Positions 1-64,000 of a stretch of 64,000 nt of DNA are shown piece after piece. The notes below the pieces were generated by a model, which searched no databases, was not told the origin of the DNA, and saw only the letters and a program-made list of their open reading frames with translations. The DNA comes from Aliidongia dinghuensis (lineage in GTDB: Bacteria; Pseudomonadota; Alphaproteobacteria; ATCC43930; CGMCC-115725), in the NCBI RefSeq assembly GCF_014643535.1, contig NZ_BMJQ01000015.1:124001-188000 (forward strand), in the 5' to 3' direction. Every line of letters starts with the position of its first letter. The first letter of the stretch is position 1. The translations under genes and the position numbers were made by a program.

Positions 1-2
1 GC

Positions 3-359
3 CCCGGCCGGATCCTGAGCGCCATCGGCTGGCAGCTCATCGGCTGGACGCTCGGCACCGGCGAGATCTATCTGGCGCTGCAATTCATGGGCAACCCGAT
101 CGACCTCTACGATGCAGTGCTGCTCGAGTCGCTGGCGCAGGCGATCAGCTCGGCCGCCTTCGTGGTGCCGGGTGCCGTCGGCGTGCAGGAAGGCGGCTTC
201 ATCCTCTTGGGCTCGCTCCTGGGCCTCGACCCCGGCACGGCGCTGGCGGTCGCGATCGCCCGCCGCATCCGCGACGCGATCATCTTCCTGCCGGGCCTCG
301 TCACCTGGCAGATCGCCGAAGCACACAAGCTCGTGACCCGGCGCCAGCCGGCCGAGTAG
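3..359 (+). CDS. HpnL-like / lysylphosphatidylglycerol synthase TM-region membrane protein, C-terminal part
   Basis: The reading frame is open from the window edge to a TAG at 359, so this is the 3' end of a gene that begins upstream. The visible 118 residues are hydrophobic and contain a VPGAVGVQEGGF motif followed by a LGLDPGTALAVAIARRIRD helix. This arrangement is typical of the last two membrane segments of the UPF0104 / lysylphosphatidylglycerol-synthase-TM family, which includes HpnL of hopanoid clusters. The specific HpnL assignment is an inference from the motif; no hopanoid gene is visible in the window to confirm it. It would act in the inner membrane. Confidence 0.75.
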   Translation, partial: PGRILSAIGWQLIGWTLGTGEIYLALQFMGNPIDLYDAVLLESLAQAISSAAFVVPGAVGVQEGGFILLGSLLGLDPGTALAVAIARRIRDAIIFLPGLVTWQIAEAHKLVTRRQPAE

Positions 360-444
360 TGGCAAAGCCCATAGTGGCAAAGCGGTGGCGGCACCCCATC
401 TAAGCAGGGCCTTTCGCCGCAACTGCAACGGGACCCGCCGCCAG

Positions 445-1140
445 ATGATCGAACTCCACTACTGGCCGACGCCCAACGGGCACAAGATCACCCTGTTCCT
501 GGAGGAGGCCGGCCTCCCCTATGAGATCAAGCCGGTCAACATCAGCACCGGCGAGCAATTCCAGCCGGACTTCCTCAAGATCGCGCCGAACAACCGCATG
601 CCGGCGATCATCGATACCGAGCCCGCCGACGGCGGCCAGCCGATCTCGGTCTTCGAATCGGGTGCCATCCTCGTCTATCTGGCCGAGAAGACCGGCAAGT
701 TCCTGTCGCGGGACACGCGGCAACGCTTCGATACGCTGCAATGGCTGTTCTGGCAGATGGGCGGTCTCGGCCCGATGGCCGGGCAGAACCATCATTTCGC
801 GCTCTATGCGCCCGAGAAGCTCGACTACGCCATCAAGCGCTACGTCAACGAGACGAACCGCCTCTACGGCGTCTTGAACAAGCGCCTGGCCAACCGGGAC
901 TTCATCGTCGGCGACTATTCGATCGCCGACATGGCCTCATATCCCTGGGTCGTGCCGCACGAACGCCAGGGCCAGAATCTCGACGATTTCCCGCACCTCA
1001 AGCGCTGGTTCTACGCAATCAAGGAACGGCCGGCGACGATCCGGGCCTACGAGCGCGGCAAGGCGATCAATACGCAGCCGACGGTGAGCGAGGAATCCCG
1101 CAAGATCCTGTTCGGACAGACCGCAGCCCAGGTAAGCTGA
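445..1140 (+). CDS. Glutathione S-transferase, YfcG/YghU (Nu-class) type
   Basis: The 231-residue protein has an N-terminal thioredoxin fold with the TPNGHK motif at about residues 8-13. This is the Thr/Asn active-site signature of Nu-class enzymes such as YfcG, which act as disulfide-bond oxidoreductases with glutathione. The glutathione-binding FESGAI segment lies near residue 70, and the C-terminal half is the all-alpha GST domain (FIVGDYSIADMASYPW). The frame is open from 385, but homology begins only at the ATG at 445, so I use that start. It stands alone; the physiological substrate cannot be read from the sequence. Confidence 0.9.
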   Translation: MIELHYWPTPNGHKITLFLEEAGLPYEIKPVNISTGEQFQPDFLKIAPNNRMPAIIDTEPADGGQPISVFESGAILVYLAEKTGKFLSRDTRQRFDTLQWLFWQMGGLGPMAGQNHHFALYAPEKLDYAIKRYVNETNRLYGVLNKRLANRDFIVGDYSIADMASYPWVVPHERQGQNLDDFPHLKRWFYAIKERPATIRAYERGKAINTQPTVSEESRKILFGQTAAQVS

Positions 1141-1177
1141 GCAGCAGCGCCGGTGGCGCGAGCGCGCCCGGCGATCT

Positions 1178-1999
1178 ATGATCCAAGCAGGTGCCTCAAG
1201 GCACCCGCCTCGAACCTTTACGCAAAGCTGCCCGCCGCTCGTGACCAGACGCCCAGCCGCTCCCGTCCGCCACCTTCGCCGGGGCATTGTCCGGCTGCTG
1301 GGTTCTGTCACAGTACTCGCGGCAGGATCGGCCACGGCGACGGAGCCGATGACGCTCTATTACTACGAGCGCCCGCCGTTCTCCGTCACGGCGCCGGACG
1401 GCACCGTGCAAGGCCTGGTGATCGCGCCGACGCGCGCGGCCCTCGAGCGCATCGGCATGGCCTATGTGTTCCAATCGACCTCGGTCAACCGCATCTTCGA
1501 GCTCGTCCGTGACGAGCACGGCACGGCCTGCTCGCCCGGCTGGTACTGGACCGAAGAGCGGGCACGCTTCGCCAAATTCACGAAGGCGATCTATCGCGAC
1601 AAGCCGATCATCGGGATCACTCGGAAAACGCTGCATGTACCGGTCGGCACCCGGCTCGCCGATCTGCTCGCCGCAGGCACCACGCTGACGGTCACCCACG
1701 GCTTCTCCTACGGCCAGTATATCGACGGGCTGATCGCGCACGCCGACCCGAACCAGCTAATCCCGATACCGACGGGAGGGCCGCGCATGATCGACATGGT
1801 GCTGACCGGCCACACCGACCTGGCGCTGACCTCGGAAGAGGACGCCTCGGCCTATGCGAGCCAGGGCATCGGCGGCCCCGACTACCCGATCGTCCATTTT
1901 CCGGACGTGCCCATGGGCGACCCGCGCCGCATCATGTGCGCGCGCGGCGTGCCGGACGATGTGATCGAGCGACTGAACCAGGCGATCGACGGACCGTAG
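1178..1999 (+). CDS. Periplasmic substrate-binding protein, family-3 (polar amino-acid type) fold
   Basis: The protein has a basic N-terminus and a hydrophobic stretch ending in an Ala-x-Ala site (GSATA), then a mature part beginning TLYYYERPPFSV. That opening and the following GLVIAPTRAALERIG are typical of SBP_bac_3 proteins lacking a linked transporter. The final lobe contains the expected DLALTSEEDA segment. No permease or ATPase gene is adjacent, so it is an orphan binding or sensory protein. The start is unsure: ATG 1178 and GTG 1241 both give a plausible signal peptide and neither has a clear Shine-Dalgarno. The ligand is unknown. Confidence 0.7.
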   Translation: MIQAGASRHPPRTFTQSCPPLVTRRPAAPVRHLRRGIVRLLGSVTVLAAGSATATEPMTLYYYERPPFSVTAPDGTVQGLVIAPTRAALERIGMAYVFQSTSVNRIFELVRDEHGTACSPGWYWTEERARFAKFTKAIYRDKPIIGITRKTLHVPVGTRLADLLAAGTTLTVTHGFSYGQYIDGLIAHADPNQLIPIPTGGPRMIDMVLTGHTDLALTSEEDASAYASQGIGGPDYPIVHFPDVPMGDPRRIMCARGVPDDVIERLNQAIDGP

Positions 2000-2141
2000 C
2001 GCCCAGGCTGAAAACCCAGCCAGCGGCGACCGCTACGGCTGGATTTCGGCCGGTCCGCTTTTGGGAAGGTCGCCTCGAAATCGGACATTTGTCCCAAGGC
2101 GGCAGGAATTGCGGGCCTTGGCGGCAATGCGCAACGGCGGT

Positions 2142-3413
2142 TCACCTCGACCGCTTGGTAAAGGCGGCGACCAGTTCGACGTGGTGAGACCAGGTGAATT
2201 GATCGACGACCCGGACGCTGTCGAGCCGATAGCCGCCATCGACAAGGATGCGGGCGTCGCGGGCAAAGGTGGCAGGGTTACAGGAAACGCCGACGAGGAG
2301 CGGCGTCCTGCTGGAAGCCAGAGTCCTGACCTGCTCCTGCGCTCCGGCGCGCGGCGGGTCGAAGACGATGGCGTCGTACCGATTGGCTTCGTCGCGGCGC
2401 AGCGGATTGAGGAAGAGATCTCGGCGTATGGCCTTTAACGGCCTTGTCCCTTTCGCCTTGTCGAGGGCGCGGACGGCGGAGCCGACGCTCTCATAGGCGT
2501 CGACCGCGCCGCGTTCCAGCATCGGGCCGGTGAAGGTGCCGCAGCCGGAAAATAGATCGGCGAATTTTCCGGTTCGCGGCAGCAGCTCCATAACAGAATC
2601 AACCAGCGCATCCTCTCCGGCTTGCGTCGGCTGCAAGAATGCGAGGGGCGGCAGGATGACGTCGAGACCGCCGAAGTGGGCACGCAGCGGGCTCAATTCG
2701 ATGATGACCTCCACGGCATCGTCCGGATTGGCGCGCCAGGAAATGCGGTTGATGCCGGCTTCTCGTGCGAACTGCGCGATGGCCTCGCGCGTCCGCAAAT
2801 CGGGTTTGCCTTTCTGGCCGACGGGACCGGTGATGACGATGTCGAATTGACCGTTTACAGCCTGGATGAAGGCCATTGCAGGTTTGCCTTCCTGCAAAAG
2901 CAGCGCGAGCAATGTCTTGAGCCGTTCGCGCATGTCCATGACCGCGGGATCGGCCACGAGGCAGGAGGCGATGTCGGTCATATGGTGCGCGCGGCGCCGG
3001 TAATGGCCCAAAGCAACGATATTGTTTTTCTTGTAGGCGGTGAAGGTGGCGCGGCGGCGATCCCCGGCAGGCAGGAAAACCGGATCGCGCCAGACCCTTG
3101 GCTTCAAGCCCTTGCTGCGCAAGGCATCGCGGACGATGTCGACTTTCCAGTGTCGATAGAATTCATCTTTGGCGTGCTGGAGCGTGCAGCCGCCGCAGAC
3201 ATCATAATTCGGGCACGGCGCTTTGGTGCGATGAGGCGAGGCCTTCATTACTTTGAGTAAATCGCCGCGCAAGACACCGTCGTCATCGCGGCGGATCGTG
3301 GCCTGGATTCTGTCGCCCGGCAGAGCGCGATCGACATAGACAGGCCTGCCTTGCGACCGGTGTATGCCGTCGCCTTTGGGGCCTAGTTCATGGATAAGAA
3401 GATCGCCGGGCAT
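2142..3413 (-). CDS. Class I SAM-dependent RNA (uracil-5) methyltransferase, TrmA/RlmD family
   Basis: The 423-residue protein starts with a TRAM RNA-binding domain (about 1-55). An iron-sulfur cluster motif follows at Cys67, Cys73, Cys76 and Cys151. The C-terminal methyltransferase fold has the SAM loop DLFSGCGTFTG (about 286-296), the FDPPRAGA motif (351-358) and the catalytic Cys378 in SCNPATF. These features define the RumA/RlmD branch, which makes 5-methyluridine in 23S rRNA. The exact position modified cannot be assigned, so I give no symbol. It is monocistronic, and its base composition looks somewhat less G+C-rich than its neighbours. Confidence 0.9.
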   Translation of the reverse strand: MPGDLLIHELGPKGDGIHRSQGRPVYVDRALPGDRIQATIRRDDDGVLRGDLLKVMKASPHRTKAPCPNYDVCGGCTLQHAKDEFYRHWKVDIVRDALRSKGLKPRVWRDPVFLPAGDRRRATFTAYKKNNIVALGHYRRRAHHMTDIASCLVADPAVMDMRERLKTLLALLLQEGKPAMAFIQAVNGQFDIVITGPVGQKGKPDLRTREAIAQFAREAGINRISWRANPDDAVEVIIELSPLRAHFGGLDVILPPLAFLQPTQAGEDALVDSVMELLPRTGKFADLFSGCGTFTGPMLERGAVDAYESVGSAVRALDKAKGTRPLKAIRRDLFLNPLRRDEANRYDAIVFDPPRAGAQEQVRTLASSRTPLLVGVSCNPATFARDARILVDGGYRLDSVRVVDQFTWSHHVELVAAFTKRSR

Positions 3414-3504
3414 CGTTTCGTAATAGCTGCGGAATGTGGCTTCGGGGAGGCCTTCAACGGCATCACAGCAATGCCGGATGACGGTGCCGCCCTTCGTGCC
3501 CCAA

Positions 3505-4641
3505 CTAAGATGCGTCTTGGCCTGAGTGGCCCGCGATCACGTCTTCGAACTGCTGGGCGATCCGGTTCCAGGACAATGGCCCTTCGGCCGTCTCGACGGC
3601 CTTGGCGGCGAGCATGCGGTAGAGCGCCGGTTCGGTCGCCAGCCGAGTCATGGCGGCGGCAAACGCGTCGGGCGTCATGTCGGCGGCGATGAGGCCCGTA
3701 CCATAGGGTGCGATCTGCTCGACAAGGCCGCCGACCGGCGTCGCGATCATCGGAAGGCCCGCACCATAGGATGCGGCGAGCACGCCCGACTGGCTCGCCT
3801 CGCGATAGGGCGCCACGGTCGCGTCGGCCGCAGCAAAGATCCGGCCGACCTCGGTCTCGGGAATCCAGCGCTGGTCGAGCCGGACGCGCGGATCAGCCGC
3901 GATCCGCTCCGCGAGCGGGCCGAGGTCGCCGGAGCCGACGATCGTGAGCTCGAACGGTACTTGCGGATCGATGCGCTCGACCGCCGCCATCAGCAGGTCC
4001 AGCCCCTTGTACGGCAAGAGGCGGCCGAAGAAGAGGAAGCGGAACGGTCGCCCTTCCGGCCATTCGCGCGCGCGGATCGGTTCGCTATCGAAACGAAATA
4101 TGCCGTGCGGGATCACCGCCATGCGCGCGGCCGGATAGCCGAAGTTCGCCCGGACGCCGGCGCCGACATGGTCCGACAATGTCACGACCCGGTCGCTCGC
4201 GCGGAGCTCGCGGGCAATCATGCGCTGGCGCAGCGGGTGGCCGTCGCCCGGATGGGACGCCGCGTCATGCACCACGGTTACGAGCCGCGCCCCCGCTGGC
4301 CGGATCAGGCCGACCATGATCGGGTTCCACAGGTGCGACATGGTCGCAATCACCGTGTCGATGCGCTGCCGCTTGAGATAGTCGCGGAACGCGGCGCGCA
4401 CCGACGTAAGGCGCATGGTCGCAGCAAGGAAGCCCAAGCCGCTGCGGTAGGTGTCGATCTCCTGGGTCGGCAGGCCGAGTGCCCGGTAGGATTCCAGGAT
4501 CTCAGCCTGGCGCGAGACCGAGAGCGCCGGCTCGACCCGGCCGCGCTCCGCCAGCGCCCGGGCCAACTCGAGCGTGTATTTCGGCCCGCCGCCCCGCCGC
4601 TGCCACTGCCAGAGCAGGACGCGGCTCCCGGGGCCGGTCAT
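3505..4641 (-). CDS. Family 4 glycosyltransferase
   Basis: The 378-residue protein has a GT-B fold. The N-terminal half opens with a nucleotide-fold strand (RVLLWQW) and a glycine-rich turn (RRGGGPKYTLE). The C-terminal half shows the GT4 pattern FLFFGRLLPYKGLDLL and the donor-site segment EASQSGVLAASYGAGLPMIA. The frame is open further upstream, but ATG 4641 overlaps the stop of the phosphatase-like gene in an ATGA junction, which fixes the start and shows translational coupling. It is the last gene of a three-gene unit (6493 to 3505) with a second glycosyltransferase. Donor and acceptor are unknown; a cell-surface glycan is the likely product. Confidence 0.87.
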   Translation of the reverse strand: MTGPGSRVLLWQWQRRGGGPKYTLELARALAERGRVEPALSVSRQAEILESYRALGLPTQEIDTYRSGLGFLAATMRLTSVRAAFRDYLKRQRIDTVIATMSHLWNPIMVGLIRPAGARLVTVVHDAASHPGDGHPLRQRMIARELRASDRVVTLSDHVGAGVRANFGYPAARMAVIPHGIFRFDSEPIRAREWPEGRPFRFLFFGRLLPYKGLDLLMAAVERIDPQVPFELTIVGSGDLGPLAERIAADPRVRLDQRWIPETEVGRIFAAADATVAPYREASQSGVLAASYGAGLPMIATPVGGLVEQIAPYGTGLIAADMTPDAFAAAMTRLATEPALYRMLAAKAVETAEGPLSWNRIAQQFEDVIAGHSGQDAS

Positions 4642-5204
4642 CGGGTGAGCCTCATCAGGCGCTGGATCTCGGCAAGGCTCGGGGCGATCCATCGGCCGCC
4701 GATCATGTGCGGGGCGCCCGCGGTCGGATCGAGCTTCACGCGATGCGCGATGCCGGCCGCCTCGCCGGCCTCGAGATCGCGCCAATTATCGCCGATCGTC
4801 CAGCTCTGCGCCGGATCGAGTCCGAGGTCGGCGATCGCCGCGTCGAACATGCCCGGCAGCGGCTTGCGGCATTGGCAGGTCCGCCGATAGGGATCGATGC
4901 CCTCGGTCGGGTGATGCGGGCAGAAATAGACCGCGTCGATCGCCGCCCCCTGTTCCGCGAGCCGCTGCCCCAGCCACCGCATCAGGATGTCGAAATCCGC
5001 CTCGGTATAGAGGCCGCGGGCGATGCCGGACTGGTTCGTCGCGATAGCAAGCGCGTAGCCCGCCGCCTTGGCGGCCCGCAGCAGGGGAAAGATGCCGTCG
5101 ACGAAACGCACGTCCTCGATGCGGTAGAGGTAACCCACGTCCTCGTTGATGACGCCGTCGCGATCGAGGATGAGGCCGCGGCCGCTGGAAATCAGGCCGG
5201 ACAT
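4638..5204 (-). CDS. gmhB: HAD-IIIA phosphatase, D-glycero-D-manno-heptose 1,7-bisphosphate phosphatase (GmhB)-like
   Basis: The 188-residue protein carries the HAD nucleophile motif LDRDGVIN (Asp14 and Asp16), motif II in ATNQSG and motif III in GDNWRDLEAG. A GmhB-type zinc loop is present as CPHH followed by CQCRK. Enzymes of this type dephosphorylate heptose 1,7-bisphosphate on the way to ADP- or GDP-heptose. The gene is coupled at both ends: its ATG at 5204 overlaps the upstream stop by one base (TGATG) and its stop overlaps the next ATG. Lying between two glycosyltransferases, it probably serves synthesis of a heptose-containing glycan. No gmhA, gmhC or gmhD gene is visible, so the exact substrate is an inference. 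Confidence 0.85.
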   Translation of the reverse strand: MSGLISSGRGLILDRDGVINEDVGYLYRIEDVRFVDGIFPLLRAAKAAGYALAIATNQSGIARGLYTEADFDILMRWLGQRLAEQGAAIDAVYFCPHHPTEGIDPYRRTCQCRKPLPGMFDAAIADLGLDPAQSWTIGDNWRDLEAGEAAGIAHRVKLDPTAGAPHMIGGRWIAPSLAEIQRLMRLTR

Positions 5205-6493
5205 CAGGACAGCACCTCCGCCGCCGCGAACAGATGGTCGAGATAGCGTTCCGGCGACTGCTCGGCACGCCAGACGAGCGCGTCCGCCGCCGCCGCCGCA
5301 CGTGCGGCCTCGTAGCGGCGGAGCAGCCGGGCGAGCGCGTCGGCGAGATCGCCTGGCCCCCGGAACGCCTCGCCGGCCGGCGCCGGCACCTGGCGCGCGA
5401 TCCACGACCCTTCGGGCGCCACCATCGGTTTGCCGGCGACGCGCGCCTGCACCAGGATGCCCGACGAGCGGATGTCGTAACGCTGGCCGTCGTAGGGCAG
5501 GACCAGCACGTCGAGCTCGGCCAGCATCTCGTAATATTGCTCGGTCGTGAGCACCCGGTCGTCGAGCGCCACCAGATCGACCGGGAAGGCGCCGAGCCGC
5601 GCGCGGGCGGCACCGATGCCGGGCTCGCCGGACGGGATGTTGAACGGCGACTGGAAGCGGAAGCGCACCCGCCCGGCCCAGCCGAGCCGGCCCGTCACCT
5701 GCTCGACCAGGTCAGGGAGATGCTGGAAGCCCTTTTCCAGCCGGGCGTTGCCGAGGTAGCCGACCGTAATCGGCGTTCCCGGCACCCGCGCCGGCGCCGC
5801 GGCGACCGCGGCCAGAATCAAATCATGGCGGAAGGCGATCGGCAGCACGCCGACCGGCCGGTCGATGAGACACCGATAGATCTCGGCCAACTCGGCCGTA
5901 TCGGAATAGAAGCGGATCCGCCCGGCGGCCGGCCCCTCGAGCAGGCGGGCCAGCACCGCTTCCGGCCGACGCTCGCGCGGGCGCCCGGCGCCCAGTTCCT
6001 CGACGCGCCGCACCAGCTGCAGATGGATCCACGGCCACGGCCGATCGAGGGTGCCCAGCATGTCGACCAGGGCATCGAGCTCGTCGACGCCGATCGTGTG
6101 GACCAGCGCATGGTCGTCCGGGCCGAGCGCCAGCTGCTCGCACGCAGAGAGGAAGTCGCGGCCGAAACTGTCATCGACCGGCCGGCGCCGGCGATGCCGC
6201 TGGTTCCAGACGATGCGGACGCCGCTGTGCAGCCGGCGCGCGACGCCTTCCGGCAAGGCGGAGAGCGCCCGATAGGCGGCACGGCGCGCCCGTCCGCCCG
6301 ACGTCAGGTCGTAATAGCCCTGGCCGAACCAGGGCAGGATCTCGAACTCATGGGTCGGCCCGTCATAGCCGCGGTTGGCCAGCACCGTGACCGCGACGCC
6401 CCGCGCCCGCCCGGCCGCGGCGAGCGCGCCGTCATATTCGTAATGGTGGCCGTTCAGATCGACGAGCGCGTGGTCGACGATGGCGAGTTTCAT
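5204..6493 (-). CDS. Glycosyltransferase, GT-B fold
   Basis: The 429-residue protein begins MKLAIVDHALVDLNGHHYEY, a GT-B opening with the glycine/histidine turn seen in group-1 transferases. The second half carries GTPITVGYLGNARLEKGFQHL and a DVLVLPYDGQRYDIRSSG donor-site region. In-frame TTG and GTG codons lie up to 24 bases upstream without a better ribosome site, so I use ATG 6493. It is first in the three-gene unit with the HAD phosphatase and the second glycosyltransferase. The sugar transferred is unknown. Confidence 0.8.
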   Translation of the reverse strand: MKLAIVDHALVDLNGHHYEYDGALAAAGRARGVAVTVLANRGYDGPTHEFEILPWFGQGYYDLTSGGRARRAAYRALSALPEGVARRLHSGVRIVWNQRHRRRRPVDDSFGRDFLSACEQLALGPDDHALVHTIGVDELDALVDMLGTLDRPWPWIHLQLVRRVEELGAGRPRERRPEAVLARLLEGPAAGRIRFYSDTAELAEIYRCLIDRPVGVLPIAFRHDLILAAVAAAPARVPGTPITVGYLGNARLEKGFQHLPDLVEQVTGRLGWAGRVRFRFQSPFNIPSGEPGIGAARARLGAFPVDLVALDDRVLTTEQYYEMLAELDVLVLPYDGQRYDIRSSGILVQARVAGKPMVAPEGSWIARQVPAPAGEAFRGPGDLADALARLLRRYEAARAAAAADALVWRAEQSPERYLDHLFAAAEVLS

Positions 6494-6580
6494 GGGAACG
6501 ACGGAACGAGCCACCAATGACGGGGGAGAAGCAGCGCATCCTATAGAGGATCGGCCGCGTGCCCGAAATGGAGATTCGCA

Positions 6581-7426
6581 TCAACCCTGCTGCGACGGGC
6601 CGGGCAGCGACGAATGGGCCAACAGCCGCAGGCGTTCGGCGCTGGCCGCATCCGCCGGGTAGAACGCCTCGATCGCCAGTTCCGAGAGCGTCACGTCGAT
6701 CGGCGTGCCGAAGATCGTGGTCGTGCTGAACAGGTCAAGCGGGCCTGCCGCGGTTTCGAGCCGGAACGGCACGACGACGCCGGGCTGGTCCTGGTCGTTC
6801 GCCGGACGCGGCCCGGGCGCCGGCGGCACCGGATAGGCCTTGAGCTCGTCCATGAGGGCGACCAGGACCGGATCCGCAGTGAGCTCGACCTGCCGGCGCA
6901 GGCGGTCCAGCAGATGGTCGCGCCATTCGCGGAGGTTGAGGATGCGCGGCGCGAGCCCGGCCGGATGCAGGCTCAAGCGCAATACGTTGAGCGGCGGCGC
7001 CAGCTGTGCCGGATCGACGCCGGCAAGCAGCCGGCCGACCGCGGCGTTGGCCGCAACCAGGGTCCAATGCCGGTCGACCGCCAGCGCCGGATAGGGTTCA
7101 TGGCCGGCCAGCACCAGGTCGACCGCCCGGCGCGCGGCGGCCAGCGCCGGATCGTCGAGCGCGCGCTCGGCGAAGATCGGCGCGAAGCCGGCTGCGACCA
7201 GCAGCAGGTTGCGCTCGCGCAGCGGAATGTCGAGCCGCTCGGCCAGGTGCAGCACCATCTCGCGGCTGGGCCGGGCGCGGCCGGTCTCGAGGAAGCTCAG
7301 GTGGCGCGTCGAAATGTCGGCCTCGCAGGCAAGATCGAGCTGGCTCAGCCGCCGGCGCTGCCGCCATTCGCGGATGTGGTCGCCGACCGGCCGGGCGGCG
7401 GAAAGGGAGGCGCGGGCGTAGCTCAT
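6581..7426 (-). CDS. XRE-family transcriptional regulator with MmyB-like ligand-binding domain
   Basis: The 281-residue protein has an N-terminal helix-turn-helix (about residues 15-75, with SQLDLACEADISTRHLSFLE). The longer C-terminal domain has the MmyB ligand-binding pattern: HWTLVAANAAVGRLL, then LRLSLHPAGLAPRILN, and a terminal AIEAFYPADAASAERLRLLA. Proteins with this architecture are repressors that are often autoregulated. An inverted repeat TTACC-N5-GGTAA lies 37 bases upstream and could be its operator. Neighbours on either side point away or converge, so the target is probably its own promoter. The ligand is unknown. Confidence 0.88.
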   Translation of the reverse strand: MSYARASLSAARPVGDHIREWRQRRRLSQLDLACEADISTRHLSFLETGRARPSREMVLHLAERLDIPLRERNLLLVAAGFAPIFAERALDDPALAAARRAVDLVLAGHEPYPALAVDRHWTLVAANAAVGRLLAGVDPAQLAPPLNVLRLSLHPAGLAPRILNLREWRDHLLDRLRRQVELTADPVLVALMDELKAYPVPPAPGPRPANDQDQPGVVVPFRLETAAGPLDLFSTTTIFGTPIDVTLSELAIEAFYPADAASAERLRLLAHSSLPGPSQQG

Positions 7427-7462
7427 GCCGGCGACGATAGCCGCAGCGGCCGTGCGATCCAA

Positions 7463-7477
7463 TTACCTCGGGGGTAA
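7463..7477. promoter_or_regulatory. Candidate operator of the XRE regulator: TTACC-N5-GGTAA
   Basis: A perfect 5-bp inverted repeat, TTACC TCGGG GGTAA, lies 37 bases upstream of the XRE start at 7426 in a gap with no other start. Position and symmetry fit an autoregulatory site. This is an inference from one copy. Confidence 0.4.
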
Positions 7478-7583
7478 AGGGACTGGTATCCTCGCTCCCC
7501 TTTCGTCATAGCCGGGCGTGATGTACGGACTTGAGACATACCTGACAGGTGTTCGGGGATGACCTGAAATTTGGAGTGGCCTG

Positions 7584-8759
7584 TCAGACGATCGCCTCGT
7601 AGGCCAGCCGCCAGAAGGCCGTCGCAAGCTCGGGCATGTGCGGGCTGGTCATCGGCCGCTGGGTGAGGAGGATGCCGGTGAGGCCGTGCTCCGGGTCGTT
7701 GCGCCAGGAGGTGCCGAGCCCGCCGTCCCAGCCGTAGCCGCGCGGCAGCGCCGCCTCGGGGTCCGTCGTGACCCCAAGGCCGAAGCCCCAGCCGCGCCCG
7801 TCCCAGAAGCCGGGGACGAAGGGCGAGGCAGCCTTCTGCTCAGGCGTCAGGTGATCCTGCGTCATGAGTGCCACACTCTCGGGCTTGAGGACCCGGCCGC
7901 CGCCTCCCAGCAGCATCCGCGCGAAGGCGAGATAATCATCGACCGTCGAGACGAGCCCTGTGCTGCCGCCGGGATGAACGGGCGTTTCGGGCGCCCCGGT
8001 CCATGGCACGAACCGGCCGTCGTCACCCGGCTGATAGACCCGGGCGAGCCGGTCGCGCTTGTCCGGCGGGACGACATAGAAGGTGTCGGCCATGCCAAGC
8101 GGCGTGAAGATCCGCGCTTCGAGGAAATCCGCCAGCGGGCGGGCGGCCACGCGCTCGACCAGCACGCCCAGGATCTCGCTGCCGACATTGTACATCCAGC
8201 GCTCGCCCGGCTGATGCATCAGTGGCAAGGCGCCGTAGCGCGCGACCAGCTCGTCCGGCGTCATCGCCGGCGGGATCGGGCTGGGCAGGAGACCCGCGTC
8301 GGCGATCGCGCGCTGGATCGGATAAGACGCGGACGGCGCCATGATGATGCCGAGGCCGAGCCGGAAGGTCATGAGGTCGCGGAGCGTGATGGGGCGCTGG
8401 GCCGGCACGGTATCGTCGAGCGGCCCGTCGAGCCGGCGCAGGACCCGGCGGTCGGCGAGTTCGGGCAGCCAGCGGTCGACGGGGTCGTCAAGCCGCAGCG
8501 CCCCCGCTTCGACCAGGATCATGGCCGCCGCCGCCACGACCGGCTTGGTCATGGAGGCAATGCGAAACAGCGTGTCGCGCCGCATCGGCGCTTGGGCAGC
8601 AAGCTCACGCGCGCCGGCCGCGACGACATGCACCATGTCGCCCCGCGCGACGAGCGCCACCAGCCCGGCCGCAGCGCCCTGATCGATCATGGTCCCGAGG
8701 GTCGTCGTCAGACGATCGAGCCCCGCCCTGGAAAATCCTCCTCTGCCGCCGTTGGTCAT
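7584..8759 (-). CDS. Serine hydrolase of the beta-lactamase / penicillin-binding fold (class C-like esterase family)
   Basis: The 391-residue protein has the SxxK nucleophile motif SMTK at residues 69-72, the second motif region WMYNVGSEILG and the Gly-rich third element YGWDGGLGTSW. This is the pattern of EstB-like esterases and class C beta-lactamase relatives rather than of a resistance enzyme. No signal peptide is evident, which suggests a cytoplasmic hydrolase. A GTG at 8783 is in frame, but ATG 8759 is preceded at good distance by GGGAGG, so I prefer the latter. A long dyad lies just upstream at 8791-8840. Confidence 0.87.
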   Translation of the reverse strand: MTNGGRGGFSRAGLDRLTTTLGTMIDQGAAAGLVALVARGDMVHVVAAGARELAAQAPMRRDTLFRIASMTKPVVAAAAMILVEAGALRLDDPVDRWLPELADRRVLRRLDGPLDDTVPAQRPITLRDLMTFRLGLGIIMAPSASYPIQRAIADAGLLPSPIPPAMTPDELVARYGALPLMHQPGERWMYNVGSEILGVLVERVAARPLADFLEARIFTPLGMADTFYVVPPDKRDRLARVYQPGDDGRFVPWTGAPETPVHPGGSTGLVSTVDDYLAFARMLLGGGGRVLKPESVALMTQDHLTPEQKAASPFVPGFWDGRGWGFGLGVTTDPEAALPRGYGWDGGLGTSWRNDPEHGLTGILLTQRPMTSPHMPELATAFWRLAYEAIV

Positions 8760-8790
8760 CGCGTGCCTCCCGCGTTCCGTCACAGACTGA

Positions 8791-8840
8791 TTGCATTTTT
8801 AAATCGGTTCCGTCAAGCTCAAACCGATTGCGATATGCAA
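8791..8840. promoter_or_regulatory. Long interrupted dyad upstream of the serine hydrolase gene
   Basis: Two 19-bp arms (8791-8809 and 8822-8840) face each other over 12 bases. The outer parts match perfectly as TTGCAT/ATGCAA and the inner parts as AATCGGTT/AACCGATT; four of five middle positions differ. The centre lies about 55 bases upstream of the hydrolase ATG, a good position for an operator. No regulator gene is adjacent. Confidence 0.5.
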
Positions 8841-8951
8841 ACGGTCGAGACGATTGCCGGCGCGCGCTTCCGCAACACCGAATATCATCGGTTCGAGGAC
8901 GGCCGGCTCAAGACGGTCGAGGTCTATTTCGGCGAGCTGCCGGCCCGTTGA
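8835..8951 (+). pseudogene. C-terminal remnant of a SnoaL/NTF2-like protein
   Basis: A 38-codon open frame reads MQTVETIAGARFRNTEYHRF and ends with DGRLKTVEVYFGELPAR. This is recognisable as the last strands of a SnoaL/NTF2-like domain (FRNTEFHRF..DGRI.EVEVYFG), a fold usually about 110-140 residues long. Everything N-terminal is missing, and the preceding bases form the dyad of the hydrolase promoter. The ATG at its start is probably fortuitous. I read it as a deletion relic rather than a functional micro-gene. Confidence 0.6.
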
Positions 8952-9012
8952 GCCGGGCGCCGCGCGCGACCGGAACCGCCGAGGCGGTCATATCATTGAT
9001 GATTTAAGAAGG

Positions 9013-9097
9013 TGGTGCGGGCGGTCGGAATCGAACCGACACTCCTTTCGGAACCGGATTTTGAGTCCGGCGCGTCTACCAGTTCCACCACGCCCGC
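9013..9097 (-). tRNA. tRNA-Leu (anticodon CAA)
   Basis: On the minus strand a full cloverleaf can be drawn. The acceptor stem GCGGGCG pairs with CGCCCGC (9091-9097 with 9017-9023), the discriminator is A, and CCA is encoded at 9013-9015. The anticodon stem CCGGA/TCCGG holds the loop CTCAAAA, giving anticodon CAA. A class II variable arm (TTCCGAAAGGAGT) is present, as expected for leucine, and the T arm reads GTCGGTTCGATTCCGAC. It decodes UUG. Confidence 0.97.
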
Positions 9098-9345
9098 GTG
9101 CCTTGAAGCGACCGATCGCCTCACCCTCACAGGGTGGCGGGATCGCGGCATCGTCTTTACCGCCCTGGGGCCGGCGCTGTCAAAAGCTACCTGCGCCAAG
9201 GTGGGCACGGGCTTATAGCCGAACAGGCCCGGGTTTGGCGATGGCAAATTCGCGGGCGGCAGTTGCGTCCGGGGCACCGAGCCTGTTAGATGCCGCGGAC
9301 CGCCGCCTCTTAAGGGCCGGCGCGCGGCCAAGCAAAAGGATAGGC

Positions 9346-9933
9346 ATGCTTCGACGTCTCTACGATTGGCTCCTGCTCCAGGCCGGCAAGCCGAACGCGA
9401 CCTGGGTCATGGCAGCCATCTCCTTCGCCGAAAGCTCGTTCTTTCCGCTGCCGCCGGACGTGCTGATGATCCCGATGATGATCGCCGAGCGGCGCAAGGC
9501 GTTCTGGCTGGCGGCCGTCGCCACCGCCGCCTCGGTGCTCGGCGCCTATGTCGGCTATGCCATCGGCTTCTACCTGTTCGCCAGTGTCGGCGAGCGGATC
9601 CTCGCGTTCTACGGCGCCATGGATACGTTCGAAGCGCTGCGCCAGAAATTCCTGCAGTACGGCGTCGAGATCATCGTGCTGAAAGGCATGACGCCGATCC
9701 CGTTCAAGCTGGTGACCATCGCGAGCGGCCTCGCCCGGTTCGATCTCGGGTTGTTCACCGTGGCCTGCGTCGTCTCGCGCAGCATCCGCTTCTTCCTGCT
9801 GGCCTTGATCCTGTTCTTCGTCGGCGAGCAGGCGCGCACCTTCATCGAGAAGCGCCTGATGCTGGTGACGACGGTCTCCGCAGCGATGCTGGTCTGCGGG
9901 TTCGTGCTGGTCAAGTACGTCCATTTCAGCTGA
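9346..9933 (+). CDS. YqaA/DedA-family inner-membrane protein (VTT domain)
   Basis: The 195-residue protein has several membrane segments. It shows the family marks FAESSFFPLPPDVLMIPM near the N-terminus and GMTPIPFKLVTIASG in the second half, the conserved glycine/proline re-entrant loop of VTT (SNARE-associated) proteins. Relatives are linked to lipid scrambling, undecaprenyl-phosphate recycling and membrane homeostasis. AAAGGAT precedes ATG 9346. dsbB follows 19 bases downstream, suggesting co-transcription with dsbB-coq7. The specific transported lipid is unknown. Confidence 0.88.
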   Translation: MLRRLYDWLLLQAGKPNATWVMAAISFAESSFFPLPPDVLMIPMMIAERRKAFWLAAVATAASVLGAYVGYAIGFYLFASVGERILAFYGAMDTFEALRQKFLQYGVEIIVLKGMTPIPFKLVTIASGLARFDLGLFTVACVVSRSIRFFLLALILFFVGEQARTFIEKRLMLVTTVSAAMLVCGFVLVKYVHFS

Positions 9934-9952
9934 CGGAAGGCACTTCCGAGCC

Positions 9953-10450
9953 ATGCGCACCCCGCCCTTGAGCGTCATCGTCCTCGCGACCTCGATTGCC
10001 GTGCTGGCGGGGGCCTGGTTCTTCCAGCTTGTGGTCGGCCTGGTGCCATGCGAGCTGTGCCTGGCCGAGCGCTGGCCCTGGTACATCGCGCTCGTGCTGT
10101 CGGGTGTGTTCCTCGGCCTGCGCCGGCCGGAGGTCGACCGCTACGCCCCGGCGCTGCTCGGCTTGCTGTTCCTCTGCGCCACGGGCCTCGCCGCCTATCA
10201 CGTCGGCGTCGAGCAGCATTGGATCGCCGGCCCCGACGCCTGCACGGTCAGCGGCAACCATCACGCCAAGACGATCGAGGAGCTGACGGCCGAGATCATG
10301 GCGGCCCCGGTCGTGCGGTGCGACGAGATCCAGTGGAGCCTCGCCGGCATATCGCTCGCCGGCTGGGATGCTATCCTGTGCGTGTGCATGGTCGTTGCCG
10401 CCTGGAACGCGCGCCGCCGCCGGCGCCTCGCCGAGGGATATGCCGCATGA
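9953..10450 (+). CDS. dsbB: Disulfide bond formation protein DsbB
   Basis: The 165-residue inner-membrane protein has four hydrophobic segments and two periplasmic cysteine pairs. Cys33-x-x-Cys36 (CELC) faces the quinone, and Cys97 and Cys123 form the second pair. This is the DsbB arrangement: it reoxidises DsbA and passes electrons to ubiquinone. The TGA stop overlaps the ATG of coq7 (ATGA at 10447-10450), so production of DsbB and of an enzyme making its quinone substrate is translationally coupled. No dsbA is visible in the window. Confidence 0.93.
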   Translation: MRTPPLSVIVLATSIAVLAGAWFFQLVVGLVPCELCLAERWPWYIALVLSGVFLGLRRPEVDRYAPALLGLLFLCATGLAAYHVGVEQHWIAGPDACTVSGNHHAKTIEELTAEIMAAPVVRCDEIQWSLAGISLAGWDAILCVCMVVAAWNARRRRRLAEGYAA

Positions 10451-11004
10451 GTGCCAAGCCGACCCTGAAGCGTTACCTGCCCGGCGACCCGCCGCCGGCC
10501 GAGCAGGTGAAACGCATGGTGCGCGTCGACCACGCCGGCGAGCATGGTGCGGCGCGCATCTACGAGGGGCAGTTGGCGATCCTCGGTCGGCGGCCGGTCG
10601 GCGACACGATCCGCCACATGGCGGAGCAGGAGCGCGAGCATCGCGCCGTGTTCGACCGGATGCTGGTCGAACGCCGGGTGCGCCCGACCTTGCTCGGCCC
10701 GTTCTGGGACGTGGCCGGCTATGCGCTGGGTGCGGCGACGGCGCTCATGGGTGAGCGCGCCGCGATGGCCTGCACCGTCGCGGTCGAGGAAGTGATCGAC
10801 GAGCATTACCAGCACCAGGCGGACGCCCTCGGCGATGCCGAGCCGGAGCTCAAGGCCGTGATCGAGAAGTTCCAGGCTGACGAGCGCGAGCACCGCGACA
10901 CCGGCTTGGCGCACGGCGCCGAAGCGACGCCCGGCTACGAGGCGCTCTCGGCTGTGATCAAGGCCGGCTCACGGCTTGCGATCTGGATGGCGACACGGAT
11001 CTGA
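10447..11004 (+). CDS. coq7: Demethoxyubiquinone hydroxylase, COQ7 family
   Basis: The 185-residue protein is a diiron carboxylate oxygenase. The two EXXH-type ligand sets are visible: DHAGEHGA (Glu32), AEQEREH (Glu62 and His65), VEEVIDEHY and DEREHRD. The enzyme adds the C6 hydroxyl group of ubiquinone using O2. Its start codon overlaps the dsbB stop. Together with the COQ9-like gene at 15417-16061 it marks an aerobic, ubiquinone-using organism. Length is normal for the bacterial form. Confidence 0.95.
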   Translation: MSAKPTLKRYLPGDPPPAEQVKRMVRVDHAGEHGAARIYEGQLAILGRRPVGDTIRHMAEQEREHRAVFDRMLVERRVRPTLLGPFWDVAGYALGAATALMGERAAMACTVAVEEVIDEHYQHQADALGDAEPELKAVIEKFQADEREHRDTGLAHGAEATPGYEALSAVIKAGSRLAIWMATRI

Positions 11005-11017
11005 GGCGCCGGACGCA

Positions 11018-12013
11018 GTGCGCAAGCGCTTCGTCTTCGCCCAAGAGGACCGGCCCGGCACCGCCTGGGCGACGCGGTTCGCCGCGGGACGAGACGAGGC
11101 CCGGCGCTGGTACCTCGGGCAAGGCCTCGCCGAGCCGCCGAGTGCCGCCGAATGCCGGGCGGCGGTCAGGCAGCACATGCCGGAACTGCTTGCCGAATAC
11201 GACCGTGCCTGCGCGCTCGTCGGCGCCGACGATCTCGCGCACCGCATCCTGAGCCACTATCGACCGCCGCCGCTAGCGCACGGCTGCAGCCAGGCGGTCT
11301 GGCTCGGGCCTGGCGGCCCGGCGCTGGTGCGCAACTACGACTTCGCGCTGGAGATCGTGTCCGACCGGTTCGAATTGACCCGCTGGTTCGGCCGGCGCGT
11401 CATCGCCAAGGCACAGCGGCCGTGGGGTGGCGTCATCGACGGCATGAACGAGGACGGGCTGGTCGCAAGCCTCACCTACGGCGGCAGCAAGGCGCAAGGC
11501 CTGGGCTTCTCGATCCTGCTCATGCTGCGCTACGTGCTGGAAACCTGCCGGCAGGTGGACGAGGCGATTGAGGCCCTCCTGCGCATCCCGGTGGCACTGT
11601 CGCAGAACGTGACCCTGCTCGATCGGACGGGCGCCTATGCGACCCTCTATCTCGGGCCCGGCCGGTCGCCAGCCGTCACGACGGCGCGTGTCTGCACCAA
11701 TCACCAGGAGACGCCGGATCCGGCCATCCATGCCGATTCGATCCGACGCCATCATGTGCTGGAAACGGCCCTCGCCCATCCAGCAACGACGCTCGAGAGC
11801 CTGACCGCCCGCTTGCTCCAACCGCCGCTGCTCGCCCGTCGAAAGGCGTCTGCGACCGTCTATACTGCCGTCTACCGGCCAGCGGAGGGCCGCGTCGAGT
11901 ATCTCTGGCCCGGGACCCGCCGATCACAAAGCTTCGAGCGGTTCGAAGCCGGCGCGCATGTCGAGGATTACGGTGCGCTCGCCGATCCGGCCGGGAACGC
12001 CGCCGCCTCGTAG
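11018..12013 (+). CDS. C45-family autoproteolytic acyltransferase/hydrolase-like protein
   Basis: I recognise the N-terminal-nucleophile fold of the acyl-CoA:6-aminopenicillanate acyltransferase (C45) family. The would-be cleavage site is Gly89-Cys90 (HGCSQAVW), followed by VRNYDF, DGMNEDGLVASLTYGG and a CTNHQE motif. Maturation would release Cys90 as the nucleophile. The GTG at 11018 lies 13 bases after the coq7 stop with GAGG upstream, so I prefer it to an in-frame ATG inside coq7. The gene is probably in the dsbB-coq7 operon. Its 3' end overlaps a convergent gene by 46 bases. The substrate is unknown; a second C45 protein lies at 28707-29855. Confidence 0.8.
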   Translation: MRKRFVFAQEDRPGTAWATRFAAGRDEARRWYLGQGLAEPPSAAECRAAVRQHMPELLAEYDRACALVGADDLAHRILSHYRPPPLAHGCSQAVWLGPGGPALVRNYDFALEIVSDRFELTRWFGRRVIAKAQRPWGGVIDGMNEDGLVASLTYGGSKAQGLGFSILLMLRYVLETCRQVDEAIEALLRIPVALSQNVTLLDRTGAYATLYLGPGRSPAVTTARVCTNHQETPDPAIHADSIRRHHVLETALAHPATTLESLTARLLQPPLLARRKASATVYTAVYRPAEGRVEYLWPGTRRSQSFERFEAGAHVEDYGALADPAGNAAAS

Positions 12014-12294
12014 TGCGTCGCGAATTCGTCGAACCGTACGAGCACGGCGCGCGCCGCCGGTTCGACGATCGCAACCGATGGGTCGGGGCCGGTGAAAGCC
12101 AGGATCCGGTCCATCGACTCCCAGAGTGTCACCGCGGTGAACTCGACCTCGCCGCCGACGACGCGCTCGAGCAGATAGGCGCCCTCATGGCCGGCCAGCT
12201 CCTTCAAATGCGGCACGACGCGCGTCGCGAAATGCCGGCGATAGGCCTCGGCTTGGCCGCCCTCGGCGGCGCCATGCCAGATCCGTGCGATCAT
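11968..12294 (-). CDS. Antibiotic biosynthesis monooxygenase (ABM)-like dimeric alpha-beta barrel protein
   Basis: The 108-residue protein begins MIARIWHGAAEGGQAEAYRR, then shows GHEGAYLLERVVGGEVEFTAVTLW-type strands ending in a Trp-Glu-Ser turn. This matches small ABM-superfamily proteins, which act as oxygenases, heme-degrading enzymes or simple stress proteins. No residue pattern here decides between them. A perfect AAGGAGG stands before ATG 12294. The last 46 bases overlap the end of the convergent C45 gene. Confidence 0.75.
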   Translation of the reverse strand: MIARIWHGAAEGGQAEAYRRHFATRVVPHLKELAGHEGAYLLERVVGGEVEFTAVTLWESMDRILAFTGPDPSVAIVEPAARAVLVRFDEFATHYEAAAFPAGSASAP

Positions 12295-12326
12295 CGCGGC
12301 CTCCTTGATGAAGCGGCGACCGCGCC

Positions 12327-13043
12327 TCAGCCGGCTGCGGCCTGGTCGGTCGCCTTGCGTGCCAGCTTGGTGCGGTACATAGCCCGGTCGGCCGCCTCGA
12401 GCGCCGCGGCTATGTCCTCGTCGCCGTTGAAGCAATAGGCACCGGTCGCCGCCGACAGACGGATCGCGGCCCCGTTCCACTGCAGCGGCGCCGCCTCGAT
12501 CGCTTCCGCGAGCGCGCCCGCCTTTTCCTCGGCCGCCTCCTGGCCGGTCCGGACCAGCAGCACGCCGAACTCGTCGCCACCGAGTCGCGCCACCACGTCG
12601 GCATGGCGCACATGATCGATGAGCGTGCGCGCCACATGCAGCAGCGCCGCGTCGCCGGCGTTGTGGCCCCAGCGGTCGTTGATCGTCTTCATGTCGTTGA
12701 GGTCGATATAGACGATGGAGGACGCTGTGCCGTAGCGCTGGGCCAGCGCCACCAACCGCGACAATTCGCGCATGAAGGCGCGGCGATTGGCGACCGGCAT
12801 CAGCGCATCTTCGTCGGCGAGCTTTTCCAGATGCGCCGCGCGCGCCTTCGCCTTGTCGAGCTCGCGCTTCAGCCGTCCGACCTCTCCCAGGAGATCCAGG
12901 AGCGCGTCCTTGAGCGGCCCCGGTACCGGGCCTTCGCCCGCCTGCTTCAAAAGCTCGTGGAGCGCCAGCGCGGGGCTGCTGCCCGCGAATGCCGCGGTTG
13001 GCGCCTTCGGGCGCCTTACCTCCTTACGCTCGGCGATCTTCAA
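12327..13043 (-). CDS. Diguanylate cyclase (GGDEF domain)
   Basis: The 238-residue protein has an N-terminal coiled-coil helix (LLGEVGRLKRELDKAKARAAHLEKL) and then a complete GGDEF domain. The active-site loop RLGGDEF is intact, and an RHAD motif in the I-site position just before it suggests product inhibition. It should make cyclic di-GMP from GTP in the cytoplasm. No ATG fits the homology. TTG at 13043, preceded by GAGG at good spacing, is the most likely start; ATT 13049 is a weaker option. It is divergent from purE and has no sensory domain. Confidence 0.88.
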   Translation of the reverse strand: MKIAERKEVRRPKAPTAAFAGSSPALALHELLKQAGEGPVPGPLKDALLDLLGEVGRLKRELDKAKARAAHLEKLADEDALMPVANRRAFMRELSRLVALAQRYGTASSIVYIDLNDMKTINDRWGHNAGDAALLHVARTLIDHVRHADVVARLGGDEFGVLLVRTGQEAAEEKAGALAEAIEAAPLQWNGAAIRLSAATGAYCFNGDEDIAAALEAADRAMYRTKLARKATDQAAAG

Positions 13044-13217
13044 CGAAATGTCCTCGCCCCATCCCTGGCCCGACTTCCCGGCCTGCCCGCGAGCGCGCGT
13101 CGAATCGCGTCCGCGACACCGACAGCATGCACGATCCGGTGCGCTTGCCCAAATGCTTTCCGCCAATATAATGGCGCCCTCGTCAAGAACTCGTGAACTC
13201 AAGGGAAGTTTGCGCCG

Positions 13218-13709
13218 ATGACCACAGCTGAGGCGCAAGTCGGCGTCATCATGGGCAGCCAGTCCGACTGGGAAACCATGCGGCATGCCACCGAAACGCT
13301 GGCGGCGCTCGGCATCGCGTTCGAGACTCGCATCGTCTCCGCCCATCGCACGCCGGACCGGCTCGTGACCTATGCCAAGGAGGCGCGCGGCCGCGGCCTC
13401 AAGGTGATCATCGCCGGCGCCGGGGGTGCCGCCCACCTGCCCGGCATGACGGCCGCCATGACGCCGCTGCCGGTCCTGGGCGTGCCGGTGGAGAGCCATG
13501 CGCTGAAAGGCATGGACAGTCTGCTGTCGATCGTGCAGATGCCTGGGGGAATTCCTGTCGGTACCTTGGCGATCGGCAAGGCGGGCGCGATCAACGCCGC
13601 CCTTCTCGCCGGCTCGATTTTGGCGCTGCAGGACCCGGCCGTCGCTGCGGCACTGGATCAGTGGCGCGAACGGCAGACCGGCGCGGTCGCAGAGGCCCCG
13701 CGGGACTGA
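13218..13709 (+). CDS. purE: 5-(carboxyamino)imidazole ribonucleotide mutase PurE
   Basis: The 163-residue protein is a class I PurE. It has [10 protein letters not shown] near the N-terminus for the nucleotide, the SAHRTPDR catalytic histidine motif, the glycine-rich [12 protein letters not shown] loop and a [11 protein letters not shown]-terminal segment. It moves the carboxylate of N5-CAIR to C4, giving CAIR in purine synthesis. purK follows 63 bases downstream in the usual purEK order. An AGGGAAG lies somewhat far upstream of the ATG. Confidence 0.97.
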
Positions 13710-13772
13710 CCGTCCCCGGGGCTGACGGGACATCCGATCGAACCTCTTTTGACGACAGGATTAGGGCCTTCG

Positions 13773-14858
13773 ATGCTGGCTCCCGGCGCAACCATCGGCA
13801 TTCTCGGCGGCGGCCAACTGGGCCGGATGACCGCCCAGGCGGCCGCTCGGCTCGGCTTCACCACCCATATCTTCTCGAGCGAGCCGGAGTGCCCGGGCGC
13901 GCAGGTGACGCCCCTTGTCACGGTCGCCGCCCTCGATGACGTGGACGCGCTCGCCCGCTTCGCCCAGTCGGTCGATGTCGCGACCTACGAGACCGAGAAC
14001 GTGCCGGTCTCCGCCCTCGAGGCGATCCTGCCGCACACACCGGTCCGGCCGGGGGTCGAGGTGCTGCGCGTGGCGCAGGACCGGCTTCGCGAGAAGGACT
14101 ATCTGCGCTCGATCGATGTCGCGACCGCGCAATATCGCGAGGTCACCGGGCCCGACGCGCTCGGCCGGGCCATCCGCGACTTGGGCCATCGCGCGGTGCT
14201 GAAGACCGTGCGCATGGGCTATGACGGCAAGGGCCAGGTCATGATTACGCCGGACGTCAATCCGGCTCAGGCCTGGGCCGCGATCGCCGGTGCCGCCGAC
14301 AGTGCCGGGATCGCCATTCTCGAATCCTTCGTCGACTATCGCTGTGAGATCTCGGTCGTGGTCGTGCGCGGGACAAACGGCACGATCGTCAATTACCCGG
14401 CGGTCGAGAATCAGCACGCGAACCATATGCTCGACACGACCATCGTGCCGGCGCGCATCGCGCCCGAGCTCGCCATGCGCGCCGAGGCGATCGCCCGCCA
14501 CATCGCCGAAAAGCTCGACGTGGTCGGCGTGCTCGCGGTCGAGATGTTCGTGACCCATGACGACGAGATCCTGGTCAACGAGCTTGCCCCGCGGCCGCAC
14601 AATTCCGGCCACTGGACCATGGACGCCTGCTACACGAGCCAGTTCGAGCAGCTGGTGCGCGCCATCACCGGCCTGCCCTTGGGCTCGACCGAGCGCCATT
14701 CCGACGCGGTCATGAAGAACCTGATCGGCAACGACATCGACCGCTGGCGCGAGATTGTCGCCGAGCCGATGAGCAAGCTGCACCTCTACGGCAAGGTGCA
14801 CGCCCGCCCCGGCCGCAAGATGGGCCACGTGACGCGCCTCCTGCCGCGGCACGAGTAG
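13773..14858 (+). CDS. purK: 5-(carboxyamino)imidazole ribonucleotide synthase PurK
   Basis: The 361-residue ATP-grasp enzyme opens with GATIGILGGGQLGRM and has the purine-grasp core motifs YETENVP, KTVRMGYDGKGQ, YRCEISVVV and NELAPRPHNSGHWTMD. It carboxylates AIR to N5-CAIR with ATP and bicarbonate, supplying PurE. TTG 13749 is in frame, but ATG 13773 begins right before the conserved first strand, so I use it. An inverted pair of intergenic repeats follows the stop. Confidence 0.96.
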   Translation: MLAPGATIGILGGGQLGRMTAQAAARLGFTTHIFSSEPECPGAQVTPLVTVAALDDVDALARFAQSVDVATYETENVPVSALEAILPHTPVRPGVEVLRVAQDRLREKDYLRSIDVATAQYREVTGPDALGRAIRDLGHRAVLKTVRMGYDGKGQVMITPDVNPAQAWAAIAGAADSAGIAILESFVDYRCEISVVVVRGTNGTIVNYPAVENQHANHMLDTTIVPARIAPELAMRAEAIARHIAEKLDVVGVLAVEMFVTHDDEILVNELAPRPHNSGHWTMDACYTSQFEQLVRAITGLPLGSTERHSDAVMKNLIGNDIDRWREIVAEPMSKLHLYGKVHARPGRKMGHVTRLLPRHE

Positions 14859-14877
14859 AACGGCGCCTTTCCCAACC

Positions 14878-14975
14878 GTCATCCCCGCGCAGGCGGGGAT
14901 CCAGAGCGACATATCGATAGCTCCGGCAAGGCTGCGAAAGATCATCGCTTGCCCTGGATTCCCGCCTGCGCGGGA
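14878..14975. repeat. Inverted pair of palindromic intergenic repeats (CCCGCxxAGGCGGG type)
   Basis: The left copy (14878-14904) contains ATCCCCGCGCAGGCGGGGAT and is followed by CCAG. The right copy (14954-14975) is the same motif inverted, beginning CTGGATTCCCGCCTGCGCGG. Each folds alone as a short G+C hairpin, and the two can pair with each other across about 50 bases. Related units occur at 29885-29910 and 35274-35311. After purK it may act as a transcript end or stabiliser. Confidence 0.75.
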
Positions 14976-15156
14976 CGGCATATGGGTATGCCAACCTTTC
15001 GACTGTTCGGAAGTGGACACTTGCCCGTCCAGTTCCGGACGGTTTCACGTTACGCGACTTGGCACGTCCGTAGCTAACTTATTGATTTAAAACAAAATCG
15101 CCGCCTGGCCCGTCCGTTGCTCCTGGTCTTCTCGCAACCCTCGTTGGAGATGGATC

Positions 15157-15390
15157 ATGAACAACGTCGCTCTCGCCTTCGCCCCGCGCGCCCTTCGTCC
15201 GGTCCGCACGGCGGCCGCCCGGAAGCCGGTTCGGGCGCGCGCCCTGCGCACGGCCAGCCGGCCGGCAGCGCTGGCTCCCTCGGCCGGCAGCCGGGTCGAG
15301 GCGCTGCTGATGGGCGTCACCTTCCTGGCGCTTGCCGGCCTCGCCATCGTCGCGGAAGCGGCCGGCGTCGCAGCCGCCCTCGTCGGGTGA
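15157..15390 (+). CDS. Small hypothetical protein with one C-terminal membrane segment
   Basis: This 77-codon frame is preceded by GGAG eight bases before the ATG. The first 45 residues are rich in Ala, Arg and Pro with no acidic residue. The rest (about 48-76) is a hydrophobic helix (LLMGVTFLALAGLAIVAEAA). I do not recognise a family. The ribosome site and the basic-then-hydrophobic pattern favour a real tail-anchored or signal-anchored peptide, but in such G+C-rich DNA a chance frame is possible. Confidence 0.45.
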   Translation: MNNVALAFAPRALRPVRTAAARKPVRARALRTASRPAALAPSAGSRVEALLMGVTFLALAGLAIVAEAAGVAAALVG

Positions 15391-15416
15391 GCCGCCAATC
15401 AGCGGCACGCCCGACG

Positions 15417-16061
15417 TCAGCGGCGCGCCTGGCGCAGGAACTCGAACGGCCCGGCCAGGTGCCGCACCGCCCGTTTCAGGCCTTGCGTCAGCTTCGGGAT
15501 CTGCATGACCTCCGAAAGGCGCCGGTCGAGAAACGCGAAAGTGTCGGCCGAGCCCTCGGACGCATCGTTCAGCCAATAGAGCACGGTCGGGCCGTAGGCG
15601 GCGGCGAGCAGCCCGCGCTTGGTATAGAAGTTGAAGTCGGTCGCATTGTCGCCGGCCGCGTACCAGATGGCGTCGACCGTGCGATAGACGATCTCCGCCG
15701 CCTTGGCCGCCCCCCAGGGCGAGGCCTTGAGCGCGATCGCGCGGCGCACCGCCTCGCGATGGGGCGCCAGCGCCTCGAGCCGCGCCTTGACAGCGGCTGC
15801 GACCCGCTCGTGGGTCCGGAGCGGGGTCAGGTCCATGGCATCAAGGGTCGCGAGCATGCGCCGGTCGGCCCAATCGTCGAGCCAGAGCGCCGCCTCGCGC
15901 CCACCGTCGGGGAACAGGCGGACGATCTCGGCCTCGGCGAGGTCGATCGCCTTGGCGCCAGCCTTGAGCGCCGCCAGCGACCAGCCGTCGAACAGCACAT
16001 TGGGCAGGGTCGCCTCCAGGAGCCGGTCCTTGGCGGCGACGAAATCGGCCTCGACGGTCAT
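15417..16061 (-). CDS. coq9: COQ9-family ubiquinone biosynthesis accessory protein
   Basis: The 214-residue protein matches the COQ9 (rpsU-divergently-transcribed) family. It has an N-terminal TetR-like helical part, LFPDGGREAALWLDDWADRR, then TPLRTHERVAAAVKARLEAL, and the conserved YRTVDAIWYAAGDNATDFNFY stretch. COQ9 binds lipid and presents the quinone intermediate to COQ7, whose gene lies at 10447. The ATG at 16061 overlaps the def stop in ATGA and is preceded by GAGGAGAG, so the two genes are coupled. Confidence 0.92.
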   Translation of the reverse strand: MTVEADFVAAKDRLLEATLPNVLFDGWSLAALKAGAKAIDLAEAEIVRLFPDGGREAALWLDDWADRRMLATLDAMDLTPLRTHERVAAAVKARLEALAPHREAVRRAIALKASPWGAAKAAEIVYRTVDAIWYAAGDNATDFNFYTKRGLLAAAYGPTVLYWLNDASEGSADTFAFLDRRLSEVMQIPKLTQGLKRAVRHLAGPFEFLRQARR

Positions 16062-16618
16062 TCGAACTCTCCTCGCGCATAGGCGGCCAGGTCGATCGGG
16101 TGCTTCATGCCCTCTTCGATGAAGGTCAGCAGCGCCAGATCGCTCATCCGTTCGGGATAGAGCACGCCGTCCAGATGGTCGACCTCGTGCTGCACGACCC
16201 GGGCGTGGAAGCCCGACGCCGTCCGCTCGATCATCGTGCCATCGAGCGCCAGCCCGCGGTAGCGGATGGTGGTATGACGCGGCACGGCGCCGCGGAGGCC
16301 GGGGATCGAGAGGCAGCCTTCCCAGCCGAGATTGAGCGCGTCGCCGACCGGCTCGATCACCGGGTTGATAAGCGCCGTCAATGGCTGCGGCTCGTCGTCC
16401 GCCATGCCGGTCGTGCGCTCCTGCGGCACCTTGAAGATGATGACCCGGCGCGAGACATGGACCTGGGGCGCCGCCAGGCCGACGCCGCCGATGTCGTCCA
16501 GCGTCTCGGTCATGTCGCTGACCAGGGCGGCGACGTCCGGCGCCGTCGGGTCCGCGATGGGATCGGCAAGGCGGCGCAGGACGGGATGGCCCATGCGGGC
16601 GATCTTGAGGATGCTCAT
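16058..16618 (-). CDS. def: Peptide deformylase
   Basis: The 186-residue enzyme removes the formyl group from nascent peptides. All three family motifs are intact: GVGLAAPQ (45-52), EGCLS (metal ligand Cys102) and HEVDH (metal ligands His144 and His148, catalytic Glu145). An insertion-like segment QERTTGMADDEPQ lies between motifs 1 and 2. It is not next to fmt here; instead it is translationally coupled to the COQ9-like gene. Confidence 0.95.
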   Translation of the reverse strand: MSILKIARMGHPVLRRLADPIADPTAPDVAALVSDMTETLDDIGGVGLAAPQVHVSRRVIIFKVPQERTTGMADDEPQPLTALINPVIEPVGDALNLGWEGCLSIPGLRGAVPRHTTIRYRGLALDGTMIERTASGFHARVVQHEVDHLDGVLYPERMSDLALLTFIEEGMKHPIDLAAYARGEFE

Positions 16619-16674
16619 GATCGCGCCAGTATGGGCAGCACCTCGGTACGGGTAAAGACCCCCGGAGATTGAGC

Positions 16675-18438
16675 TTAGGCGGCGCGGATGCCGGCCAGGA
16701 AGGCCGACACCTCGGTGTTGAGTTGCTCCGCATTGCGCGACAGGCCGCTCGCCGCACCCAGCACGTCGGACGCGGCGGAGCCGGTCTCGGCCGCCGCCTG
16801 CCGGACGCTCGCGACGCTGGTCGAGACCTCCTGGGTGCTGCGCGCTGCCCCCTGAATGTTGCGCGCGATGTCGGCAGTGGCGCTGCGTTGCTGCTCGACC
16901 GCGGCGGCGACTGCAGCCGCAATGCCGCTGATCTCGCCGATCACCCCGCCGATCGCCCGGATCGCGGCGACCGCCTCGGCCGTCGTTTCCTGCATCCGGC
17001 CGATCTGGCTCGCGATCTCCTCGGTCGCGCGTGCGGTCTGGGTGGCGAGCGACTTCACCTCCGACGCCACCACGGCGAAGCCCTTGCCGGCCTCACCGGC
17101 GCGCGCCGCCTCGATCGTCGCGTTCAGGGCCAGAAGATTGGTCTGGGCCGCGATCTGGTGGATGAGGCCGACCACCTCGCCGACCTTCCTCGCCCCGTCG
17201 GACAGCGCCTGGACGGTGCCGTCGGTGCGGCGGGCATCCTCGACCGCGCGGCTCGCGATGCCGGCCGACTGCACGACCTGCCGGCCGATTTCCTGGATCG
17301 ACGCCGACAGCTGCTCGGTCGCGGCCGCCACCGTCTCGACATTGGCCGCGGTCTCGTCAATCGCGGCGGCGACCACGGTCGACTGCTCGCCGGTCTCGGC
17401 CGCGGTCGCCGACATGGATTGCGCCGTCGCCTCGAGCTCGGTCGCGGCCGACGAGAGGACCTCGACCAGATGGCCGACCTTGACCTCGAAGCTCTCGGCC
17501 AGCTCGGCCATGGCGTGCTCCTTGGCCTCGGCGGCGCGGCGCTCGACCTCGATCCGCTCGGCCTCGAGGCGCTGCCGGTCGAGCGCGTTGAGCTTGAACA
17601 CCTCAACCGCGCTCGCCATGGCACCGAGTTCGTCGTGCCGGCCCAGCCCGAAGACGGCGACCGTCGTATCGCCCTCGCTCAAGCGGCCCATGACCTCGGT
17701 GATGCGCATGATCGGCCGGGCGATCGCGCGGCCAAGCGAGTACCAGAGGGCGAGTGCCACCAGGATCAGCACCACGAGCGCGCCGATCGTCACCGCGACG
17801 GCGACGGTGACGGCACGATCCTGCGCCGCCGAGCGTGCAGCGAGCTTATCCCGCTCGAGCTTGTCGAGATCGGAGACCTTCTCGCGGATGCCGTCCATGT
17901 AGGCCCGGCCCATGCCGTTCGCCTCGATCTGGCGGGCATCGTCGCGGGTCTCGGCTTTCGCCATGTCGGCGATCTCGGTCTCGGCGATGTCGTGCTGCCA
18001 GGCGTTGATGATCGTATCCATGTCGTCGAGCGCCGCCTTGGCGTCGGCATCCGCTGCGGCGAGCGCCTTCAACCGCTCGCGGCTCTCCTTGAGCGCCTTC
18101 TGTCCGGCGGCGTAGAGATCGAGGAAGCGGTCGTCGGCGGCGATGATATAGCCGCGAATCGACGTCTCCTGGTCGACCATGCTCGCCTGCATCTCGTGCA
18201 GCGCGTCGAGCAGCGCGTGCGTCTCCTCCGTGCGGGTGCCGGTGTCGGCGATGATGCGCAGTTCGCGGAAGGTAATGACACCGCTCACCGCGAGCAGGAC
18301 CACGACGACGGCGAAGGCGGCGGCGAGCTTGTGGGCGATCCTGAGATTGCCTGCGGCCTCGCGTCCGGCACGGGCTCGCCGGACAAGTATGGCGATGACG
18401 AGTGGAATCCGGGCCTTGAGCGTCTCCAGCAACGACAT
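16675..18438 (-). CDS. Methyl-accepting chemotaxis protein with CHASE3-like sensor
   Basis: The 587-residue receptor has a first membrane helix at about 38-56 and a helical periplasmic CHASE3-type domain ([21 protein letters not shown]). A second membrane helix lies at about 207-229, followed by a HAMP linker and a long methyl-accepting domain. The signalling tip [20 protein letters not shown] with [20 protein letters not shown] is intact, so it should bind CheA/CheW. No other chemotaxis gene is near. GGGGAGA precedes ATG 18438. The ligand is unknown. Confidence 0.93.
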
Positions 18439-18725
18439 GGCGTCTCCCCTGTTGCCGCCCCAGGGGCGGCGTGACGGCCTTCGATCCGGGCCGTTCGATC
18501 CGTTTTCTTCGACGAGAAGAATCCGCCTGTCACTAACGTATGAGGATTAAGAATCCATGAGGATGATGGGGTTGCCCCGCATTCGCCGCTGGTCCGCCTT
18601 GCCGCACGCGCAGGCAAGACTCCCCTTTCCCTTGTGCGGCGCCGGTGCTATTAAAGCCGCTCGATCGGGGTGCAGCCTGCATCCGCGACCAATTTTTTAT
18701 TCTCTCGAAGGAGCGCCGGTAAACC

Positions 18726-18929
18726 GTGCAAGTCCTCGTTCGCGACAACAACGTCGATCAAGCGCTGCGCGCGCTGAAGAAGAAGATGCAGCGGGAAGGC
18801 ATTTTCCGCGAGATGAAGCTGCGGCGGAATTACGAGAAGCCGTCCGAGAAGCGGGCCCGCGAGCAGGCGGAGGCCGTGCGCCGTCATCGCAAGCTGCTGC
18901 GCAAGCGGATGGATCGCGAAGGCTATTAA
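18726..18929 (+). CDS. rpsU: 30S ribosomal protein S21
   Basis: The 67-residue, strongly basic protein is a full-length S21 ([20 protein letters not shown] to the C-terminal RMDREGY). It binds the 3' end of 16S rRNA in the small subunit. The start is GTG; GAAGGAG lies about 11 bases before it. A strong hairpin follows 44 bases after the stop. It is monocistronic, and an A+T-rich stretch (AATTTTTTATTCT) just upstream may be part of its leader or promoter. Confidence 0.96.
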
Positions 18930-18973
18930 GCCTTTCCTGACGCTTCTCGCGTCAGCGTCCTAGAGAATCACGG

Positions 18974-19001
18974 AGCGCCGGCGGGGCAACTTGCCGGCGC
19001 T
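18974..19001 (+). terminator. Probable intrinsic terminator of rpsU
   Basis: AGCGCCGGC and GCCGGCGCT form a perfect 9-bp stem around a 10-base loop, followed by TTCGTCGTT. The U tract is weak, but the placement right after rpsU fits. Confidence 0.65.
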
Positions 19002-19009
19002 TTCGTCGT

Positions 19010-19573
19010 TCAGGAATCGCCGCTGTCCGGGCGGCCCTGGGTCACTGCGTAGAAATAGTCGCGGAGCGCCGGATCGTCCTGCTGCTTGCTGTCGACCGTC
19101 ATCAGCATGGTCACGGTCGTGCCGTCCTCGGACAGCGGCAGAAGCAGCCGGGCATACGAGCGCTCGCGCTCGCGCGTCGACAAAAGCAGCAGATGCAGCA
19201 TCGGCTGGCGCCGCTCGACCGCCTCCGTGTAATGGGCGTGGAGCAGCGCGCCATAGGCCGGCGGCAGCATGTCGCGCGGCCGCTGGTGCGTCGGGTCGCG
19301 CCAATGGGTCGTGCAGATGGCGGTGCCGCACAGCCGGTAGCGGAAATCGGGCTCGCCCGCCGCGTCGCGAAACACGTCGGAGAGCGTGATGCGCGCCAGC
19401 GATTCGACCAGGTCGGCAGGATCGATATCGGCCCGCCGCGGGGCGAACCGGTCGCCGCGTTGCCGATGCCAATAGGCAAGCACGCGCGCCAGTTCCGGAT
19501 ATGTGGCATCCGTCAAATCGAGCTCGACCGATTGGATCTGCGACCCGTCGGATGCCCCTGGCCCATCAGTCAC
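19010..19573 (-). CDS. PAS_5-domain protein of unknown function
   Basis: The 187-residue protein fits the PAS_5 family common in Rhodospirillales. It has VLAYWHRQRGDRFAPRRADIDP, then DFRYRLCGTAI, GRP/HQRPRDMLP and a final strand pair ending in VDSKQQ. Such single-domain proteins are thought to sense small ligands; their outputs are unknown. GTG 19573 is preceded by GGGAGGAC at ideal spacing, so I take that start rather than the longer open frame. It has no obvious operon partner. Confidence 0.8.
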   Translation of the reverse strand: MTDGPGASDGSQIQSVELDLTDATYPELARVLAYWHRQRGDRFAPRRADIDPADLVESLARITLSDVFRDAAGEPDFRYRLCGTAICTTHWRDPTHQRPRDMLPPAYGALLHAHYTEAVERRQPMLHLLLLSTRERERSYARLLLPLSEDGTTVTMLMTVDSKQQDDPALRDYFYAVTQGRPDSGDS

Positions 19574-19703
19574 ATGCGTCCTCCCGCGCCGGTGAACGGT
19601 ATAGCCCGTTCCGGCGATCCTCCGAGAGCGCAATTTCTTGTTCCCCTCGGGCCAAATCAGGGAGGCATGATCGCCCAAGCGCAGAAGATGTCAGCAAAAG
19701 AAA

Positions 19704-19733
19704 ATGCCGGCCGGAGCATTGCCCGGCCGGCAT
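19704..19733 (-). terminator. Intrinsic terminator of the pnt operon
   Basis: Read on the minus strand, an 11-bp perfect stem ATGCCGGCCGG/CCGGCCGGCAT with an 8-base loop is followed at once by TTTTCTTTTGC. It starts 26 bases beyond the pntB stop. Confidence 0.85.
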
Positions 19734-19758
19734 CCTGCGCCCGCGGAGGAACCGCGTC

Positions 19759-21159
19759 TCAGGCTTCGAGCGACTTGACGATCTCTTCCGTCATCTTCTT
19801 CGCGTCGCCGAACAGCATCATGGTGTTCGGGCGGAAGAACAGCTCGTTCTCGACGCCGGCATAGCCGGACGCCATCGAACGCTTGATGAACAGCACGGTC
19901 TTGGCCTTCTCCACGTCCAGGATCGGCATGCCGTAGATCGGCGAGGACGGGTCGGTCTTGGCCGCCGGGTTGGTCACGTCATTGGCGCCGATGACGAATG
20001 CGACGTCGGCCGCCGCGAAGTCGCGGTTGATCTCCTCGAGCTCGAAGACCTCGTCATAGGGCACATTCGCCTCGGCCAGCAGCACGTTCATGTGGCCGGG
20101 CATACGGCCCGCGACCGGGTGGATCGCGTAGCGGACGGTGACGCCTTCCTTCTTGAGCACGTCGGCCATCTCGCGGAGCGCGTGCTGGGCCTGGGCCACC
20201 GCCATGCCATAGCCGGGCACGACGATGACGCTGCCGGCATTCTTCATGATGAAGGACGCGTCCTCGGCCGAGCCCGCCTTCACCACCTGGTCGCCCTTGG
20301 CGCCGGCACCCGCGGCCGCCCCGCCGTCGGTGCCGAAGCCGCCCAGGATGACGTTGAAGATCGACCGGTTCATGCCCTTGCACATGATGTAGCTCAGGAT
20401 CGCACCGGACGAGCCGACGAGCGCGCCCGTGATAATGAGCAGGCTGTTGGCAAGCGTGAAGCCGATGCCGCAGGCGGCCCAGCCCGAGTAGCTGTTCAGC
20501 ATCGAGATGACGACCGGCATGTCGGCGCCGCCGATCGGCAGGATCAGGAGGAAGCCCAGCGCCAGCGAGACCAGCACCAGGAGCCAGAAGATGCCGCTCG
20601 ATTGCGTGGCCATGAACAGGCCCAGGAGCACCACGATGCCGATGCCGAGGCCCAGGTTCAGCATGTGCTGGCCGGCAAACTGCAGCGGCTTGCCGCTGAT
20701 GAGCGCCTGCAGCTTGGCGAACGCGATCACCGAGCCGGTGAAGGTGATGGCGCCGATCGCCGTGCCGAGGCCCATCTCCAGGAGGCTGCCGGTATGGATC
20801 GAGCCCGACGGGTCAACGATGCCGTAGCGGGAGGGCGCGTAGAACGCGGCGGCCGCGACGCAGACGGCCGAGAGGCCGACCAGCGAGTGGAACGCGGCGA
20901 CGAGCTGCGGCAGCGCCGTCATCGCGATCTTGCGCGCGATATAGGCGCCGATGGCGCCGCCGATCGCGATGCCGATGACGATGAGCCAGTAGCTCTCGAC
21001 CAGCGACGAGGTGAGCGTGGTGACGATGGCGATCGCCATGCCGGCGATGCCGAAGAGGTTGCCTTGGCGGCTCGATTCCGGGCTCGACAGGCCCTTGAGG
21101 GCCATGATGAAGCAGACGGAAGCGACCAGGTAGAGGAGCGCGGAAAGGTTCTCGGTCAC
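19759..21159 (-). CDS. pntB: NAD(P) transhydrogenase subunit beta
   Basis: The 466-residue protein has an N-terminal membrane domain of about eight to nine helices and a C-terminal NADP(H)-binding domain III with GYGMAVAQAQHALREM and the RMPGHMNVLLAEANVPYD loop. With PntAA and PntAB it moves hydride from NADH to NADP+ driven by the proton gradient. The start is GTG 21159, preceded by AAGGAGG that overlaps the pntAB stop, so translation is coupled. A terminator follows. Confidence 0.97.
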   Translation of the reverse strand: MTENLSALLYLVASVCFIMALKGLSSPESSRQGNLFGIAGMAIAIVTTLTSSLVESYWLIVIGIAIGGAIGAYIARKIAMTALPQLVAAFHSLVGLSAVCVAAAAFYAPSRYGIVDPSGSIHTGSLLEMGLGTAIGAITFTGSVIAFAKLQALISGKPLQFAGQHMLNLGLGIGIVVLLGLFMATQSSGIFWLLVLVSLALGFLLILPIGGADMPVVISMLNSYSGWAACGIGFTLANSLLIITGALVGSSGAILSYIMCKGMNRSIFNVILGGFGTDGGAAAGAGAKGDQVVKAGSAEDASFIMKNAGSVIVVPGYGMAVAQAQHALREMADVLKKEGVTVRYAIHPVAGRMPGHMNVLLAEANVPYDEVFELEEINRDFAAADVAFVIGANDVTNPAAKTDPSSPIYGMPILDVEKAKTVLFIKRSMASGYAGVENELFFRPNTMMLFGDAKKMTEEIVKSLEA

Positions 21160-21172
21160 TTGGCCGTCCTCC

Positions 21173-21583
21173 TTACTTCTGCTTCTTCTTGAACATCGAC
21201 AGCATGCGCTGCGTCACGATGAAGCCGCCGAAGATGTTGACGGAGGCCAGCGTGACGGCCACGAAGCCCATCACCTTGGAAAAGGTGAAGTCGGCCGGGC
21301 CGGCGGCGATCAGCGCGCCGACGATGATGACGCTCGAGATCGCGTTGGTGACGCTCATCAGCGGCGAATGCAGCGCCGGGGTCACGCGCCAGACCACGTA
21401 GTAGCCGACGAAGCAGGCGAGCACGAACACGGTCAGGAAGAACACGAACGGGCTGCCGCCGTGCGCCGCCGCGGCCTGCGCCTGATCGGCGATCTGCTGG
21501 GCGAGCGCATCGAGGTTGTGCGACAGCGCCGAGGCGTCGCCGGCGAGGTCGGTCGCGCGGTGCGACAGAGAGGTCGAATCCAT
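21173..21583 (-). CDS. pntAB: NAD(P) transhydrogenase alpha subunit part 2 (membrane)
   Basis: The 136-residue protein carries the three to four membrane helices that form the C-terminal part of PntA in E. coli ([20 protein letters not shown], then [18 protein letters not shown] and a last [11 protein letters not shown] helix). The N-terminal 40 residues are helical and soluble. A separate gene for this part is the Rhodospirillum-type arrangement. GAGGAG stands before the ATG, and pntAA ends 15 bases upstream. Confidence 0.95.
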
Positions 21584-21597
21584 GGGTTGGGGGCTCC

Positions 21598-22788
21598 TCA
21601 GGCGGCGGGCTGGGCGGGCGAGGGTTCGGTCGGTGCCGGGGCGGGCGCCAGCGCCGGATGAACGATCTGGCTGTCGCGGGTGACAAGCGTGCCCTTGATG
21701 ATCTCGTCGGCCGTGTCGATCTTGAGCCCCTTCGTCTCCTTGTCGACGATGAGGCTGAGGAAGTTGAGCAGGTTCTTGGCATAGAGCGCCGACGCGTCGG
21801 CCGCGATGCGCGACGGCATGTTGGCGTGGCCCACAAGCTTCACGCCATTCGCCGTGGTCACGATCTTGCCGAACTTGCCGCCCTCGGCGTTGCCGCCGTT
21901 CTCGATGGCAAGATCAACGATGACCGAGCCCGGCTTCATATCGGCGATCATCTCCTTGGTCACCAGCACCGGCGCCTTCTTGCCGGGGATCAAGGCCGTG
22001 CAGATGACCAGGTCCGCCTTCTTCAAGATCTCGTGGATCTTCTCGCGCTGACGGCGCTGATAGTCCTCGCTCATCTCCTTGGCATAGCCGCCGGCGGTCT
22101 CGGCCTCCTTCGCGGCCTCGGCATCGACCTCGATGAAGCTGGCACCCAGGCTCTCGACCTGCTCCTTGGCGGCGGCGCGCACGTCGAAGGCCGAGACGAT
22201 GGCGCCCAGGCGCCGCGCCGTCGCGATCGCCTGCAGGCCCGCGACACCGGCGCCCATCACGGTCACGCGCGCCGGCGGGATCGTGCCGGCCGCGGTCATC
22301 ATCATCGGGAAGGCATGGCCGTACTCGGTCGCCGCCTCGACCACGGCCTTGTAGCCGGCGAGGTTCGCCTGCGACGACAGCACGTCCATCGACTGCGCGC
22401 GGGTGATGCGCGGGATCAGGTCCATGCTGAAGGTGGTGATGCCGGCCTTGGCATAGGCCTCGACGTCGGCGCGGTTCTGCAGCGCGCCCAGGATCGCGAC
22501 CAGCGTCACGCCGGGCTTCAGGCCCGCAAGCTCATCCGTCCCCTCGTCCGCGAGCTGCGGACGCTGGACCTTGAGCACGAGCTCCGCCCCGTCGAGTGCC
22601 GCCGCGGCATCCGGCGCCACGGTGGCGCCGGCGGCGGCATAGGCGGCGTCGGGGAAGGCAGCCGCGGTGCCGGCGTCCTTCTCGACCACGACCTCGAGCC
22701 CGAGCGCGATCATTTTCTTCACCGTCTCCGGCGAGGCTGCGACCCGCTTCTCGTGCGCGCGGGTCTCCTTGATGATGGCCACTTTCAT
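21598..22788 (-). CDS. pntAA: NAD(P) transhydrogenase alpha subunit part 1 (NAD-binding)
   Basis: The 396-residue soluble domain I starts [20 protein letters not shown], has the [23 protein letters not shown] dinucleotide loop and the [19 protein letters not shown] mobile-loop region. It ends with a Pro/Ala-rich tail where the fused E. coli subunit would enter the membrane. It binds NAD(H). The longer upstream open frame has no homology, so ATG 22788 is used. First gene of pntAA-pntAB-pntB. Confidence 0.95.
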
Positions 22789-23187
22789 CGGTCGTCGTTC
22801 CGTCCCTTGAAAAGAACCGGCGCCGGCAGGAGAGAGGACGCCAGCGCCACGGCGGTCCGGCGCGGGCGGCGCCGGTGCCTCACGAAACCCTTCCGGCGGC
22901 TGCGAGAATCGCATGGCTCGCCAGCCGGTCGAGCCGTTCATATCAGGTTTCACGCCGCCGCCGACGAAATTTCTGGGAAGATTTCCGGTCGGAGGCGTTT
23001 TTTCGTTGCGGCGACGAGAGGTTTTCCCCCGCTTCCGCCCGTGCTATGGCCTGTGACGGGGGGCGGACAGCGGCATGGCGGCCGGTCCCGAACATGGAAG
23101 AGCAAGGCGGGATGGAATAAAGCCAATGCCGGTCCGTTATGTCAGCACAAGGATCGCCGCGAGAGCTGCGGGCCAGGTGGTAGCGCG
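22789..23187. other. Intergenic region between pntAA and the ECF sigma gene
   Basis: This 399-base stretch separates divergent genes and holds no convincing coding frame on either strand. It must contain the pnt promoter and the sigma-gene promoter. The only specific site I see is a GGAAT-N16-CGTT pair at 23114-23138. Confidence 0.6.
23114..23138 (+). promoter_or_regulatory. Candidate ECF-type promoter of the sigma/anti-sigma operon
   Basis: GGAAT at 23114-23118 and CGTT at 23135-23138 are separated by 16 bases. They lie 49 bases before the sigma ATG. The pair resembles the GGAAC-N16/17-CGTT sites read by alphaproteobacterial EcfG-like sigma factors. It suggests autoregulation, but rests on one short match. 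Confidence 0.4.
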
Positions 23188-23718
23188 ATGAGCGAAGCGT
23201 TCAGCGACCAGCTGGTAGCAGCACTGCCGAGACTCCGCCGCTTCGCGCGGGGGCTTGCAGGCAACGCAACTCAGGCGGACGATCTGGTGCAGGCGGCCTG
23301 TGAACGAGCGCTGACGCGTCAGCACCAGTTCCAGGAAGGCACGCGCTTCGACAGCTGGATGTTCCGGATCGTGCAGACGATCTGGATCGACCAGATCAGG
23401 GCGCGGGACGTCCGCAAGGAGGACGGCGAGATCGAGGACGATCGGTTCGGCAGCGACGAACCGATGAGGCGTGCCGAAGCACGGTTGGCGCTCGAAGAGG
23501 TCCGTCGTGCCGCGGCCCGGTTACCCGCAGAGCAGCGGGAAGCATTGATGCTCGTGACGGTGGATGGGTTCAGTTACAAGGAGGCAGCGGAGATCGCTCA
23601 GGTTCCGGTCGGTACGATCATGAGCCGTCTCGCTCGAGCCAGGGTGGCGCTGGTAGCGCTCCTGGATGCGGGCGGGGGTCTTCGGAGGAGTGATGATGAT
23701 GCAGCGGCCCAGCGATGA
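23188..23718 (+). CDS. ECF-type RNA polymerase sigma factor
   Basis: The 176-residue protein has region 2 (FARGLAGNATQADDLVQAAC, then FDSWMFRIVQTIWIDQIRA) and region 4 (LPAEQREALMLVTVDGFSYK and the helix-turn-helix EIAQVPVGTIMSRLARAR). There is no region 3, as in all ECF factors. It resembles the EcfG side of the family, but its partner is a membrane anti-sigma rather than NepR. The anti-sigma gene begins inside its last codons. Target stress unknown. Confidence 0.92.
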   Translation: MSEAFSDQLVAALPRLRRFARGLAGNATQADDLVQAACERALTRQHQFQEGTRFDSWMFRIVQTIWIDQIRARDVRKEDGEIEDDRFGSDEPMRRAEARLALEEVRRAAARLPAEQREALMLVTVDGFSYKEAAEIAQVPVGTIMSRLARARVALVALLDAGGGLRRSDDDAAAQR

Positions 23719-24562
23719 AATGCTCGTGGCTTATCTGGACGGCGAGGTCGACGAGGCCACCGCCGTCGAGATCGAGTCGTGCCTCGAGCGGGATTCGGAG
23801 CTGCAGGCGCGGCTCCTGCTCCTGACCGAGTCCGACGCGCAGATCCGCGACGCCTTCGACGAGATCCTGCGCGAGCCAGTGCCCGAGCGGCTGATCGCGG
23901 CCGCCCGCGGCCGGACCGCTGCCCACGAGGAAGAGGAAGAGCTGCCGAGCGCCACGATCCTGTCGTTCGGCGCGCGGCTTGCCACCACGACGGCGCGCAA
24001 GGGCATCGCCAACCGGCGCTGGGGCCTGGGGCTCGTCGCAGCCGCCTCGCTGTCGTTCCTCATGATCGGTGCCGGCGGCGGCTATCTGGCCGGCATGGGC
24101 GGCGACGTGAACGTCGACGCGACCCAGCCGAACTCGACCGCGACCAGCTGGCTCGACAATATCGCCGGCTACCACAACCTCTTGATCTCGAGCGCCAACG
24201 GCGCGGAATCGACGGTATTCGACGTGCCGGCCGGCGCCGAGACAAAGCTGCCGTCCGACGTGCGCATCCCCGACCTCAAGCCCTGGAGCCTGGCCTTCCA
24301 GGGTGCCCGCAAGCTGATGGTCGAGGGCAAGCCCGCCTACCAGTTCTACTACACGACCGACAACAAGAGCCTGGGGCCGATCACCATCACGGTGACCAAC
24401 ACGACCCGCCCCGACTCCTCGCCGACCTTCGCCAAGCGGGCGGGCGTCAACCTGCTCTACTGGCGCCACCAGGGCCACGGCTACGCCCTCGTGGGTTCGG
24501 CCGACAAGGGCTGGATGTGGGGCATCGCCAACGACGTCGAGTTCCAGTTGAAGGCGATCTGA
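23696..24562 (+). CDS. Membrane-anchored anti-sigma factor
   Basis: The 288-residue protein has a short acidic cytoplasmic anti-sigma domain (SDEMLVAYLDGEVDEATAVE near the N-terminus), one membrane helix at about 110-131, and a roughly 155-residue periplasmic domain of unknown fold. Three consecutive ATG codons (23693, 23696, 23699) follow GGAGGAG; spacing favours the second or third. The gene overlaps the sigma gene by over 20 bases. The periplasmic part is presumably the sensor. No zinc HxxxCxxC motif is present. Confidence 0.85.
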   Translation: MMQRPSDEMLVAYLDGEVDEATAVEIESCLERDSELQARLLLLTESDAQIRDAFDEILREPVPERLIAAARGRTAAHEEEEELPSATILSFGARLATTTARKGIANRRWGLGLVAAASLSFLMIGAGGGYLAGMGGDVNVDATQPNSTATSWLDNIAGYHNLLISSANGAESTVFDVPAGAETKLPSDVRIPDLKPWSLAFQGARKLMVEGKPAYQFYYTTDNKSLGPITITVTNTTRPDSSPTFAKRAGVNLLYWRHQGHGYALVGSADKGWMWGIANDVEFQLKAI

Positions 24563-24602
24563 CGGGCAGCCGTTCCAGGCGCCCTTTCCCGAGTCGCCAA
24601 CG

Positions 24603-24632
24603 AACGCCGCCGGCCTCAGGCCCGGCGGCGTT
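24603..24632 (+). terminator. Intrinsic terminator after the anti-sigma gene
   Basis: AACGCCGCCGG and CCGGCGGCGTT form a perfect 11-bp stem with an 8-base loop, followed by CTCTTT. It lies 40 bases past the stop codon. Confidence 0.8.
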
Positions 24633-24785
24633 CTCTTTGCGCCCGATTTGATAGGCGCGAGGACGCGCCGAACACCACAACACCCGCCCAGGTTTCAACC
24701 TGTGGCCAACTTCATCGCTGAATTCTGACCGAGCCCGCCAAATTGCTAACCAATTGATACGGGTTCGGCGTTACACTTCGTTCGT

Positions 24786-24801
24786 ATGAAAACGTTTTCA
24801 T
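24786..24801. promoter_or_regulatory. Perfect 16-bp palindrome upstream of the Nudix gene
   Basis: ATGAAAACGTTTTCAT is fully self-complementary and lies 36 bases before the Nudix ATG. Its core TGAAAACGTTTTCA has the central CG and arms typical of LacI/GalR-family operators. No LacI-type gene lies in the window, so the regulator would act from elsewhere. Confidence 0.55.
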
Positions 24802-24837
24802 GACGCTCTGCGTCAGAACGGAGCCCGACGACAGGCC

Positions 24838-25284
24838 ATGGCCGAAATCGCGTCCCACCGCCCGCCCCTGCTCGAATCCGGTGTCCTGGCCTATCGGCTG
24901 GACCGCCGGGGCGAGCCGCGCGTACTCGTGCTGACGACGGCCAAGACCGGGCGCTGGGGCATTCCGAAGGGCCGGGTCGAGCCGCAATTCGGCTTCGCCG
25001 AGAACGCCGCCCGGGAAGCCTTCGAGGAGGCGGGCGTGCTGGGCGAGGTGGCGCCGGTGGCATCCGGCTGCTATCGCACGATGAAGCGGGTGCACGCGGT
25101 CGAGACCATGATCGAGGTCTGGGTCTACCTGATGAAGGTGACCGAGGTGCTGAAGGAATTTCCCGAGAAGGGCCGACGCGAGGTCAAATGGGTCTCGGCC
25201 GACGAGGCGGCCGAGCTGCTGCGCGAGCCGTTGCTTGCCAAGCTCTGCCACGACCTGCCGGAACGCACGAAGTCAGTCGCCTGA
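24838..25284 (+). CDS. Nudix hydrolase
   Basis: The 148-residue protein contains the Nudix core REAFEEAGV after a KGRVEP turn, with the metal-binding glutamates intact. The first glutamate of the classical Gx5E element is replaced by Phe, as in several diadenosine/diphosphoinositol-type relatives (WGIPKGRVEP). It should hydrolyse a nucleoside-diphosphate-linked substrate; which one is not evident. It is convergent with the transporter operon and overlaps its last gene by 12 bases. Confidence 0.9.
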   Translation: MAEIASHRPPLLESGVLAYRLDRRGEPRVLVLTTAKTGRWGIPKGRVEPQFGFAENAAREAFEEAGVLGEVAPVASGCYRTMKRVHAVETMIEVWVYLMKVTEVLKEFPEKGRREVKWVSADEAAELLREPLLAKLCHDLPERTKSVA

Positions 25285-26928
25285 GACGGCGAGCGCGTCC
25301 TCCTCAAACCGCCACTTGAGCCTAACGCCGCCGCCGCTGTCCGGCTCCAGCGCCGGAATGGCCGACAGCAGCGTGCGGGTGTAGGCATCGCCGGGCGCAT
25401 CGAAGATCGTATCGCGCGTGCCCTGCTCGACGATCCGGCCGTCACGCATGACGACGACCCGGTCCGCCACCTGCTCGACCACCCCCAGGTCGTGGCTGAT
25501 GAACAGGCACGAGAAGCCGTGGCGCTGCTGCAGCCGGCTGAACAGGTCCAGCACCTGGGCGCGCACCGTCACGTCGAGCGCCGACACCGGCTCGTCGGCG
25601 ATGACGAAGGATGGCCGCCGCACGACGGCGCGCGCGATCGCGACACGCTGGCGCTGCCCGCCCGAGAGCTCGTGCGGATAACGGTCCAGGAACGGCCGGT
25701 CGAGCCCGACCTCCGCCAGCACTTCGGCCACCCGCGTGGCCTTGTCTTGCGCGCTCAGCCCCGGCACCTGGCGCAGCGCCTCGCCGACCAGCTGGCCCAC
25801 GGTCATGCGCGGGTCGAGCGAGGCGTAAGGGTCCTGAAACACCATCTGGCAGTTCAGCCGGTAGTGCCGCCAGCCCTCGTCATCGCGCGCGATAGAACGG
25901 CCGGCGAAGCGGATCTCGCCGCCCGAGGGCCGGACCAGCCCGGCGATGGCGCGGCCGAGCGTCGTCTTGCCCGAGCCGGAGCCGCCGACCACCGCCACCA
26001 CCTCGCCCGGCCGGATCGAGAGATCGATGCCGTGGAGCGCCCGCTTGGGCGTGCGCCGGCCCAAGAGCCCGCCATGGCCCGGGTAATCGACCGTGAGCCC
26101 GCGCACCTCGACGAGCGGGCCCTCGTCTTGAGGCAGGGTGCGCGCCGGAGCTCGGTGCGGCATGGCGTTCAGGAGCTGCCGCGTATAGGGCTGCTGCGGT
26201 CGGGCCAGGAGCTCCGACGTCGCGTTCAGTTCTAGCAAGTCGCCCCGGCACATGACGGCGACCCGGTCGGTGTAGCGCGCGACCATGGAGAGATCGTGGC
26301 TGATCATCAGCACCGCGGTGCCGTGGTCGCGCGTCAGATCCAGCATGAGCTCCAGCACCTCGCGCTGCACGACCGCGTCGAGTGCCGTGGTCGGCTCGTC
26401 GGCGATCAGCAGCGCCGGCCGGAGCAGCATGACCGAGGCCAGCATGATGCGCTGACGCATGCCGCCGGAGAATTGATGGGGGAACGCCTCGAGTGCCGCC
26501 CTGGGATCGGCGATGCCGACGCGGGCCAGCATGTCGAGCACCGCCGCGCGGCGCGGCGCCGCGTCGCCACCACGGTGCAGGATCAGCCCCTCCTCAAGCT
26601 GCCGGCCGATGGTCATCGACGGGTTGAGCGAGGTCATCGGTTCCTGGAACACCATGCCGATCCGGCTGCCGCGCAACTGGCGGAGCGCCTTGGCGGGCAA
26701 AGCCGCGATATCCTGGCCCTCGAAGCGGATCGTGCCGGCCTGGCGCCGGATCGCCGGCGGCTCGAGCCCGATGACGGCACGGGCCAGCAGGGTCTTGCCG
26801 CTGCCGGACTCGCCGACGATGCCCAGCACCTCGCCGGCGGCGAGGGTGAGGCTCACGTCGTTGACGACGGTCTGCCCGGTGCGGCCGACGGCGAGCGTCA
26901 GGTTCCGGATATCGAGCAGCGCGCTCAC
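25273..26928 (-). CDS. Oligopeptide-type ABC transporter, double ATP-binding protein (DppD-DppF fusion)
   Basis: The 551-residue protein has two complete ATPase domains. The first has Walker A GESGSGKT and signature FSGGMRQR; the second has GGSGSGKT and LSGGQRQR. Each ends with the proline-rich tail (PYTRQLLNAMP; AYTRTLLSAIP) typical of oligopeptide importers. It energises the permeases encoded just upstream. The start is GTG 26928, overlapping the permease stop in GTGA. It is the last gene of the six-gene operon. Confidence 0.95.
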   Translation of the reverse strand: MSALLDIRNLTLAVGRTGQTVVNDVSLTLAAGEVLGIVGESGSGKTLLARAVIGLEPPAIRRQAGTIRFEGQDIAALPAKALRQLRGSRIGMVFQEPMTSLNPSMTIGRQLEEGLILHRGGDAAPRRAAVLDMLARVGIADPRAALEAFPHQFSGGMRQRIMLASVMLLRPALLIADEPTTALDAVVQREVLELMLDLTRDHGTAVLMISHDLSMVARYTDRVAVMCRGDLLELNATSELLARPQQPYTRQLLNAMPHRAPARTLPQDEGPLVEVRGLTVDYPGHGGLLGRRTPKRALHGIDLSIRPGEVVAVVGGSGSGKTTLGRAIAGLVRPSGGEIRFAGRSIARDDEGWRHYRLNCQMVFQDPYASLDPRMTVGQLVGEALRQVPGLSAQDKATRVAEVLAEVGLDRPFLDRYPHELSGGQRQRVAIARAVVRRPSFVIADEPVSALDVTVRAQVLDLFSRLQQRHGFSCLFISHDLGVVEQVADRVVVMRDGRIVEQGTRDTIFDAPGDAYTRTLLSAIPALEPDSGGGVRLKWRFEEDALAVSGD

Positions 26929-27740
26929 AGCCCGCGCATCCTGGGATCGAACTTGTCGCGCAGCAGGTCGCCCAGCAGGTTGATGCCGAGCAGGGTCAGT
27001 GCGATGCACAGGCCCGGATAGAGCCCGAGCCAGGCAGCCTGCGCCAGGTAGGGCCGGCCGCTTGCCAGCATGTTGCCCCAGGTCGGCGCCGGCGGCGGCA
27101 CGCCAAGCCCGAGGAAGCTGAGCGCGCTTTCGGCCAGCAGCACCCAGCCGAACATGGAGGTGCCGAGCACGATCAACGGGGCGAGGCAATTCGGCAGGAT
27201 GTGGCGCGCCATGATGAACAGCTCCGAATTGCCCATGACGCGCGCCGCCTCGATATATTCCTTCTCGCGCAGCGACAGGACCGTGCCGCGCACGACGCGG
27301 GCGACCGACGGCGTGTAGGCGAAGCCCAGCGCCAGCACGATGCCATAGGCGTTGGCGCCGACCACGGTCAGGAGCGCCAGCGCCAGCAGGATGCCGGGAA
27401 AGGCCAGCAGCGCGTTGACGAAGGCCATGACGATCCGGTCGCTCCAGCCGCGCACGAAACCGGTGAAGACGCCGATCGCGGTGCCGGCGATAAGCGCGAA
27501 GGTGACGGTCAGCGCGCAGATCCGCACGCTGGTCGCCGCCCCGGCCATGAGCCGGCTCAGGACATCGCGGCCGAACTCGTCGGTGCCGAGCCAATGGGCG
27601 CCGCCGGGCGCGGCGAGCCGCGCCGGGAAATCGATCTTGAGCGGGTCGTAGGGCGTCCAGAAGCTGCCGAGCCCGGCCGCGACCAGCAGCAGCAGGATGA
27701 GCAGCATGGCCAGGAGCGCGTTGAGCGGCAGCCGGCTCAT
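26925..27740 (-). CDS. Oligopeptide-type ABC transporter permease, DppC-like
   Basis: The 271-residue membrane protein has an N-terminal membrane helix, the DppC mark HWLGTDEFGRDVLSRLM, and the ATPase-contact loop EYIEAARVMGNSELFIMARH (EAA motif). It ends with a GINLLGDLLRDKFDPRMR tail. It pairs with the DppB-like protein to form the channel. Both junctions are 4-base overlaps (ATGA upstream, GTGA downstream), which shows tight stoichiometric coupling. Confidence 0.95.
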   Translation of the reverse strand: MSRLPLNALLAMLLILLLLVAAGLGSFWTPYDPLKIDFPARLAAPGGAHWLGTDEFGRDVLSRLMAGAATSVRICALTVTFALIAGTAIGVFTGFVRGWSDRIVMAFVNALLAFPGILLALALLTVVGANAYGIVLALGFAYTPSVARVVRGTVLSLREKEYIEAARVMGNSELFIMARHILPNCLAPLIVLGTSMFGWVLLAESALSFLGLGVPPPAPTWGNMLASGRPYLAQAAWLGLYPGLCIALTLLGINLLGDLLRDKFDPRMRGL

Positions 27741-28681
27741 TCCGCGGTCACCCTGGGGTCGAACAGCGGATAGCAGAGATCGACGACCAGGTTCACCAGC
27801 ACATAGACGACGGCGATGAACAGGAGGCAGCCCTGGATGACTGGATAGTCGCGCGCGAAGATCGAATCGACCAGCAGGCGGCCCAGGCCCGGGATGGTGA
27901 ACACAGTCTCGACCACCGCGATGCCGCCGAGCAGATTGCCGAGCATCAGGCCGATCAAGGTCCAGGTCGGCCCGAATGCCGGCTTGAAGGCGTGGCGCCA
28001 CAGGACCGCCATCTCGCTCAGCCCCTTGGCGCGGGCATGGGTGATGAAGTCGAGCCGCAGCACCTCGAGCGTGGACGCCCGCGCCATGCGCAGGATGACG
28101 CCGATCTCGTGCAGGAACAGGGTCGCGACCGGCAGCACCATATAGGCGAGCGCGCGCCCCGCATCCTCGGAGAACGAGACATAGCCCACGACCGGCAGCC
28201 AGCCGAGCTTGAGCCCGAACAGCAGGAGCAGGACGAGGCCCATCCAGAAGGCGGGGATCGAGAGCAGCAGCGTCGCGCCGCCGACCAGCACCAGGTCGGC
28301 GAGGCCGTTCTGCCGCCAGGCCGCGATCATGCCGGCGGGCACCGCGACCAGGCTCGCGAGCGTCGCCGCGGCCAGCACGATCTTGGCGCTGACCCAGAAG
28401 CGCCCGAGGATCAGCGGCAGCACCGCCTCGCCCGACGTGATCGAGCGGCCGAAATCGCCGGCCAGCACATGGCCGGACCAGATCGCGAACTGTTCGGCCA
28501 GGCTGCGGTCGAGGCCCAGGCGCTGGCGCAGGTCCGCGAGGCTCGCCGGCGTCGCCTGGTCGCCCAGCATGAGCGTCGCCGGATCGCCGGGTACCAGCCG
28601 GATCAGCACGAAGACCGACACCGCCACGATGACGAGCGTCGGCAGCGCCATCAGGATCCGGTTGAAGACGAAGCGCAGCAT
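27737..28681 (-). CDS. Oligopeptide-type ABC transporter permease, DppB-like
   Basis: The 314-residue protein begins with the hydrophobic helix of DppB/OppB proteins (FNRILMALPTLVIVAVSVFV), then RLVPGDPATLMLGDQATP. It carries the EAA-type loop DFITHARAKGLSEMAVLWRH and ends with VNLVVDLCYPLFDPR. It forms half of the transmembrane channel. It starts 25 bases after the C45 gene and overlaps the DppC-like start. Confidence 0.95.
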   Translation of the reverse strand: MLRFVFNRILMALPTLVIVAVSVFVLIRLVPGDPATLMLGDQATPASLADLRQRLGLDRSLAEQFAIWSGHVLAGDFGRSITSGEAVLPLILGRFWVSAKIVLAAATLASLVAVPAGMIAAWRQNGLADLVLVGGATLLLSIPAFWMGLVLLLLFGLKLGWLPVVGYVSFSEDAGRALAYMVLPVATLFLHEIGVILRMARASTLEVLRLDFITHARAKGLSEMAVLWRHAFKPAFGPTWTLIGLMLGNLLGGIAVVETVFTIPGLGRLLVDSIFARDYPVIQGCLLFIAVVYVLVNLVVDLCYPLFDPRVTAE

Positions 28682-28706
28682 GGGCGCGGACCGATCCCCG
28701 CGGCCA

Positions 28707-29855
28707 CTAGAAGGCCGCGAGCGTGACCGGATCCTCGGCCAGGCTGTAGCGGGTGAAGCAGCGGTTGAGCGCCGGTAGCGGCGCCACTTCGAGCGAGCCC
28801 TTGGCCGGCTCCATGACCACCATGGCGACGCTCGCCGACAGATTGCCGCCGCTGCCCAGCCGGGGCGGCCGGCACACGGAATAGGGCGTACCGAACGTGT
28901 CGAACAGCGCCGTCTTGAGATCGTCGGGCCCGAGCTTCGGCCCGGCGGCGTCGAGCAGCTTCCGGACGCGCCAGTCGCGATAGAAGCTCTCCGGCACGTT
29001 CGGAATGCCCGTGTCCTTGAGCTTGGCGAGCGCCACCGGGCTCGTCCAGTGGTTGGCGTGCACGATCACGCCGTCCGTCGGATAGACCGGGAAGGCCTCG
29101 TCCGGCGCGCATTCGAAATCGATCGCGAAGCCCAGGGTCGTGCTCACCATCATGTTGTTGGAACAGGCCTTTGGCGTGGTCGCGATCGCGCGCATGGCGA
29201 AGGCGAAATGCTCCTGCTCCAGCACCTTGCGCCGGATGAGCGACAGCGGCACGCCGTCCTGCGTAAAGTCGCGGTCGGACTCGAGATAGTTGGCGGTGAT
29301 CGCGATGCCGGCCGCGTTCAAACCGCTGCGGGCCAGGCCGCCCGCCTCGACGAAGGTCAACATGTCCGGCCCGTCGTCGCGGCGCACGCGGAGCACGATC
29401 GCGGTCTCGGCGCATTCGGCGCGCCAATCCCAGTTCTGGCCATGGACGATGGCGCCGGTGGCGCTGCGCTCCGGCAGGATGACGGCGCCGGTGCAGCCGT
29501 CGTCCGGTTCGGCCGGTTCTTGCGCCGGGGCTGTGGCCCGCTCGCGCCGGGCCTCGGCGATCACCTCGGTCCGCGCGTTGATCATGATCACGTCCTCGAA
29601 CGGCACGCGGGCGCCGTCGGCGATGCCGCGCATCTCTTCGAGGTACTGCTCGCCGAAGCCGGCGATGCCGGCCGCGAAGCGCTGGATCAGACGGCTCTTG
29701 CCCGGCGCGTCGTAGCCGAGCTCGTCGAGCGTCCGGCCATAGAGCCTGGCGCTCGCCGCCACCAGCCCGGGCACCGCCGCACCATATTGCCGGCCGCGGT
29801 CATAGGGCGTGCCGGAGACCGAGACGAATGGGAAGGACGTGATGGGCTCTGACAT
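28707..29855 (-). CDS. C45-family autoproteolytic acyltransferase/amidohydrolase
   Basis: The 382-residue protein belongs to the family of isopenicillin-N/acyl-CoA acyltransferases. The self-cleavage site is Gly120-Cys121 in DDGCTGAVI; upstream it has GTPYDRGRQYG, and downstream GQNWDW, EAGGLARSGLNAAG and CSNNMM. After cleavage Cys121 becomes the nucleophile for amide hydrolysis or acyl transfer. There is no signal peptide, so it acts on the imported substrate in the cytoplasm. ATG 29855 is preceded by AAGGA. It sits between the binding protein and permeases of an importer, which links it to processing of the cargo. Substrate unknown. Confidence 0.88.
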   Translation of the reverse strand: MSEPITSFPFVSVSGTPYDRGRQYGAAVPGLVAASARLYGRTLDELGYDAPGKSRLIQRFAAGIAGFGEQYLEEMRGIADGARVPFEDVIMINARTEVIAEARRERATAPAQEPAEPDDGCTGAVILPERSATGAIVHGQNWDWRAECAETAIVLRVRRDDGPDMLTFVEAGGLARSGLNAAGIAITANYLESDRDFTQDGVPLSLIRRKVLEQEHFAFAMRAIATTPKACSNNMMVSTTLGFAIDFECAPDEAFPVYPTDGVIVHANHWTSPVALAKLKDTGIPNVPESFYRDWRVRKLLDAAGPKLGPDDLKTALFDTFGTPYSVCRPPRLGSGGNLSASVAMVVMEPAKGSLEVAPLPALNRCFTRYSLAEDPVTLAAF

Positions 29856-29884
29856 GGGCTTCAATCCTTCGTTCAATTCATTCC

Positions 29885-29910
29885 GTCATTCCCGCGAAGG
29901 CGGGAATGAC
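29885..29910. repeat. Palindromic intergenic repeat, GTCATTCCCGC hairpin
   Basis: GTCATTCCCGC and GCGGGAATGAC form a perfect 11-bp stem around GAAG. It sits inside the operon, between the binding-protein and C45 genes, where it could stabilise the upstream message and keep binding-protein levels high. It is a member of the family also seen at 14878-14975 and 35274-35311. Confidence 0.8.
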
Positions 29911-29926
29911 GAGCTAACATCCTGCT

Positions 29927-31504
29927 TCAATTCGCGACGCTGACGCCCCACAGGCGCTGCTTGCCTTCCCAATAGGGCGAGCCGTGCACGCGCTTGCCTT
30001 GCGCTGAGAATTCGATGCCGTTGAACAGGATGACGAGCGGCGTGTCGGCGAGTTGGCGGCTGTGGAGCTCGTCGAACAGCTTCTGCCGCTCGGTCGGGTC
30101 GGACACGACGAACGCCTTGTCGAGCAGCGCCTGCGCTTCCGGATTGTCCCAGACCTTGCGCGGCTGCGTGTCCTTGGGCCCCATGAACTGCTCGTAGCTC
30201 AAGGCCGGGTCGAGGCGCGAGGAATAGCTGAAGGACATCATCTGGTAGTTGCCCTTGTTGTAGCGGTCGAGTTGGGTCGCCCACTCCAGCACCTCGATCT
30301 CGGCGTTGATGCCGACCGACTGCAGCATCGCCTGGGCCATGACCGCGACCGGGAAGCTCGGCACGGTCAGGCGTTTGTTGGCGATGATCTTGATCGGCTC
30401 GCCCTTGTAGCCGGCCTCGGCCAGGAGCTTCTTCGCCTTCGCCTGGTCGTAGGTGTAGCCCTCCTGCTGGACCGCATCCGAATAGGCGGACGAGAGCGGC
30501 ACGGCGGAATTATGCGGCTTGCCGAGCCCGTTCGACGCGGCGGCGACCAGTTGGCCGATATCGAGCGCCGCCGCGATTGCCTGCCGCAGCTTTGCGTTCT
30601 TCAGCACCGGATCGCGCGTCTGGAACAAGAGGACGTGCTTCACCGCCGAGGTCGGCGTCAATACCTGGACCGTGCCGCTCTTCTCGAGCTCGGGCGCATC
30701 GGAATCGAGGATCTGCGCAATGTCGATGGCGCCGGACAAGAGGCCGGCCTTGGCGGTCGAGGCATCGGGCACGACCAGGAACTTCACGTCCTTGACGAGC
30801 GGCTTCTTGTTGCCGAGATAGCCGTCGACCTTGTCGCCGGGCGGCGAGACGTAGTCGTCGAACCGGGTCACGGTCACATATTCGCCGCGCTTCCAATCGA
30901 CGAGCTTGAACGGCCCGGTGCCGACCGGCCGGTTCCAGCTGCCGTCCGGATTGATCGAGTCCTTGGAGAGGATCGCGGTCATGCCGCAGTCGGTCCGCGC
31001 CATGGTGTCGAGGAACAGGGCCGCGGGCTTGTCGATCGTCATGACGAAGGTCTGGGCGTCGGGAGCCGTCGCCGAAGTGACCTTGATGCCGTTGCGCCCG
31101 TCGAAATCGGCGAGGCAGCGCCATTCGGTCTTGGGATCCATATAGCGCTGCCAGCTCCACAGCACGTCCGCCGAGGTCATCGGGGCGCCATTGTGGAACT
31201 TGACGCCTTTGCGCAGGTGGAACGTGTAGGTCTGCCCATCGGCCGAGAGATCGACCTTTTCGGCGAGCAGCGGGCCGACCGAGCCGTTCTCGCGATAGCC
31301 CACCAGGCCCTCGACCATGTTGAGCACGACGCCGTCGGTATTGTCGTCGCGATTGACGCCCGGGTTGGTGCTGCGGATGTCGGCGTTGAGCGCCACCGTG
31401 ACCGATTGAGCCGTGGCAGATTGGGCCCTGGCCTCACCGGTGGCGATGAGGCCCGTCGCGAGGACGAGGGCTGGAAGGCAATGCCGAAGGCCGTAAGCGC
31501 GCAT
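29927..31504 (-). CDS. Oligopeptide-type ABC transporter substrate-binding protein
   Basis: The 525-residue periplasmic protein has a signal peptide (helix LPALVLATGLIATG, cleavage after GEARAQ) and an SBP_bac_5 body. Typical segments are EGLVGYRENGSVGPLLAEK, TFHLRKGVKFHNGAPMTSADV and RPVGTGPFKLVDWKRGEYV. It captures the substrate for the DppBC-like channel. Start choice: ATG 31504 has AGGGA at good distance; ATG 31531 overlaps the esterase stop (ATGA) and would add nine residues to the signal peptide. The ligand cannot be predicted. Confidence 0.93.
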   Translation of the reverse strand: MRAYGLRHCLPALVLATGLIATGEARAQSATAQSVTVALNADIRSTNPGVNRDDNTDGVVLNMVEGLVGYRENGSVGPLLAEKVDLSADGQTYTFHLRKGVKFHNGAPMTSADVLWSWQRYMDPKTEWRCLADFDGRNGIKVTSATAPDAQTFVMTIDKPAALFLDTMARTDCGMTAILSKDSINPDGSWNRPVGTGPFKLVDWKRGEYVTVTRFDDYVSPPGDKVDGYLGNKKPLVKDVKFLVVPDASTAKAGLLSGAIDIAQILDSDAPELEKSGTVQVLTPTSAVKHVLLFQTRDPVLKNAKLRQAIAAALDIGQLVAAASNGLGKPHNSAVPLSSAYSDAVQQEGYTYDQAKAKKLLAEAGYKGEPIKIIANKRLTVPSFPVAVMAQAMLQSVGINAEIEVLEWATQLDRYNKGNYQMMSFSYSSRLDPALSYEQFMGPKDTQPRKVWDNPEAQALLDKAFVVSDPTERQKLFDELHSRQLADTPLVILFNGIEFSAQGKRVHGSPYWEGKQRLWGVSVAN

Positions 31505-31527
31505 CACTGGTTCCCTGCTGCCTGTTC

Positions 31528-32415
31528 TCATTGCCGTTCCGCTTGGCGCATCGCCGCGAGCGTGTCCGCGAAGAACCCCTTCACCGTCTCGACCGCGCGC
31601 AGGCCGTCGTGCGCCATGCCGGCGACGAGATCGAAGCGCACCGAGATGCCAGCCGCCTCGAACGAGTGGCAAAGGCTCGCGAGCCGTTCGGGCCGGGTGC
31701 GCCCGGCGTCATTGGCGCCCGGCATCCAATGCCGACCGCCCTCGCGATGGGTGATCTCCCAGGTCTCAATATCGGCCGAGCCCACGACCATCTGCACCGC
31801 GACCTTCGCCATGGCGGCCGGGTCGACGGCGACGCCGAAGCGGGCCTCGACATCGCGCGTGCCGACCCACCAGTCGCGCGTCGGATCGAGCAGCGTCACC
31901 GATCCGGGTGCGCCGATCGAGACGGCCCAGAGCCGGTCCGGATGCAGCATCAGGAAGCGATGGGCGAAATGGCCGCCGCCCGAATAACCGAACAGCGCGA
32001 AACGGTCGAAGCGCCAGCCGTACTTGGCGCCGACCTCCGCCACCATGTCGAGGAGCACCCGGTCGTACCGGATGTCGCCCTCGGCCATGTACTTGAAGCC
32101 GTCGCGGTTGCCGTCGCCCTGGACGCCGATCGGGAACAGCGGCGCCAGGATCACGCAGCGGTTCCAGCGGCCGAACTCGGCGAAGGCATTGCGGTACTCG
32201 ACGAACGAGCGGCCAGTGCCGTGCATGGCGACGATGAGCTCGGGCGCGGTCTCAGCCTCGGCAATATCCGGCGGCACGTAAAGGCAATAGCCGAAGCGCG
32301 GGTCGCTGCGGCTCGCGAAGATCGGCGTGCTGCCGAGATCGTACATGGCGCGCCCACGCCGGGCAGCATCGGCGACGGCGGCATCGGTGAAAGCGGGGAT
32401 TTCCTGTGGCGACAT
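31528..32415 (-). CDS. Alpha/beta hydrolase (esterase-like)
   Basis: The 295-residue protein has the nucleophile elbow GYSGGG, an oxyanion region MHGTGRSF, and a late GMAHDG histidine motif. The layout resembles PHB-depolymerase/feruloyl-esterase-type cytoplasmic hydrolases. It is the first gene of the transporter operon. The ATG at 32415 lies just after the 18-bp palindrome, with GGAA upstream; other in-frame starts overlap the palindrome itself. It probably cleaves an ester in the imported compound or a product of the C45 enzyme; this role is inferred from context. Confidence 0.85.
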   Translation of the reverse strand: MSPQEIPAFTDAAVADAARRGRAMYDLGSTPIFASRSDPRFGYCLYVPPDIAEAETAPELIVAMHGTGRSFVEYRNAFAEFGRWNRCVILAPLFPIGVQGDGNRDGFKYMAEGDIRYDRVLLDMVAEVGAKYGWRFDRFALFGYSGGGHFAHRFLMLHPDRLWAVSIGAPGSVTLLDPTRDWWVGTRDVEARFGVAVDPAAMAKVAVQMVVGSADIETWEITHREGGRHWMPGANDAGRTRPERLASLCHSFEAAGISVRFDLVAGMAHDGLRAVETVKGFFADTLAAMRQAERQ

Positions 32416-32425
32416 TATTGGTTCC

Positions 32426-32443
32426 ATAATTGGCGCCAATTAT
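32426..32443. promoter_or_regulatory. Perfect 18-bp palindrome, candidate GntR operator
   Basis: ATAATTGGCGCCAATTAT is fully self-complementary and lies between the divergent esterase operon and the GntR gene. It could repress both promoters. Its core ATTGG-N2-CCAAT recurs beside the second GntR gene at 52171-52182. Confidence 0.7.
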
Positions 32444-32528
32444 AATGCATGTTGATGACACCCCCGGCAAGCCGGTATGGAACCGTCCCGACATAGAGCC
32501 TTCAGGGGGCGAAAGGCGGCGACGAGCG

Positions 32529-33167
32529 ATGAAGAATGCTGCAACCACGACCGGGCGGGCCGAAGATGCAGCGGACATGCTGGCGCGCGACATCCATTCC
32601 GGCCATTTCGGACTTGGCACCTGGCTGAAGCAGATCGACCTGGAGAAGCGCTACGGCTGCACGCGCATCGAGGTCAGGCGCGCGCTCGACAAGCTCGTCG
32701 CCAAGCGCCTGGTCCAGCACATCCCGAACCGCGGCTATCACGTCTACCAGCCGGACCAGCGCCAGACCGACGAGATCCGCGACGTGCGCGTCGTGCTGGA
32801 GACGGCGGCGGCCGACAGCATCGTCGAAGCGGCCGACGCGGCCGCGATCGCGGAACTGCAGGCGCTCGCCCAGCGCTTTGCCGAACTCGTGCTCGACGGC
32901 ACGCTGCTCGAGCAGTACGAGGCGAACATCGCGTTCCACACGCGCCTCGCCCGGCTCTGCACCAACCGCGAGCTCGGCAACCTGATCCTGGAATTCCGCG
33001 GCCGCGGCCCCTCGGCCCCGCTCGAGCAATGGAAGACCCGCGCCCGCGTCGAGCAATCCGCCCGCGAGCATTTCCTGATGATCGACGCGATCGCGGCCCG
33101 CGACGCGGACGCACTCAAGCGGATCATTCGCGCCCATATCCGGCAGACGGCGGAGGGGATGGGCTGA
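32529..33167 (+). CDS. GntR-family transcriptional regulator, FCD domain
   Basis: The 212-residue protein has a winged helix-turn-helix (about 12-75, with IDLEKRYGCTRIEVRRALDKLVAKRLVQHIP as the recognition half) and an all-helical FCD effector domain. The latter carries the NIAFHTRLARLCTN and EHFLMIDAIAARDAD histidine motifs that usually bind a metal and a carboxylate ligand. An ATG at 32445 is also in frame but abuts the palindrome, so I use 32529. It is divergent from the transporter operon, whose repressor it most likely is. Confidence 0.88.
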   Translation: MKNAATTTGRAEDAADMLARDIHSGHFGLGTWLKQIDLEKRYGCTRIEVRRALDKLVAKRLVQHIPNRGYHVYQPDQRQTDEIRDVRVVLETAAADSIVEAADAAAIAELQALAQRFAELVLDGTLLEQYEANIAFHTRLARLCTNRELGNLILEFRGRGPSAPLEQWKTRARVEQSAREHFLMIDAIAARDADALKRIIRAHIRQTAEGMG

Positions 33168-33188
33168 TTCCCAAGACCTCCCCGGCCA

Positions 33189-33872
33189 TCATCCCACGCC
33201 GCGGATCGCGATCCCGAGCCGGACCAGGCGGATCAGCAGGGCCGAGAGCAGACGCATGTCGGCCGGCATGTGCGAGCGCCAGACGTCGAGCGACAAGACG
33301 ATGCGTACCTCGTCGCTGTCGTTCCAGGCCTCGTGCAGGAACGTATCGTCCCATAGCAGGAACTGCCCCTCGTCGAGCCGGTGCTCGACCTCGTCGACCT
33401 TGAGCACCGCCGCCGGCCGGCCATCCTCCGCGCGCGGCATCGAGAGCATGAGATAGAACCGGATGATGCCGCGGATCGGCCCGCGATGGGGCGGGATATG
33501 CTTGCGCGGCCCAAGGAACGAGAAGGAGGCCGACAGAACGTCCGGCATCCCGCGCACCAGGGCGGCGAGCCGCGGGCAGGCCGCCATGTTCCGGGGCTGC
33601 TCGACGCCGTAGGCCTTGAGAATGAACATGCGCCAGTCGCGACCGTCGTTCGCCGAGATCGATGCCTGCTCCGGCATGATTTCATGAAAGCGCGGCACCT
33701 CGGCGAGCCGGCGTCGGACTGCGAGCGCTTCGTCCCGGATTGTCCGCCACTCGGCGGCGAACGCGGCGCCCAGCGGGAAATCGCGGTCGAGATCCAGCAC
33801 GGGCGGTCCCGAAATCCGCCGATCGTAGAGCGCCCGCACGCCATCCACCGCCAGGTCGTAGGAAAGCGTCAT
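33189..33872 (-). CDS. Aspartyl/asparaginyl beta-hydroxylase-family protein (LpxO-like)
   Basis: The 227-residue protein has the 2-oxoglutarate/iron hydroxylase core: FSFLGPRKHIPPHRGP with the first histidine ligand, IRFYLMLSMP, and FLLWDDTFLHEAWNDSDE with the second. Members include LpxO, which hydroxylates lipid A acyl chains, and aspartyl hydroxylases. The C-terminal segment ALLIRLVRLGIAIRG is hydrophobic and may attach it to the membrane, which favours an LpxO-type lipid substrate. It is convergent with the GntR gene. Confidence 0.85.
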   Translation of the reverse strand: MTLSYDLAVDGVRALYDRRISGPPVLDLDRDFPLGAAFAAEWRTIRDEALAVRRRLAEVPRFHEIMPEQASISANDGRDWRMFILKAYGVEQPRNMAACPRLAALVRGMPDVLSASFSFLGPRKHIPPHRGPIRGIIRFYLMLSMPRAEDGRPAAVLKVDEVEHRLDEGQFLLWDDTFLHEAWNDSDEVRIVLSLDVWRSHMPADMRLLSALLIRLVRLGIAIRGVG

Positions 33873-34088
33873 CGACCGCTCCGAGACATCGCCCTCGAAA
33901 ACTCAACGCTCGGTCACGAGGATAGGTCCCTCGGTGACATGCGGCGGATCGGCCTGCCCGCGTCGAGCGCCGGCTATGGCACCGCGAGCAGCGGCTCCGG
34001 CTGCACGTCGGCCTCGGTCGTGGCCCCGGTCGGCTGCGGCACGGTTTATGAGGTATCGCCCTAGGCGACCTGCGTCGTCGCAAAAAGC

Positions 34089-34120
34089 TCGAGCCGAGGT
34101 CGGGCATGACCTCGGCTCGA
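34089..34120 (-). terminator. Intrinsic terminator downstream of ohr
   Basis: TCGAGCCGAGGTC and GACCTCGGCTCGA make a perfect 13-bp stem around GGGCAT. On the minus strand it is followed by GCTTTTTGCG, a proper U tract, so it ends transcription coming from ohr. Confidence 0.85.
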
Positions 34121-34130
34121 AACGCTGCCG

Positions 34131-34217
34131 ACTAGAGCCGGATCGGACTGGGTGAAATCGCTTTGCGGTTCCGCCCAGTCCGTGAATCCGTCTCTCAACT
34201 CAAATATTTAGAGCGAC
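34131..34217. repeat. Palindromic intergenic element, copy 1
   Basis: It begins GACTAGAGCCGGATCGG, has a stem GACTGGG/CCCAGTC, then GTGAATCCGTCTC and TCAAATATTTAGAGCG. The same order of blocks with different stem bases occurs at 44967-45048, so these are two members of one dispersed element family. Confidence 0.7.
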
Positions 34218-34220
34218 GGT

Positions 34221-34649
34221 TCAGATCAGGTTGACCGCCACATCGATGTTGCCGCGCGTGGCCTTCGAATAGGGGCAGATCTCGTGCGCGGCATGCACGA
34301 GATCGAGTGCCGCGTCGCGCGCGACGCCCGGCAGGCTGACGTCGAGGCGCGCCTGCAGGAAATAGGCGCTGCCGGTCTTGCCCAGGTCGACCTCGATGTC
34401 GACGGCGAGATCGGCCGGCAACTTTACCTTCCGCTCAGCAGCGGCGAGCTCGATCGCACCCAGGAAACAGGCTGACCAGGCGCCCGCGAACAATTGCTCG
34501 GCGGTCGGATGGGCCTCGACGTCCGCGAACCGGTATTCCGGATGGCTGCCCTTGCTGGGCGACGAGAGCTCAAGGTTGACGCGGCTGTTGTGGCCGCTGG
34601 CCGTCGTGTGGGTCTTGCCGGTGAGGAGGACGGTTTCGATCTTGGACAT
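34221..34649 (-). CDS. ohr: Organic hydroperoxide resistance protein, OsmC/Ohr family
   Basis: The 142-residue protein has the two redox cysteines of thiol peroxidases of this family, Cys61 (AWSACFLGAIEL) and Cys125 (EICPYSKATRGN), plus the ELSSPSKGSHPEYRFADVEA segment typical of Ohr. It reduces organic peroxides in the cytoplasm with lipoylated protein as electron donor in known members. It is divergent from its regulator ohrR, and the gap carries three operator-like sites. Confidence 0.95.
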   Translation of the reverse strand: MSKIETVLLTGKTHTTASGHNSRVNLELSSPSKGSHPEYRFADVEAHPTAEQLFAGAWSACFLGAIELAAAERKVKLPADLAVDIEVDLGKTGSAYFLQARLDVSLPGVARDAALDLVHAAHEICPYSKATRGNIDVAVNLI

Positions 34650-34676
34650 GGTGGGCTCCTTGCTGAAGGGTCTTAA

Positions 34677-34761
34677 AATCGGATCCGATTAGATCGGATG
34701 CGATGTTATTTATGGCACACAAACCCACATGTCAAGCCTTCCGATTTAATCGGATGCGATT
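34677..34761. promoter_or_regulatory. Three OhrR operator-like sites in the ohr-ohrR gap
   Basis: The core ATCGGAT(C/G)CGAT occurs at 34678-34689, 34693-34704 and 34749-34760. The first copy is embedded in a perfect 14-bp palindrome, AATCGGATCCGATT. The first two are 15 bp apart centre to centre, next to ohr; the third lies 46 bases before the ohrR ATG. Placement between the divergent genes fits OhrR control of both. Confidence 0.8.
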
Positions 34762-34805
34762 TATATAGGTGTGAGACGCTCGACGTTGCGTTCACGAGGC
34801 TGACG

Positions 34806-35270
34806 ATGAATCCAAAGACCAGGCCGCCCGCCGCCCCGGCCCTGCCCAAGCTGGCCGATTTCCTCTGTTTTGCGGTCTATTCGGCCAACCTCGCCTTCGG
34901 CCGGGCCTATAAGCCGATCCTGGACGAGCTCGGCCTGACCTACACGCAGTACATCGCGATCGTGGCACTGTGGGAGGAGGACGAGCAGACCGTAAGCGGC
35001 CTCGGCCAGAAGATGTTCCTGGAGTCGAACACGCTGACGCCGATCCTGAAGAAGCTCGAACAGATGGGCTACCTTACCCGCCGGCGCGCCCAAGAGGATG
35101 AGCGGCAGGTCGTGGTCAGCCTGACCGACGCCGGCCGCCGCGTGCGCGAGCGGATCCAGACCGACACGCTGAACGAACAGACCGGCCTCACGCCCGACGA
35201 GTTCGCGACGCTCCAGAAAGCCGTCGCCAAGCTGCGCGACAATCTGCTGACAGCGGTGGAGGGGAAGTGA
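34806..35270 (+). CDS. ohrR: MarR-family organic peroxide sensor OhrR (one-cysteine type)
   Basis: The 154-residue regulator has the OhrR mark DFLCFAVYSANLAFGRAYKP with the peroxide-sensing Cys21. It also has a MarR winged helix (LTYTQYIAIVALW; LTPILKKLEQMGYLTR; DERQVVVSLTDAG). No other cysteine is present, so it is the one-Cys type as in Bacillus, which needs a small thiol to complete oxidation. It represses ohr until oxidised. GAGG precedes the ATG. A hairpin follows the gene. Confidence 0.93.
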   Translation: MNPKTRPPAAPALPKLADFLCFAVYSANLAFGRAYKPILDELGLTYTQYIAIVALWEEDEQTVSGLGQKMFLESNTLTPILKKLEQMGYLTRRRAQEDERQVVVSLTDAGRRVRERIQTDTLNEQTGLTPDEFATLQKAVAKLRDNLLTAVEGK

Positions 35271-35273
35271 TCC

Positions 35274-35311
35274 CATTCGTCATTCCCACGAGAGGCGGGG
35301 AATGACGAATG
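35274..35311 (+). terminator. Hairpin after ohrR; repeat-family member acting as a probable terminator
   Basis: CATTCGTCATTCCC and GGGAATGACGAATG form a perfect 14-bp stem right after the ohrR stop, followed by TTTAG. It contains the GTCATTCCC block of the repeats at 29885 and 14878. It also lies past the end of the opposing glycosyltransferase gene. Confidence 0.7.
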
Positions 35312-35322
35312 TTTAGACCCGC

Positions 35323-36489
35323 CTAGAACCCGACCTCCTCCACCATCTTCGAGAGCACCGTGTGCGCATCGAAGAATTCGTTCGCGACCTCGATGGCGCC
35401 GATCGAGTGCTGGGCGTAGTCGGTGTTGATGCGGGCGACGGCGTCGCGCACTTCTTCGAGCGAGGAGAACGGGAACAGGCCCTTGCCGGTCTCGATGAAT
35501 TTCGAGAAGCCGGTCTCCTGCGTGATGACCGGCCGGCCGGCGGCCAGGTAGCAGACCGAGCGGTCGGAGAACCAGCCGCTGTTGGGGCGCACATAGATGT
35601 CCTTCGCCACCGTGAACTCGCCGCGCGAGGTCACGACGAAGTCGCGATAGGACTGCATGTCTGCCGAGACCGGGACCGGATCGACGATGTCCCAGCCGCC
35701 GTCCCTGACCCGTTCGGCCACGTCCGGCGTCGGCGGCGTCATGGCGAGGCGGAACGGCTGCATCACCGCGCGCGGCAGGTCGAGGTATTTCAGGAAATTG
35801 ACGTGCTTCGACCAGCGATAGGTCTCGCCGCCGACCTCGATGTCCTTGCCCTTGTTCTCCCAGGTCGCGATCGAGGAATAGAACGGCCCGGCGGCGACGC
35901 AACCGGCGTCCCACAGGTCGACCAGCACCGGCGGCCGGGTCTTCCGCCAGTCGAACTTGACGATCGGCACCTTGCAATCCTCGTTGCCGAGGTTTTCGCC
36001 ATAGGTGAAATGGTGCGTGTGCAGGCCCAGGTACTCGAGCGACTCGGCGTTGCCCGAGGCGACCTTGGCCTGCTCGAACACCGGGTCGGTGTCGACGAAG
36101 ATGCGGACCGGGCATTTCAGATGCTCTTCCCGGAGCCGCGTGGCGCCGCACAGGTTGAAGAGCGCCGATGCCTCGCCGTAGAGCGCCATCAGCCGCTCCT
36201 TGGAGATGCCGTGCACCTCGTCCTTGGCGGCGTCCCAATAGGCCCAGCGGTCGCCCAGGTCGAACCGCTCCATCATCGTCTTCACGAACTGGACGTTGTA
36301 GCTGCAGTCCTCGACGATCGAGAATTGCCGCGGATCGTACGGGTTGGCGCCCGAATCCTCGATGTACCAGACGTCGTAGCCCAAGCGGCGCAGCCCCAGC
36401 ACATAGTGGAGCGCCTGCCAGGCGATACCGGCCAGCGGAATCTGTCCGGCGAGATGCAGGACGAGAACGGTCTTCTTGTTAGACGCCAA
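35323..36489 (-). CDS. Glycosyltransferase-like protein of the polysaccharide locus
   Basis: The 388-residue protein begins KKTVLVLHLAGQIPLAGIAW and has GLRRLGYDVWYIEDSG in its first Rossmann half. A late RPNSGWFSDRSVCYLAAGRP with TQETGFSKF matches the donor-binding end of GT-B glycosyltransferases (CgeB/group-1 type). Specific family and sugar are not evident. Its ATG at 36489 lies 11 bases inside the end of the ABC exporter gene, so the two are coupled. Confidence 0.7.
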   Translation of the reverse strand: MASNKKTVLVLHLAGQIPLAGIAWQALHYVLGLRRLGYDVWYIEDSGANPYDPRQFSIVEDCSYNVQFVKTMMERFDLGDRWAYWDAAKDEVHGISKERLMALYGEASALFNLCGATRLREEHLKCPVRIFVDTDPVFEQAKVASGNAESLEYLGLHTHHFTYGENLGNEDCKVPIVKFDWRKTRPPVLVDLWDAGCVAAGPFYSSIATWENKGKDIEVGGETYRWSKHVNFLKYLDLPRAVMQPFRLAMTPPTPDVAERVRDGGWDIVDPVPVSADMQSYRDFVVTSRGEFTVAKDIYVRPNSGWFSDRSVCYLAAGRPVITQETGFSKFIETGKGLFPFSSLEEVRDAVARINTDYAQHSIGAIEVANEFFDAHTVLSKMVEEVGF

Positions 36490-38284
36490 CGTGCGTCTCC
36501 TCGGTGAGATCGAACTGGGTATCGTAGAGCTGCCGGAACAGCCCGTTGCTGCGGTGCATCAAATCATCGAAACGCCCGGCCTCGGCAATCACTCCATCCT
36601 TGAGGACGAGAATCACATCGGCCCGGCGCACGGTCGAGAGCCGGTGCGCAATGACGAAGGTGGTGCGGCCCTGGGTCAAGCGCCGGATGCCGGCCATGAC
36701 GAGCGCCTCCGTTTCGGCGTCGAGCGCCGAGGTCGGCTCGTCCAGAATCAGGATCGGCGCGTCGCGCAAGAGGGCACGCGCGATGGTGAGCCGCTGCTTC
36801 TCGCCCTCGGAGAAGGTCGCCCCGCCCTCGCCCACGAGCGTGTCGTAGCCCTCGGGCAGGGTCTCGATCAGGCGGTCGATTTCGGCGAGCCGCGCCGCCG
36901 CTCGGATCTCGTCCAGGCTCGCCTCGGGCCGGCCATAGGCGATGTTCTCGCGCACGCTCAAGGGGAAGACGAGCGGCGGCTGCAGCACCATCGCGACCTG
37001 GCGGCGGAGCGAGCGGATCTCGTAGTCGCGCGCATCGACGCCGTCGATCAGGATCGACCCCAAGCTCGGATCGAAGAAGCGTGGCACGAGGCCCAGGAGC
37101 GTCGACTTGCCGGCGCCGGTGGCGCCGACCAGCGCCACGGTCTGGCCCGGCTCGACCGCAAGCGTGATGCCGCGCAGCACCGACTGGTCTGCCCGATAGC
37201 GGAACTGGACGTCGCGCCATTCGACCCGGCCCTCGGCACCCTTCGCCGGAAAAACCCGGGAGCCGTCCTTGAGATCGGCCTCGGTCTCGAGGATCTCGAA
37301 GCAGCGGTGGGCGCCGACCCGGGCGCCCGCGATCAGGCCCCAGCTCTGGGTAATCTGGTTCACGGGTCCATAGAGCTGGCCGAGATATGTGGTGAACACG
37401 AGCAGCGTGCCGATCGACAGCGCGCCGGAGAGTACCTCGTGCGCGCCGACATAGATGACGAGAGCCGTGCCGAGCGCCATCAGGGTTCCGATCACCGCGG
37501 TATAGAGCGTCTGCCAAGAGTAGAGCTTGAGATGCGCCCGGAGTGCGGCGCCGCTCACAGCCATGAAGCGGCGATGCTCGTCCTCTTCCTTGGTGAAGGC
37601 CTGGACGAGCTTGATCGAGCCCAGGCCCCAGTGTGCCACCGAATAGACCAGGCTGTCGTTGTCGCGCGCCACCGTCGCGATGGCGGCGATCTTGCGGTTG
37701 AAGAGGCCGATCAGCACGAACAGGATCGGCACGATGGTGAGCGAGACGAGCGTCAGCTCCAGATCGATCGGCGCCAGCACGCAGATCATGCCGATCAGGA
37801 GCACGAATGCCTGCAGGATCGGCAGCGCGCCGTTCATGATCATGGTCTGGACCGCATAGCTGTCGGCGGTCACCCGCATCATGAGGTCGCCGACGCGCTG
37901 GCGGCTGTGATAGGCCAAGGACAGGCGCTGCAGATGGGCATAGAGCCGGGCGCGCAGGTCGCTCACCATGCGCTGGCCAAGCCAGATCGCCATGGCGTTG
38001 TAGACGACGGTGAGGCCGCCGCTCAGCAGATATATGACGACCAGCGCCGTGACCGCGGCCGCGACCAGGCCCGACGCCGACCACCCGGCGATGCCGGGGG
38101 CAAGCCAGGTGAGCGGCCCGGCCGCGATCGGCTGGCCGCTCAAGGCATTGTCGACGACGATCTTGAGCGGCCAGGGCTTCAAGAGCTCGAAGCCCAGGAG
38201 GACGAACACCTGGACGAGCGCCAGCGCCAGGAGCTGCGTATAAGGCCGCACATAGCCCGATATTTTCCAGGCAAGCCCGGTCAC
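36479..38284 (-). CDS. ABC exporter, fused permease/ATPase (MsbA-like)
   Basis: The 601-residue half-transporter has about six membrane helices in residues 15-310 and an ATPase domain in 340-580. The latter has Walker A GATGAGKST, Walker B ILILDEPTSALD and H-loop FVIAHRLST. The signature motif is FSEGEKQR in place of LSGGQ, a known variant in this exporter subgroup. Within a glycan locus it probably flips a lipid-linked glycan or exports a lipid. Its start overlaps the frame of the upstream fusion gene. Confidence 0.9.
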   Translation of the reverse strand: MTGLAWKISGYVRPYTQLLALALVQVFVLLGFELLKPWPLKIVVDNALSGQPIAAGPLTWLAPGIAGWSASGLVAAAVTALVVIYLLSGGLTVVYNAMAIWLGQRMVSDLRARLYAHLQRLSLAYHSRQRVGDLMMRVTADSYAVQTMIMNGALPILQAFVLLIGMICVLAPIDLELTLVSLTIVPILFVLIGLFNRKIAAIATVARDNDSLVYSVAHWGLGSIKLVQAFTKEEDEHRRFMAVSGAALRAHLKLYSWQTLYTAVIGTLMALGTALVIYVGAHEVLSGALSIGTLLVFTTYLGQLYGPVNQITQSWGLIAGARVGAHRCFEILETEADLKDGSRVFPAKGAEGRVEWRDVQFRYRADQSVLRGITLAVEPGQTVALVGATGAGKSTLLGLVPRFFDPSLGSILIDGVDARDYEIRSLRRQVAMVLQPPLVFPLSVRENIAYGRPEASLDEIRAAARLAEIDRLIETLPEGYDTLVGEGGATFSEGEKQRLTIARALLRDAPILILDEPTSALDAETEALVMAGIRRLTQGRTTFVIAHRLSTVRRADVILVLKDGVIAEAGRFDDLMHRSNGLFRQLYDTQFDLTEETHVGV

Positions 38285-38300
38285 GGCCTCGTCCCTCGGG

Positions 38301-40934
38301 TCAGCCGGCCTTCCGGCCGGTCATAGGCGTGAGCTTCGCCTTGCGCGCGACCTCGTCGATCACCCGGTTCATGATCCGGCCGAAGCGCCAGGTCTGGTCG
38401 GCGATATAGCCGAAATTCGCGAGGCCGGCGGCGGCGATCAGGAAGGCCGGCACCGGCAGGCCCACGACGAGCGCCGCCGCCGTGGCGCCGGCGTAGCAGC
38501 GCAGCACGAAGGACGCGAGGCGCGACAGGCGCATGGCGCAGCGCACCCTCAGCACACGCTTCTCGCCGCCGTGGTTCTCGGTCACCGCCATGACGAAGGC
38601 CCGGCTCCAGAGGCCGCGCGCGATCTTCAGGTCCCAGTCGCTCCAGCCCTCGTCGGTCTGCAGGAAATATTTGCGCGGGATGAGGAACTCCATGAGGCCC
38701 GCGAGCAGCACTTCCTTTTCTTCGTAGTTCTGGCCCCAGTATGAGAAGAACAGCGCGCGGTTGCGCCAATCGATCTTGGCCGGCGCCAGCGGGCCATCGG
38801 CCTCGCCCGGCAGAGTGTCCGCCGCATTCGATTCCTTGACCCGCCACTTGATCCGGGTCCAGCCGCGCAGGATCGGCCCCAGATAGATCAGGCACGCGAT
38901 GAGCGCCCGCGCCTTCAAGCTGCGGAAGCGCGGGTCGATCGGCGCCTTCAAGGCGCCCGAGACGCACATGGCCCAGGTCGTGAGCAACGGCACCCACAAG
39001 AGCAGCCACCAGCCGCCGGCGACGAGGCCGGCGAACGCCAGCACGATCGCGACGATATTCCATTCGAACGTCAACGGCAGGAAAGCGGCGAGCGACGAGG
39101 GCGGCTCGTACATGGTCTGGAACAGGCCGCGGCCGAACACGCCGGAATAGATCACCGGCCGGCGCGAGAGCAGCAGCGAGGCTGAAAGGTCGCCGTAGAT
39201 GCGGCCCAGCCATTTCGCCTGGCCGAACAGGTTGAAGCGCAGCGGATGCTTCGAATAGACGAGCGCCTCGGCCTTGCCGTAGCCCTTCTGCTGGTTGAGG
39301 TAAGCCTCGACCGTGTTGCGCCGGAAGTGCCAGACCACGGCCGCCGGCGCGAAACCGATCGTGTAGCCGGCATTCTGAAAGCGCCAGCAGATGTCGACAT
39401 CGTCGCCGGCCGCGCGATAGACCGGGTCGAAGCCGCCCAGTTGCAGCAGCACGTCGCGCCGGAACGCCATGTTGCAGCCGGCGATGTGCTCCGCCACTTC
39501 GTCCGACACCAGCACATGGGTCGGCCCGCCCGGCGAGACCGCGACCGCAGCCGGCACGAGATCGTCCTCGGGCGGCGGGAAATTGGGCCCGCCGACCGCG
39601 GCCAGCCCCTTGTGCTGCATCTTGGCGACGAGATAGGTCAGCCAGTCCTTGTCGGCGACGCAGTCCGAGTCGGTATAGGCCACGATCTCGCCGGTCGCCA
39701 TCTCGGCGCCGACGTTGCGCGCGACCGACAGGCCCTTGTTCGGCTGGCTGATGATCTTGCAATAGTCGTAGCGCTGCGAGATTTCGAGCGTCCGGTCGGT
39801 CGAGCCGTCGTTGACGACGATGACCTCGTAGTCCGGATAGTTGAGGTGCTCGAGCGAGGCCAGGCACTGGTCCATGGTCCGATCGGCGTTGTAGGCGCAG
39901 ACCACGACCGAGACGCGCGGGTAATGCGGCAGCGCCGGCGGCAGCGGGCCCTGGTAATTGGCCGCGACCGCCTCGAACGCCGGCTTCTTCCGCCGGTCCC
40001 GGTCGACGATGCCGAATTCCCAGTCTTCGATCAGGTGGCCGCCGGTGAACCATTCATCGGTCCAGGCGAAGACGCAGGTGCCGGCGCAGCCGAGCTCGAA
40101 CGCGGTCCGCACCTGCCAGCCGATCGTCTCGGCCTGGTGGTCCTTACCCTCGCGCATCGAGTCCATGCCGAACTCGGTCAGCACCAGCGGCCGGTCGACC
40201 GCGAGATTATGGAGCCGCGCGATATAGCGCCGGAACGCCGATTCGTTGTGCAGATAGACGTTGAAGCACAGGAAATCGGTAAAATCGACCGTCAGGTATT
40301 CGGTCGACGGGAAATTCGCATAGGAGACGAGGCCGGTCGGATCATAGGCCTTCACCTCCTTGACCAGATCGACCAGGAAGGCGCGCACCTTGTCCGGCCC
40401 GTGCCAGCGGATCATGTCGGGCGGGATCTCGTTGCCGATCATGTAGGCGAGGAGCGCCGGATGGCGCCCGAGCGAGCGCACGCCCGCCATCACCATGCGG
40501 CGGATCTCGGCCTTGGTCGCCTCGCTGTCGAGGAAGGTGATGTGTTGCGACCAAGGAATGCCGGCGAGCACGCGCAAACCATGTTCGGCGGCGATGTCCA
40601 GGAGCCAGACCGGCGGCACGGTGAAGACGCGGAGCGTGTTGACGCCGGCCTCGGCCATGAGCGCCATGTCCTGGCGCACGCGCTCGGCCGGTGGGAATTG
40701 CGTGCCGTCGGCGCCGACGGGGAACGGCCCGTAGGTCACCCCCTTGAGGAAGAACTTGGCGTCGCCGGTGAAGAAGAACTTGCCCTCGACCCGGACCCGC
40801 TCGAGCGCCGCCGCCCGGAGCGTCTTCGGCCGCGGCTCGACCAGCCGCAACGCCGGCGCCGACGCGTTCGATGCCTCCCGCGCTGTGCCGTCCTCAGCCC
40901 GCACGACGATCGCGTCTTCTTCGTTCAATGCCAT
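38301..40934 (-). CDS. Glycoside-hydrolase-like / family 2 glycosyltransferase fusion with membrane segments
   Basis: The 877-residue protein joins two catalytic folds. Residues about 50-325 form a (beta/alpha)8 domain like GH2/GH5 beta-glycosidases, with an acid/base candidate Glu169 (YMIGNEIP) and nucleophile candidate Glu254 (VLTEFGMD). From about 340 a GT2 domain starts (RVSVVVCAYNADRTM) with NDGSTD at 375-380, TDSD at 421-424 and the acceptor motif DDVDICWRF. Membrane helices follow at about 635-680 and 825-860. It should transfer sugars at the inner membrane, perhaps trimming or gripping the growing chain with the hydrolase-like domain. It is first in an apparent operon with the ABC exporter and the glycosyltransferase. 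Confidence 0.85.
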   Translation of the reverse strand: MALNEEDAIVVRAEDGTAREASNASAPALRLVEPRPKTLRAAALERVRVEGKFFFTGDAKFFLKGVTYGPFPVGADGTQFPPAERVRQDMALMAEAGVNTLRVFTVPPVWLLDIAAEHGLRVLAGIPWSQHITFLDSEATKAEIRRMVMAGVRSLGRHPALLAYMIGNEIPPDMIRWHGPDKVRAFLVDLVKEVKAYDPTGLVSYANFPSTEYLTVDFTDFLCFNVYLHNESAFRRYIARLHNLAVDRPLVLTEFGMDSMREGKDHQAETIGWQVRTAFELGCAGTCVFAWTDEWFTGGHLIEDWEFGIVDRDRRKKPAFEAVAANYQGPLPPALPHYPRVSVVVCAYNADRTMDQCLASLEHLNYPDYEVIVVNDGSTDRTLEISQRYDYCKIISQPNKGLSVARNVGAEMATGEIVAYTDSDCVADKDWLTYLVAKMQHKGLAAVGGPNFPPPEDDLVPAAVAVSPGGPTHVLVSDEVAEHIAGCNMAFRRDVLLQLGGFDPVYRAAGDDVDICWRFQNAGYTIGFAPAAVVWHFRRNTVEAYLNQQKGYGKAEALVYSKHPLRFNLFGQAKWLGRIYGDLSASLLLSRRPVIYSGVFGRGLFQTMYEPPSSLAAFLPLTFEWNIVAIVLAFAGLVAGGWWLLLWVPLLTTWAMCVSGALKAPIDPRFRSLKARALIACLIYLGPILRGWTRIKWRVKESNAADTLPGEADGPLAPAKIDWRNRALFFSYWGQNYEEKEVLLAGLMEFLIPRKYFLQTDEGWSDWDLKIARGLWSRAFVMAVTENHGGEKRVLRVRCAMRLSRLASFVLRCYAGATAAALVVGLPVPAFLIAAAGLANFGYIADQTWRFGRIMNRVIDEVARKAKLTPMTGRKAG

Positions 40935-41102
40935 TCTCGTCCCGACCCCGAAGCCAAATGTGCGCCCGCATTCCCCGGTTCCCCGACCGGCACCCAGATA
41001 CCGGTGTGAAAGAGCCTTTCCGACACCGGATTGTCAAATACCGAACGGTTTCTTCCCCGGCCGTTATTCCCGCGCGAGCGAAAGTCCCGCTGTTTTCCTG
41101 TC

Positions 41103-41195
41103 GTCATGGCCGGGCTTGACCCGGCCATCCACGCCTATCGGCCAGCCGCCGTTCGGCGGAAAAACGTGGATCCCCGGGTCAAGCCCGGGGATGAC
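41103..41195. repeat. Inverted pair of 31-base palindromic repeats (GGGCTTGACCC core)
   Basis: Left arm 41103-41133 and right arm 41165-41195 are inverted copies matching at 27 of 31 positions. Each also folds alone around CGGGCTTGACCCG. The four differences are two compensating pairs: GGCC..GGCC in the left copy, CCCC..GGGG in the right. The unit lies between the 3' end of galE and the start of the fusion gene, both on the minus strand. Confidence 0.8.
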
Positions 41196-41225
41196 GGATG
41201 AGTGGGTGATCTGCCGTCTTTCTCC

Positions 41226-42203
41226 CTACTTCCCCCGCTGATGCCAGGCCCAGGCGGTGCGGATGATGCTGTCGATGTCGGACATCACCGGCTTCCAGCC
41301 GAGCAGCTGGTTGGCTTTCGCGGGATTGGCGACGAGCTCCGGCGGGTCGCCGGCCCGGCGGCCGACCTCGCGCCGCGGCACTTTGCACCCGGTCACGCGC
41401 TCGACCGCGTCGATCACCTCGCGCACGGAATTGCCGGTGCCGGTGCCGAGATTGAGCTGGGTCGTCTCCCCGCCGTCGAACAGATAGGCGAGCGCCTTCA
41501 CATGAGCGTCGGCCAGGTCCTGGACATGGATGTAGTCGCGGATGGCAGTGCCGTCCGGCGTCGGGTAGTCGGTGCCGTAGACGTCGATCGCAGCACGCCG
41601 GCCCGACGCGGCGTCGAGGATGAGCGGGATCAGATGGGTTTCCGGATCGTGCTCCTCGCCGATCTGGCCTTCTGGATCGGCGCCGCAGGCGTTGAAATAG
41701 CGCAGCGAGACCGAGCGGATGCCGTGAGCCGGCCCGTACCAATGGAGCGCCCGCTCGATCATGAGCTTGGTTTCGCCATAGGGGTTGATCGGCCGCTGCA
41801 GCGTCTCCTCGGTGATCGGCATCCGGTCGGGCATGCCATAGGTCGCACAAGTCGACGAGAACACGATCTGCTTGACGCCGGTCGCGCGCATGGCGTCGAG
41901 GATCGACAGCGACCCCATCACGTTGTTGTGAAAATAGATTTCCGGCTTGGTCACGGATTCGCCGACATAGGCGAAGGCGGCGAAATGGACGATGGCCTCG
42001 ATCGCCTCGTCCCGGATCACCTGCTCGAGCTTGGCAGTGTCGAGGATGTCGCCCTCGACGAACGGGCCCCATTGGACCGCGTGGCGATGGCCGTAGACCA
42101 GGTTGTCGTAGGTCACGGGGCGATAGCCGGCCCGCGCCAGGGCTTTGGCGGTGTGACTGCCGATATAGCCGGCGCCGCCGGTCACCAGGATGTTTTTCGC
42201 CAT
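41226..42203 (-). CDS. galE: UDP-glucose 4-epimerase
   Basis: The 325-residue extended SDR has NAD loop GGAGYIGSHT, HFAAFAYVGES, the SSTCATYG serine and YGETK catalytic Tyr/Lys, then RYFNACGADPEG. It interconverts UDP-glucose and UDP-galactose (or the N-acetyl forms). The open frame runs further upstream, but homology starts at ATG 42203. It lies ahead of the fusion glycosyltransferase on the same strand, separated by the inverted repeat, and is divergent from ugd. Confidence 0.95.
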   Translation of the reverse strand: MAKNILVTGGAGYIGSHTAKALARAGYRPVTYDNLVYGHRHAVQWGPFVEGDILDTAKLEQVIRDEAIEAIVHFAAFAYVGESVTKPEIYFHNNVMGSLSILDAMRATGVKQIVFSSTCATYGMPDRMPITEETLQRPINPYGETKLMIERALHWYGPAHGIRSVSLRYFNACGADPEGQIGEEHDPETHLIPLILDAASGRRAAIDVYGTDYPTPDGTAIRDYIHVQDLADAHVKALAYLFDGGETTQLNLGTGTGNSVREVIDAVERVTGCKVPRREVGRRAGDPPELVANPAKANQLLGWKPVMSDIDSIIRTAWAWHQRGK

Positions 42204-42618
42204 CAGTCTCGTCGATCCTCTGGAAGGATTGCGTCCCGCGCCGCCGATCCGTCCCGACCGACAACGGGCCAACCGGCCGGTTTCTTCCCAACCGGGCCGA
42301 GCAGGGCCGAGAGGCTCTTTCTCACGATCGCCCGCCCCGTCGCCAGCCCTTTCGATGCCGTCTGAAAATGTCACGCTGCAGTGCGGAATTTTCCCGGAGG
42401 TGGCAGCGTTGTTGGCCGGTACCCCGCGCTCCTGCCCGGGCCCGACCAGCCCCGGTCGGGCCTCTGCCGGTTGTTTTTCCGGTGGAATGCTCAGCGGATT
42501 TTGCTTGGCGGGCGGGTGTGTGATGGGGCATGTCGGAGCGGGTGTCGGCGATTGGCCTCCGGGGCGGTTGGCCCGGAGGCGGGTGGCCGGGTGCCCGGGT
42601 TAGCGCGAGGAGAATGAG
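42204..42618. other. Divergent intergenic region between galE and ugd
   Basis: This 415-base stretch holds no coding frame I can support. It must contain both promoters. The clearest structure is the hairpin at 42439-42462, in what would be the ugd leader. Confidence 0.6.
42439..42462 (+). other. Leader hairpin upstream of ugd
   Basis: GGCCCGACC and GGTCGGGCC form a perfect 9-bp stem with loop AGCCCC. A TTGTTTTT run follows about 9 bases later. It could be a terminator or attenuator in the ugd leader 156 bases before the gene, or the end of an unseen short transcript. Confidence 0.5.
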
Positions 42619-43956
42619 ATGCGGATTGCGGTCATCGGGACGGGGTATGTCGGTCTCGTCTCTGGGGCTTGCTTCTCGGAGTTCGGCACGTCGGTGGTGT
42701 GCGTCGACAAGGACGCCTCCAAGATCGAGCGGATCAATCGGGGCGAGATGCCGATCTACGAGCCGGGCCTGGACGATCTGGTGGCGCGCAACGTGAAGGA
42801 GGGGCGGCTCGAGTTCTCGACGGACTTGGCGGCGTCGGTCAAGGGCGTGGACGCGGTGTTCATCGCGGTCGGCACGCCGTCCCGGCGCGGCGACGGCCAT
42901 GCCGATCTCTCCTATGTGTTCGCGGCGGCCGAGGAGATCGCCAAGGCGCTCGACGGCTATGCCGCGATCGTGACCAAGTCGACGGTGCCGGTCGGCACGG
43001 GCCGCAAGGTCGCCGAAGTGGTGATGAAGGCGCGGCCGGACCTGGAGCTGGGCCGCGACTTCGACGTGGTGTCGAACCCGGAGTTCCTGCGCGAAGGCTC
43101 GGCGATCGAGGATTTCATGCGGCCGGACCGCGTCGTGGTCGGCACGCTCGACGGGGCGACCCGCGGGCGCGAGGTGATGCGGGCGCTCTACCGGCCGCTG
43201 GCCTTGATCGAGAAGCCGGTGCTCTTTACGGCACTCGAGACGGCCGAGGTCATCAAGTACGCCGCCAACTGCTTCCTTGCGACCAAGATCACCTTCATCA
43301 ACGAGATGGCCAACCTGTGCGAGCAGGTCGGCGCCGACGTGCAGGACGTCGCCAAGGGCATCGGCCTCGACAACCGCATCGGCAACAAGTTCCTGCATGC
43401 CGGCCCCGGCTACGGCGGCTCGTGCTTCCCGAAGGACTGCCTGGCACTGGTCAAGACCGCGCGCGATGCCGGTGCCCCGATCCGCATCGTCGAGAGCGTC
43501 ATCGAGGTGAACGAGGGCCGCAAGGTCGACATGGCCCGGCGCATCGTCGATGCGCTCGGCGGCGACGCCAAGGGCAAGCGGGTCGGCCTGTTGGGCCTGA
43601 CGTTCAAGCCCAATACCGACGACATGCGCGACAGCCCGAGCCTCGCCATCGTGCCGGCGCTCCTGGAAGCCGGCGCCAGCATCCGCGCCTACGACCCGGA
43701 GGGCATGCACGAAGCACAGAAGCTCCTCTCCGGCATCGAATACGCCGCGGACGCCTACGACGCCTTGAAGGACGCCGACGTGCTCGTGTTCTGCACCGAG
43801 TGGAACCAGTTCCGCTCGCTCGACTGGACCCGCGTCCGCCAGGCCATGCCCGGCCGCATCATCGTCGACCTGCGCAACATCTATGACCCCACCCGCGTCG
43901 CTCGCGAAGGCTTCACCTATCATTCCATCGGGCGGAAGGCCGCAATCCCGGCATAA
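42619..43956 (+). CDS. ugd: UDP-glucose 6-dehydrogenase
   Basis: The 445-residue enzyme has the N-terminal NAD fold ([14 protein letters not shown]), the catalytic cysteine Cys269 in GGSCFPKD, an [15 protein letters not shown] central helix and the C-terminal [16 protein letters not shown] motif. It oxidises UDP-glucose twice to UDP-glucuronate. GAGGAGAATGAG precedes the ATG. The decarboxylase gene using its product follows after 44 bases. Confidence 0.97.
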
Positions 43957-44000
43957 GAGGTCTGGCCCAACCGGACCCGAGAAATCGAGAGCTGTACATC

Positions 44001-44966
<966 letters not shown>

Positions 44967-44972
<6 letters not shown>

Positions 44973-45048
44973 ACGGATCGGGTTGAGTGGAGTCGCGTGG
45001 CGATCCACTCAACCTGTGAATCCATCTCTAAATCAAATAACGAGCGCG
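44967..45048. repeat. Palindromic intergenic element, copy 2
   Basis: It opens GGACTAGACGGATCGG, overlapping the uxs stop, and has a perfect 11-bp stem GGTTGAGTGGA/TCCACTCAACC (44982-44992 with 45005-45015). It ends GTGAATCCATCTC and ATCAAATAACGAGCG. Block order matches copy 1 at 34131-34217. Confidence 0.75.
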
Positions 45049-45265
45049 ACGTCGGCCAGTCGCCTCTCCGCCGTTGATGTCGTCGTCCTCGGCGACGCGA
45101 TCGCATTCGGCTATTCCCGCGACCCCCGCTAGCACCACACTCCCGTGCCGGTGCTCGGCATGCGGGATCCCGGACGCAACAATTTTTCGACGTTGCCGGA
45201 ATATCCCGACCATCGAGCGAATCTCCATCAGGGGCTCTCTGCATCGAAGCCAGAGGAGATGGATC

Positions 45266-46495
45266 ATGTCTCGCGCAAAGACTGGCCGCGCCAACCTGAA
45301 TACGGCATCTGTCGGAATGGTTTACCCAACCCTGCCCGCCTCCTCGGCAGGGAGCTATGCGAGGCACAGGGCAAGAATCGTCCCGCTTCTGCGCGGCACC
45401 GCGCTTGTAGCGGCGCTCGCCTTCGTCCCGCTGCATATGGCGGCGGCGGACGCCTTCCTGCCGCAGATCGTGATCTCTTCGACGGTGCCGGCGAATGGCG
45501 ACGAAAATCCCTATGGCGTCGCGGTCGTGCCTTCCGGTTTTCCGTCGGGAGCCGCGATTAAGCCCGGCGACATCCTGGTGTCGAACTTCAACAACGCGAA
45601 CAATCCGCAAAATACCGGCAATTTGCAGGGCACCGGTTCGACCATCATCAAGCTGACGGCGAACGGCAAGATCGCACCGAACGGCTCGGCATCGGTCTTC
45701 TTCCAAGGCGGTGCCGGTTTGGGACTGACGACGGCCCTGGGCGTCTTGCGAAAGGGCTTCGTCATCGTCGGAAACGTGCCGACATCCGACGGCACCGTCG
45801 GGACCATCAAGCCCGGCTCCCTGCTCGTCATCGACCGCAACGGCAAACTGTTCGCGCAAATCCCGGCCACTCCGGCGACGACCCTGAACGGCCCCTGGGA
45901 TCTGACGATCTTCGACGAGGGCAGCATCGCGCTGCTTTTCGTCTCCAATGTCCTGGACGGCACCGTCTCGCGCCTCGATCTCATCATCGGGAACAACAGC
46001 TTCCAGGTGACCAGCGCCACCCGGATCGCCTCCGGCTATACGCATGTGCCGAACGCCTCAGCCCTCGTCCTCGGCCCGACCGGGCTCGTATTCGATGCAG
46101 AGAATGACGCTCTCTTTGTCGCCTCGACCGGCGACAACGCGATCTACAAGATCGACAACGCCGGCGCGAGGACGCAACCCGTGACGCGCGGCGCGCTCGT
46201 CACCCAGGACCCGCATCTTCGCGGTCCGCTGGCACTCGCCCGGGCGCCCAACGGCGATTTGCTGGCGGCGAACGGCGACGCGGTGAATGCGGATCCGACG
46301 CATCCGAGCGAGATCGTCGAGTTTACCCCGTCCGGCCAGTTCGTGACCGAGTTCAACGTCGATGCCGCGCAAGGTGGCGCTTTCGGCATCGCCGTCGGGC
46401 GGACGCCGGCAGGCGCTGCCAGCCTGGTCGCCGTGGACGACGTCACGAACACCGTGCAGGTCTACCCGCTCTCGCCAGAAAACGCGAACCCGTGA
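45266..46495 (+). CDS. Secreted beta-propeller-like protein of unknown function
   Basis: The 409-residue protein has an unusually long basic N-region (about 37 residues), a hydrophobic core (LLRGTALVAALAFVPLHMAA) and an Ala-x-Ala site, so export is likely. The body shows repeated propeller-blade features such as ENPYGVAVVPSG, NGPWDLTIFDEG, LGPTGLVFDAEND and GPLALARAPNGD, similar to NHL/SMP-30-type propellers. There are no cysteines for disulfides and no cell-wall anchor. AGGAG precedes the ATG. Role unknown; extracytoplasmic binding or sugar-acid chemistry is possible. Confidence 0.75.
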   Translation: MSRAKTGRANLNTASVGMVYPTLPASSAGSYARHRARIVPLLRGTALVAALAFVPLHMAAADAFLPQIVISSTVPANGDENPYGVAVVPSGFPSGAAIKPGDILVSNFNNANNPQNTGNLQGTGSTIIKLTANGKIAPNGSASVFFQGGAGLGLTTALGVLRKGFVIVGNVPTSDGTVGTIKPGSLLVIDRNGKLFAQIPATPATTLNGPWDLTIFDEGSIALLFVSNVLDGTVSRLDLIIGNNSFQVTSATRIASGYTHVPNASALVLGPTGLVFDAENDALFVASTGDNAIYKIDNAGARTQPVTRGALVTQDPHLRGPLALARAPNGDLLAANGDAVNADPTHPSEIVEFTPSGQFVTEFNVDAAQGGAFGIAVGRTPAGAASLVAVDDVTNTVQVYPLSPENANP

Positions 46496-46698
46496 GTCTC
46501 GGCTGAAAGCCGGCGGAGATCGATGCCGCTCGCCGGAAGGCGGCGACCGAATAGACCCGATGCCGCAGCCCCTCTCCTCTCCGCTTCCCGGAGAGAAAGC
46601 GGCAGCGGTAGCGCCGCCCTTGCGCCGCTCAGCCTGCCTGGCCTAGCCTGCCGGTCCCCGCCCGGACCCGCGGCACGCAATTTTCAGGCAAAACGAGC

Positions 46699-48003
46699 AT
46701 GGCACAAGCGGCAGCGCCCGCCTCCCCCCGCGCCCGCAGCGCAACCCGGCTTTCCGCCGTCGATGTCGTCGCCGTCATTCTCGGCAACGCGCTCGAATTC
46801 TACGATTTCACGGTCTATGGCGCCTTCGCCGTCATGATCGGCAAGGCGTTCTTCCCGGCCGACGTGCCGGGCGGCAGCCTGCTGCTGTCGGTCGCGACGT
46901 TCGGCGTCGGCTTCGTCACGCGGCCCTTGGGCGGCATCATCATCGGCGCCTACGCCGACCGGCGCGGCCGCAAGGCGGCGATGACGCTCACGATCTGGCT
47001 GATGGCGCTCGGCAGCGGCATGGTCGCGATCCTGCCGGGCTATGCCACGATCGGCTGGGCCGCCCCGGCGCTCCTGGTCGTGGCCCGGCTCATCCAGGGT
47101 TTCTCGGCCGGCGGCGAGATGGGGCCGGCAACAACGTATCTGGTCGAGGCCGCACCAAGCCGGCGGCGCGCCTTCTATGGCGCCTGGCAATTGGCGAGCC
47201 AGAACGCCGGCGCGCTGCTCTCCGGCCTGTTCGGCTTCCTTCTGGCCGAGGCATTGCCCAAAGGGGCGCTCGAGGATTGGGCCTGGCGCGTGCCGTTCCT
47301 GATCGGCATCCTCATCGCGCCCGTCGGCCTGCGCATCCGCAACCGGCTCGACGAGACGCTCGACACCAAGACCGCGCATGCCAGCACCGGCGCGGTCCTG
47401 TCCGACCTGTTCCGCCACCACGTCCGGCCCCTGGCGCTGGGTTTCCTGCTCATTCCGGGCGGCACGGTCGCGCAATATTTCCTGGGCGGCTACACCGCGA
47501 CCTATGCCATCACAACGCTGCATATGCCGACGAGCGTCGCCATGCTGGGCGGGCTCACCGTCGGCGTGAGCGGCGCCGTCTTCTCGATCGTGGGCGGCAT
47601 GCTGGGCGACCGGTTCGGCGCCAAGGCGGTGGCGCTGTGGCCGCGCGTGCTCCTGACCCTACTGATATATCCGGCCGTCCTCCTGGTGGTGCGCGCGCCC
47701 AGCGCCGGCATGCTGCTCGGCGTCATGGCGCTGCTGATGGCGCTACAGGCGATGTCGGGCGCCATGGGCATCGTGCTCATCCCGCGCTCGCTGCCGGCGG
47801 CGGTGCGCACCGCCGGCCTGTCGATCGCCTATGCGCTGGCCGTGACACTGTTTGGCGGCACGGCGCAGGTCGTGTTCACCTGGGCGATCCAAAGCACGGG
47901 CGACCCGCTGTCGCCGCTCTGGTGGGTGATTGCCATCAACATCGTGACGATCCTCGCCACGCTCGCGCTCCGCCCGCTCCCCGATGAAGCCGGAGCACGC
48001 TGA
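46699..48003 (+). CDS. MFS transporter, metabolite:H+ symporter (MHS) type
   Basis: The 434-residue protein has twelve membrane segments. It shows the MHS opening GNALEFYDFTVYGAFAVMIG, the MFS motif GAYADRRGRKAAMT between helices 2 and 3, and RLIQGFSAGGEMGPATTYLVE. The family imports citrate, dicarboxylates, aromatic acids or betaines with protons. Nothing nearby identifies the substrate. It is convergent with the isochorismatase-like gene. Confidence 0.92.
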   Translation: MAQAAAPASPRARSATRLSAVDVVAVILGNALEFYDFTVYGAFAVMIGKAFFPADVPGGSLLLSVATFGVGFVTRPLGGIIIGAYADRRGRKAAMTLTIWLMALGSGMVAILPGYATIGWAAPALLVVARLIQGFSAGGEMGPATTYLVEAAPSRRRAFYGAWQLASQNAGALLSGLFGFLLAEALPKGALEDWAWRVPFLIGILIAPVGLRIRNRLDETLDTKTAHASTGAVLSDLFRHHVRPLALGFLLIPGGTVAQYFLGGYTATYAITTLHMPTSVAMLGGLTVGVSGAVFSIVGGMLGDRFGAKAVALWPRVLLTLLIYPAVLLVVRAPSAGMLLGVMALLMALQAMSGAMGIVLIPRSLPAAVRTAGLSIAYALAVTLFGGTAQVVFTWAIQSTGDPLSPLWWVIAINIVTILATLALRPLPDEAGAR

Positions 48004-48012
48004 CCGCCAGCC

Positions 48013-48594
48013 TTAGGCTGGCTCGAGCGCGGCGAGGATCTCCGCCGTCTGACGCACGCGGCCGAGGCGCGGCAGGATGTTCTCGACGGAGAAGCGATGA
48101 TGCTCGACGCTCTGGGCACTCATCGCATCCTCGGCGAGCACGAGCGCGTAGCCGAGTTCCCATGCCTGGCGCGCCGTCGATTCGACGCCGATGTTGGTCG
48201 AGATGCCACCCAGCACGATGGTCGTGACCCCGCGGCGGCGCAGTTGGAGATCGAGCTCCGTGCCGTAGAAGGCGCCCCATTGCCGCTTGGTGACGTGGAT
48301 GTCGCTCCCGGCCGGCGCCAGTTCGTCCGGCAGGTCCCACCAATGGGCCGGCAGGCCATCGGCCGACAACTGCGGTGGCTGGTCGACCGGCTGCTTCAGC
48401 GCATCGCCGAAATCCGCCGACCAGCCGACCCGCACCAACACGACCGGGGCGCTGAGTGCACGGAAGCGGGCGGCGAGCGGCGCTGCCGCCGCGAGCACAT
48501 CATTGCCGGAACGCCATCCGCGAGCGAACGGCAGGACGCCCCTCTGCAGGTCGATCAGCACGAGCGCGGTCGTCAGCGGATTGAGCTTGTCCAT
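48013..48594 (-). CDS. Isochorismatase-like hydrolase lacking the catalytic cysteine
   Basis: The 193-residue protein has the family fold with the catalytic Asp ([10 protein letters not shown]) and Lys ([13 protein letters not shown]). Where active members have Cys in TN.CVESTAR, this one reads [17 protein letters not shown], that is Gly. Such Cys-less members form a known subgroup with unclear chemistry. The gene is divergent from a TetR regulator with two operator-like repeats in the 49-base gap, so it is probably inducible. Confidence 0.88.
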
Positions 48595-48613
48595 GGTATC
48601 GTCATCCTTCCGG

Positions 48614-48660
48614 AAATATGAGACAGTCCTCACATAGAGAAATATGAGCACATCCTCACA
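48614..48660. promoter_or_regulatory. Tandem TetR operator-like repeats TGAG-N6-CTCA
   Basis: Two 21-bp direct repeats (48614-48634 and 48640-48660), 26 bp apart, share AAATATGAG and CCTCACA. Each contains the short dyad TGAG-N6-CTCA. The right copy covers the TetR start codon and the left lies 20 bases before the isochorismatase-like ATG, so both genes would be repressed. Confidence 0.8.
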
Positions 48661-49288
48661 AAACGCAAGCCCGACAATGCGCGAGCCGCAGCGCGAGCGC
48701 GGGCGCGCCCGTGTTGCAGCCTTGCTGGCGGCAGCCGGCACCGTCTTCGCCGACAAGGGTTTCGATGCGGCAACCATGACCGAGATCGCGCGGCGCGCCG
48801 GCGCCTCGATCGGTTCGCTCTACCAATTCTTCCCGACCAAGGAGCTGCTGGCCGAGGCACTGATCGGCCATTACGCCGACGCGCTTCATGCCCGCCTCGC
48901 AGCGCTCGAGGCGATGGCGGCCGCGCTCGATACGGACACGCTCGCCCGCCGGCTGCTGCCGCTGCTGGTCGAGTTTCGCGTCGACCATCCGGCCTTTGCC
49001 ACCCTGGCCGAGGCGCCCGGTGCGCAGGCGGTACGCGGCGGCGCGATCCGCGCCCGGCTGCGCCGCCAGATCCAGGCGATCCTGCGCCGCCAGGCACCCG
49101 ACCTGCCCGAAGAGCGGGCGGAGCCGCTCGCCGTCGCGGTGCTGCAGATCATGAAGGCCGCGGTGGCGCTCAACACCGAACCCGGCCTCGCCGTGCGCGA
49201 CGCGGCCCTCGGCGAACTCACCCTCATGCTGCGTCGCCATCTCGCAATGCAGCTCGGCGCCCAGCGCAAGGACTCGACGGCGTTGTAG
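48644..49288 (+). CDS. TetR-family transcriptional regulator
   Basis: The 214-residue protein has a typical TetR helix-turn-helix at about 25-70 ([20 protein letters not shown], then [21 protein letters not shown]) and an all-helical ligand domain. ATG 48644 lies within the second operator repeat; ATG 48677 (MREPQRERG) is an alternative. It is expected to repress itself and the divergent isochorismatase-like gene. The inducer is unknown. Confidence 0.9.
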
Positions 49289-49388
49289 GGTATTTTCATA
49301 AAATATTATTTTTCAAAGACTTGATCGCCGCCGGCCGGGTGAATACCTGGAGGCCCGACAAGCCAGAACTTTCATCTCCGAGGGCCCG

Positions 49389-49934
49389 TTGAGTCCGATC
49401 CCGCTGTTCTGGGCGATCGGGTTCGGCATCCTGTTGCTGATCCTGACGCCGCGCCTTCATCGCGTGCTGATCGAGGCCTTTTCGCGCCAGATCGGCATCG
49501 CCGAATCCAACCGGGATTCGAGCGACGCCATGACGGCGCTCAACGAAGCGCGGGCCCAGCTGGCGGCCGCCGAGACGGCATCGCGCGACCTCATGCGTGA
49601 GCACAGGCACCTGCGCGACAAGATCGCCGAATGCAAACGCGACATCGCCGCCCCGCGCCGCGAGCGGATCGACCTGGTGTTCGAATTGGGCACGCCGCGG
49701 CTCGAGGATGGCTGTTGCCTGTTCGCGGCCAACAGCCTGCCGATCCAGCCCCAATCGTCGGCTGGCAACAACCGCTTGCCCGACGGCGCGGTCTGGCGCC
49801 AGCCGCGGCTCGTCAGGGTCTGGGGCAAGAACGCCAGCCTGTGCCAGTCGATCGCCGAGCAGCGCTTCGGCTCCAAGCGCGATTTCGTGCTGGTCCATAT
49901 CGAAGAGCGGCAACGCACCGAGCTCGGCCTATGA
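49389..49934 (+). CDS. Membrane-anchored coiled-coil protein of unknown function (A)
   Basis: I do not recognise a family. The 181-residue product has one N-terminal membrane helix (about 4-21, LFWAIGFGILLLILT), a charged coiled coil (about 40-95) and a compact C-terminal part with Cys-Cys, then PRLVRVWGKNASLCQSIAEQ and strands ending DFVLVHIEER. The start is TTG with GAGGG upstream. It is followed after 13 bases by a gene of the same overall design, so the two probably act together, perhaps as a membrane complex. Confidence 0.6.
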   Translation: MSPIPLFWAIGFGILLLILTPRLHRVLIEAFSRQIGIAESNRDSSDAMTALNEARAQLAAAETASRDLMREHRHLRDKIAECKRDIAAPRRERIDLVFELGTPRLEDGCCLFAANSLPIQPQSSAGNNRLPDGAVWRQPRLVRVWGKNASLCQSIAEQRFGSKRDFVLVHIEERQRTELGL

Positions 49935-49947
49935 GGCTGGATTCGTG

Positions 49948-50541
49948 ATGGACGATTCGACCTCCTCGTCGGCCTGGTCGGTGCTGCAGTCGTCCGGCAC
50001 GCTGACCGGCGTGGCGCTGCTCGGCCTCATCGTCATTGCCATCGTGTTCGCAGCCCAGCTCGAGGCGCTCGTCAGCGCCTGCCGTAACCTCCTCGCTTAT
50101 CGCCAGCAGTTGCAGCAGGCCCGGCGCAAGGTCGAACAGGAGACCGAGGCGGCGCTCGGCCAGGCCAAGAGCCTGCAGGACGAGCTGCCGCAGCTCCAGG
50201 CCTCGGTCGAGGCGCTGGCCCAGGAATATGAGAGGCTTGCAGGCGACGCGAGCCAGGCGCGCAAGCTGCACATTCGCGAAGTGGTGATGTCCGACATCTT
50301 CGTGACCCAGGGCGATCGGCCGTTCATCGCCACCGTCTGTCGGCCGAAACCGGACCCGGACGAACCGCTCGCCGAGCAATGGAAGGCAGGTCGCGACCAT
50401 GTGCTCTACAGCAGCGACACCAAGACGGCCGCCCGCCGGTTCGCCCAGCGCTATCCGACCGAGCGCGGCTTCGCCGTAGGCCCGGTCAGCCCGTTCACCA
50501 TCCCCAGGCCGTTGCCGCCGGAGCCGGAGAGCGACGCCTAG
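49948..50541 (+). CDS. Membrane-anchored coiled-coil protein of unknown function (B)
   Basis: The 197-residue product has an N-terminal membrane helix (about 16-38, TLTGVALLGLIVIAIVFAAQ) and a long coiled coil (about 45-110, QQARRKVEQETEAALGQAKS and following). The C-terminal domain has SDIFVTQGDRPFIATVCRPK and ends in a proline-rich tail. No family assignment. Like protein A it has a single anchor with a large cytoplasmic part, and it lies 13 bases downstream of A on the same strand. Confidence 0.6.
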   Translation: MDDSTSSSAWSVLQSSGTLTGVALLGLIVIAIVFAAQLEALVSACRNLLAYRQQLQQARRKVEQETEAALGQAKSLQDELPQLQASVEALAQEYERLAGDASQARKLHIREVVMSDIFVTQGDRPFIATVCRPKPDPDEPLAEQWKAGRDHVLYSSDTKTAARRFAQRYPTERGFAVGPVSPFTIPRPLPPEPESDA

Positions 50542-50554
50542 ATGCGGAGCCTCG

Positions 50555-51256
50555 TCAGCCGCCCGAGACCAGACGAGCGATGACGAAGGCCGCAGCAGCG
50601 GCGAGGCCGCCGACCAATCCTGTCTGCAAGCCGGCACGCCACGCCGGCTGCCCCGTCAGCCAGCCCTTGACGGCGCCGAACAGCAGAAGCGCCAGCAGCG
50701 TCACGCCGACCGACAGGCGGAAGGCGTCGTCGATCCGGCCGACCAGCATGTAGGGCAGCAGTGGTACCAGGCCGCCCGCGATATAGGAGGCGCCGATCGT
50801 CGCGGCCGAAACGGGCGCCCGCTTCGGATCCGGCTCCTCGAGCCCGAGCTCGAAGCGCATCATGAAGCGCACCCATTTCTCCTTGTTGCGCGTGAGCGCC
50901 GCCACGATCGGTTCAGCCTCGGCGGGGCTGAGCCCGTGCTCGCGCAGGATCGCCGCCACCTCCTTCCGCTCCTCGTCGGGCAGTTCCTCGGTCTCGCGCC
51001 ACTCCCGGCGATATTCGCTGCGGTAATGCTCGATGTCGGTGCGCGCTGCCAGATAGCCGCCCAGCCCCATGGCGATGGCGCCGGCCGCAATCTCGGCGAG
51101 GCCGGCAGTGACGACCACGGAACTGCGCGACAGCGCCGCCGACAGGCCCGCTGCCAGCGCGAACGGCACGGTCAGGCCGTCGGACATGCCGATGACAACG
51201 TCGCGCACCGCGTCGGACGCCATGAAATGGCGCTCGTGATGAGGGGTAGTCGGCAT
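50555..51256 (-). CDS. VIT1/CCC1-family iron/manganese transporter
   Basis: The 233-residue membrane protein opens VRDVVIGMSDGLTVPFALAA, the conserved first helix of VIT proteins, followed by GLAEIAAGAIAMGLGGYLAA. A cytoplasmic acidic loop (HYRSEYRREWRETEELPDEE) provides the metal-binding glutamates. Three further helices end the protein. The family moves Fe2+ or Mn2+ out of the cytosol. GGAG precedes the ATG. A near-consensus Fur box lies about 120 bases upstream, which ties it to iron status. Confidence 0.92.
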   Translation of the reverse strand: MPTTPHHERHFMASDAVRDVVIGMSDGLTVPFALAAGLSAALSRSSVVVTAGLAEIAAGAIAMGLGGYLAARTDIEHYRSEYRREWRETEELPDEERKEVAAILREHGLSPAEAEPIVAALTRNKEKWVRFMMRFELGLEEPDPKRAPVSAATIGASYIAGGLVPLLPYMLVGRIDDAFRLSVGVTLLALLLFGAVKGWLTGQPAWRAGLQTGLVGGLAAAAAFVIARLVSGG

Positions 51257-51374
51257 GTGCGGTGGCTCCGGCGGCGTTCTTTGAAAAGAGAGCCAACAAA
51301 TACGATAAGAAAATTGAAAATCAAGAGTTCATTATTTTGTAATTACTTCCATGAGACGCATTCTCATTTCGCCG

Positions 51375-51393
51375 GAAAATGAAAATCATTATC
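51375..51393. promoter_or_regulatory. Fur box upstream of the VIT-type transporter gene
   Basis: GAAAATGAAAATCATTATC matches the classical 19-bp Fur consensus at 17 positions. A weaker match (about 13 of 19) follows at about 51400-51418. The only start codon facing it is the VIT gene at 51256; the other side is the 3' end of the GntR gene. The whole 51290-51430 stretch is distinctly A+T-rich. Confidence 0.8.
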
Positions 51394-51469
51394 TTGAAAA
51401 GAAATGAGATTGATTATCAGAAGAAGTCACAAGACATCGATACGAAGAAGTTTGCGCGCATAAAGCCGC

Positions 51470-52153
51470 TCAGCCCCGCTCGGCAAAGAAGGCGGCGATG
51501 GTCTCGGCTGCGACGGTCAGATGCCGGCGCAGCACCGCGACCGCCCGTTCGCCGTCGCCCGCCCGCGCCGCGGCCAGCATGGCGCGATGGTCGTCCTGGG
51601 ACAGATGCTGGCGCCCCTTGACGGCCAGGTGGAAGCGCAGATAGCGGTCGAAGGCGGCGAGCTGGCTTTCGGCGAGCGCCAGCAGCTTCGGATGGCCGGC
51701 GGCGCCATAGAGCACCATGTGGAAGCGCCGGTTGAGCTCGCCCAGGCGCGCGTCGTCGGCCTCGCCATCCATCTCGTCGATGAGCTCCTCCGCGCGCGCC
51801 AGGTCCGCGGCCGTGAGGCGCGGGATCGAGAGCGCCAGCGCCGCCGGCTCGAGCGCCATGCGGATCGCATAGGTGTCGGCCGCATCGGCCGCCGAGATCT
51901 CCGTCACGACCGCGCCCTTGTGCGGCACGAAATCGACCAGTGCCTGGGCCTCGAGCTGGCGCAGCGCCTCGCGGATCGGCATGCGGCTGAGCCCGAAGGC
52001 CTCGGCCAGATCCTCCTGGCGCAAGGCCGTCCCGCCCGCGAGCCGGCCGGTCAGGATGGCCGTCCGCAAGGTCGCCTCGACATGGGCGGTCGCCGTGCGA
52101 TGGCGCCCGCCGCTTTCGGCGATCAACCGGGTCAATGCAGTGAGCTCTGACAT
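51470..52153 (-). CDS. GntR-family transcriptional regulator, FCD domain
   Basis: The 227-residue protein has a winged helix (LRQEDLAEAFGLSRMPIREA and then LEAQALVDFVPHKGAVVTEI) and a helical FCD domain (LNRRFHMVLYGAAGHPKLLA, then DDHRAMLAAARAGDGERAV) with metal-binding histidines. The longer open frame upstream has no homology; ATG 52153 begins just before the domain. It is divergent from the BenE-like gene and a 12-bp palindrome lies 18 bases upstream of its ATG, so it likely controls both. Confidence 0.9.
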   Translation of the reverse strand: MSELTALTRLIAESGGRHRTATAHVEATLRTAILTGRLAGGTALRQEDLAEAFGLSRMPIREALRQLEAQALVDFVPHKGAVVTEISAADAADTYAIRMALEPAALALSIPRLTAADLARAEELIDEMDGEADDARLGELNRRFHMVLYGAAGHPKLLALAESQLAAFDRYLRFHLAVKGRQHLSQDDHRAMLAAARAGDGERAVAVLRRHLTVAAETIAAFFAERG

Positions 52154-52170
52154 CCAATATCCATTTGATG

Positions 52171-52182
52171 ATTGGATCCAAT
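52171..52182. promoter_or_regulatory. Perfect 12-bp palindrome ATTGGATCCAAT, candidate GntR operator
   Basis: It lies in the 77-base gap between the divergent GntR and BenE-like genes. An additional ATCCAAT at 52152-52158 faces its left half. The ATTGG-N2-CCAAT core is shared with the palindrome beside the other GntR gene at 32426-32443. Confidence 0.65.
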
Positions 52183-52230
52183 TTATGCCATAGATCGAAC
52201 CTTCCCGCCACTCTCTCGGGCGCCCGAGCC

Positions 52231-53415
52231 ATGCGCAGCTTCGTCCCGTCATCTGCATCACCGGACCAACCGTCGCTGATCCAGCCGGTCGCAGCGGGGC
52301 TGCTCGCCGCGATCGTCGGCTTCGCGAGCGCCTTCACCATCGTGCTCGAAGGGCTGGCCGGCGCCGGCGCCACGCCGGCCGAGGCGGCATCGGGCCTGCT
52401 GGCGCTCTCGGTCGGCCAAGGCCTGCTTGGCATCTTCCTGAGCTTGCAGACGCGCCAGCCGATCAGCATCGCCTGGTCGACGCCCGGTGCCGCCCTGCTC
52501 ATGGGCGTCGGCGTGCCGCACGGCGGCTTCGGCGTTGCTGTCGCGGCCTTCCTGATGACGGCGGTGCTGATCGTGCTCGCCGGCCTGTGGCGCCCGCTCG
52601 GCCGGGCGATGGCAGCCATTCCGCTGTCGCTCGCGAGCGCCATGCTGGCCGGCGTGCTTATGGAGCTGTGCCTGGCGCCGGTGCACGCCATGGCGCAACT
52701 GCCGACGCTCGCGGCACCGATCCTGCTCGCCTGGGCGCTCGGCTGGCGCTTCGCCCGGCGCTATGCGGTGCCGATCGCGGTCGCGGTCACGGCCGTGATC
52801 GTGGCCGCAGCGACGCCGGTGCCGGCCGGCGCCTGGGCGCTTGCCTGGCCTCGTGCCCAATTCGTGGCACCGGTGTTCGACTGGCTGCCGGCGATCGGCA
52901 TCGCGGTGCCGCTGTTCATCGTCACCATGGCGTCGCAGAACGTGCCAGGCTTGGCCGTGCTGCGCAGCAACGGCTACAAGGCGCCGGTCGGGCCGCTGTT
53001 CGTCTGGACCGGCTTCGGCAGCGCCGTCGTGGCATTGTTCGGCGGCCAGGGACTGAACCTGTCGGCGATCACGGCGGCGCTCTGCGCCGGACCCGAAGCC
53101 GGCCCCGATCCGACCAGGCGCTATCTCGCCTGCGTCGCGGCCGGCGCCGCCTATGTCGTGCTCGGCCTCGGCGCCGGGCTCGCCGCGGCTTTCATCGCCG
53201 CCTCGCCGCCCCTCCTGATCCAGGCGGTCGCCGGCCTGGCGCTGCTCGGCAGCCTGGCGGGAGCGCTCACCGCAGCGCTCGCCGACGAGCGGGGCCGGCT
53301 CGCCGCCGTTGTCACCTTCGTCGCCACGGCGTCCGGCATCACCGTCATGGGCATTGGCGCCGCCTTCTGGGGCCTGGCCGCCGGCGGCCTGCTGCTGGCC
53401 CTGGAGCGGCGGTAG
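52231..53415 (+). CDS. BenE-family (benzoate:H+ symporter-like) transporter
   Basis: The 394-residue protein has about twelve membrane segments and the BenE pattern: AAIVGFASAFTIVLEGLAGAG, SIAWSTPGAALLM, then a MASQNVPGLAVLRSNGYK element and GLNLSAITAALCAGPEAGPD. Named members take up benzoate, but no benzoate-degradation gene is near, so the substrate stays open. ATG 52231 is chosen; the frame is open upstream through the operator. It is probably controlled by the divergent GntR protein. Confidence 0.88.
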   Translation: MRSFVPSSASPDQPSLIQPVAAGLLAAIVGFASAFTIVLEGLAGAGATPAEAASGLLALSVGQGLLGIFLSLQTRQPISIAWSTPGAALLMGVGVPHGGFGVAVAAFLMTAVLIVLAGLWRPLGRAMAAIPLSLASAMLAGVLMELCLAPVHAMAQLPTLAAPILLAWALGWRFARRYAVPIAVAVTAVIVAAATPVPAGAWALAWPRAQFVAPVFDWLPAIGIAVPLFIVTMASQNVPGLAVLRSNGYKAPVGPLFVWTGFGSAVVALFGGQGLNLSAITAALCAGPEAGPDPTRRYLACVAAGAAYVVLGLGAGLAAAFIAASPPLLIQAVAGLALLGSLAGALTAALADERGRLAAVVTFVATASGITVMGIGAAFWGLAAGGLLLALERR

Positions 53416-53460
53416 AGGCGGATCCGCGCATTGGCTGGTTTCGGCCAATGCGATCGTACT

Positions 53461-54393
53461 CTACGGCGCTTCGAGTGACGGCGGCGGATTCCCGAGCTCG
53501 ACGGTTGCCGCCAGGAAATCGATGAAGGCGCGGACGCGGGCCGGCAGCCGGCCGCCGTGGCCGACATAGACCGCGTGGATCGCCTCGACGTCACCCGGAT
53601 TATAGGCCTCGAGCAGCGGTAGGAGCCGGCCGGCGGCGATGTCGCGGCCGATGTGGAAATGCGACAGGCGCGCGATGCCTTGGCCGGCCAACACCAGGCG
53701 GCGGGCGCTCTCGCCGTCGCCGATCAGCACGTCGCCGCGCGCCGGCCGGTTGAGGCGCTCGCCATCCAGCACGAACGGCCATTCGTCGCAGTACCGGGCG
53801 AAATTGAAGCCGATGCAGTTATGGCCGTCGAGCGCGTCAGGTGTCTCTGGCGTGCCCCGGCGGGTGAGATAGGCGGGTGAGGCGACGAGCGCCATACGGC
53901 TCTCGCCGAGCTTGCGCACCATCAGCTGGGACGGGCGCATGGGCCCGATGCGGATCGCGACGTCGGCCCGCTCGCTCATGAGGTCGATCACCTGGTCGGT
54001 CAGCACGACATCGAGCGTGACCTCCGGATGCGCCGCGGTGAAGCGCGGTACGAGCGGCAGCAGGTAATGCAGGCCGAACGGCACGGCCGAATTGACGCGC
54101 AGCACACCGCGCGGGATGGCGCAGGTCGCGACCGACCGCTCGGCCTCGTCAAGGTCGCTCAAGACGCGCACGGCACGGGCATGGAACGCCTCGCCCTCGG
54201 CCGTCAGCAGCAGCTTGCGCGTCGAGCGGTTGAGGAGCCGCGTGCCGAGGCGCGCCTCCAACCGGGCGACGAGCTTGCTGACGGCGGAGGGCGTCATGCG
54301 CAGGGTGCGCGCCGCGGTCGAGAAGCCGCCCTGCTCGACCACGCGGACAAACACTTCCATCTCGCCCGAACGATTGATCTCTAGTCGCGCCAC
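53461..54393 (-). CDS. LysR-family transcriptional regulator
   Basis: The 310-residue protein has the N-terminal LysR helix-turn-helix (FVRVVEQGGFSTAARTLRMT, PSAVSKLVARLEARLGTRLL) and a C-terminal two-lobed effector domain. The subgroup pattern (GVLRVNSAVPFGLHYLLPLV, DVAIRIGPM) is that of regulators lying next to efflux or oxidoreductase genes. It is divergent from the MFS-SDR gene pair and probably activates or represses it. Confidence 0.92.
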   Translation of the reverse strand: MARLEINRSGEMEVFVRVVEQGGFSTAARTLRMTPSAVSKLVARLEARLGTRLLNRSTRKLLLTAEGEAFHARAVRVLSDLDEAERSVATCAIPRGVLRVNSAVPFGLHYLLPLVPRFTAAHPEVTLDVVLTDQVIDLMSERADVAIRIGPMRPSQLMVRKLGESRMALVASPAYLTRRGTPETPDALDGHNCIGFNFARYCDEWPFVLDGERLNRPARGDVLIGDGESARRLVLAGQGIARLSHFHIGRDIAAGRLLPLLEAYNPGDVEAIHAVYVGHGGRLPARVRAFIDFLAATVELGNPPPSLEAP

Positions 54394-54505
54394 GATGAAT
54401 TCAACTCACAAATCATTGTCGCGCCGCCAGTCTAATTCACAGGCCGATCGGACTCCATCTCACTGGCGCCCGCCATCGCCCCTCGATAGCCCCTCGGGAG
54501 CCATC

Positions 54506-55693
54506 ATGCCTATCGCCCTCTATGCCCTGACCGTCGGCGCCTTCGGCATCGGCGTCACCGAATTCGTCATCATGGGACTGCTGCTGCAGGTCTCGACCGA
54601 CCTTCATGTCTCGGTCCCGACCGCGGGCCTGCTCATCACCGGCTACGCCTTGGGCGTGTTCGTCGGCGCGCCCGTGCTGACGCTCGCGACCCGCCATCTG
54701 CCGCAGAAGACGACGCTCCTGGTGCTGATGGCGATCTTCACGGTCGGCAACCTCGCCTGTGCGCTTGCCCCGGACTATGGGCTGCTGATGGCGGCGCGCG
54801 TGCTGACCTCGCTCGCCCACGGCACGTTCTTCGGTGTGGGCTCGCTCGTCGCCACCAGCCTGGTCGCCCCCGAGCGCAAGGCGTCCGCCATCGCCGTGAT
54901 GTTCACCGGCTTGACGCTCGCGACGCTGCTCGGCGTGCCGTTCGGCTCCTGGCTCGGCGTGGCGCTCGGCTGGCGCGCGACCTTCTGGGCGGTGAGCGTC
55001 ATCGGGCTTGCGGCCCTCGTCGTGCTGGCCCTGCTCGTGCCCAAGGCCGGCGAGCGGCCGGCGCCGGCGCCGCTCAAGGACGAACTCGCCGTGCTGACGC
55101 GGCCGCAGGTGCTCTTGAGCCTGCTCATGACCGTGCTGGGCTTCGGCGGCGTGTTCGCCGTGTTCACCTTCATCCAGCCGATCCTGGTGACACTGGCGGG
55201 GTTCGACAAGGCGAACGTCTCGCCGATCCTGCTCGTCGTCGGTGCCGGCCTCGTCGTCGGCAATATCCTGGGCGGGCGCTGGGCCGACCGGCACCTGTCG
55301 GGTGCGCTCGTCGGCACGCTCGTGCTGCTGACGCTGGTCCTCGTTGGCGCCGGCTTCGCCTTCCACGACCGCATCACGGCCGTCATCATCAGCTTCCTGT
55401 TCGGTGCCGCCGCGTTCGCCACGGTCGCCCCGCTGCAACTGCGCCTGCTGCACCAGGCGGGCGGCGCCGGCCAGGGGCTCGCTTCCAGCCTCAACATCGC
55501 TGCCTTCAACCTCGGCAACGCGCTGGGCGCCTGGCTCGGCGGCGTGGTGATCGACCAGGGCCCGGGCCTGGCAGCCGTGCCGCTCGTCGCGGCATTGGTG
55601 CCGCTCTCGGCCCTCGGCCTCGCGATGGTCAGCCTGGCGCTCGAGCGCCGGACCGCGGGCGCCATGGCCGGGTATGGGCAGGGCGCGGATTAA
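54506..55693 (+). CDS. MFS transporter, DHA1-type (AraJ-like) efflux protein
   Basis: The 395-residue protein has twelve membrane segments. It shows the DHA1 opening GAFGIGVTEFVIMGLLLQVS, the helix-5 motif ATLLGVPFGSWLGVALGWRATF and GNILGGRWADRHLSG in the second half. Such proteins export sugars or drugs with protons. GGGAG stands six bases before ATG 54506. The SDR gene follows after 71 bases, and the LysR gene is divergent. Confidence 0.9.
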   Translation: MPIALYALTVGAFGIGVTEFVIMGLLLQVSTDLHVSVPTAGLLITGYALGVFVGAPVLTLATRHLPQKTTLLVLMAIFTVGNLACALAPDYGLLMAARVLTSLAHGTFFGVGSLVATSLVAPERKASAIAVMFTGLTLATLLGVPFGSWLGVALGWRATFWAVSVIGLAALVVLALLVPKAGERPAPAPLKDELAVLTRPQVLLSLLMTVLGFGGVFAVFTFIQPILVTLAGFDKANVSPILLVVGAGLVVGNILGGRWADRHLSGALVGTLVLLTLVLVGAGFAFHDRITAVIISFLFGAAAFATVAPLQLRLLHQAGGAGQGLASSLNIAAFNLGNALGAWLGGVVIDQGPGLAAVPLVAALVPLSALGLAMVSLALERRTAGAMAGYGQGAD

Positions 55694-55764
55694 GTGCGAT
55701 CCCTTCTGGAATGCGGCCCCGGCCGACCCCACACATTACGGCGACAAAAGAAAGGAACAGTCTG

Positions 55765-56556
55765 ATGGATCTCGCTCTCAAGGGCCGCCGCGCGCTCGTC
55801 ACCGGCAGCACGGCCGGCATCGGCCTCGCGATCGCGACCGGCCTCGCCCGGGAAGGCGCACAGGTTATTATCAACGGCCGGTCCCAACCGTCGGTGGACA
55901 AGGCCGTGGCCGAGCTCAGGGCCGAGACCGGCGGCGACGTGACGGGCTTCGCGGGCGACCTCTCGACCGCCGCCGCGGCCGAGGAACTGGCGCGGCGCCA
56001 TCCGGACATCGAAATCCTGGTCAACAACCTCGGCATCTTCGAGCCGAAGCCGTTCGAGGAGATTCCGGACGAGGACTGGACCCGGTTCTTCGACGTGAAC
56101 GTGCTGAGCGGTGTCCGCCTCGCCCGCCTGCTGCTGCCGGCCATGAAGCGTGCTGACTGGGGCCGCATCATCTTCATCTCGAGCGAGAGCGGCGTGCAGA
56201 TCCCGGCCGAAATGATCCACTACGGCATGACCAAGAGCGCGCAGATCGCCGTCGCCCGCGGCCTGGCCGAGGCGGTCGCCGGCACCGGCATCACCGTCAA
56301 CAGCGTGCTGCCCGGCCCGACCAAGTCGCGCGGCGTCGTCGATTTCGTCGGCCAGCTGAGCCAGGACAGCGGCAAGGGTTTCGAGGAATTCGAGACGGAA
56401 TTCTTCGAGAAGGTCCGGCCGACCTCGCTCATCAAGCGCTTCGCCACGACGGACGAGGTCGCCTCGCTGGTGACTTATCTCGCGAGCCCGCTCGCCTCGG
56501 CGACCACGGGTGCTGCGGTCCGCGTCGACGGCGGCGTCATCAAGAGCGCGTTCTGA
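55765..56556 (+). CDS. Short-chain dehydrogenase/reductase
   Basis: The 263-residue classical SDR has cofactor loop TGSTAGIGLAIA, NNLG, a catalytic serine region IFISSESG and the HYGMTKS Tyr-x-x-x-Lys motif, then the usual PGPTKS. The NGRS segment after the second strand favours NADP(H). AAGGA lies eight bases before ATG 55765. The gene follows the MFS transporter and is likely co-regulated by the LysR protein. Substrate unknown. Confidence 0.92.
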   Translation: MDLALKGRRALVTGSTAGIGLAIATGLAREGAQVIINGRSQPSVDKAVAELRAETGGDVTGFAGDLSTAAAAEELARRHPDIEILVNNLGIFEPKPFEEIPDEDWTRFFDVNVLSGVRLARLLLPAMKRADWGRIIFISSESGVQIPAEMIHYGMTKSAQIAVARGLAEAVAGTGITVNSVLPGPTKSRGVVDFVGQLSQDSGKGFEEFETEFFEKVRPTSLIKRFATTDEVASLVTYLASPLASATTGAAVRVDGGVIKSAF

Positions 56557-56562
56557 GGGCGC

Positions 56563-57843
56563 TTACCCGGCCAGCACCCGCTCGAGCCACGCCGCGGCCT
56601 CGATTGCCGCGGCGTCGTAGCCAACCGGCGCCAGCACCTGCACGCCGAGCGGCAGGCCGGCCGGGTCCCTGAGGCCCGGCACGTTGATGGCCGGCGTGCC
56701 GGCGAGCGTCCAGAGCCGGTTGAACTGCGGATCGCCCGTCCCGCCATCGCGGGGCGGCGCTACGCCAGCGGCACTCGGGCTGATCAGCACGTCGACGCTG
56801 GCGAAGACCTCGTCGAGCGCCGCGCGGAGCCGCGGGACCAGCGCCCGGTCGCGGGCATAGGTCTCACGCGAGAGCGCGCGGCCTTCGGTCAAGAGGCTCT
56901 GCAACCGGGGCGACAGGCTCGTCCAATGCGCCTCCGCCTCGAAGGCCAAGGCTCGGGCCGCCTCGAACGCCATGATGCGCATCTGTGTTGCGAGCGCCTC
57001 AGCCGCGATCGGTGGCAGTGCGCAGTCGACGACAGCAGCCCCCGCCGCCTCGAGCCGGGCCGGCAGTCCCAGGAACGCGGCCGTCATGTCGGGGGAGGCC
57101 TGGTCCCAGGCCGGCGAGCGGCAGAGCCCGATCCGGCGCGGCCGGCCCGCGCGCTCGGCGACTGCGACGAGACCGAGCCCGCTCACCGCCTCGACGAACA
57201 GCGCCGCGTCGGCGACCGTGGCGCCGAGCACGCCGATCGTGTCGAGCGTCACCGCGAGCGGCTTGACGCCCGCCGGATCGACCAGGCCGAAGCTCGGCTT
57301 ATAGCCGACGACCCCACAGAACGCGGCCGGCCGCACAATCGAGCCCGCGGTCTGCGTACCGGTCGCAAGCGGCACCATGCCGGCGCCGACCGCCGCGGCC
57401 GAACCGCTCGACGAACCGCCGGGCGTGCGCGCCGGGTCATGCGGATTGACCGTCGGGCCCGGGTTGAAATGGGCGAATTCGGTCGTGACCGTCTTGCCGA
57501 CCATGACCGCGCCGGCGCGCCGGGCAAGCGCCACGACGGCAGCGTCGAACGGCGGCTGCCAGTCGCGATAGATCGGCGAGCCGCAGCGCGTCGGCAGGTC
57601 ATGGGTCGCCATGATGTCCTTGACGCCGAACGGCACACCGTGCAGCAGGCCGCGCTCCGGCCCGCGATCAAGGGCCTCAGCCGTAGCCAGCGCCTGGTCC
57701 TGGCCGAGAGCCACCCAGGCCCGGAGCGTCGGCTCGCGGGCGTCGATCCGCTCGAACGCCTCGCGCACGACCGTCTCGGCGGTGGCATGGCCCGACGCGA
57801 TGCGGCGCCGGATGCCGACGGCAGAATGATCCTCGATCGTCAT
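56563..57843 (-). CDS. Amidase-signature family hydrolase
   Basis: The 426-residue protein has the Ser-cisSer-Lys triad: Lys75 (FGVKDI), the cis-serine in GGSSSGSAAAVGAG (about 142-155) and nucleophile Ser168 (TAGSIVRPAAFCG). The family hydrolyses amides, including carboxamides and acyl ureas. There is no glutamine-amidotransferase partner (gatB/gatC), so it is a free-standing amidase. It lies 48 bases after a permease gene on the same strand, which hints at import followed by hydrolysis. Confidence 0.93.
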   Translation of the reverse strand: MTIEDHSAVGIRRRIASGHATAETVVREAFERIDAREPTLRAWVALGQDQALATAEALDRGPERGLLHGVPFGVKDIMATHDLPTRCGSPIYRDWQPPFDAAVVALARRAGAVMVGKTVTTEFAHFNPGPTVNPHDPARTPGGSSSGSAAAVGAGMVPLATGTQTAGSIVRPAAFCGVVGYKPSFGLVDPAGVKPLAVTLDTIGVLGATVADAALFVEAVSGLGLVAVAERAGRPRRIGLCRSPAWDQASPDMTAAFLGLPARLEAAGAAVVDCALPPIAAEALATQMRIMAFEAARALAFEAEAHWTSLSPRLQSLLTEGRALSRETYARDRALVPRLRAALDEVFASVDVLISPSAAGVAPPRDGGTGDPQFNRLWTLAGTPAINVPGLRDPAGLPLGVQVLAPVGYDAAAIEAAAWLERVLAG

Positions 57844-57891
57844 CGCGCTTTCCTTCTACAGCCTCTCGTTTGCAGTCAGTCTATCGCCGGC

Positions 57892-59619
57892 TCAGTCGAG
57901 CCGCCAATGCCGCTCGGCCACATTGTAGAGCGGCCGCCAGACGAGCCGGTTCGAGAGGGCGACGAAGCGCGACATTACGGCGATGCCGAGTGCCACCCGG
58001 CCGAGGTCGCCCGCCGCGGTCCAGTGGGCGATATAGGCGCCGAGCCCGTGCGCCTCGATCGTGAGATCGCCCCAGCTGACGAATTCCGCCACGATCGAAG
58101 CATTCCAGCAGGCGCCGGCCGCCGTCACGGCGCCGGTCAGGATATAGGGATAGATCCCGGGCAGCATGACCCGGCGCCACCACATGCCGCCGCGCATGCG
58201 GAACGCCCGCGCCGCCTCGCGCAGCTCGGCCGGAAAGGCGGCAGCGCCTGCAATGGCGTTGAAGGCGACGTACCATTGGCTGCCAAGGAGGAACAGGCCG
58301 GTCAGCCACAGATCGGGATCGAGCCGCCAGTGGACGATCGCCAGCGCCGCCGGCGGAAACAGCAGGTTGGCCGGGAATGATGCCAGCAGCTGGGCGACCG
58401 GCTGCGCCGCCCGGGCGAGGCGTGGTCGGAGCCCGATCGCCACACCGAGCGGCACCCACAGGACGAGGGCCGCGAGCGTGACCAGCGCCACCCGCATCGC
58501 CGTCCGGCCGCCGAGCAGGATGACCCACAGCACCTCGCCCCAGCCGAGATCCGCGGCGATGAGTTCGTAGGCCTGCCGGCCCACATTGACCAACACCGCG
58601 CCCAGGACCAGGTACCAGACGATATCGCCGGCCGCGACGCCGCCCACCCGCACCCTGGCCGGGCGCGCTGCCGGCCAGGGCAGGCGCAGCGCCAGACGGG
58701 CGGCGGCGGCGACCGGGCGTGCCGCCCAATTGGCGAGCCGGGCGCGGCGATAAAGATCGAGTGCCCAGGAACCGTGCCGCTGGGCGGCCGCGCTATGCTC
58801 CGCCTTGAAGCGCTCGGTCCAGGCGACGAGCGGCCGGAACAGCAGTTGGTCGAGTGTCAGGATGGCGGCACTCATGGCAAGCGCCGCCCAGCCGATCGCC
58901 ACCAGATCCTGCCGGGCTATCGCGAGCGCCAGGTAGGAGCCGACGCCGGGCACGGCGATGCGCGTGTCGCCGACGGTGATCGCCTCGCTCGCCACGACGA
59001 AGAACCAACCTCCCGCCATGGACAGCATGGCGTTCCAGATCAGGCCCGGCATGGCGAACGGCAGCTCCAGCCGCCAGAACACGCGCCAGGCGTTGAAGCG
59101 GAACGCCCGCGCCGCCTCGCGGAGATCGGCCGGCACCGTCGTCAGCGATTGATGCAGGCTGAAGGCAAGGTTCCAGGCCTGGCTCGTGAAGAGGGCAAAG
59201 ACGACCGCCAGCTCGGCGCCGATCTGGCGGTTCGGGAACAGCGCCAGGAAGAAGGTGATGAAGACGGCGACATAGCCCAGCACCGGCACTGACTGCAGCA
59301 CGTCGAGGAGCGGGATGAGCACGCGCTCGGCGCGCCGGCTCTTGGCGGCTGCCGTGCCATAGACGAGCGCGAAGACGATCGACAGGACGAGCCCCACCAC
59401 CATGCGCAAGGTCGTGCGCAGCGCGTATCCGACGAGCGGTCCCGGGGCGAGCGAGACCGCGGCGAAGCCGGTGTCGAGCGGCTCAGCGAGCCGCGTCGCC
59501 TGCCAGCCGAGGCTGAGCAGCACGGCCAGCACCAGCGGCACGACGATGAGATCGGCACGGCTGGCACCGAGACCGCGGGCGGCACCCGGCATGACGGCGG
59601 AAAGACCGGGAAAGCGCAA
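57892..59619 (-). CDS. ABC transporter permease, tandem fusion (NitT/TauT type)
   Basis: The 575-residue membrane protein contains two full BPD_transp_1 domains. Each has its own ATPase-contact loop: REAARAFRFNAWRVFWRLEL near 175 and REAARAFRMRGGMWWRRVML near 485. About six helices lie in each half. The family usually imports nitrate, sulfonates or similar anions with a separate ATPase and binding protein, neither of which is in the window. TTG 59619 is the first start; ATG 59592 is an alternative, neither with a strong ribosome site. The amidase gene follows. Confidence 0.85.
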   Translation of the reverse strand: MRFPGLSAVMPGAARGLGASRADLIVVPLVLAVLLSLGWQATRLAEPLDTGFAAVSLAPGPLVGYALRTTLRMVVGLVLSIVFALVYGTAAAKSRRAERVLIPLLDVLQSVPVLGYVAVFITFFLALFPNRQIGAELAVVFALFTSQAWNLAFSLHQSLTTVPADLREAARAFRFNAWRVFWRLELPFAMPGLIWNAMLSMAGGWFFVVASEAITVGDTRIAVPGVGSYLALAIARQDLVAIGWAALAMSAAILTLDQLLFRPLVAWTERFKAEHSAAAQRHGSWALDLYRRARLANWAARPVAAAARLALRLPWPAARPARVRVGGVAAGDIVWYLVLGAVLVNVGRQAYELIAADLGWGEVLWVILLGGRTAMRVALVTLAALVLWVPLGVAIGLRPRLARAAQPVAQLLASFPANLLFPPAALAIVHWRLDPDLWLTGLFLLGSQWYVAFNAIAGAAAFPAELREAARAFRMRGGMWWRRVMLPGIYPYILTGAVTAAGACWNASIVAEFVSWGDLTIEAHGLGAYIAHWTAAGDLGRVALGIAVMSRFVALSNRLVWRPLYNVAERHWRLD

Positions 59620-59725
59620 GATGCCGTGGACTCCGGGCTCGGACGGTCGCGACCCCTGTCATAGCGGATTCACCGGCGAGCGGCGAGCGCGCCCGCGGCC
59701 TGTCCGAGTCTCGCGGGAACCGGCG

Positions 59726-61339
59726 TCAGGGCTGCGGGCGGGCCGTCCCATCGGCCGAGGCCCGGTCGAGGAAGCGCTGCATCCGCAAGTCGCCGTCACG
59801 GGCGATGCGGGCCTGGTCGCGGCTGAGCCGGGCTTGTTCGGCCGAGAGCTTCCCCTGCTCGCGGCCGAGATGCGCCTGTTCGCGCCCGAGTTCCTTCTGC
59901 TGGTCGGCGAACTCCGCCATCTGCTCGTTAAACTCCTGCTCGATCTCGGATCGAGCCGTCTCCCTATCCTGGTCGTCGCGCACCGCCCCACTCGCCGCCA
60001 GTTGTGCGAACCGTTCGCCCTGCTGCCGGCCAAGCTCGCCGATCCGCCGGCCGAGTTCGCCTTGCTGGCGGCCAAGCGCCGCCTGCTCTTGGCCCAGTTC
60101 CCTCTGCTGCTCGCCAAGCGCGCGCTGCTGGGCCGCGAGGTCGCCCTGGGGCCGGAACAGGTCTGCCGCCTCCTCGACCCGCGTCGGGTCGGTCACGACA
60201 TAGAGCCGGCCGTCGCGCACAAACAGGATCGCCTCGTCGCCGATCTGGTCGGGGGCCCGGTCGCGGGCCGCCAGCACCCGCAGCACATCCTCGCCGCGGC
60301 CGCTGACCATGGCATGCTGCCCAGGCAGCAGGATCGCGAAAGTGACACCACCGGGGACTGCCGGCGCAGCAGGGATCGCCGGCAACGCCGGGACCGCGGC
60401 GAGCGCTGGCACCTCTGCGGTCCGCGGATGCCAGGAGAGCCCGCCCAGCAGCAGCGCGCCCGGCACGAGGCTCGCGGCGAGCAGCACGCGCTGATGTGGC
60501 GCCAGCAGCGGCATCGGGACGGCATCGGACAGGATATGCTCGACCCGCTGGCGCAACAGGGCCGGCCGGGCCATGGCGATGCCCGCAGGCAGATCGCGGG
60601 CGCGGACCGCGATAGCGAGCAGGATCTCGGCATAGTCGACGCGGCTGCCTACGTGCCGGATGGCCGCCTCGTCGCTCGTCGTCTCGGCCAAGGCCGCGAG
60701 CCGGGCCTCGAGCCACCAGGCGAACGGGCTGAACCAGAACAGCGCGCTATGAAGCTGGCTCAGCACCTGGACCGTGAAATCATGATGGGCGACATGGGCG
60801 CCTTCGTGGCCCATCACCGCCCGGCGTTGCGCCGGCGACCAGGTGATGAAGCTGACGGGCACGAGGATGGTCTGCCCGAACGTTACCGGCGCCTTGATCC
60901 GTGCCGTCACCCGCACGTCGGCGCCGCGCGTCCAGTCGGCCCGGATCGGCCGCGCCGCACGCATGATCGCCCAAGTCCGGGCGAGCCCAATCAGCAGCCG
61001 GAGGACAAGCACGCATGCGACCGCGCCATAGGCGAACGGCAGCAGCGTCAGGAGGGAGCGATGTGTCTCGACGACCACAGGGCTGACGGGCACAGGCGGC
61101 CGCGGGACCGAGAAGTCCGACGCGGCGCCGACCATGACGTGCGGCAGCATGACGAGCGCCGTCGGCATCCGGACGATCGTCCATTGCATGAGGAGCGGCA
61201 TGGCGAGGCCGGCCAGCAGCACGACGGTCCAGGCGGTCATCTCCACCTGGGGATGGCGCACCCGGGCGAGCCGGAGGCCGAGCCCGACGACGAGACCGAG
61301 GATGAGCGTCCGGACGGCCGCCTCAACCAGCAGCATCAT
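59726..61339 (-). CDS. BlaR1/MecR1-like M56 membrane metallopeptidase with C-terminal heptad repeats
   Basis: The 537-residue protein has four membrane helices and the zinc-protease motif HEGAH (GHEGAHVAHHDF) with downstream ETTSDEAA as third ligand. It resembles the protease half of BlaR1, which cleaves the BlaI repressor. Instead of a penicillin-binding sensor domain the C-terminus, from about residue 395, is a Gln/Glu/Arg-rich stretch with heptads such as LGEQQRE, LGQEQAA and LGRQQGE. ATG 61339 overlaps the BlaI stop (ATGA). The sensed signal is probably not a beta-lactam bound in the usual way. Confidence 0.88.
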   Translation of the reverse strand: MMLLVEAAVRTLILGLVVGLGLRLARVRHPQVEMTAWTVVLLAGLAMPLLMQWTIVRMPTALVMLPHVMVGAASDFSVPRPPVPVSPVVVETHRSLLTLLPFAYGAVACVLVLRLLIGLARTWAIMRAARPIRADWTRGADVRVTARIKAPVTFGQTILVPVSFITWSPAQRRAVMGHEGAHVAHHDFTVQVLSQLHSALFWFSPFAWWLEARLAALAETTSDEAAIRHVGSRVDYAEILLAIAVRARDLPAGIAMARPALLRQRVEHILSDAVPMPLLAPHQRVLLAASLVPGALLLGGLSWHPRTAEVPALAAVPALPAIPAAPAVPGGVTFAILLPGQHAMVSGRGEDVLRVLAARDRAPDQIGDEAILFVRDGRLYVVTDPTRVEEAADLFRPQGDLAAQQRALGEQQRELGQEQAALGRQQGELGRRIGELGRQQGERFAQLAASGAVRDDQDRETARSEIEQEFNEQMAEFADQQKELGREQAHLGREQGKLSAEQARLSRDQARIARDGDLRMQRFLDRASADGTARPQP

Positions 61340-61719
61340 TTCGCCCGCTCCTTCTTGGCCCGTTCGATCTGGGCGGCGAGCGCCCGGAGCTGCGCATCGT
61401 CCAGCATGGCCGAATCGACCATGCCGACCAGCACCTCTTCCATCGATCCGTTGCAGAACCAGTCGACGATACGCTTTACCGCCTTGGCCGCCACCTTCTG
61501 CCGCGCTTCGGTCGCGTGGAAGGTGAAGGTCCGCTGATCCACCGTGTGGCTCAAATAGCCCTTGTCCTCAAGCCGGCGCAGCACGGTGCGCACGGTCGAG
61601 TCCTTGAGCGGACGGGCAAGGCGCTCGCGCACCGTCTCCGCCGTCATCGGCCCTTCAGCCCAGATGAGCTGCATCGTCTCGAGCTCGAGATCGCCGAGAT
61701 CCGGCGCGGTCGTCGCCAT
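61336..61719 (-). CDS. BlaI/MecI/CopY-family transcriptional repressor
   Basis: The 127-residue winged-helix protein has the BlaI pattern LGDLELETMQLIWAEGPMTA, KDSTVRTVLRRLEDKGYLSH, RTFTFHATEA and a helical dimerisation tail. It would be inactivated by proteolysis by the coupled M56 protein. GGGAG precedes ATG 61719. A dyad TGCTAC-N5-GTAGCA lies 20 bases upstream of the ATG and is the likely operator. Confidence 0.93.
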   Translation of the reverse strand: MATTAPDLGDLELETMQLIWAEGPMTAETVRERLARPLKDSTVRTVLRRLEDKGYLSHTVDQRTFTFHATEARQKVAAKAVKRIVDWFCNGSMEEVLVGMVDSAMLDDAQLRALAAQIERAKKERAK

Positions 61720-61739
61720 GGTTTCGTTACTCCCTGTAA

Positions 61740-61756
61740 TGCTACGAACGGTAGCA
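61740..61756. promoter_or_regulatory. Candidate BlaI operator TGCTAC-N5-GTAGCA
   Basis: A perfect 6-bp inverted repeat spaced by GAACG lies 20 bases upstream of the blaI-like ATG and 132 bases before the PHA synthase ATG. Position favours autoregulation of the blaI-M56 operon. Confidence 0.65.
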
Positions 61757-61888
61757 CTCGACGAGCGCCCCGGCAAGGCTTGTCACCGGGGCCCCGTTGC
61801 GAGCCAACCCTTGAGCGCGGGCGCAAACGGCGCCAGACTCTGGCAGAGCCCCAGAGGCGAAGACGCGCCCAGCGAAAGATCGTCGGCC

Positions 61889-63820
61889 ATGAAGCACACG
61901 ATCGCGACAGCGGCAGGCCGCGCACCGATAGTGTCGGTCGTCCCCCCGCCTAAAGCGCCCTCTCCCAAAGCGCCACGCTCCAAAGCACCACGCTCCAAAG
62001 CACCACACCGGGCCGAACGCCCCGGCCGCGATCTCGGCGCGGCCCCGCCGGACGCGATCGCGCCAGCCGCCGTGCCGGCTGAGCCATCCGCAGACGGTCT
62101 TCCCGGGGGTGAACTCTTGGCAGCAGCCGTCGATCTGCTGTCCGAAGCCAATCCGCTGCATCAGCTGCTGCCGATCGATTGGGGCGAGATCACCCGGGCC
62201 CTGTCGACGCTCGCGGCGCGGGCGCTGGCGCACCCGGTACCCGCGACGACGGCGGTCGCAAAATTGGGTCTGCAGCTGTGGTGGGATGCCTATGAGACAT
62301 CTGCTCTCGCCGCATTACGCTGGCAGGGTGTCTCGGCGATGTCGAAGTCCCAGACGGCCGATCGGCGCTTCGATGCCCCCGAATGGGTGCAGCACCCGTT
62401 CTTCCGGTGGCTACAGCTAAGCTATCACGCGCTTTCCGGGCAGCTGCTCGAAGCCGCGGAGCAGCAGGCGCGCGACAGCGTCGAACGGCAACGGCTCGTC
62501 TTCCATCTCCGGCAGCTGATCGACGCAACGAGCCCGACCCTGTTCCTGCCGACCAACCCCGCGGCGCTGCGCAAGGCGTTCGAGACAGGCGGCAGCAGCC
62601 TCGCCGACGGCTGGCACAACCTGCTCGCGGATCTGTCCGCGGGCCGCCTCAGCATGACCGACGCCGATGCGTTCACGCTGGGCCGGGATCTCGCCGTGAC
62701 GCCGGGCAAGGTCGTCTTCCGCAACCGCCTCATCGAGCTGATCCAATATGCGCCTCAGACCGCAGAGACGCATGAGGTCCCGCTGCTGATCGTCCCGCCC
62801 TGGATCAACAAGTTCTACATCCTCGACCTGCAGCCGAAGAACAGTCTCGTCCGCTTCCTGCTCGCCCAGGGCTTCACGGTGTTCATGATCAGCTGGAAGA
62901 ACCCGGATGCCTCGATGGAGGGCATCACGTTCGAGGATTACATGACCGAGGGCCCGCTGGCCGCGAGCGAGGTGGCGCGCGAGATCACCGGGGCGGAGCA
63001 GGTCAATCCGATCGGCTATTGCATCGGCGGAACGCTGCTCGCCGTGACGCTCGCCTATCTGGCGGCTGAGCGGGACCGCCGGTTCGGGCCTGCGACCTTC
63101 ATGGTGTCGTTGCTGGACTTTTCCGAGGTTGGCGACACGGCCGTGTTTATCGATGAGCCGCAGATCGAATACATGGAGGAGCGCATGCTCGAACGCGGCT
63201 ATCTCGACAGCCGCGCCATGTCGAACATGTTCAACCTGCTGCGCTCCAATGACCTGATCTGGAGCACGGTGACGAACAATTACCTCATGGGGAACAAGCC
63301 GCCGGCCTTCGATCTCCTGTTCTGGAACAGCGACGGCACGAGGATGGCCCGGGCGGCGCACAGTTTCTATCTGCGCAATACCTACCTGGAGAACAACCTG
63401 ATCCGCCCCGGCGGGGTCTCCCTTCTGGGGCAGCCGATCGATCTGCGGCGCATTCGCCAGCATGTCTACGCAGTCGGCGCGGAGAAGGATCATATCGTCC
63501 CCTGGCGTTCGGCCTGGCAGGTGACGCGGCTGACGGGTGCCAGGACCCGCTTCGTCCTCGCGGCGAGCGGGCATATCGCCGGAATGATCAATCCGCCCTC
63601 CCAGGGCAAGGGCGGGCATTGGACGAACGAGGCGCCGTCGCCGCCAAAGACGGTGGATGCGTGGCTGGCCGGTGCCGGACGGCATGACGGCAGCTGGTGG
63701 CCGGATTGGGCCGCGTGGCTGGCGGCCCGATCGGGTAGAATGGCTCCGGCGCCGTCCGTCGGCAGTGCCGCCCATCGCGCGATCTGCGATGCGCCGGGCA
63801 CCTATGTTCTGGAGCGTTAG
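61889..63820 (+). CDS. phaC: Class I poly(R)-hydroxyalkanoate synthase
   Basis: The 643-residue enzyme has the PhaC N-terminal domain and an alpha/beta-hydrolase catalytic domain with lipase-like box GYCIGG (Cys378 nucleophile) and catalytic His562 in SGHIAG. The conserved VPPWINKFYILDL and FMISWKNPD segments are also present. It polymerises hydroxyacyl-CoA into storage granules. The first 60 residues are a low-complexity tail with short repeats (SKAPR). No phaR, phaA or phaB gene is near. The DUF2270-like gene follows after 40 bases. Confidence 0.94.
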   Translation: MKHTIATAAGRAPIVSVVPPPKAPSPKAPRSKAPRSKAPHRAERPGRDLGAAPPDAIAPAAVPAEPSADGLPGGELLAAAVDLLSEANPLHQLLPIDWGEITRALSTLAARALAHPVPATTAVAKLGLQLWWDAYETSALAALRWQGVSAMSKSQTADRRFDAPEWVQHPFFRWLQLSYHALSGQLLEAAEQQARDSVERQRLVFHLRQLIDATSPTLFLPTNPAALRKAFETGGSSLADGWHNLLADLSAGRLSMTDADAFTLGRDLAVTPGKVVFRNRLIELIQYAPQTAETHEVPLLIVPPWINKFYILDLQPKNSLVRFLLAQGFTVFMISWKNPDASMEGITFEDYMTEGPLAASEVAREITGAEQVNPIGYCIGGTLLAVTLAYLAAERDRRFGPATFMVSLLDFSEVGDTAVFIDEPQIEYMEERMLERGYLDSRAMSNMFNLLRSNDLIWSTVTNNYLMGNKPPAFDLLFWNSDGTRMARAAHSFYLRNTYLENNLIRPGGVSLLGQPIDLRRIRQHVYAVGAEKDHIVPWRSAWQVTRLTGARTRFVLAASGHIAGMINPPSQGKGGHWTNEAPSPPKTVDAWLAGAGRHDGSWWPDWAAWLAARSGRMAPAPSVGSAAHRAICDAPGTYVLER

Positions 63821-63860
63821 ATCGGAGCCCGCCCCGGCGCCCAAGAACCTGGAGGCAGCC

Positions 63861-64000
63861 ATGAGCAGCAGCAAGGAAGAAAACGCCCCCTTCAGCGTCG
63901 CAGAGATCGGGGCCTTGGCCCATCTCTATCGCGGCGAGGTCTATCGGAGCACCGTCTGGCGGACACGGCTCGATGCCTCGACCAATTGGGCCGTGGTGTC
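63861..64000 (+). CDS. DUF2270-like protein, N-terminal part (runs off the window)
   Basis: The frame begins at an ATG with GGAGG five bases upstream and is open to the end of the window. The visible 46 residues read through ALAHLYRGEVYRSTVWRTRL to TNWAVV, matching the highly conserved first segment of DUF2270 membrane proteins. Function of the family is unknown. It probably shares a transcript with phaC. Confidence 0.8.
   Translation, partial: MSSSKEENAPFSVAEIGALAHLYRGEVYRSTVWRTRLDASTNWAVV

Follow-up and report, generated by a model that had tools for sequence, protein, structure and literature searches.

In a stretch of 64,000 nucleotides from Aliidongia dinghuensis (hereafter the window), one gene joins a predicted glycosidase barrel of clan GH-A to a glycosyltransferase of family GT2 in a single membrane protein. 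Many related bacteria retain this pairing beside an exporter gene, and it suggests a new arrangement for the synthesis, sizing and export of a sugar chain. Glycan synthases that combine glycoside hydrolase (GH) and glycosyltransferase (GT) domains are already known, and what is new here is a conserved and coherent variant among them. We read the protein tentatively, with a little less than even confidence, as a synthase anchored in the membrane, in which the barrel transglycosylates or trims the growing chain, probably a beta-glucan, ahead of ABC export.

It is often unclear how bacteria control the length and shape of the glycans they export, since polymerisation and processing fall to separate enzymes. 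In this case a polymerase and a processing domain share one polypeptide, very probably on one side of the membrane, and have a likely exporter as neighbour, so that two point mutants would test processing in cis directly; if the barrel is a transglycosidase, it would also offer a compact means of producing defined beta-glucans.

Architecture of the fusion protein

The reading frame runs on the minus strand without an internal stop across its 877 residues (Table 1). The order of a TIM barrel, a GT2 domain and membrane helices in a single 877-residue chain, as the original prediction had it, is borne out by the reading frame, Pfam and hydropathy, and because the same one-frame fusion recurs in many other genomes it is no assembly accident. 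With the barrel spanning residues 45-330 and GT2 starting near residue 339, the linker between them is short. The model of the full-length protein is weak (pLDDT 68.7, pTM 0.63), and the C-terminal region has nothing above cut-off in Pfam, its one sub-threshold match being Phage_TAC_11 (E 0.044).

Table 1. Features of the fusion gene and its neighbours in the window
Feature	Position	Strand	Evidence
Glycosyltransferase-like protein, overlaps ABC gene	35323..36489	-	Glyco_trans_1_2 19.9 bits, below cut-off 25
MsbA-like ABC exporter, 16 bp after fusion gene	36479..38284	-	downstream in 19/19 assessable loci
Fusion gene, 877 aa: predicted clan GH-A barrel, GT2, membrane helices, C-terminal region	38301..40934	-	ORF, Pfam
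Residues 1-44, variable low-confidence tail without hydrophobic segment	40803..40934	-	alignment, hydropathy, model
Residues 45-330, GH157/GH2-like TIM barrel	39945..40802	-	Pfam, profile, model, fold search
E169, candidate acid/base, directly after barrel strand 4 (GNE)	40428..40430	-	invariant 19/19; model
E254, candidate nucleophile, barrel strand 7 (TEFG)	40173..40175	-	invariant 19/19; model; alignment
Residues 339-560, GT2 domain	39255..39920	-	PF00535 111.4 bits; fold matches to GT2-type enzymes
TDSD motif (DxD-type), residues 421-424	39663..39674	-	invariant in alignment
Residues 623-704, helices including hydrophobic ~627-662	38823..39068	-	hydropathy, model
Residues 720-803, alpha/beta segment, no Pfam match over cut-off	38526..38777	-	model, Pfam
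Residues 805-865, C-terminal helices, hydrophobic ~806-844	38340..38522	-	hydropathy, model
GalE, UDP-glucose 4-epimerase, likely start near 42203	41226..42374	-	434.1 bits, cut-off 262.3
Nucleotide-sugar dehydrogenase (UDP-glucose type likely), divergent	42619..43956	+	476.4 bits, cut-off 189.8
NDP-sugar epimerase/dehydratase family protein	44001..44972	+	Pfam, NCBIfam

The PF00535 match covers residues 342-497, glycosyltransferases of GT2 type lead the fold search for this part, and the domain is modelled as a GT-A fold with a DxD-type motif. At the position of the Q(Q/R)xRW motif of processive BcsA-like GT2 synthases stands only a degenerate GQ(A/S)(K/R)W (residues 571-575), in which G571, Q572 and W575 are invariant and the first Q is absent.

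Hydropathy finds membrane segments at residues ~627-662 and ~806-844 and none before residue 627, hence none before GT2. Weak peaks before GT2 occur in two of the 19 aligned sequences, both within the barrel (residues 259-277 in L010 and 82-102 in L021), and in a third sequence, L013, a single weak peak falls within GT2 (438-456). A GT2 enzyme must face the pool of nucleotide sugars that it needs, which puts this domain in the cytoplasm, and since no membrane segment separates the two domains the barrel should be cytoplasmic too.

The barrel and its candidate catalytic residues

Glyco_hydro_2_C (PF02836) matches residues 82-261 with 26.4 bits against a cut-off of 21, and Glyco_hydro_72, with similarity in the N-terminal half of the barrel, falls slightly below its cut-off (25.5 against 25.9 bits). 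Structure prediction, which had been proposed as a check, confirms the barrel when that part is modelled by itself (mean pLDDT 87.5, pTM 0.88). In clan GH-A an acid/base glutamate, preceded by Asn, is expected at the end of strand 4 and a nucleophile glutamate on strand 7. The translation has glutamate at both residues 169 and 254, as claimed; E169 (model residue 125) lies three residues past the strand at 117-122 and E254 (model residue 210) within the strand at 206-211, so that the model places N168-E169 at strand 4 and E254 at strand 7. Together with Z scores of about 30 to members of the clan, this identifies the barrel, as modelled, as a clan GH-A glycosidase.

Conservation was read from an alignment of 19 rows, our own protein included, drawn from a scan of genome contigs that yielded 24 loci: 21 carry the fusion, whole or truncated, and three (L030-L032) match in GT2 only. 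The alignment leaves out the latter, two loci cut by contig ends to GT2 and the C-terminal part (L024, L025), one whose frame is interrupted early on in the assembly concerned (L027) and the loci from the genome-sample searches, and it keeps one that ends after residue 615 (L023). The original prediction was to be abandoned if the glutamates lay outside a barrel pocket or were not conserved among homologues; besides their places on the modelled strands, both are glutamate in all 19 sequences. Ten more barrel positions, chosen after viewing the alignment and including R102, N168, N225, Y227 and W291, are likewise invariant, out of a total of 108 invariant positions among 286. These make up 42 of 68 positions in the catalytic-face loops, 17 of 46 on the opposite face and 49 of 172 in the remaining barrel, with the faces assigned by us from the DSSP string. 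The two faces differ both in these counts (Fisher p 0.013) and in entropy (Mann-Whitney p 0.0003), p values that are indicative only, the sequences being related.

Nearest relatives of the barrel

A profile of the 19 barrels ranks LaGH157 of Labilibaculum antarcticum first among solved sequences (75.6 bits, E 3.2e-20; its mutant 72.5 bits), about 28 bits ahead of the second, a GH2 beta-galacturonidase (47.7 bits); 1,3-beta-glucanosyltransferases (at most 33.8 bits) and GH158 (23.3 bits) are weaker. By sequence, then, the nearest solved relative of the barrel is a GH157 enzyme, the only one among the solved matches, at about 20% identity. According to the titles in the fold search, its structures include 9g5g with laminaribiose and the E224A mutant 9g4n with laminaritriose; in the printed alignment A224 of the mutant stands opposite E254, and the aligned motifs comprise the paired glutamates, N-x-Y-x-H and F-x-x-x-D-x-W-x-x-G-G. 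By fold, compared with the barrel model, GH2 and GH157 tie (Z 30.3 and rmsd 2.6 for 6ncy across 272 residues; Z 30.2 and rmsd 2.5 for 9g4n across 283), and the top Foldseek row is a beta-glucuronidase. Since the fold is equally near to GH2 beta-glucuronidases and to GH157, the link to glucan rests on sequence similarity at that level of identity.

GH2 enzymes carry sugar-binding and immunoglobulin-like domains N-terminal to the barrel. Pfam finds no match to these before the present barrel at E<=0.01, and just 44 residues precede it. Nor does the fusion protein match GH17 (PF00332) at E<=0.01; Glyco_hydro_2_C matches instead. Excerpts of a study of the characterised GH157 enzyme, from Bacteroides, report cleavage of linear beta-1,3-glucan and undetectable activity on pustulan, and predict a degradative role at the cell surface (PMC10229575). 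In the open-licence literature we found no paper on LaGH157 (entry code 9FZ9, Labilibaculum antarcticum).

Distribution of the fusion

The survey of homologues that had been suggested finds the same fusion widely in the family and thinly across the class. Our own genome has one full-length match and 11 others that cover GT2 parts only. At E<=1e-60 there is a match in 35 of 99 relatives, own included, and in 33 of the 39 genomes of the family, where contig ends truncate a few of the matches, G028 and G013 each have theirs split in two and the piece in G032 is without the barrel part. The six family genomes without the fusion (G003, G008, G012, G017, G022, G027) belong to two genera. Among 385 genomes sampled from the class, the barrel occurs at E<=1e-8 in 14, own included, from six families, in frames of at least 858 residues except in G067, where the match is split over two contigs; in the loci drawn from these genomes the match to the fusion continues past the barrel. 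The C-terminal region is present in seven of 190 class genomes (E<=1e-4), all of them barrel-positive too. Barrel, GT2 and C-terminal region thus travel together in these samples.

With the full profile at E<=1e-40, only two of 398 genomes in the phylum sample match, our own and G479, the latter over GT2 only. Partial barrel matches in six other genomes of that sample (seven of 398 with our own, E<=1e-6) we take to be other glycosidases. The protein has matches in 24 plasmid records, in no case over more than 80% of its length. Some Aminobacter and Rhizobium matches seemed to reach into the barrel, and a split fusion in Aminobacter was rejected, the upstream gene encoding a TackOD1-domain protein and not a GH. 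The fusion was not found in the open-licence literature on GH/GT2 fusions and GH157, which does not prove its absence from print.

Gene neighbourhood

The exporter and UDP-sugar genes that were said to adjoin the fusion are there: an ABC exporter, GalE, a nucleotide-sugar dehydrogenase and an NDP-sugar epimerase/dehydratase, the last of which we take to be UDP-glucuronate decarboxylase-like (Table 1). The order galE-fusion-ABC is conserved among loci. The count for the ABC gene includes L009 and L027 and excludes L021 and L023, which end too early; galE is found upstream of the fusion in 17 of the 19 loci among L009-L029 that can be assessed, a count that excludes L024 and L025, which begin within the fusion, and is absent at L020 and L028. 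Divergent from these, the dehydrogenase gene occurs in nine and the decarboxylase-like gene in eight of the 21 loci L009-L029, some of these being too short for a decision. After the ABC gene, the glycosyltransferase-like gene comes next in the window and also at L009, L024, L027, L020 and L028.

The galE beside the fusion encodes the genome's only GalE at E<=1e-40; its conservation suggests that galactose could be in the product, though a lone GalE may be housekeeping. Against NCBIfam, the top score of the ABC neighbour is MsbA_rel (437.6, cut-off 780.4), and chvA (286.7, cut-off 585.4) and PRK13657 (369.5, cut-off 733) also remain under their cut-offs.

Other glucan systems in these genomes

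GH94 of the Cgs type (PF17167) was found in six of 53 genomes, in four of the six within frames of 2,703-2,975 aa, and our own genome has no PF17167 match. In the family it occurs in three of the six fusion-lacking genomes against one of the 33 that bear the fusion (Fisher p 0.008, uncorrected for descent, with some genomes incomplete and the six fusion-lacking ones representing two genera). G016 carries both. Two of four genomes of a neighbouring family without the fusion have GH94, and none of ten fusion-bearing genomes elsewhere in the class. PF10091, found in ten of 61 genomes, suggested an anticorrelation of the fusion with Cgs. The anticorrelation with GH94 is small and confounded by descent, and as a pointer to function we regard it as a hint.

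We also considered that the fusion fills a gap left by osmoregulated glucans. This is unsupported, our own genome having four OpgG-type genes, which also speak against a plain exchange of Cgs for the fusion; among the 37 family genomes searched, OpgG occurs in five with the fusion and one without.

Proposed mechanism and alternatives

In the mechanism that we favour, the protein would be a bifunctional synthase of the inner membrane whose GT2 domain, in the cytoplasm, extends a beta-linked chain from nucleotide sugar. The fused N-terminal barrel would belong to the retaining enzymes of clan GH-A, using E169 as its acid/base and E254 as its nucleophile, and would act on the nascent chain from the same side of the membrane; by breaking and re-forming linkages it would release, size, branch or cyclise the chain, and the finished oligo- or polysaccharide would exit through the adjacent MsbA-like ABC exporter. 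We infer that the barrel acts on the product of its own protein, that it does so by transglycosylation rather than hydrolysis and that the neighbouring ABC protein exports the product. Beta-1,3-type glucan is the most likely chain, yet as a specific assignment it is possible rather than probable, and cyclisation by the barrel is rather doubtful. The editing, chain-length control or transglycosylation of the original prediction are partly supported, in that they fit the anatomy of the protein and have close precedents, by function, in Cgs and in the GH17-GT2 proteins of Pseudomonas.

The GT2 domain and the neighbouring glycosyltransferase might instead build a heteropolysaccharide or glycolipid of galactose, glucuronate or pentose, with the barrel trimming or transferring that non-glucan chain, and we think this improbable but worth serious weight. 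The fold, equally similar to GH2 beta-glucuronidases and beta-galacturonidases, would suit such a product, as would the neighbouring galE (17 of 19 assessable loci) and the two divergent genes, for the dehydrogenase and the decarboxylase-like protein (nine and eight of 21); those two genes, however, were not found in the available flanks of more distant loci such as L015, L016, L018, L020, L022, L028 and L029, and by sequence GH157 is some 28 bits ahead of every GH2 match.

That the barrel is a plain hydrolase, proofreading mis-made or stalled chains or capping their length without forming new bonds, seems unlikely to us: the catalytic residues are retained and excerpts on the characterised GH157 enzyme describe hydrolysis (PMC10229575), but a hydrolase would presumably undo the work of a synthase on the same side unless tightly gated, and glucanosyltransferases too are among the barrel matches. 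An inactive barrel serving as a carbohydrate-binding or scaffolding module is very unlikely; activity is deduced from sequence, but neither the two glutamates nor the other positions checked vary, and the catalytic-face loops are the most conserved. More improbable still is a barrel translocated to work in the periplasm. Extracts from the study of Pseudomonas GH17-GT2 model it there (PMC10237404), but in our protein no membrane segment occurs from residue 1 to GT2, and GT2 has to face the nucleotide-sugar pool.

Comparison with known systems

The barrel shares its fold, paired glutamates and local motifs with GH157 endo-beta-1,3-glucanases (LaGH157; BcellWH2_01931) but only about 20% identity, and the Bacteroides enzyme is, in the excerpts noted above, a predicted degradative protein of the cell surface (PMC10229575). 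For the GT2 part the best NCBIfam match is to MftF-type enzymes, but its 160.9 bits lie far under the cut-off of 280. MftF is not known to carry a GH barrel. GH72/Gas 1,3-beta-glucanosyltransferases, which are fungal cell-surface enzymes, resemble the N-terminal half of the barrel and are transglycosylases of beta-1,3-glucan, but their score is just below the Pfam cut-off.

The glucan transporter of the Cgs/ChvB system is of ABC type. Cgs itself, as far as extracts from its description go, has GT84, putative cyclase and GH94 domains that are all cytoplasmic. The GH94 part controls length, which in the authors' view fits the glucan to a transporter with an apparent preference for smaller glucans (PMC10901819). 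Like the fusion, it combines a glycosyltransferase and a glycan-processing GH-type domain, with soluble domains in the cytoplasm and a separate transporter; it differs in its GT84, putative cyclase and GH94 phosphorylase (PMC10901819), and the fusion protein has no Pfam match to GH94 or PF10091. The pseudomonad GH17-GT2 'Orphan'/NdvB proteins, proposed in parts of their description to make and cyclise beta-1,3-glucan, also place a TIM-barrel glycosidase domain ahead of GT2 in a single membrane protein, but there the barrel belongs to GH17, is modelled on the periplasmic side and is separated from GT2 by membrane helices (PMC10237404), whereas here it is GH157/GH2-like, the linker is short and free of membrane segments, and an MsbA-like ABC gene comes next. 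A barrel that should be cytoplasmic like the soluble domains of Cgs, and unlike the barrel of Pseudomonas GH17-GT2, favours processing of the nascent chain followed by ABC export. It is conceivable, if on balance doubtful, that the fusion represents a third, independently built synthase of cyclic or size-defined beta-glucan, in which a cytoplasmic GH157-like transglycosidase, GT2 and a dedicated ABC protein replace Cgs in several alphaproteobacterial lineages.

Conserved segment and flanking features

The C-terminal alpha/beta segment of the 877-residue barrel-GT2 fusion contains numerous nearly invariant positions (W764, W767 and D768 among them) in the alignment of 19 fusion sequences, gave no match over the cut-off in a Pfam search, and was confined to fusion carriers in the 190 class genomes searched. 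Two small palindromes were spotted by eye between the fusion gene and its upstream neighbour galE, and the 25-base stretch spanning one of them occurs only once within the window when up to three mismatches are allowed.

Coordinates of features in the window
Feature	Position	Remark
Possible Ohr/OsmC-like and MarR-like divergent pair	34221-35270	Named from sequence appearance only
Alpha/beta segment	38526-38777	Fusion residues 720-803
Two hairpin-like, REP-like palindromes	41080-41200	galE-fusion gene gap

Source labels of fusion loci

According to the titles of their records, fusion loci L010 and L016 belong to Rhizobium sp. Q54, L020 to Klebsiella pneumoniae and L029 to Asaia bogorensis. Because L016 and L029 are similar in the alignment to the metagenome-assembled (MAG) rows L017, L018 and L022, and L020 to L028, these organism names look like naming errors. 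L028 is itself a MAG, titled Deltaproteobacteria; it shares upstream gene clusters with L020 and is without GalE, and its fusion may reflect either transfer or mis-binning.

OpgG-type and GH94 genes

The A. dinghuensis genome has four genes of the osmoregulated-glucan OpgG (MdoG) type, on contigs C1, C11 and C12 (two on C12), the highest count among the 61 genomes searched. Genes with GH94, the phosphorylase domain of Cgs cyclic beta-1,2-glucan synthase, are found in G003, G012, G016, G022, G039 and G041, mostly genomes without the fusion, and the distributions of Cgs-type genes and the fusion across genomes are possibly complementary.
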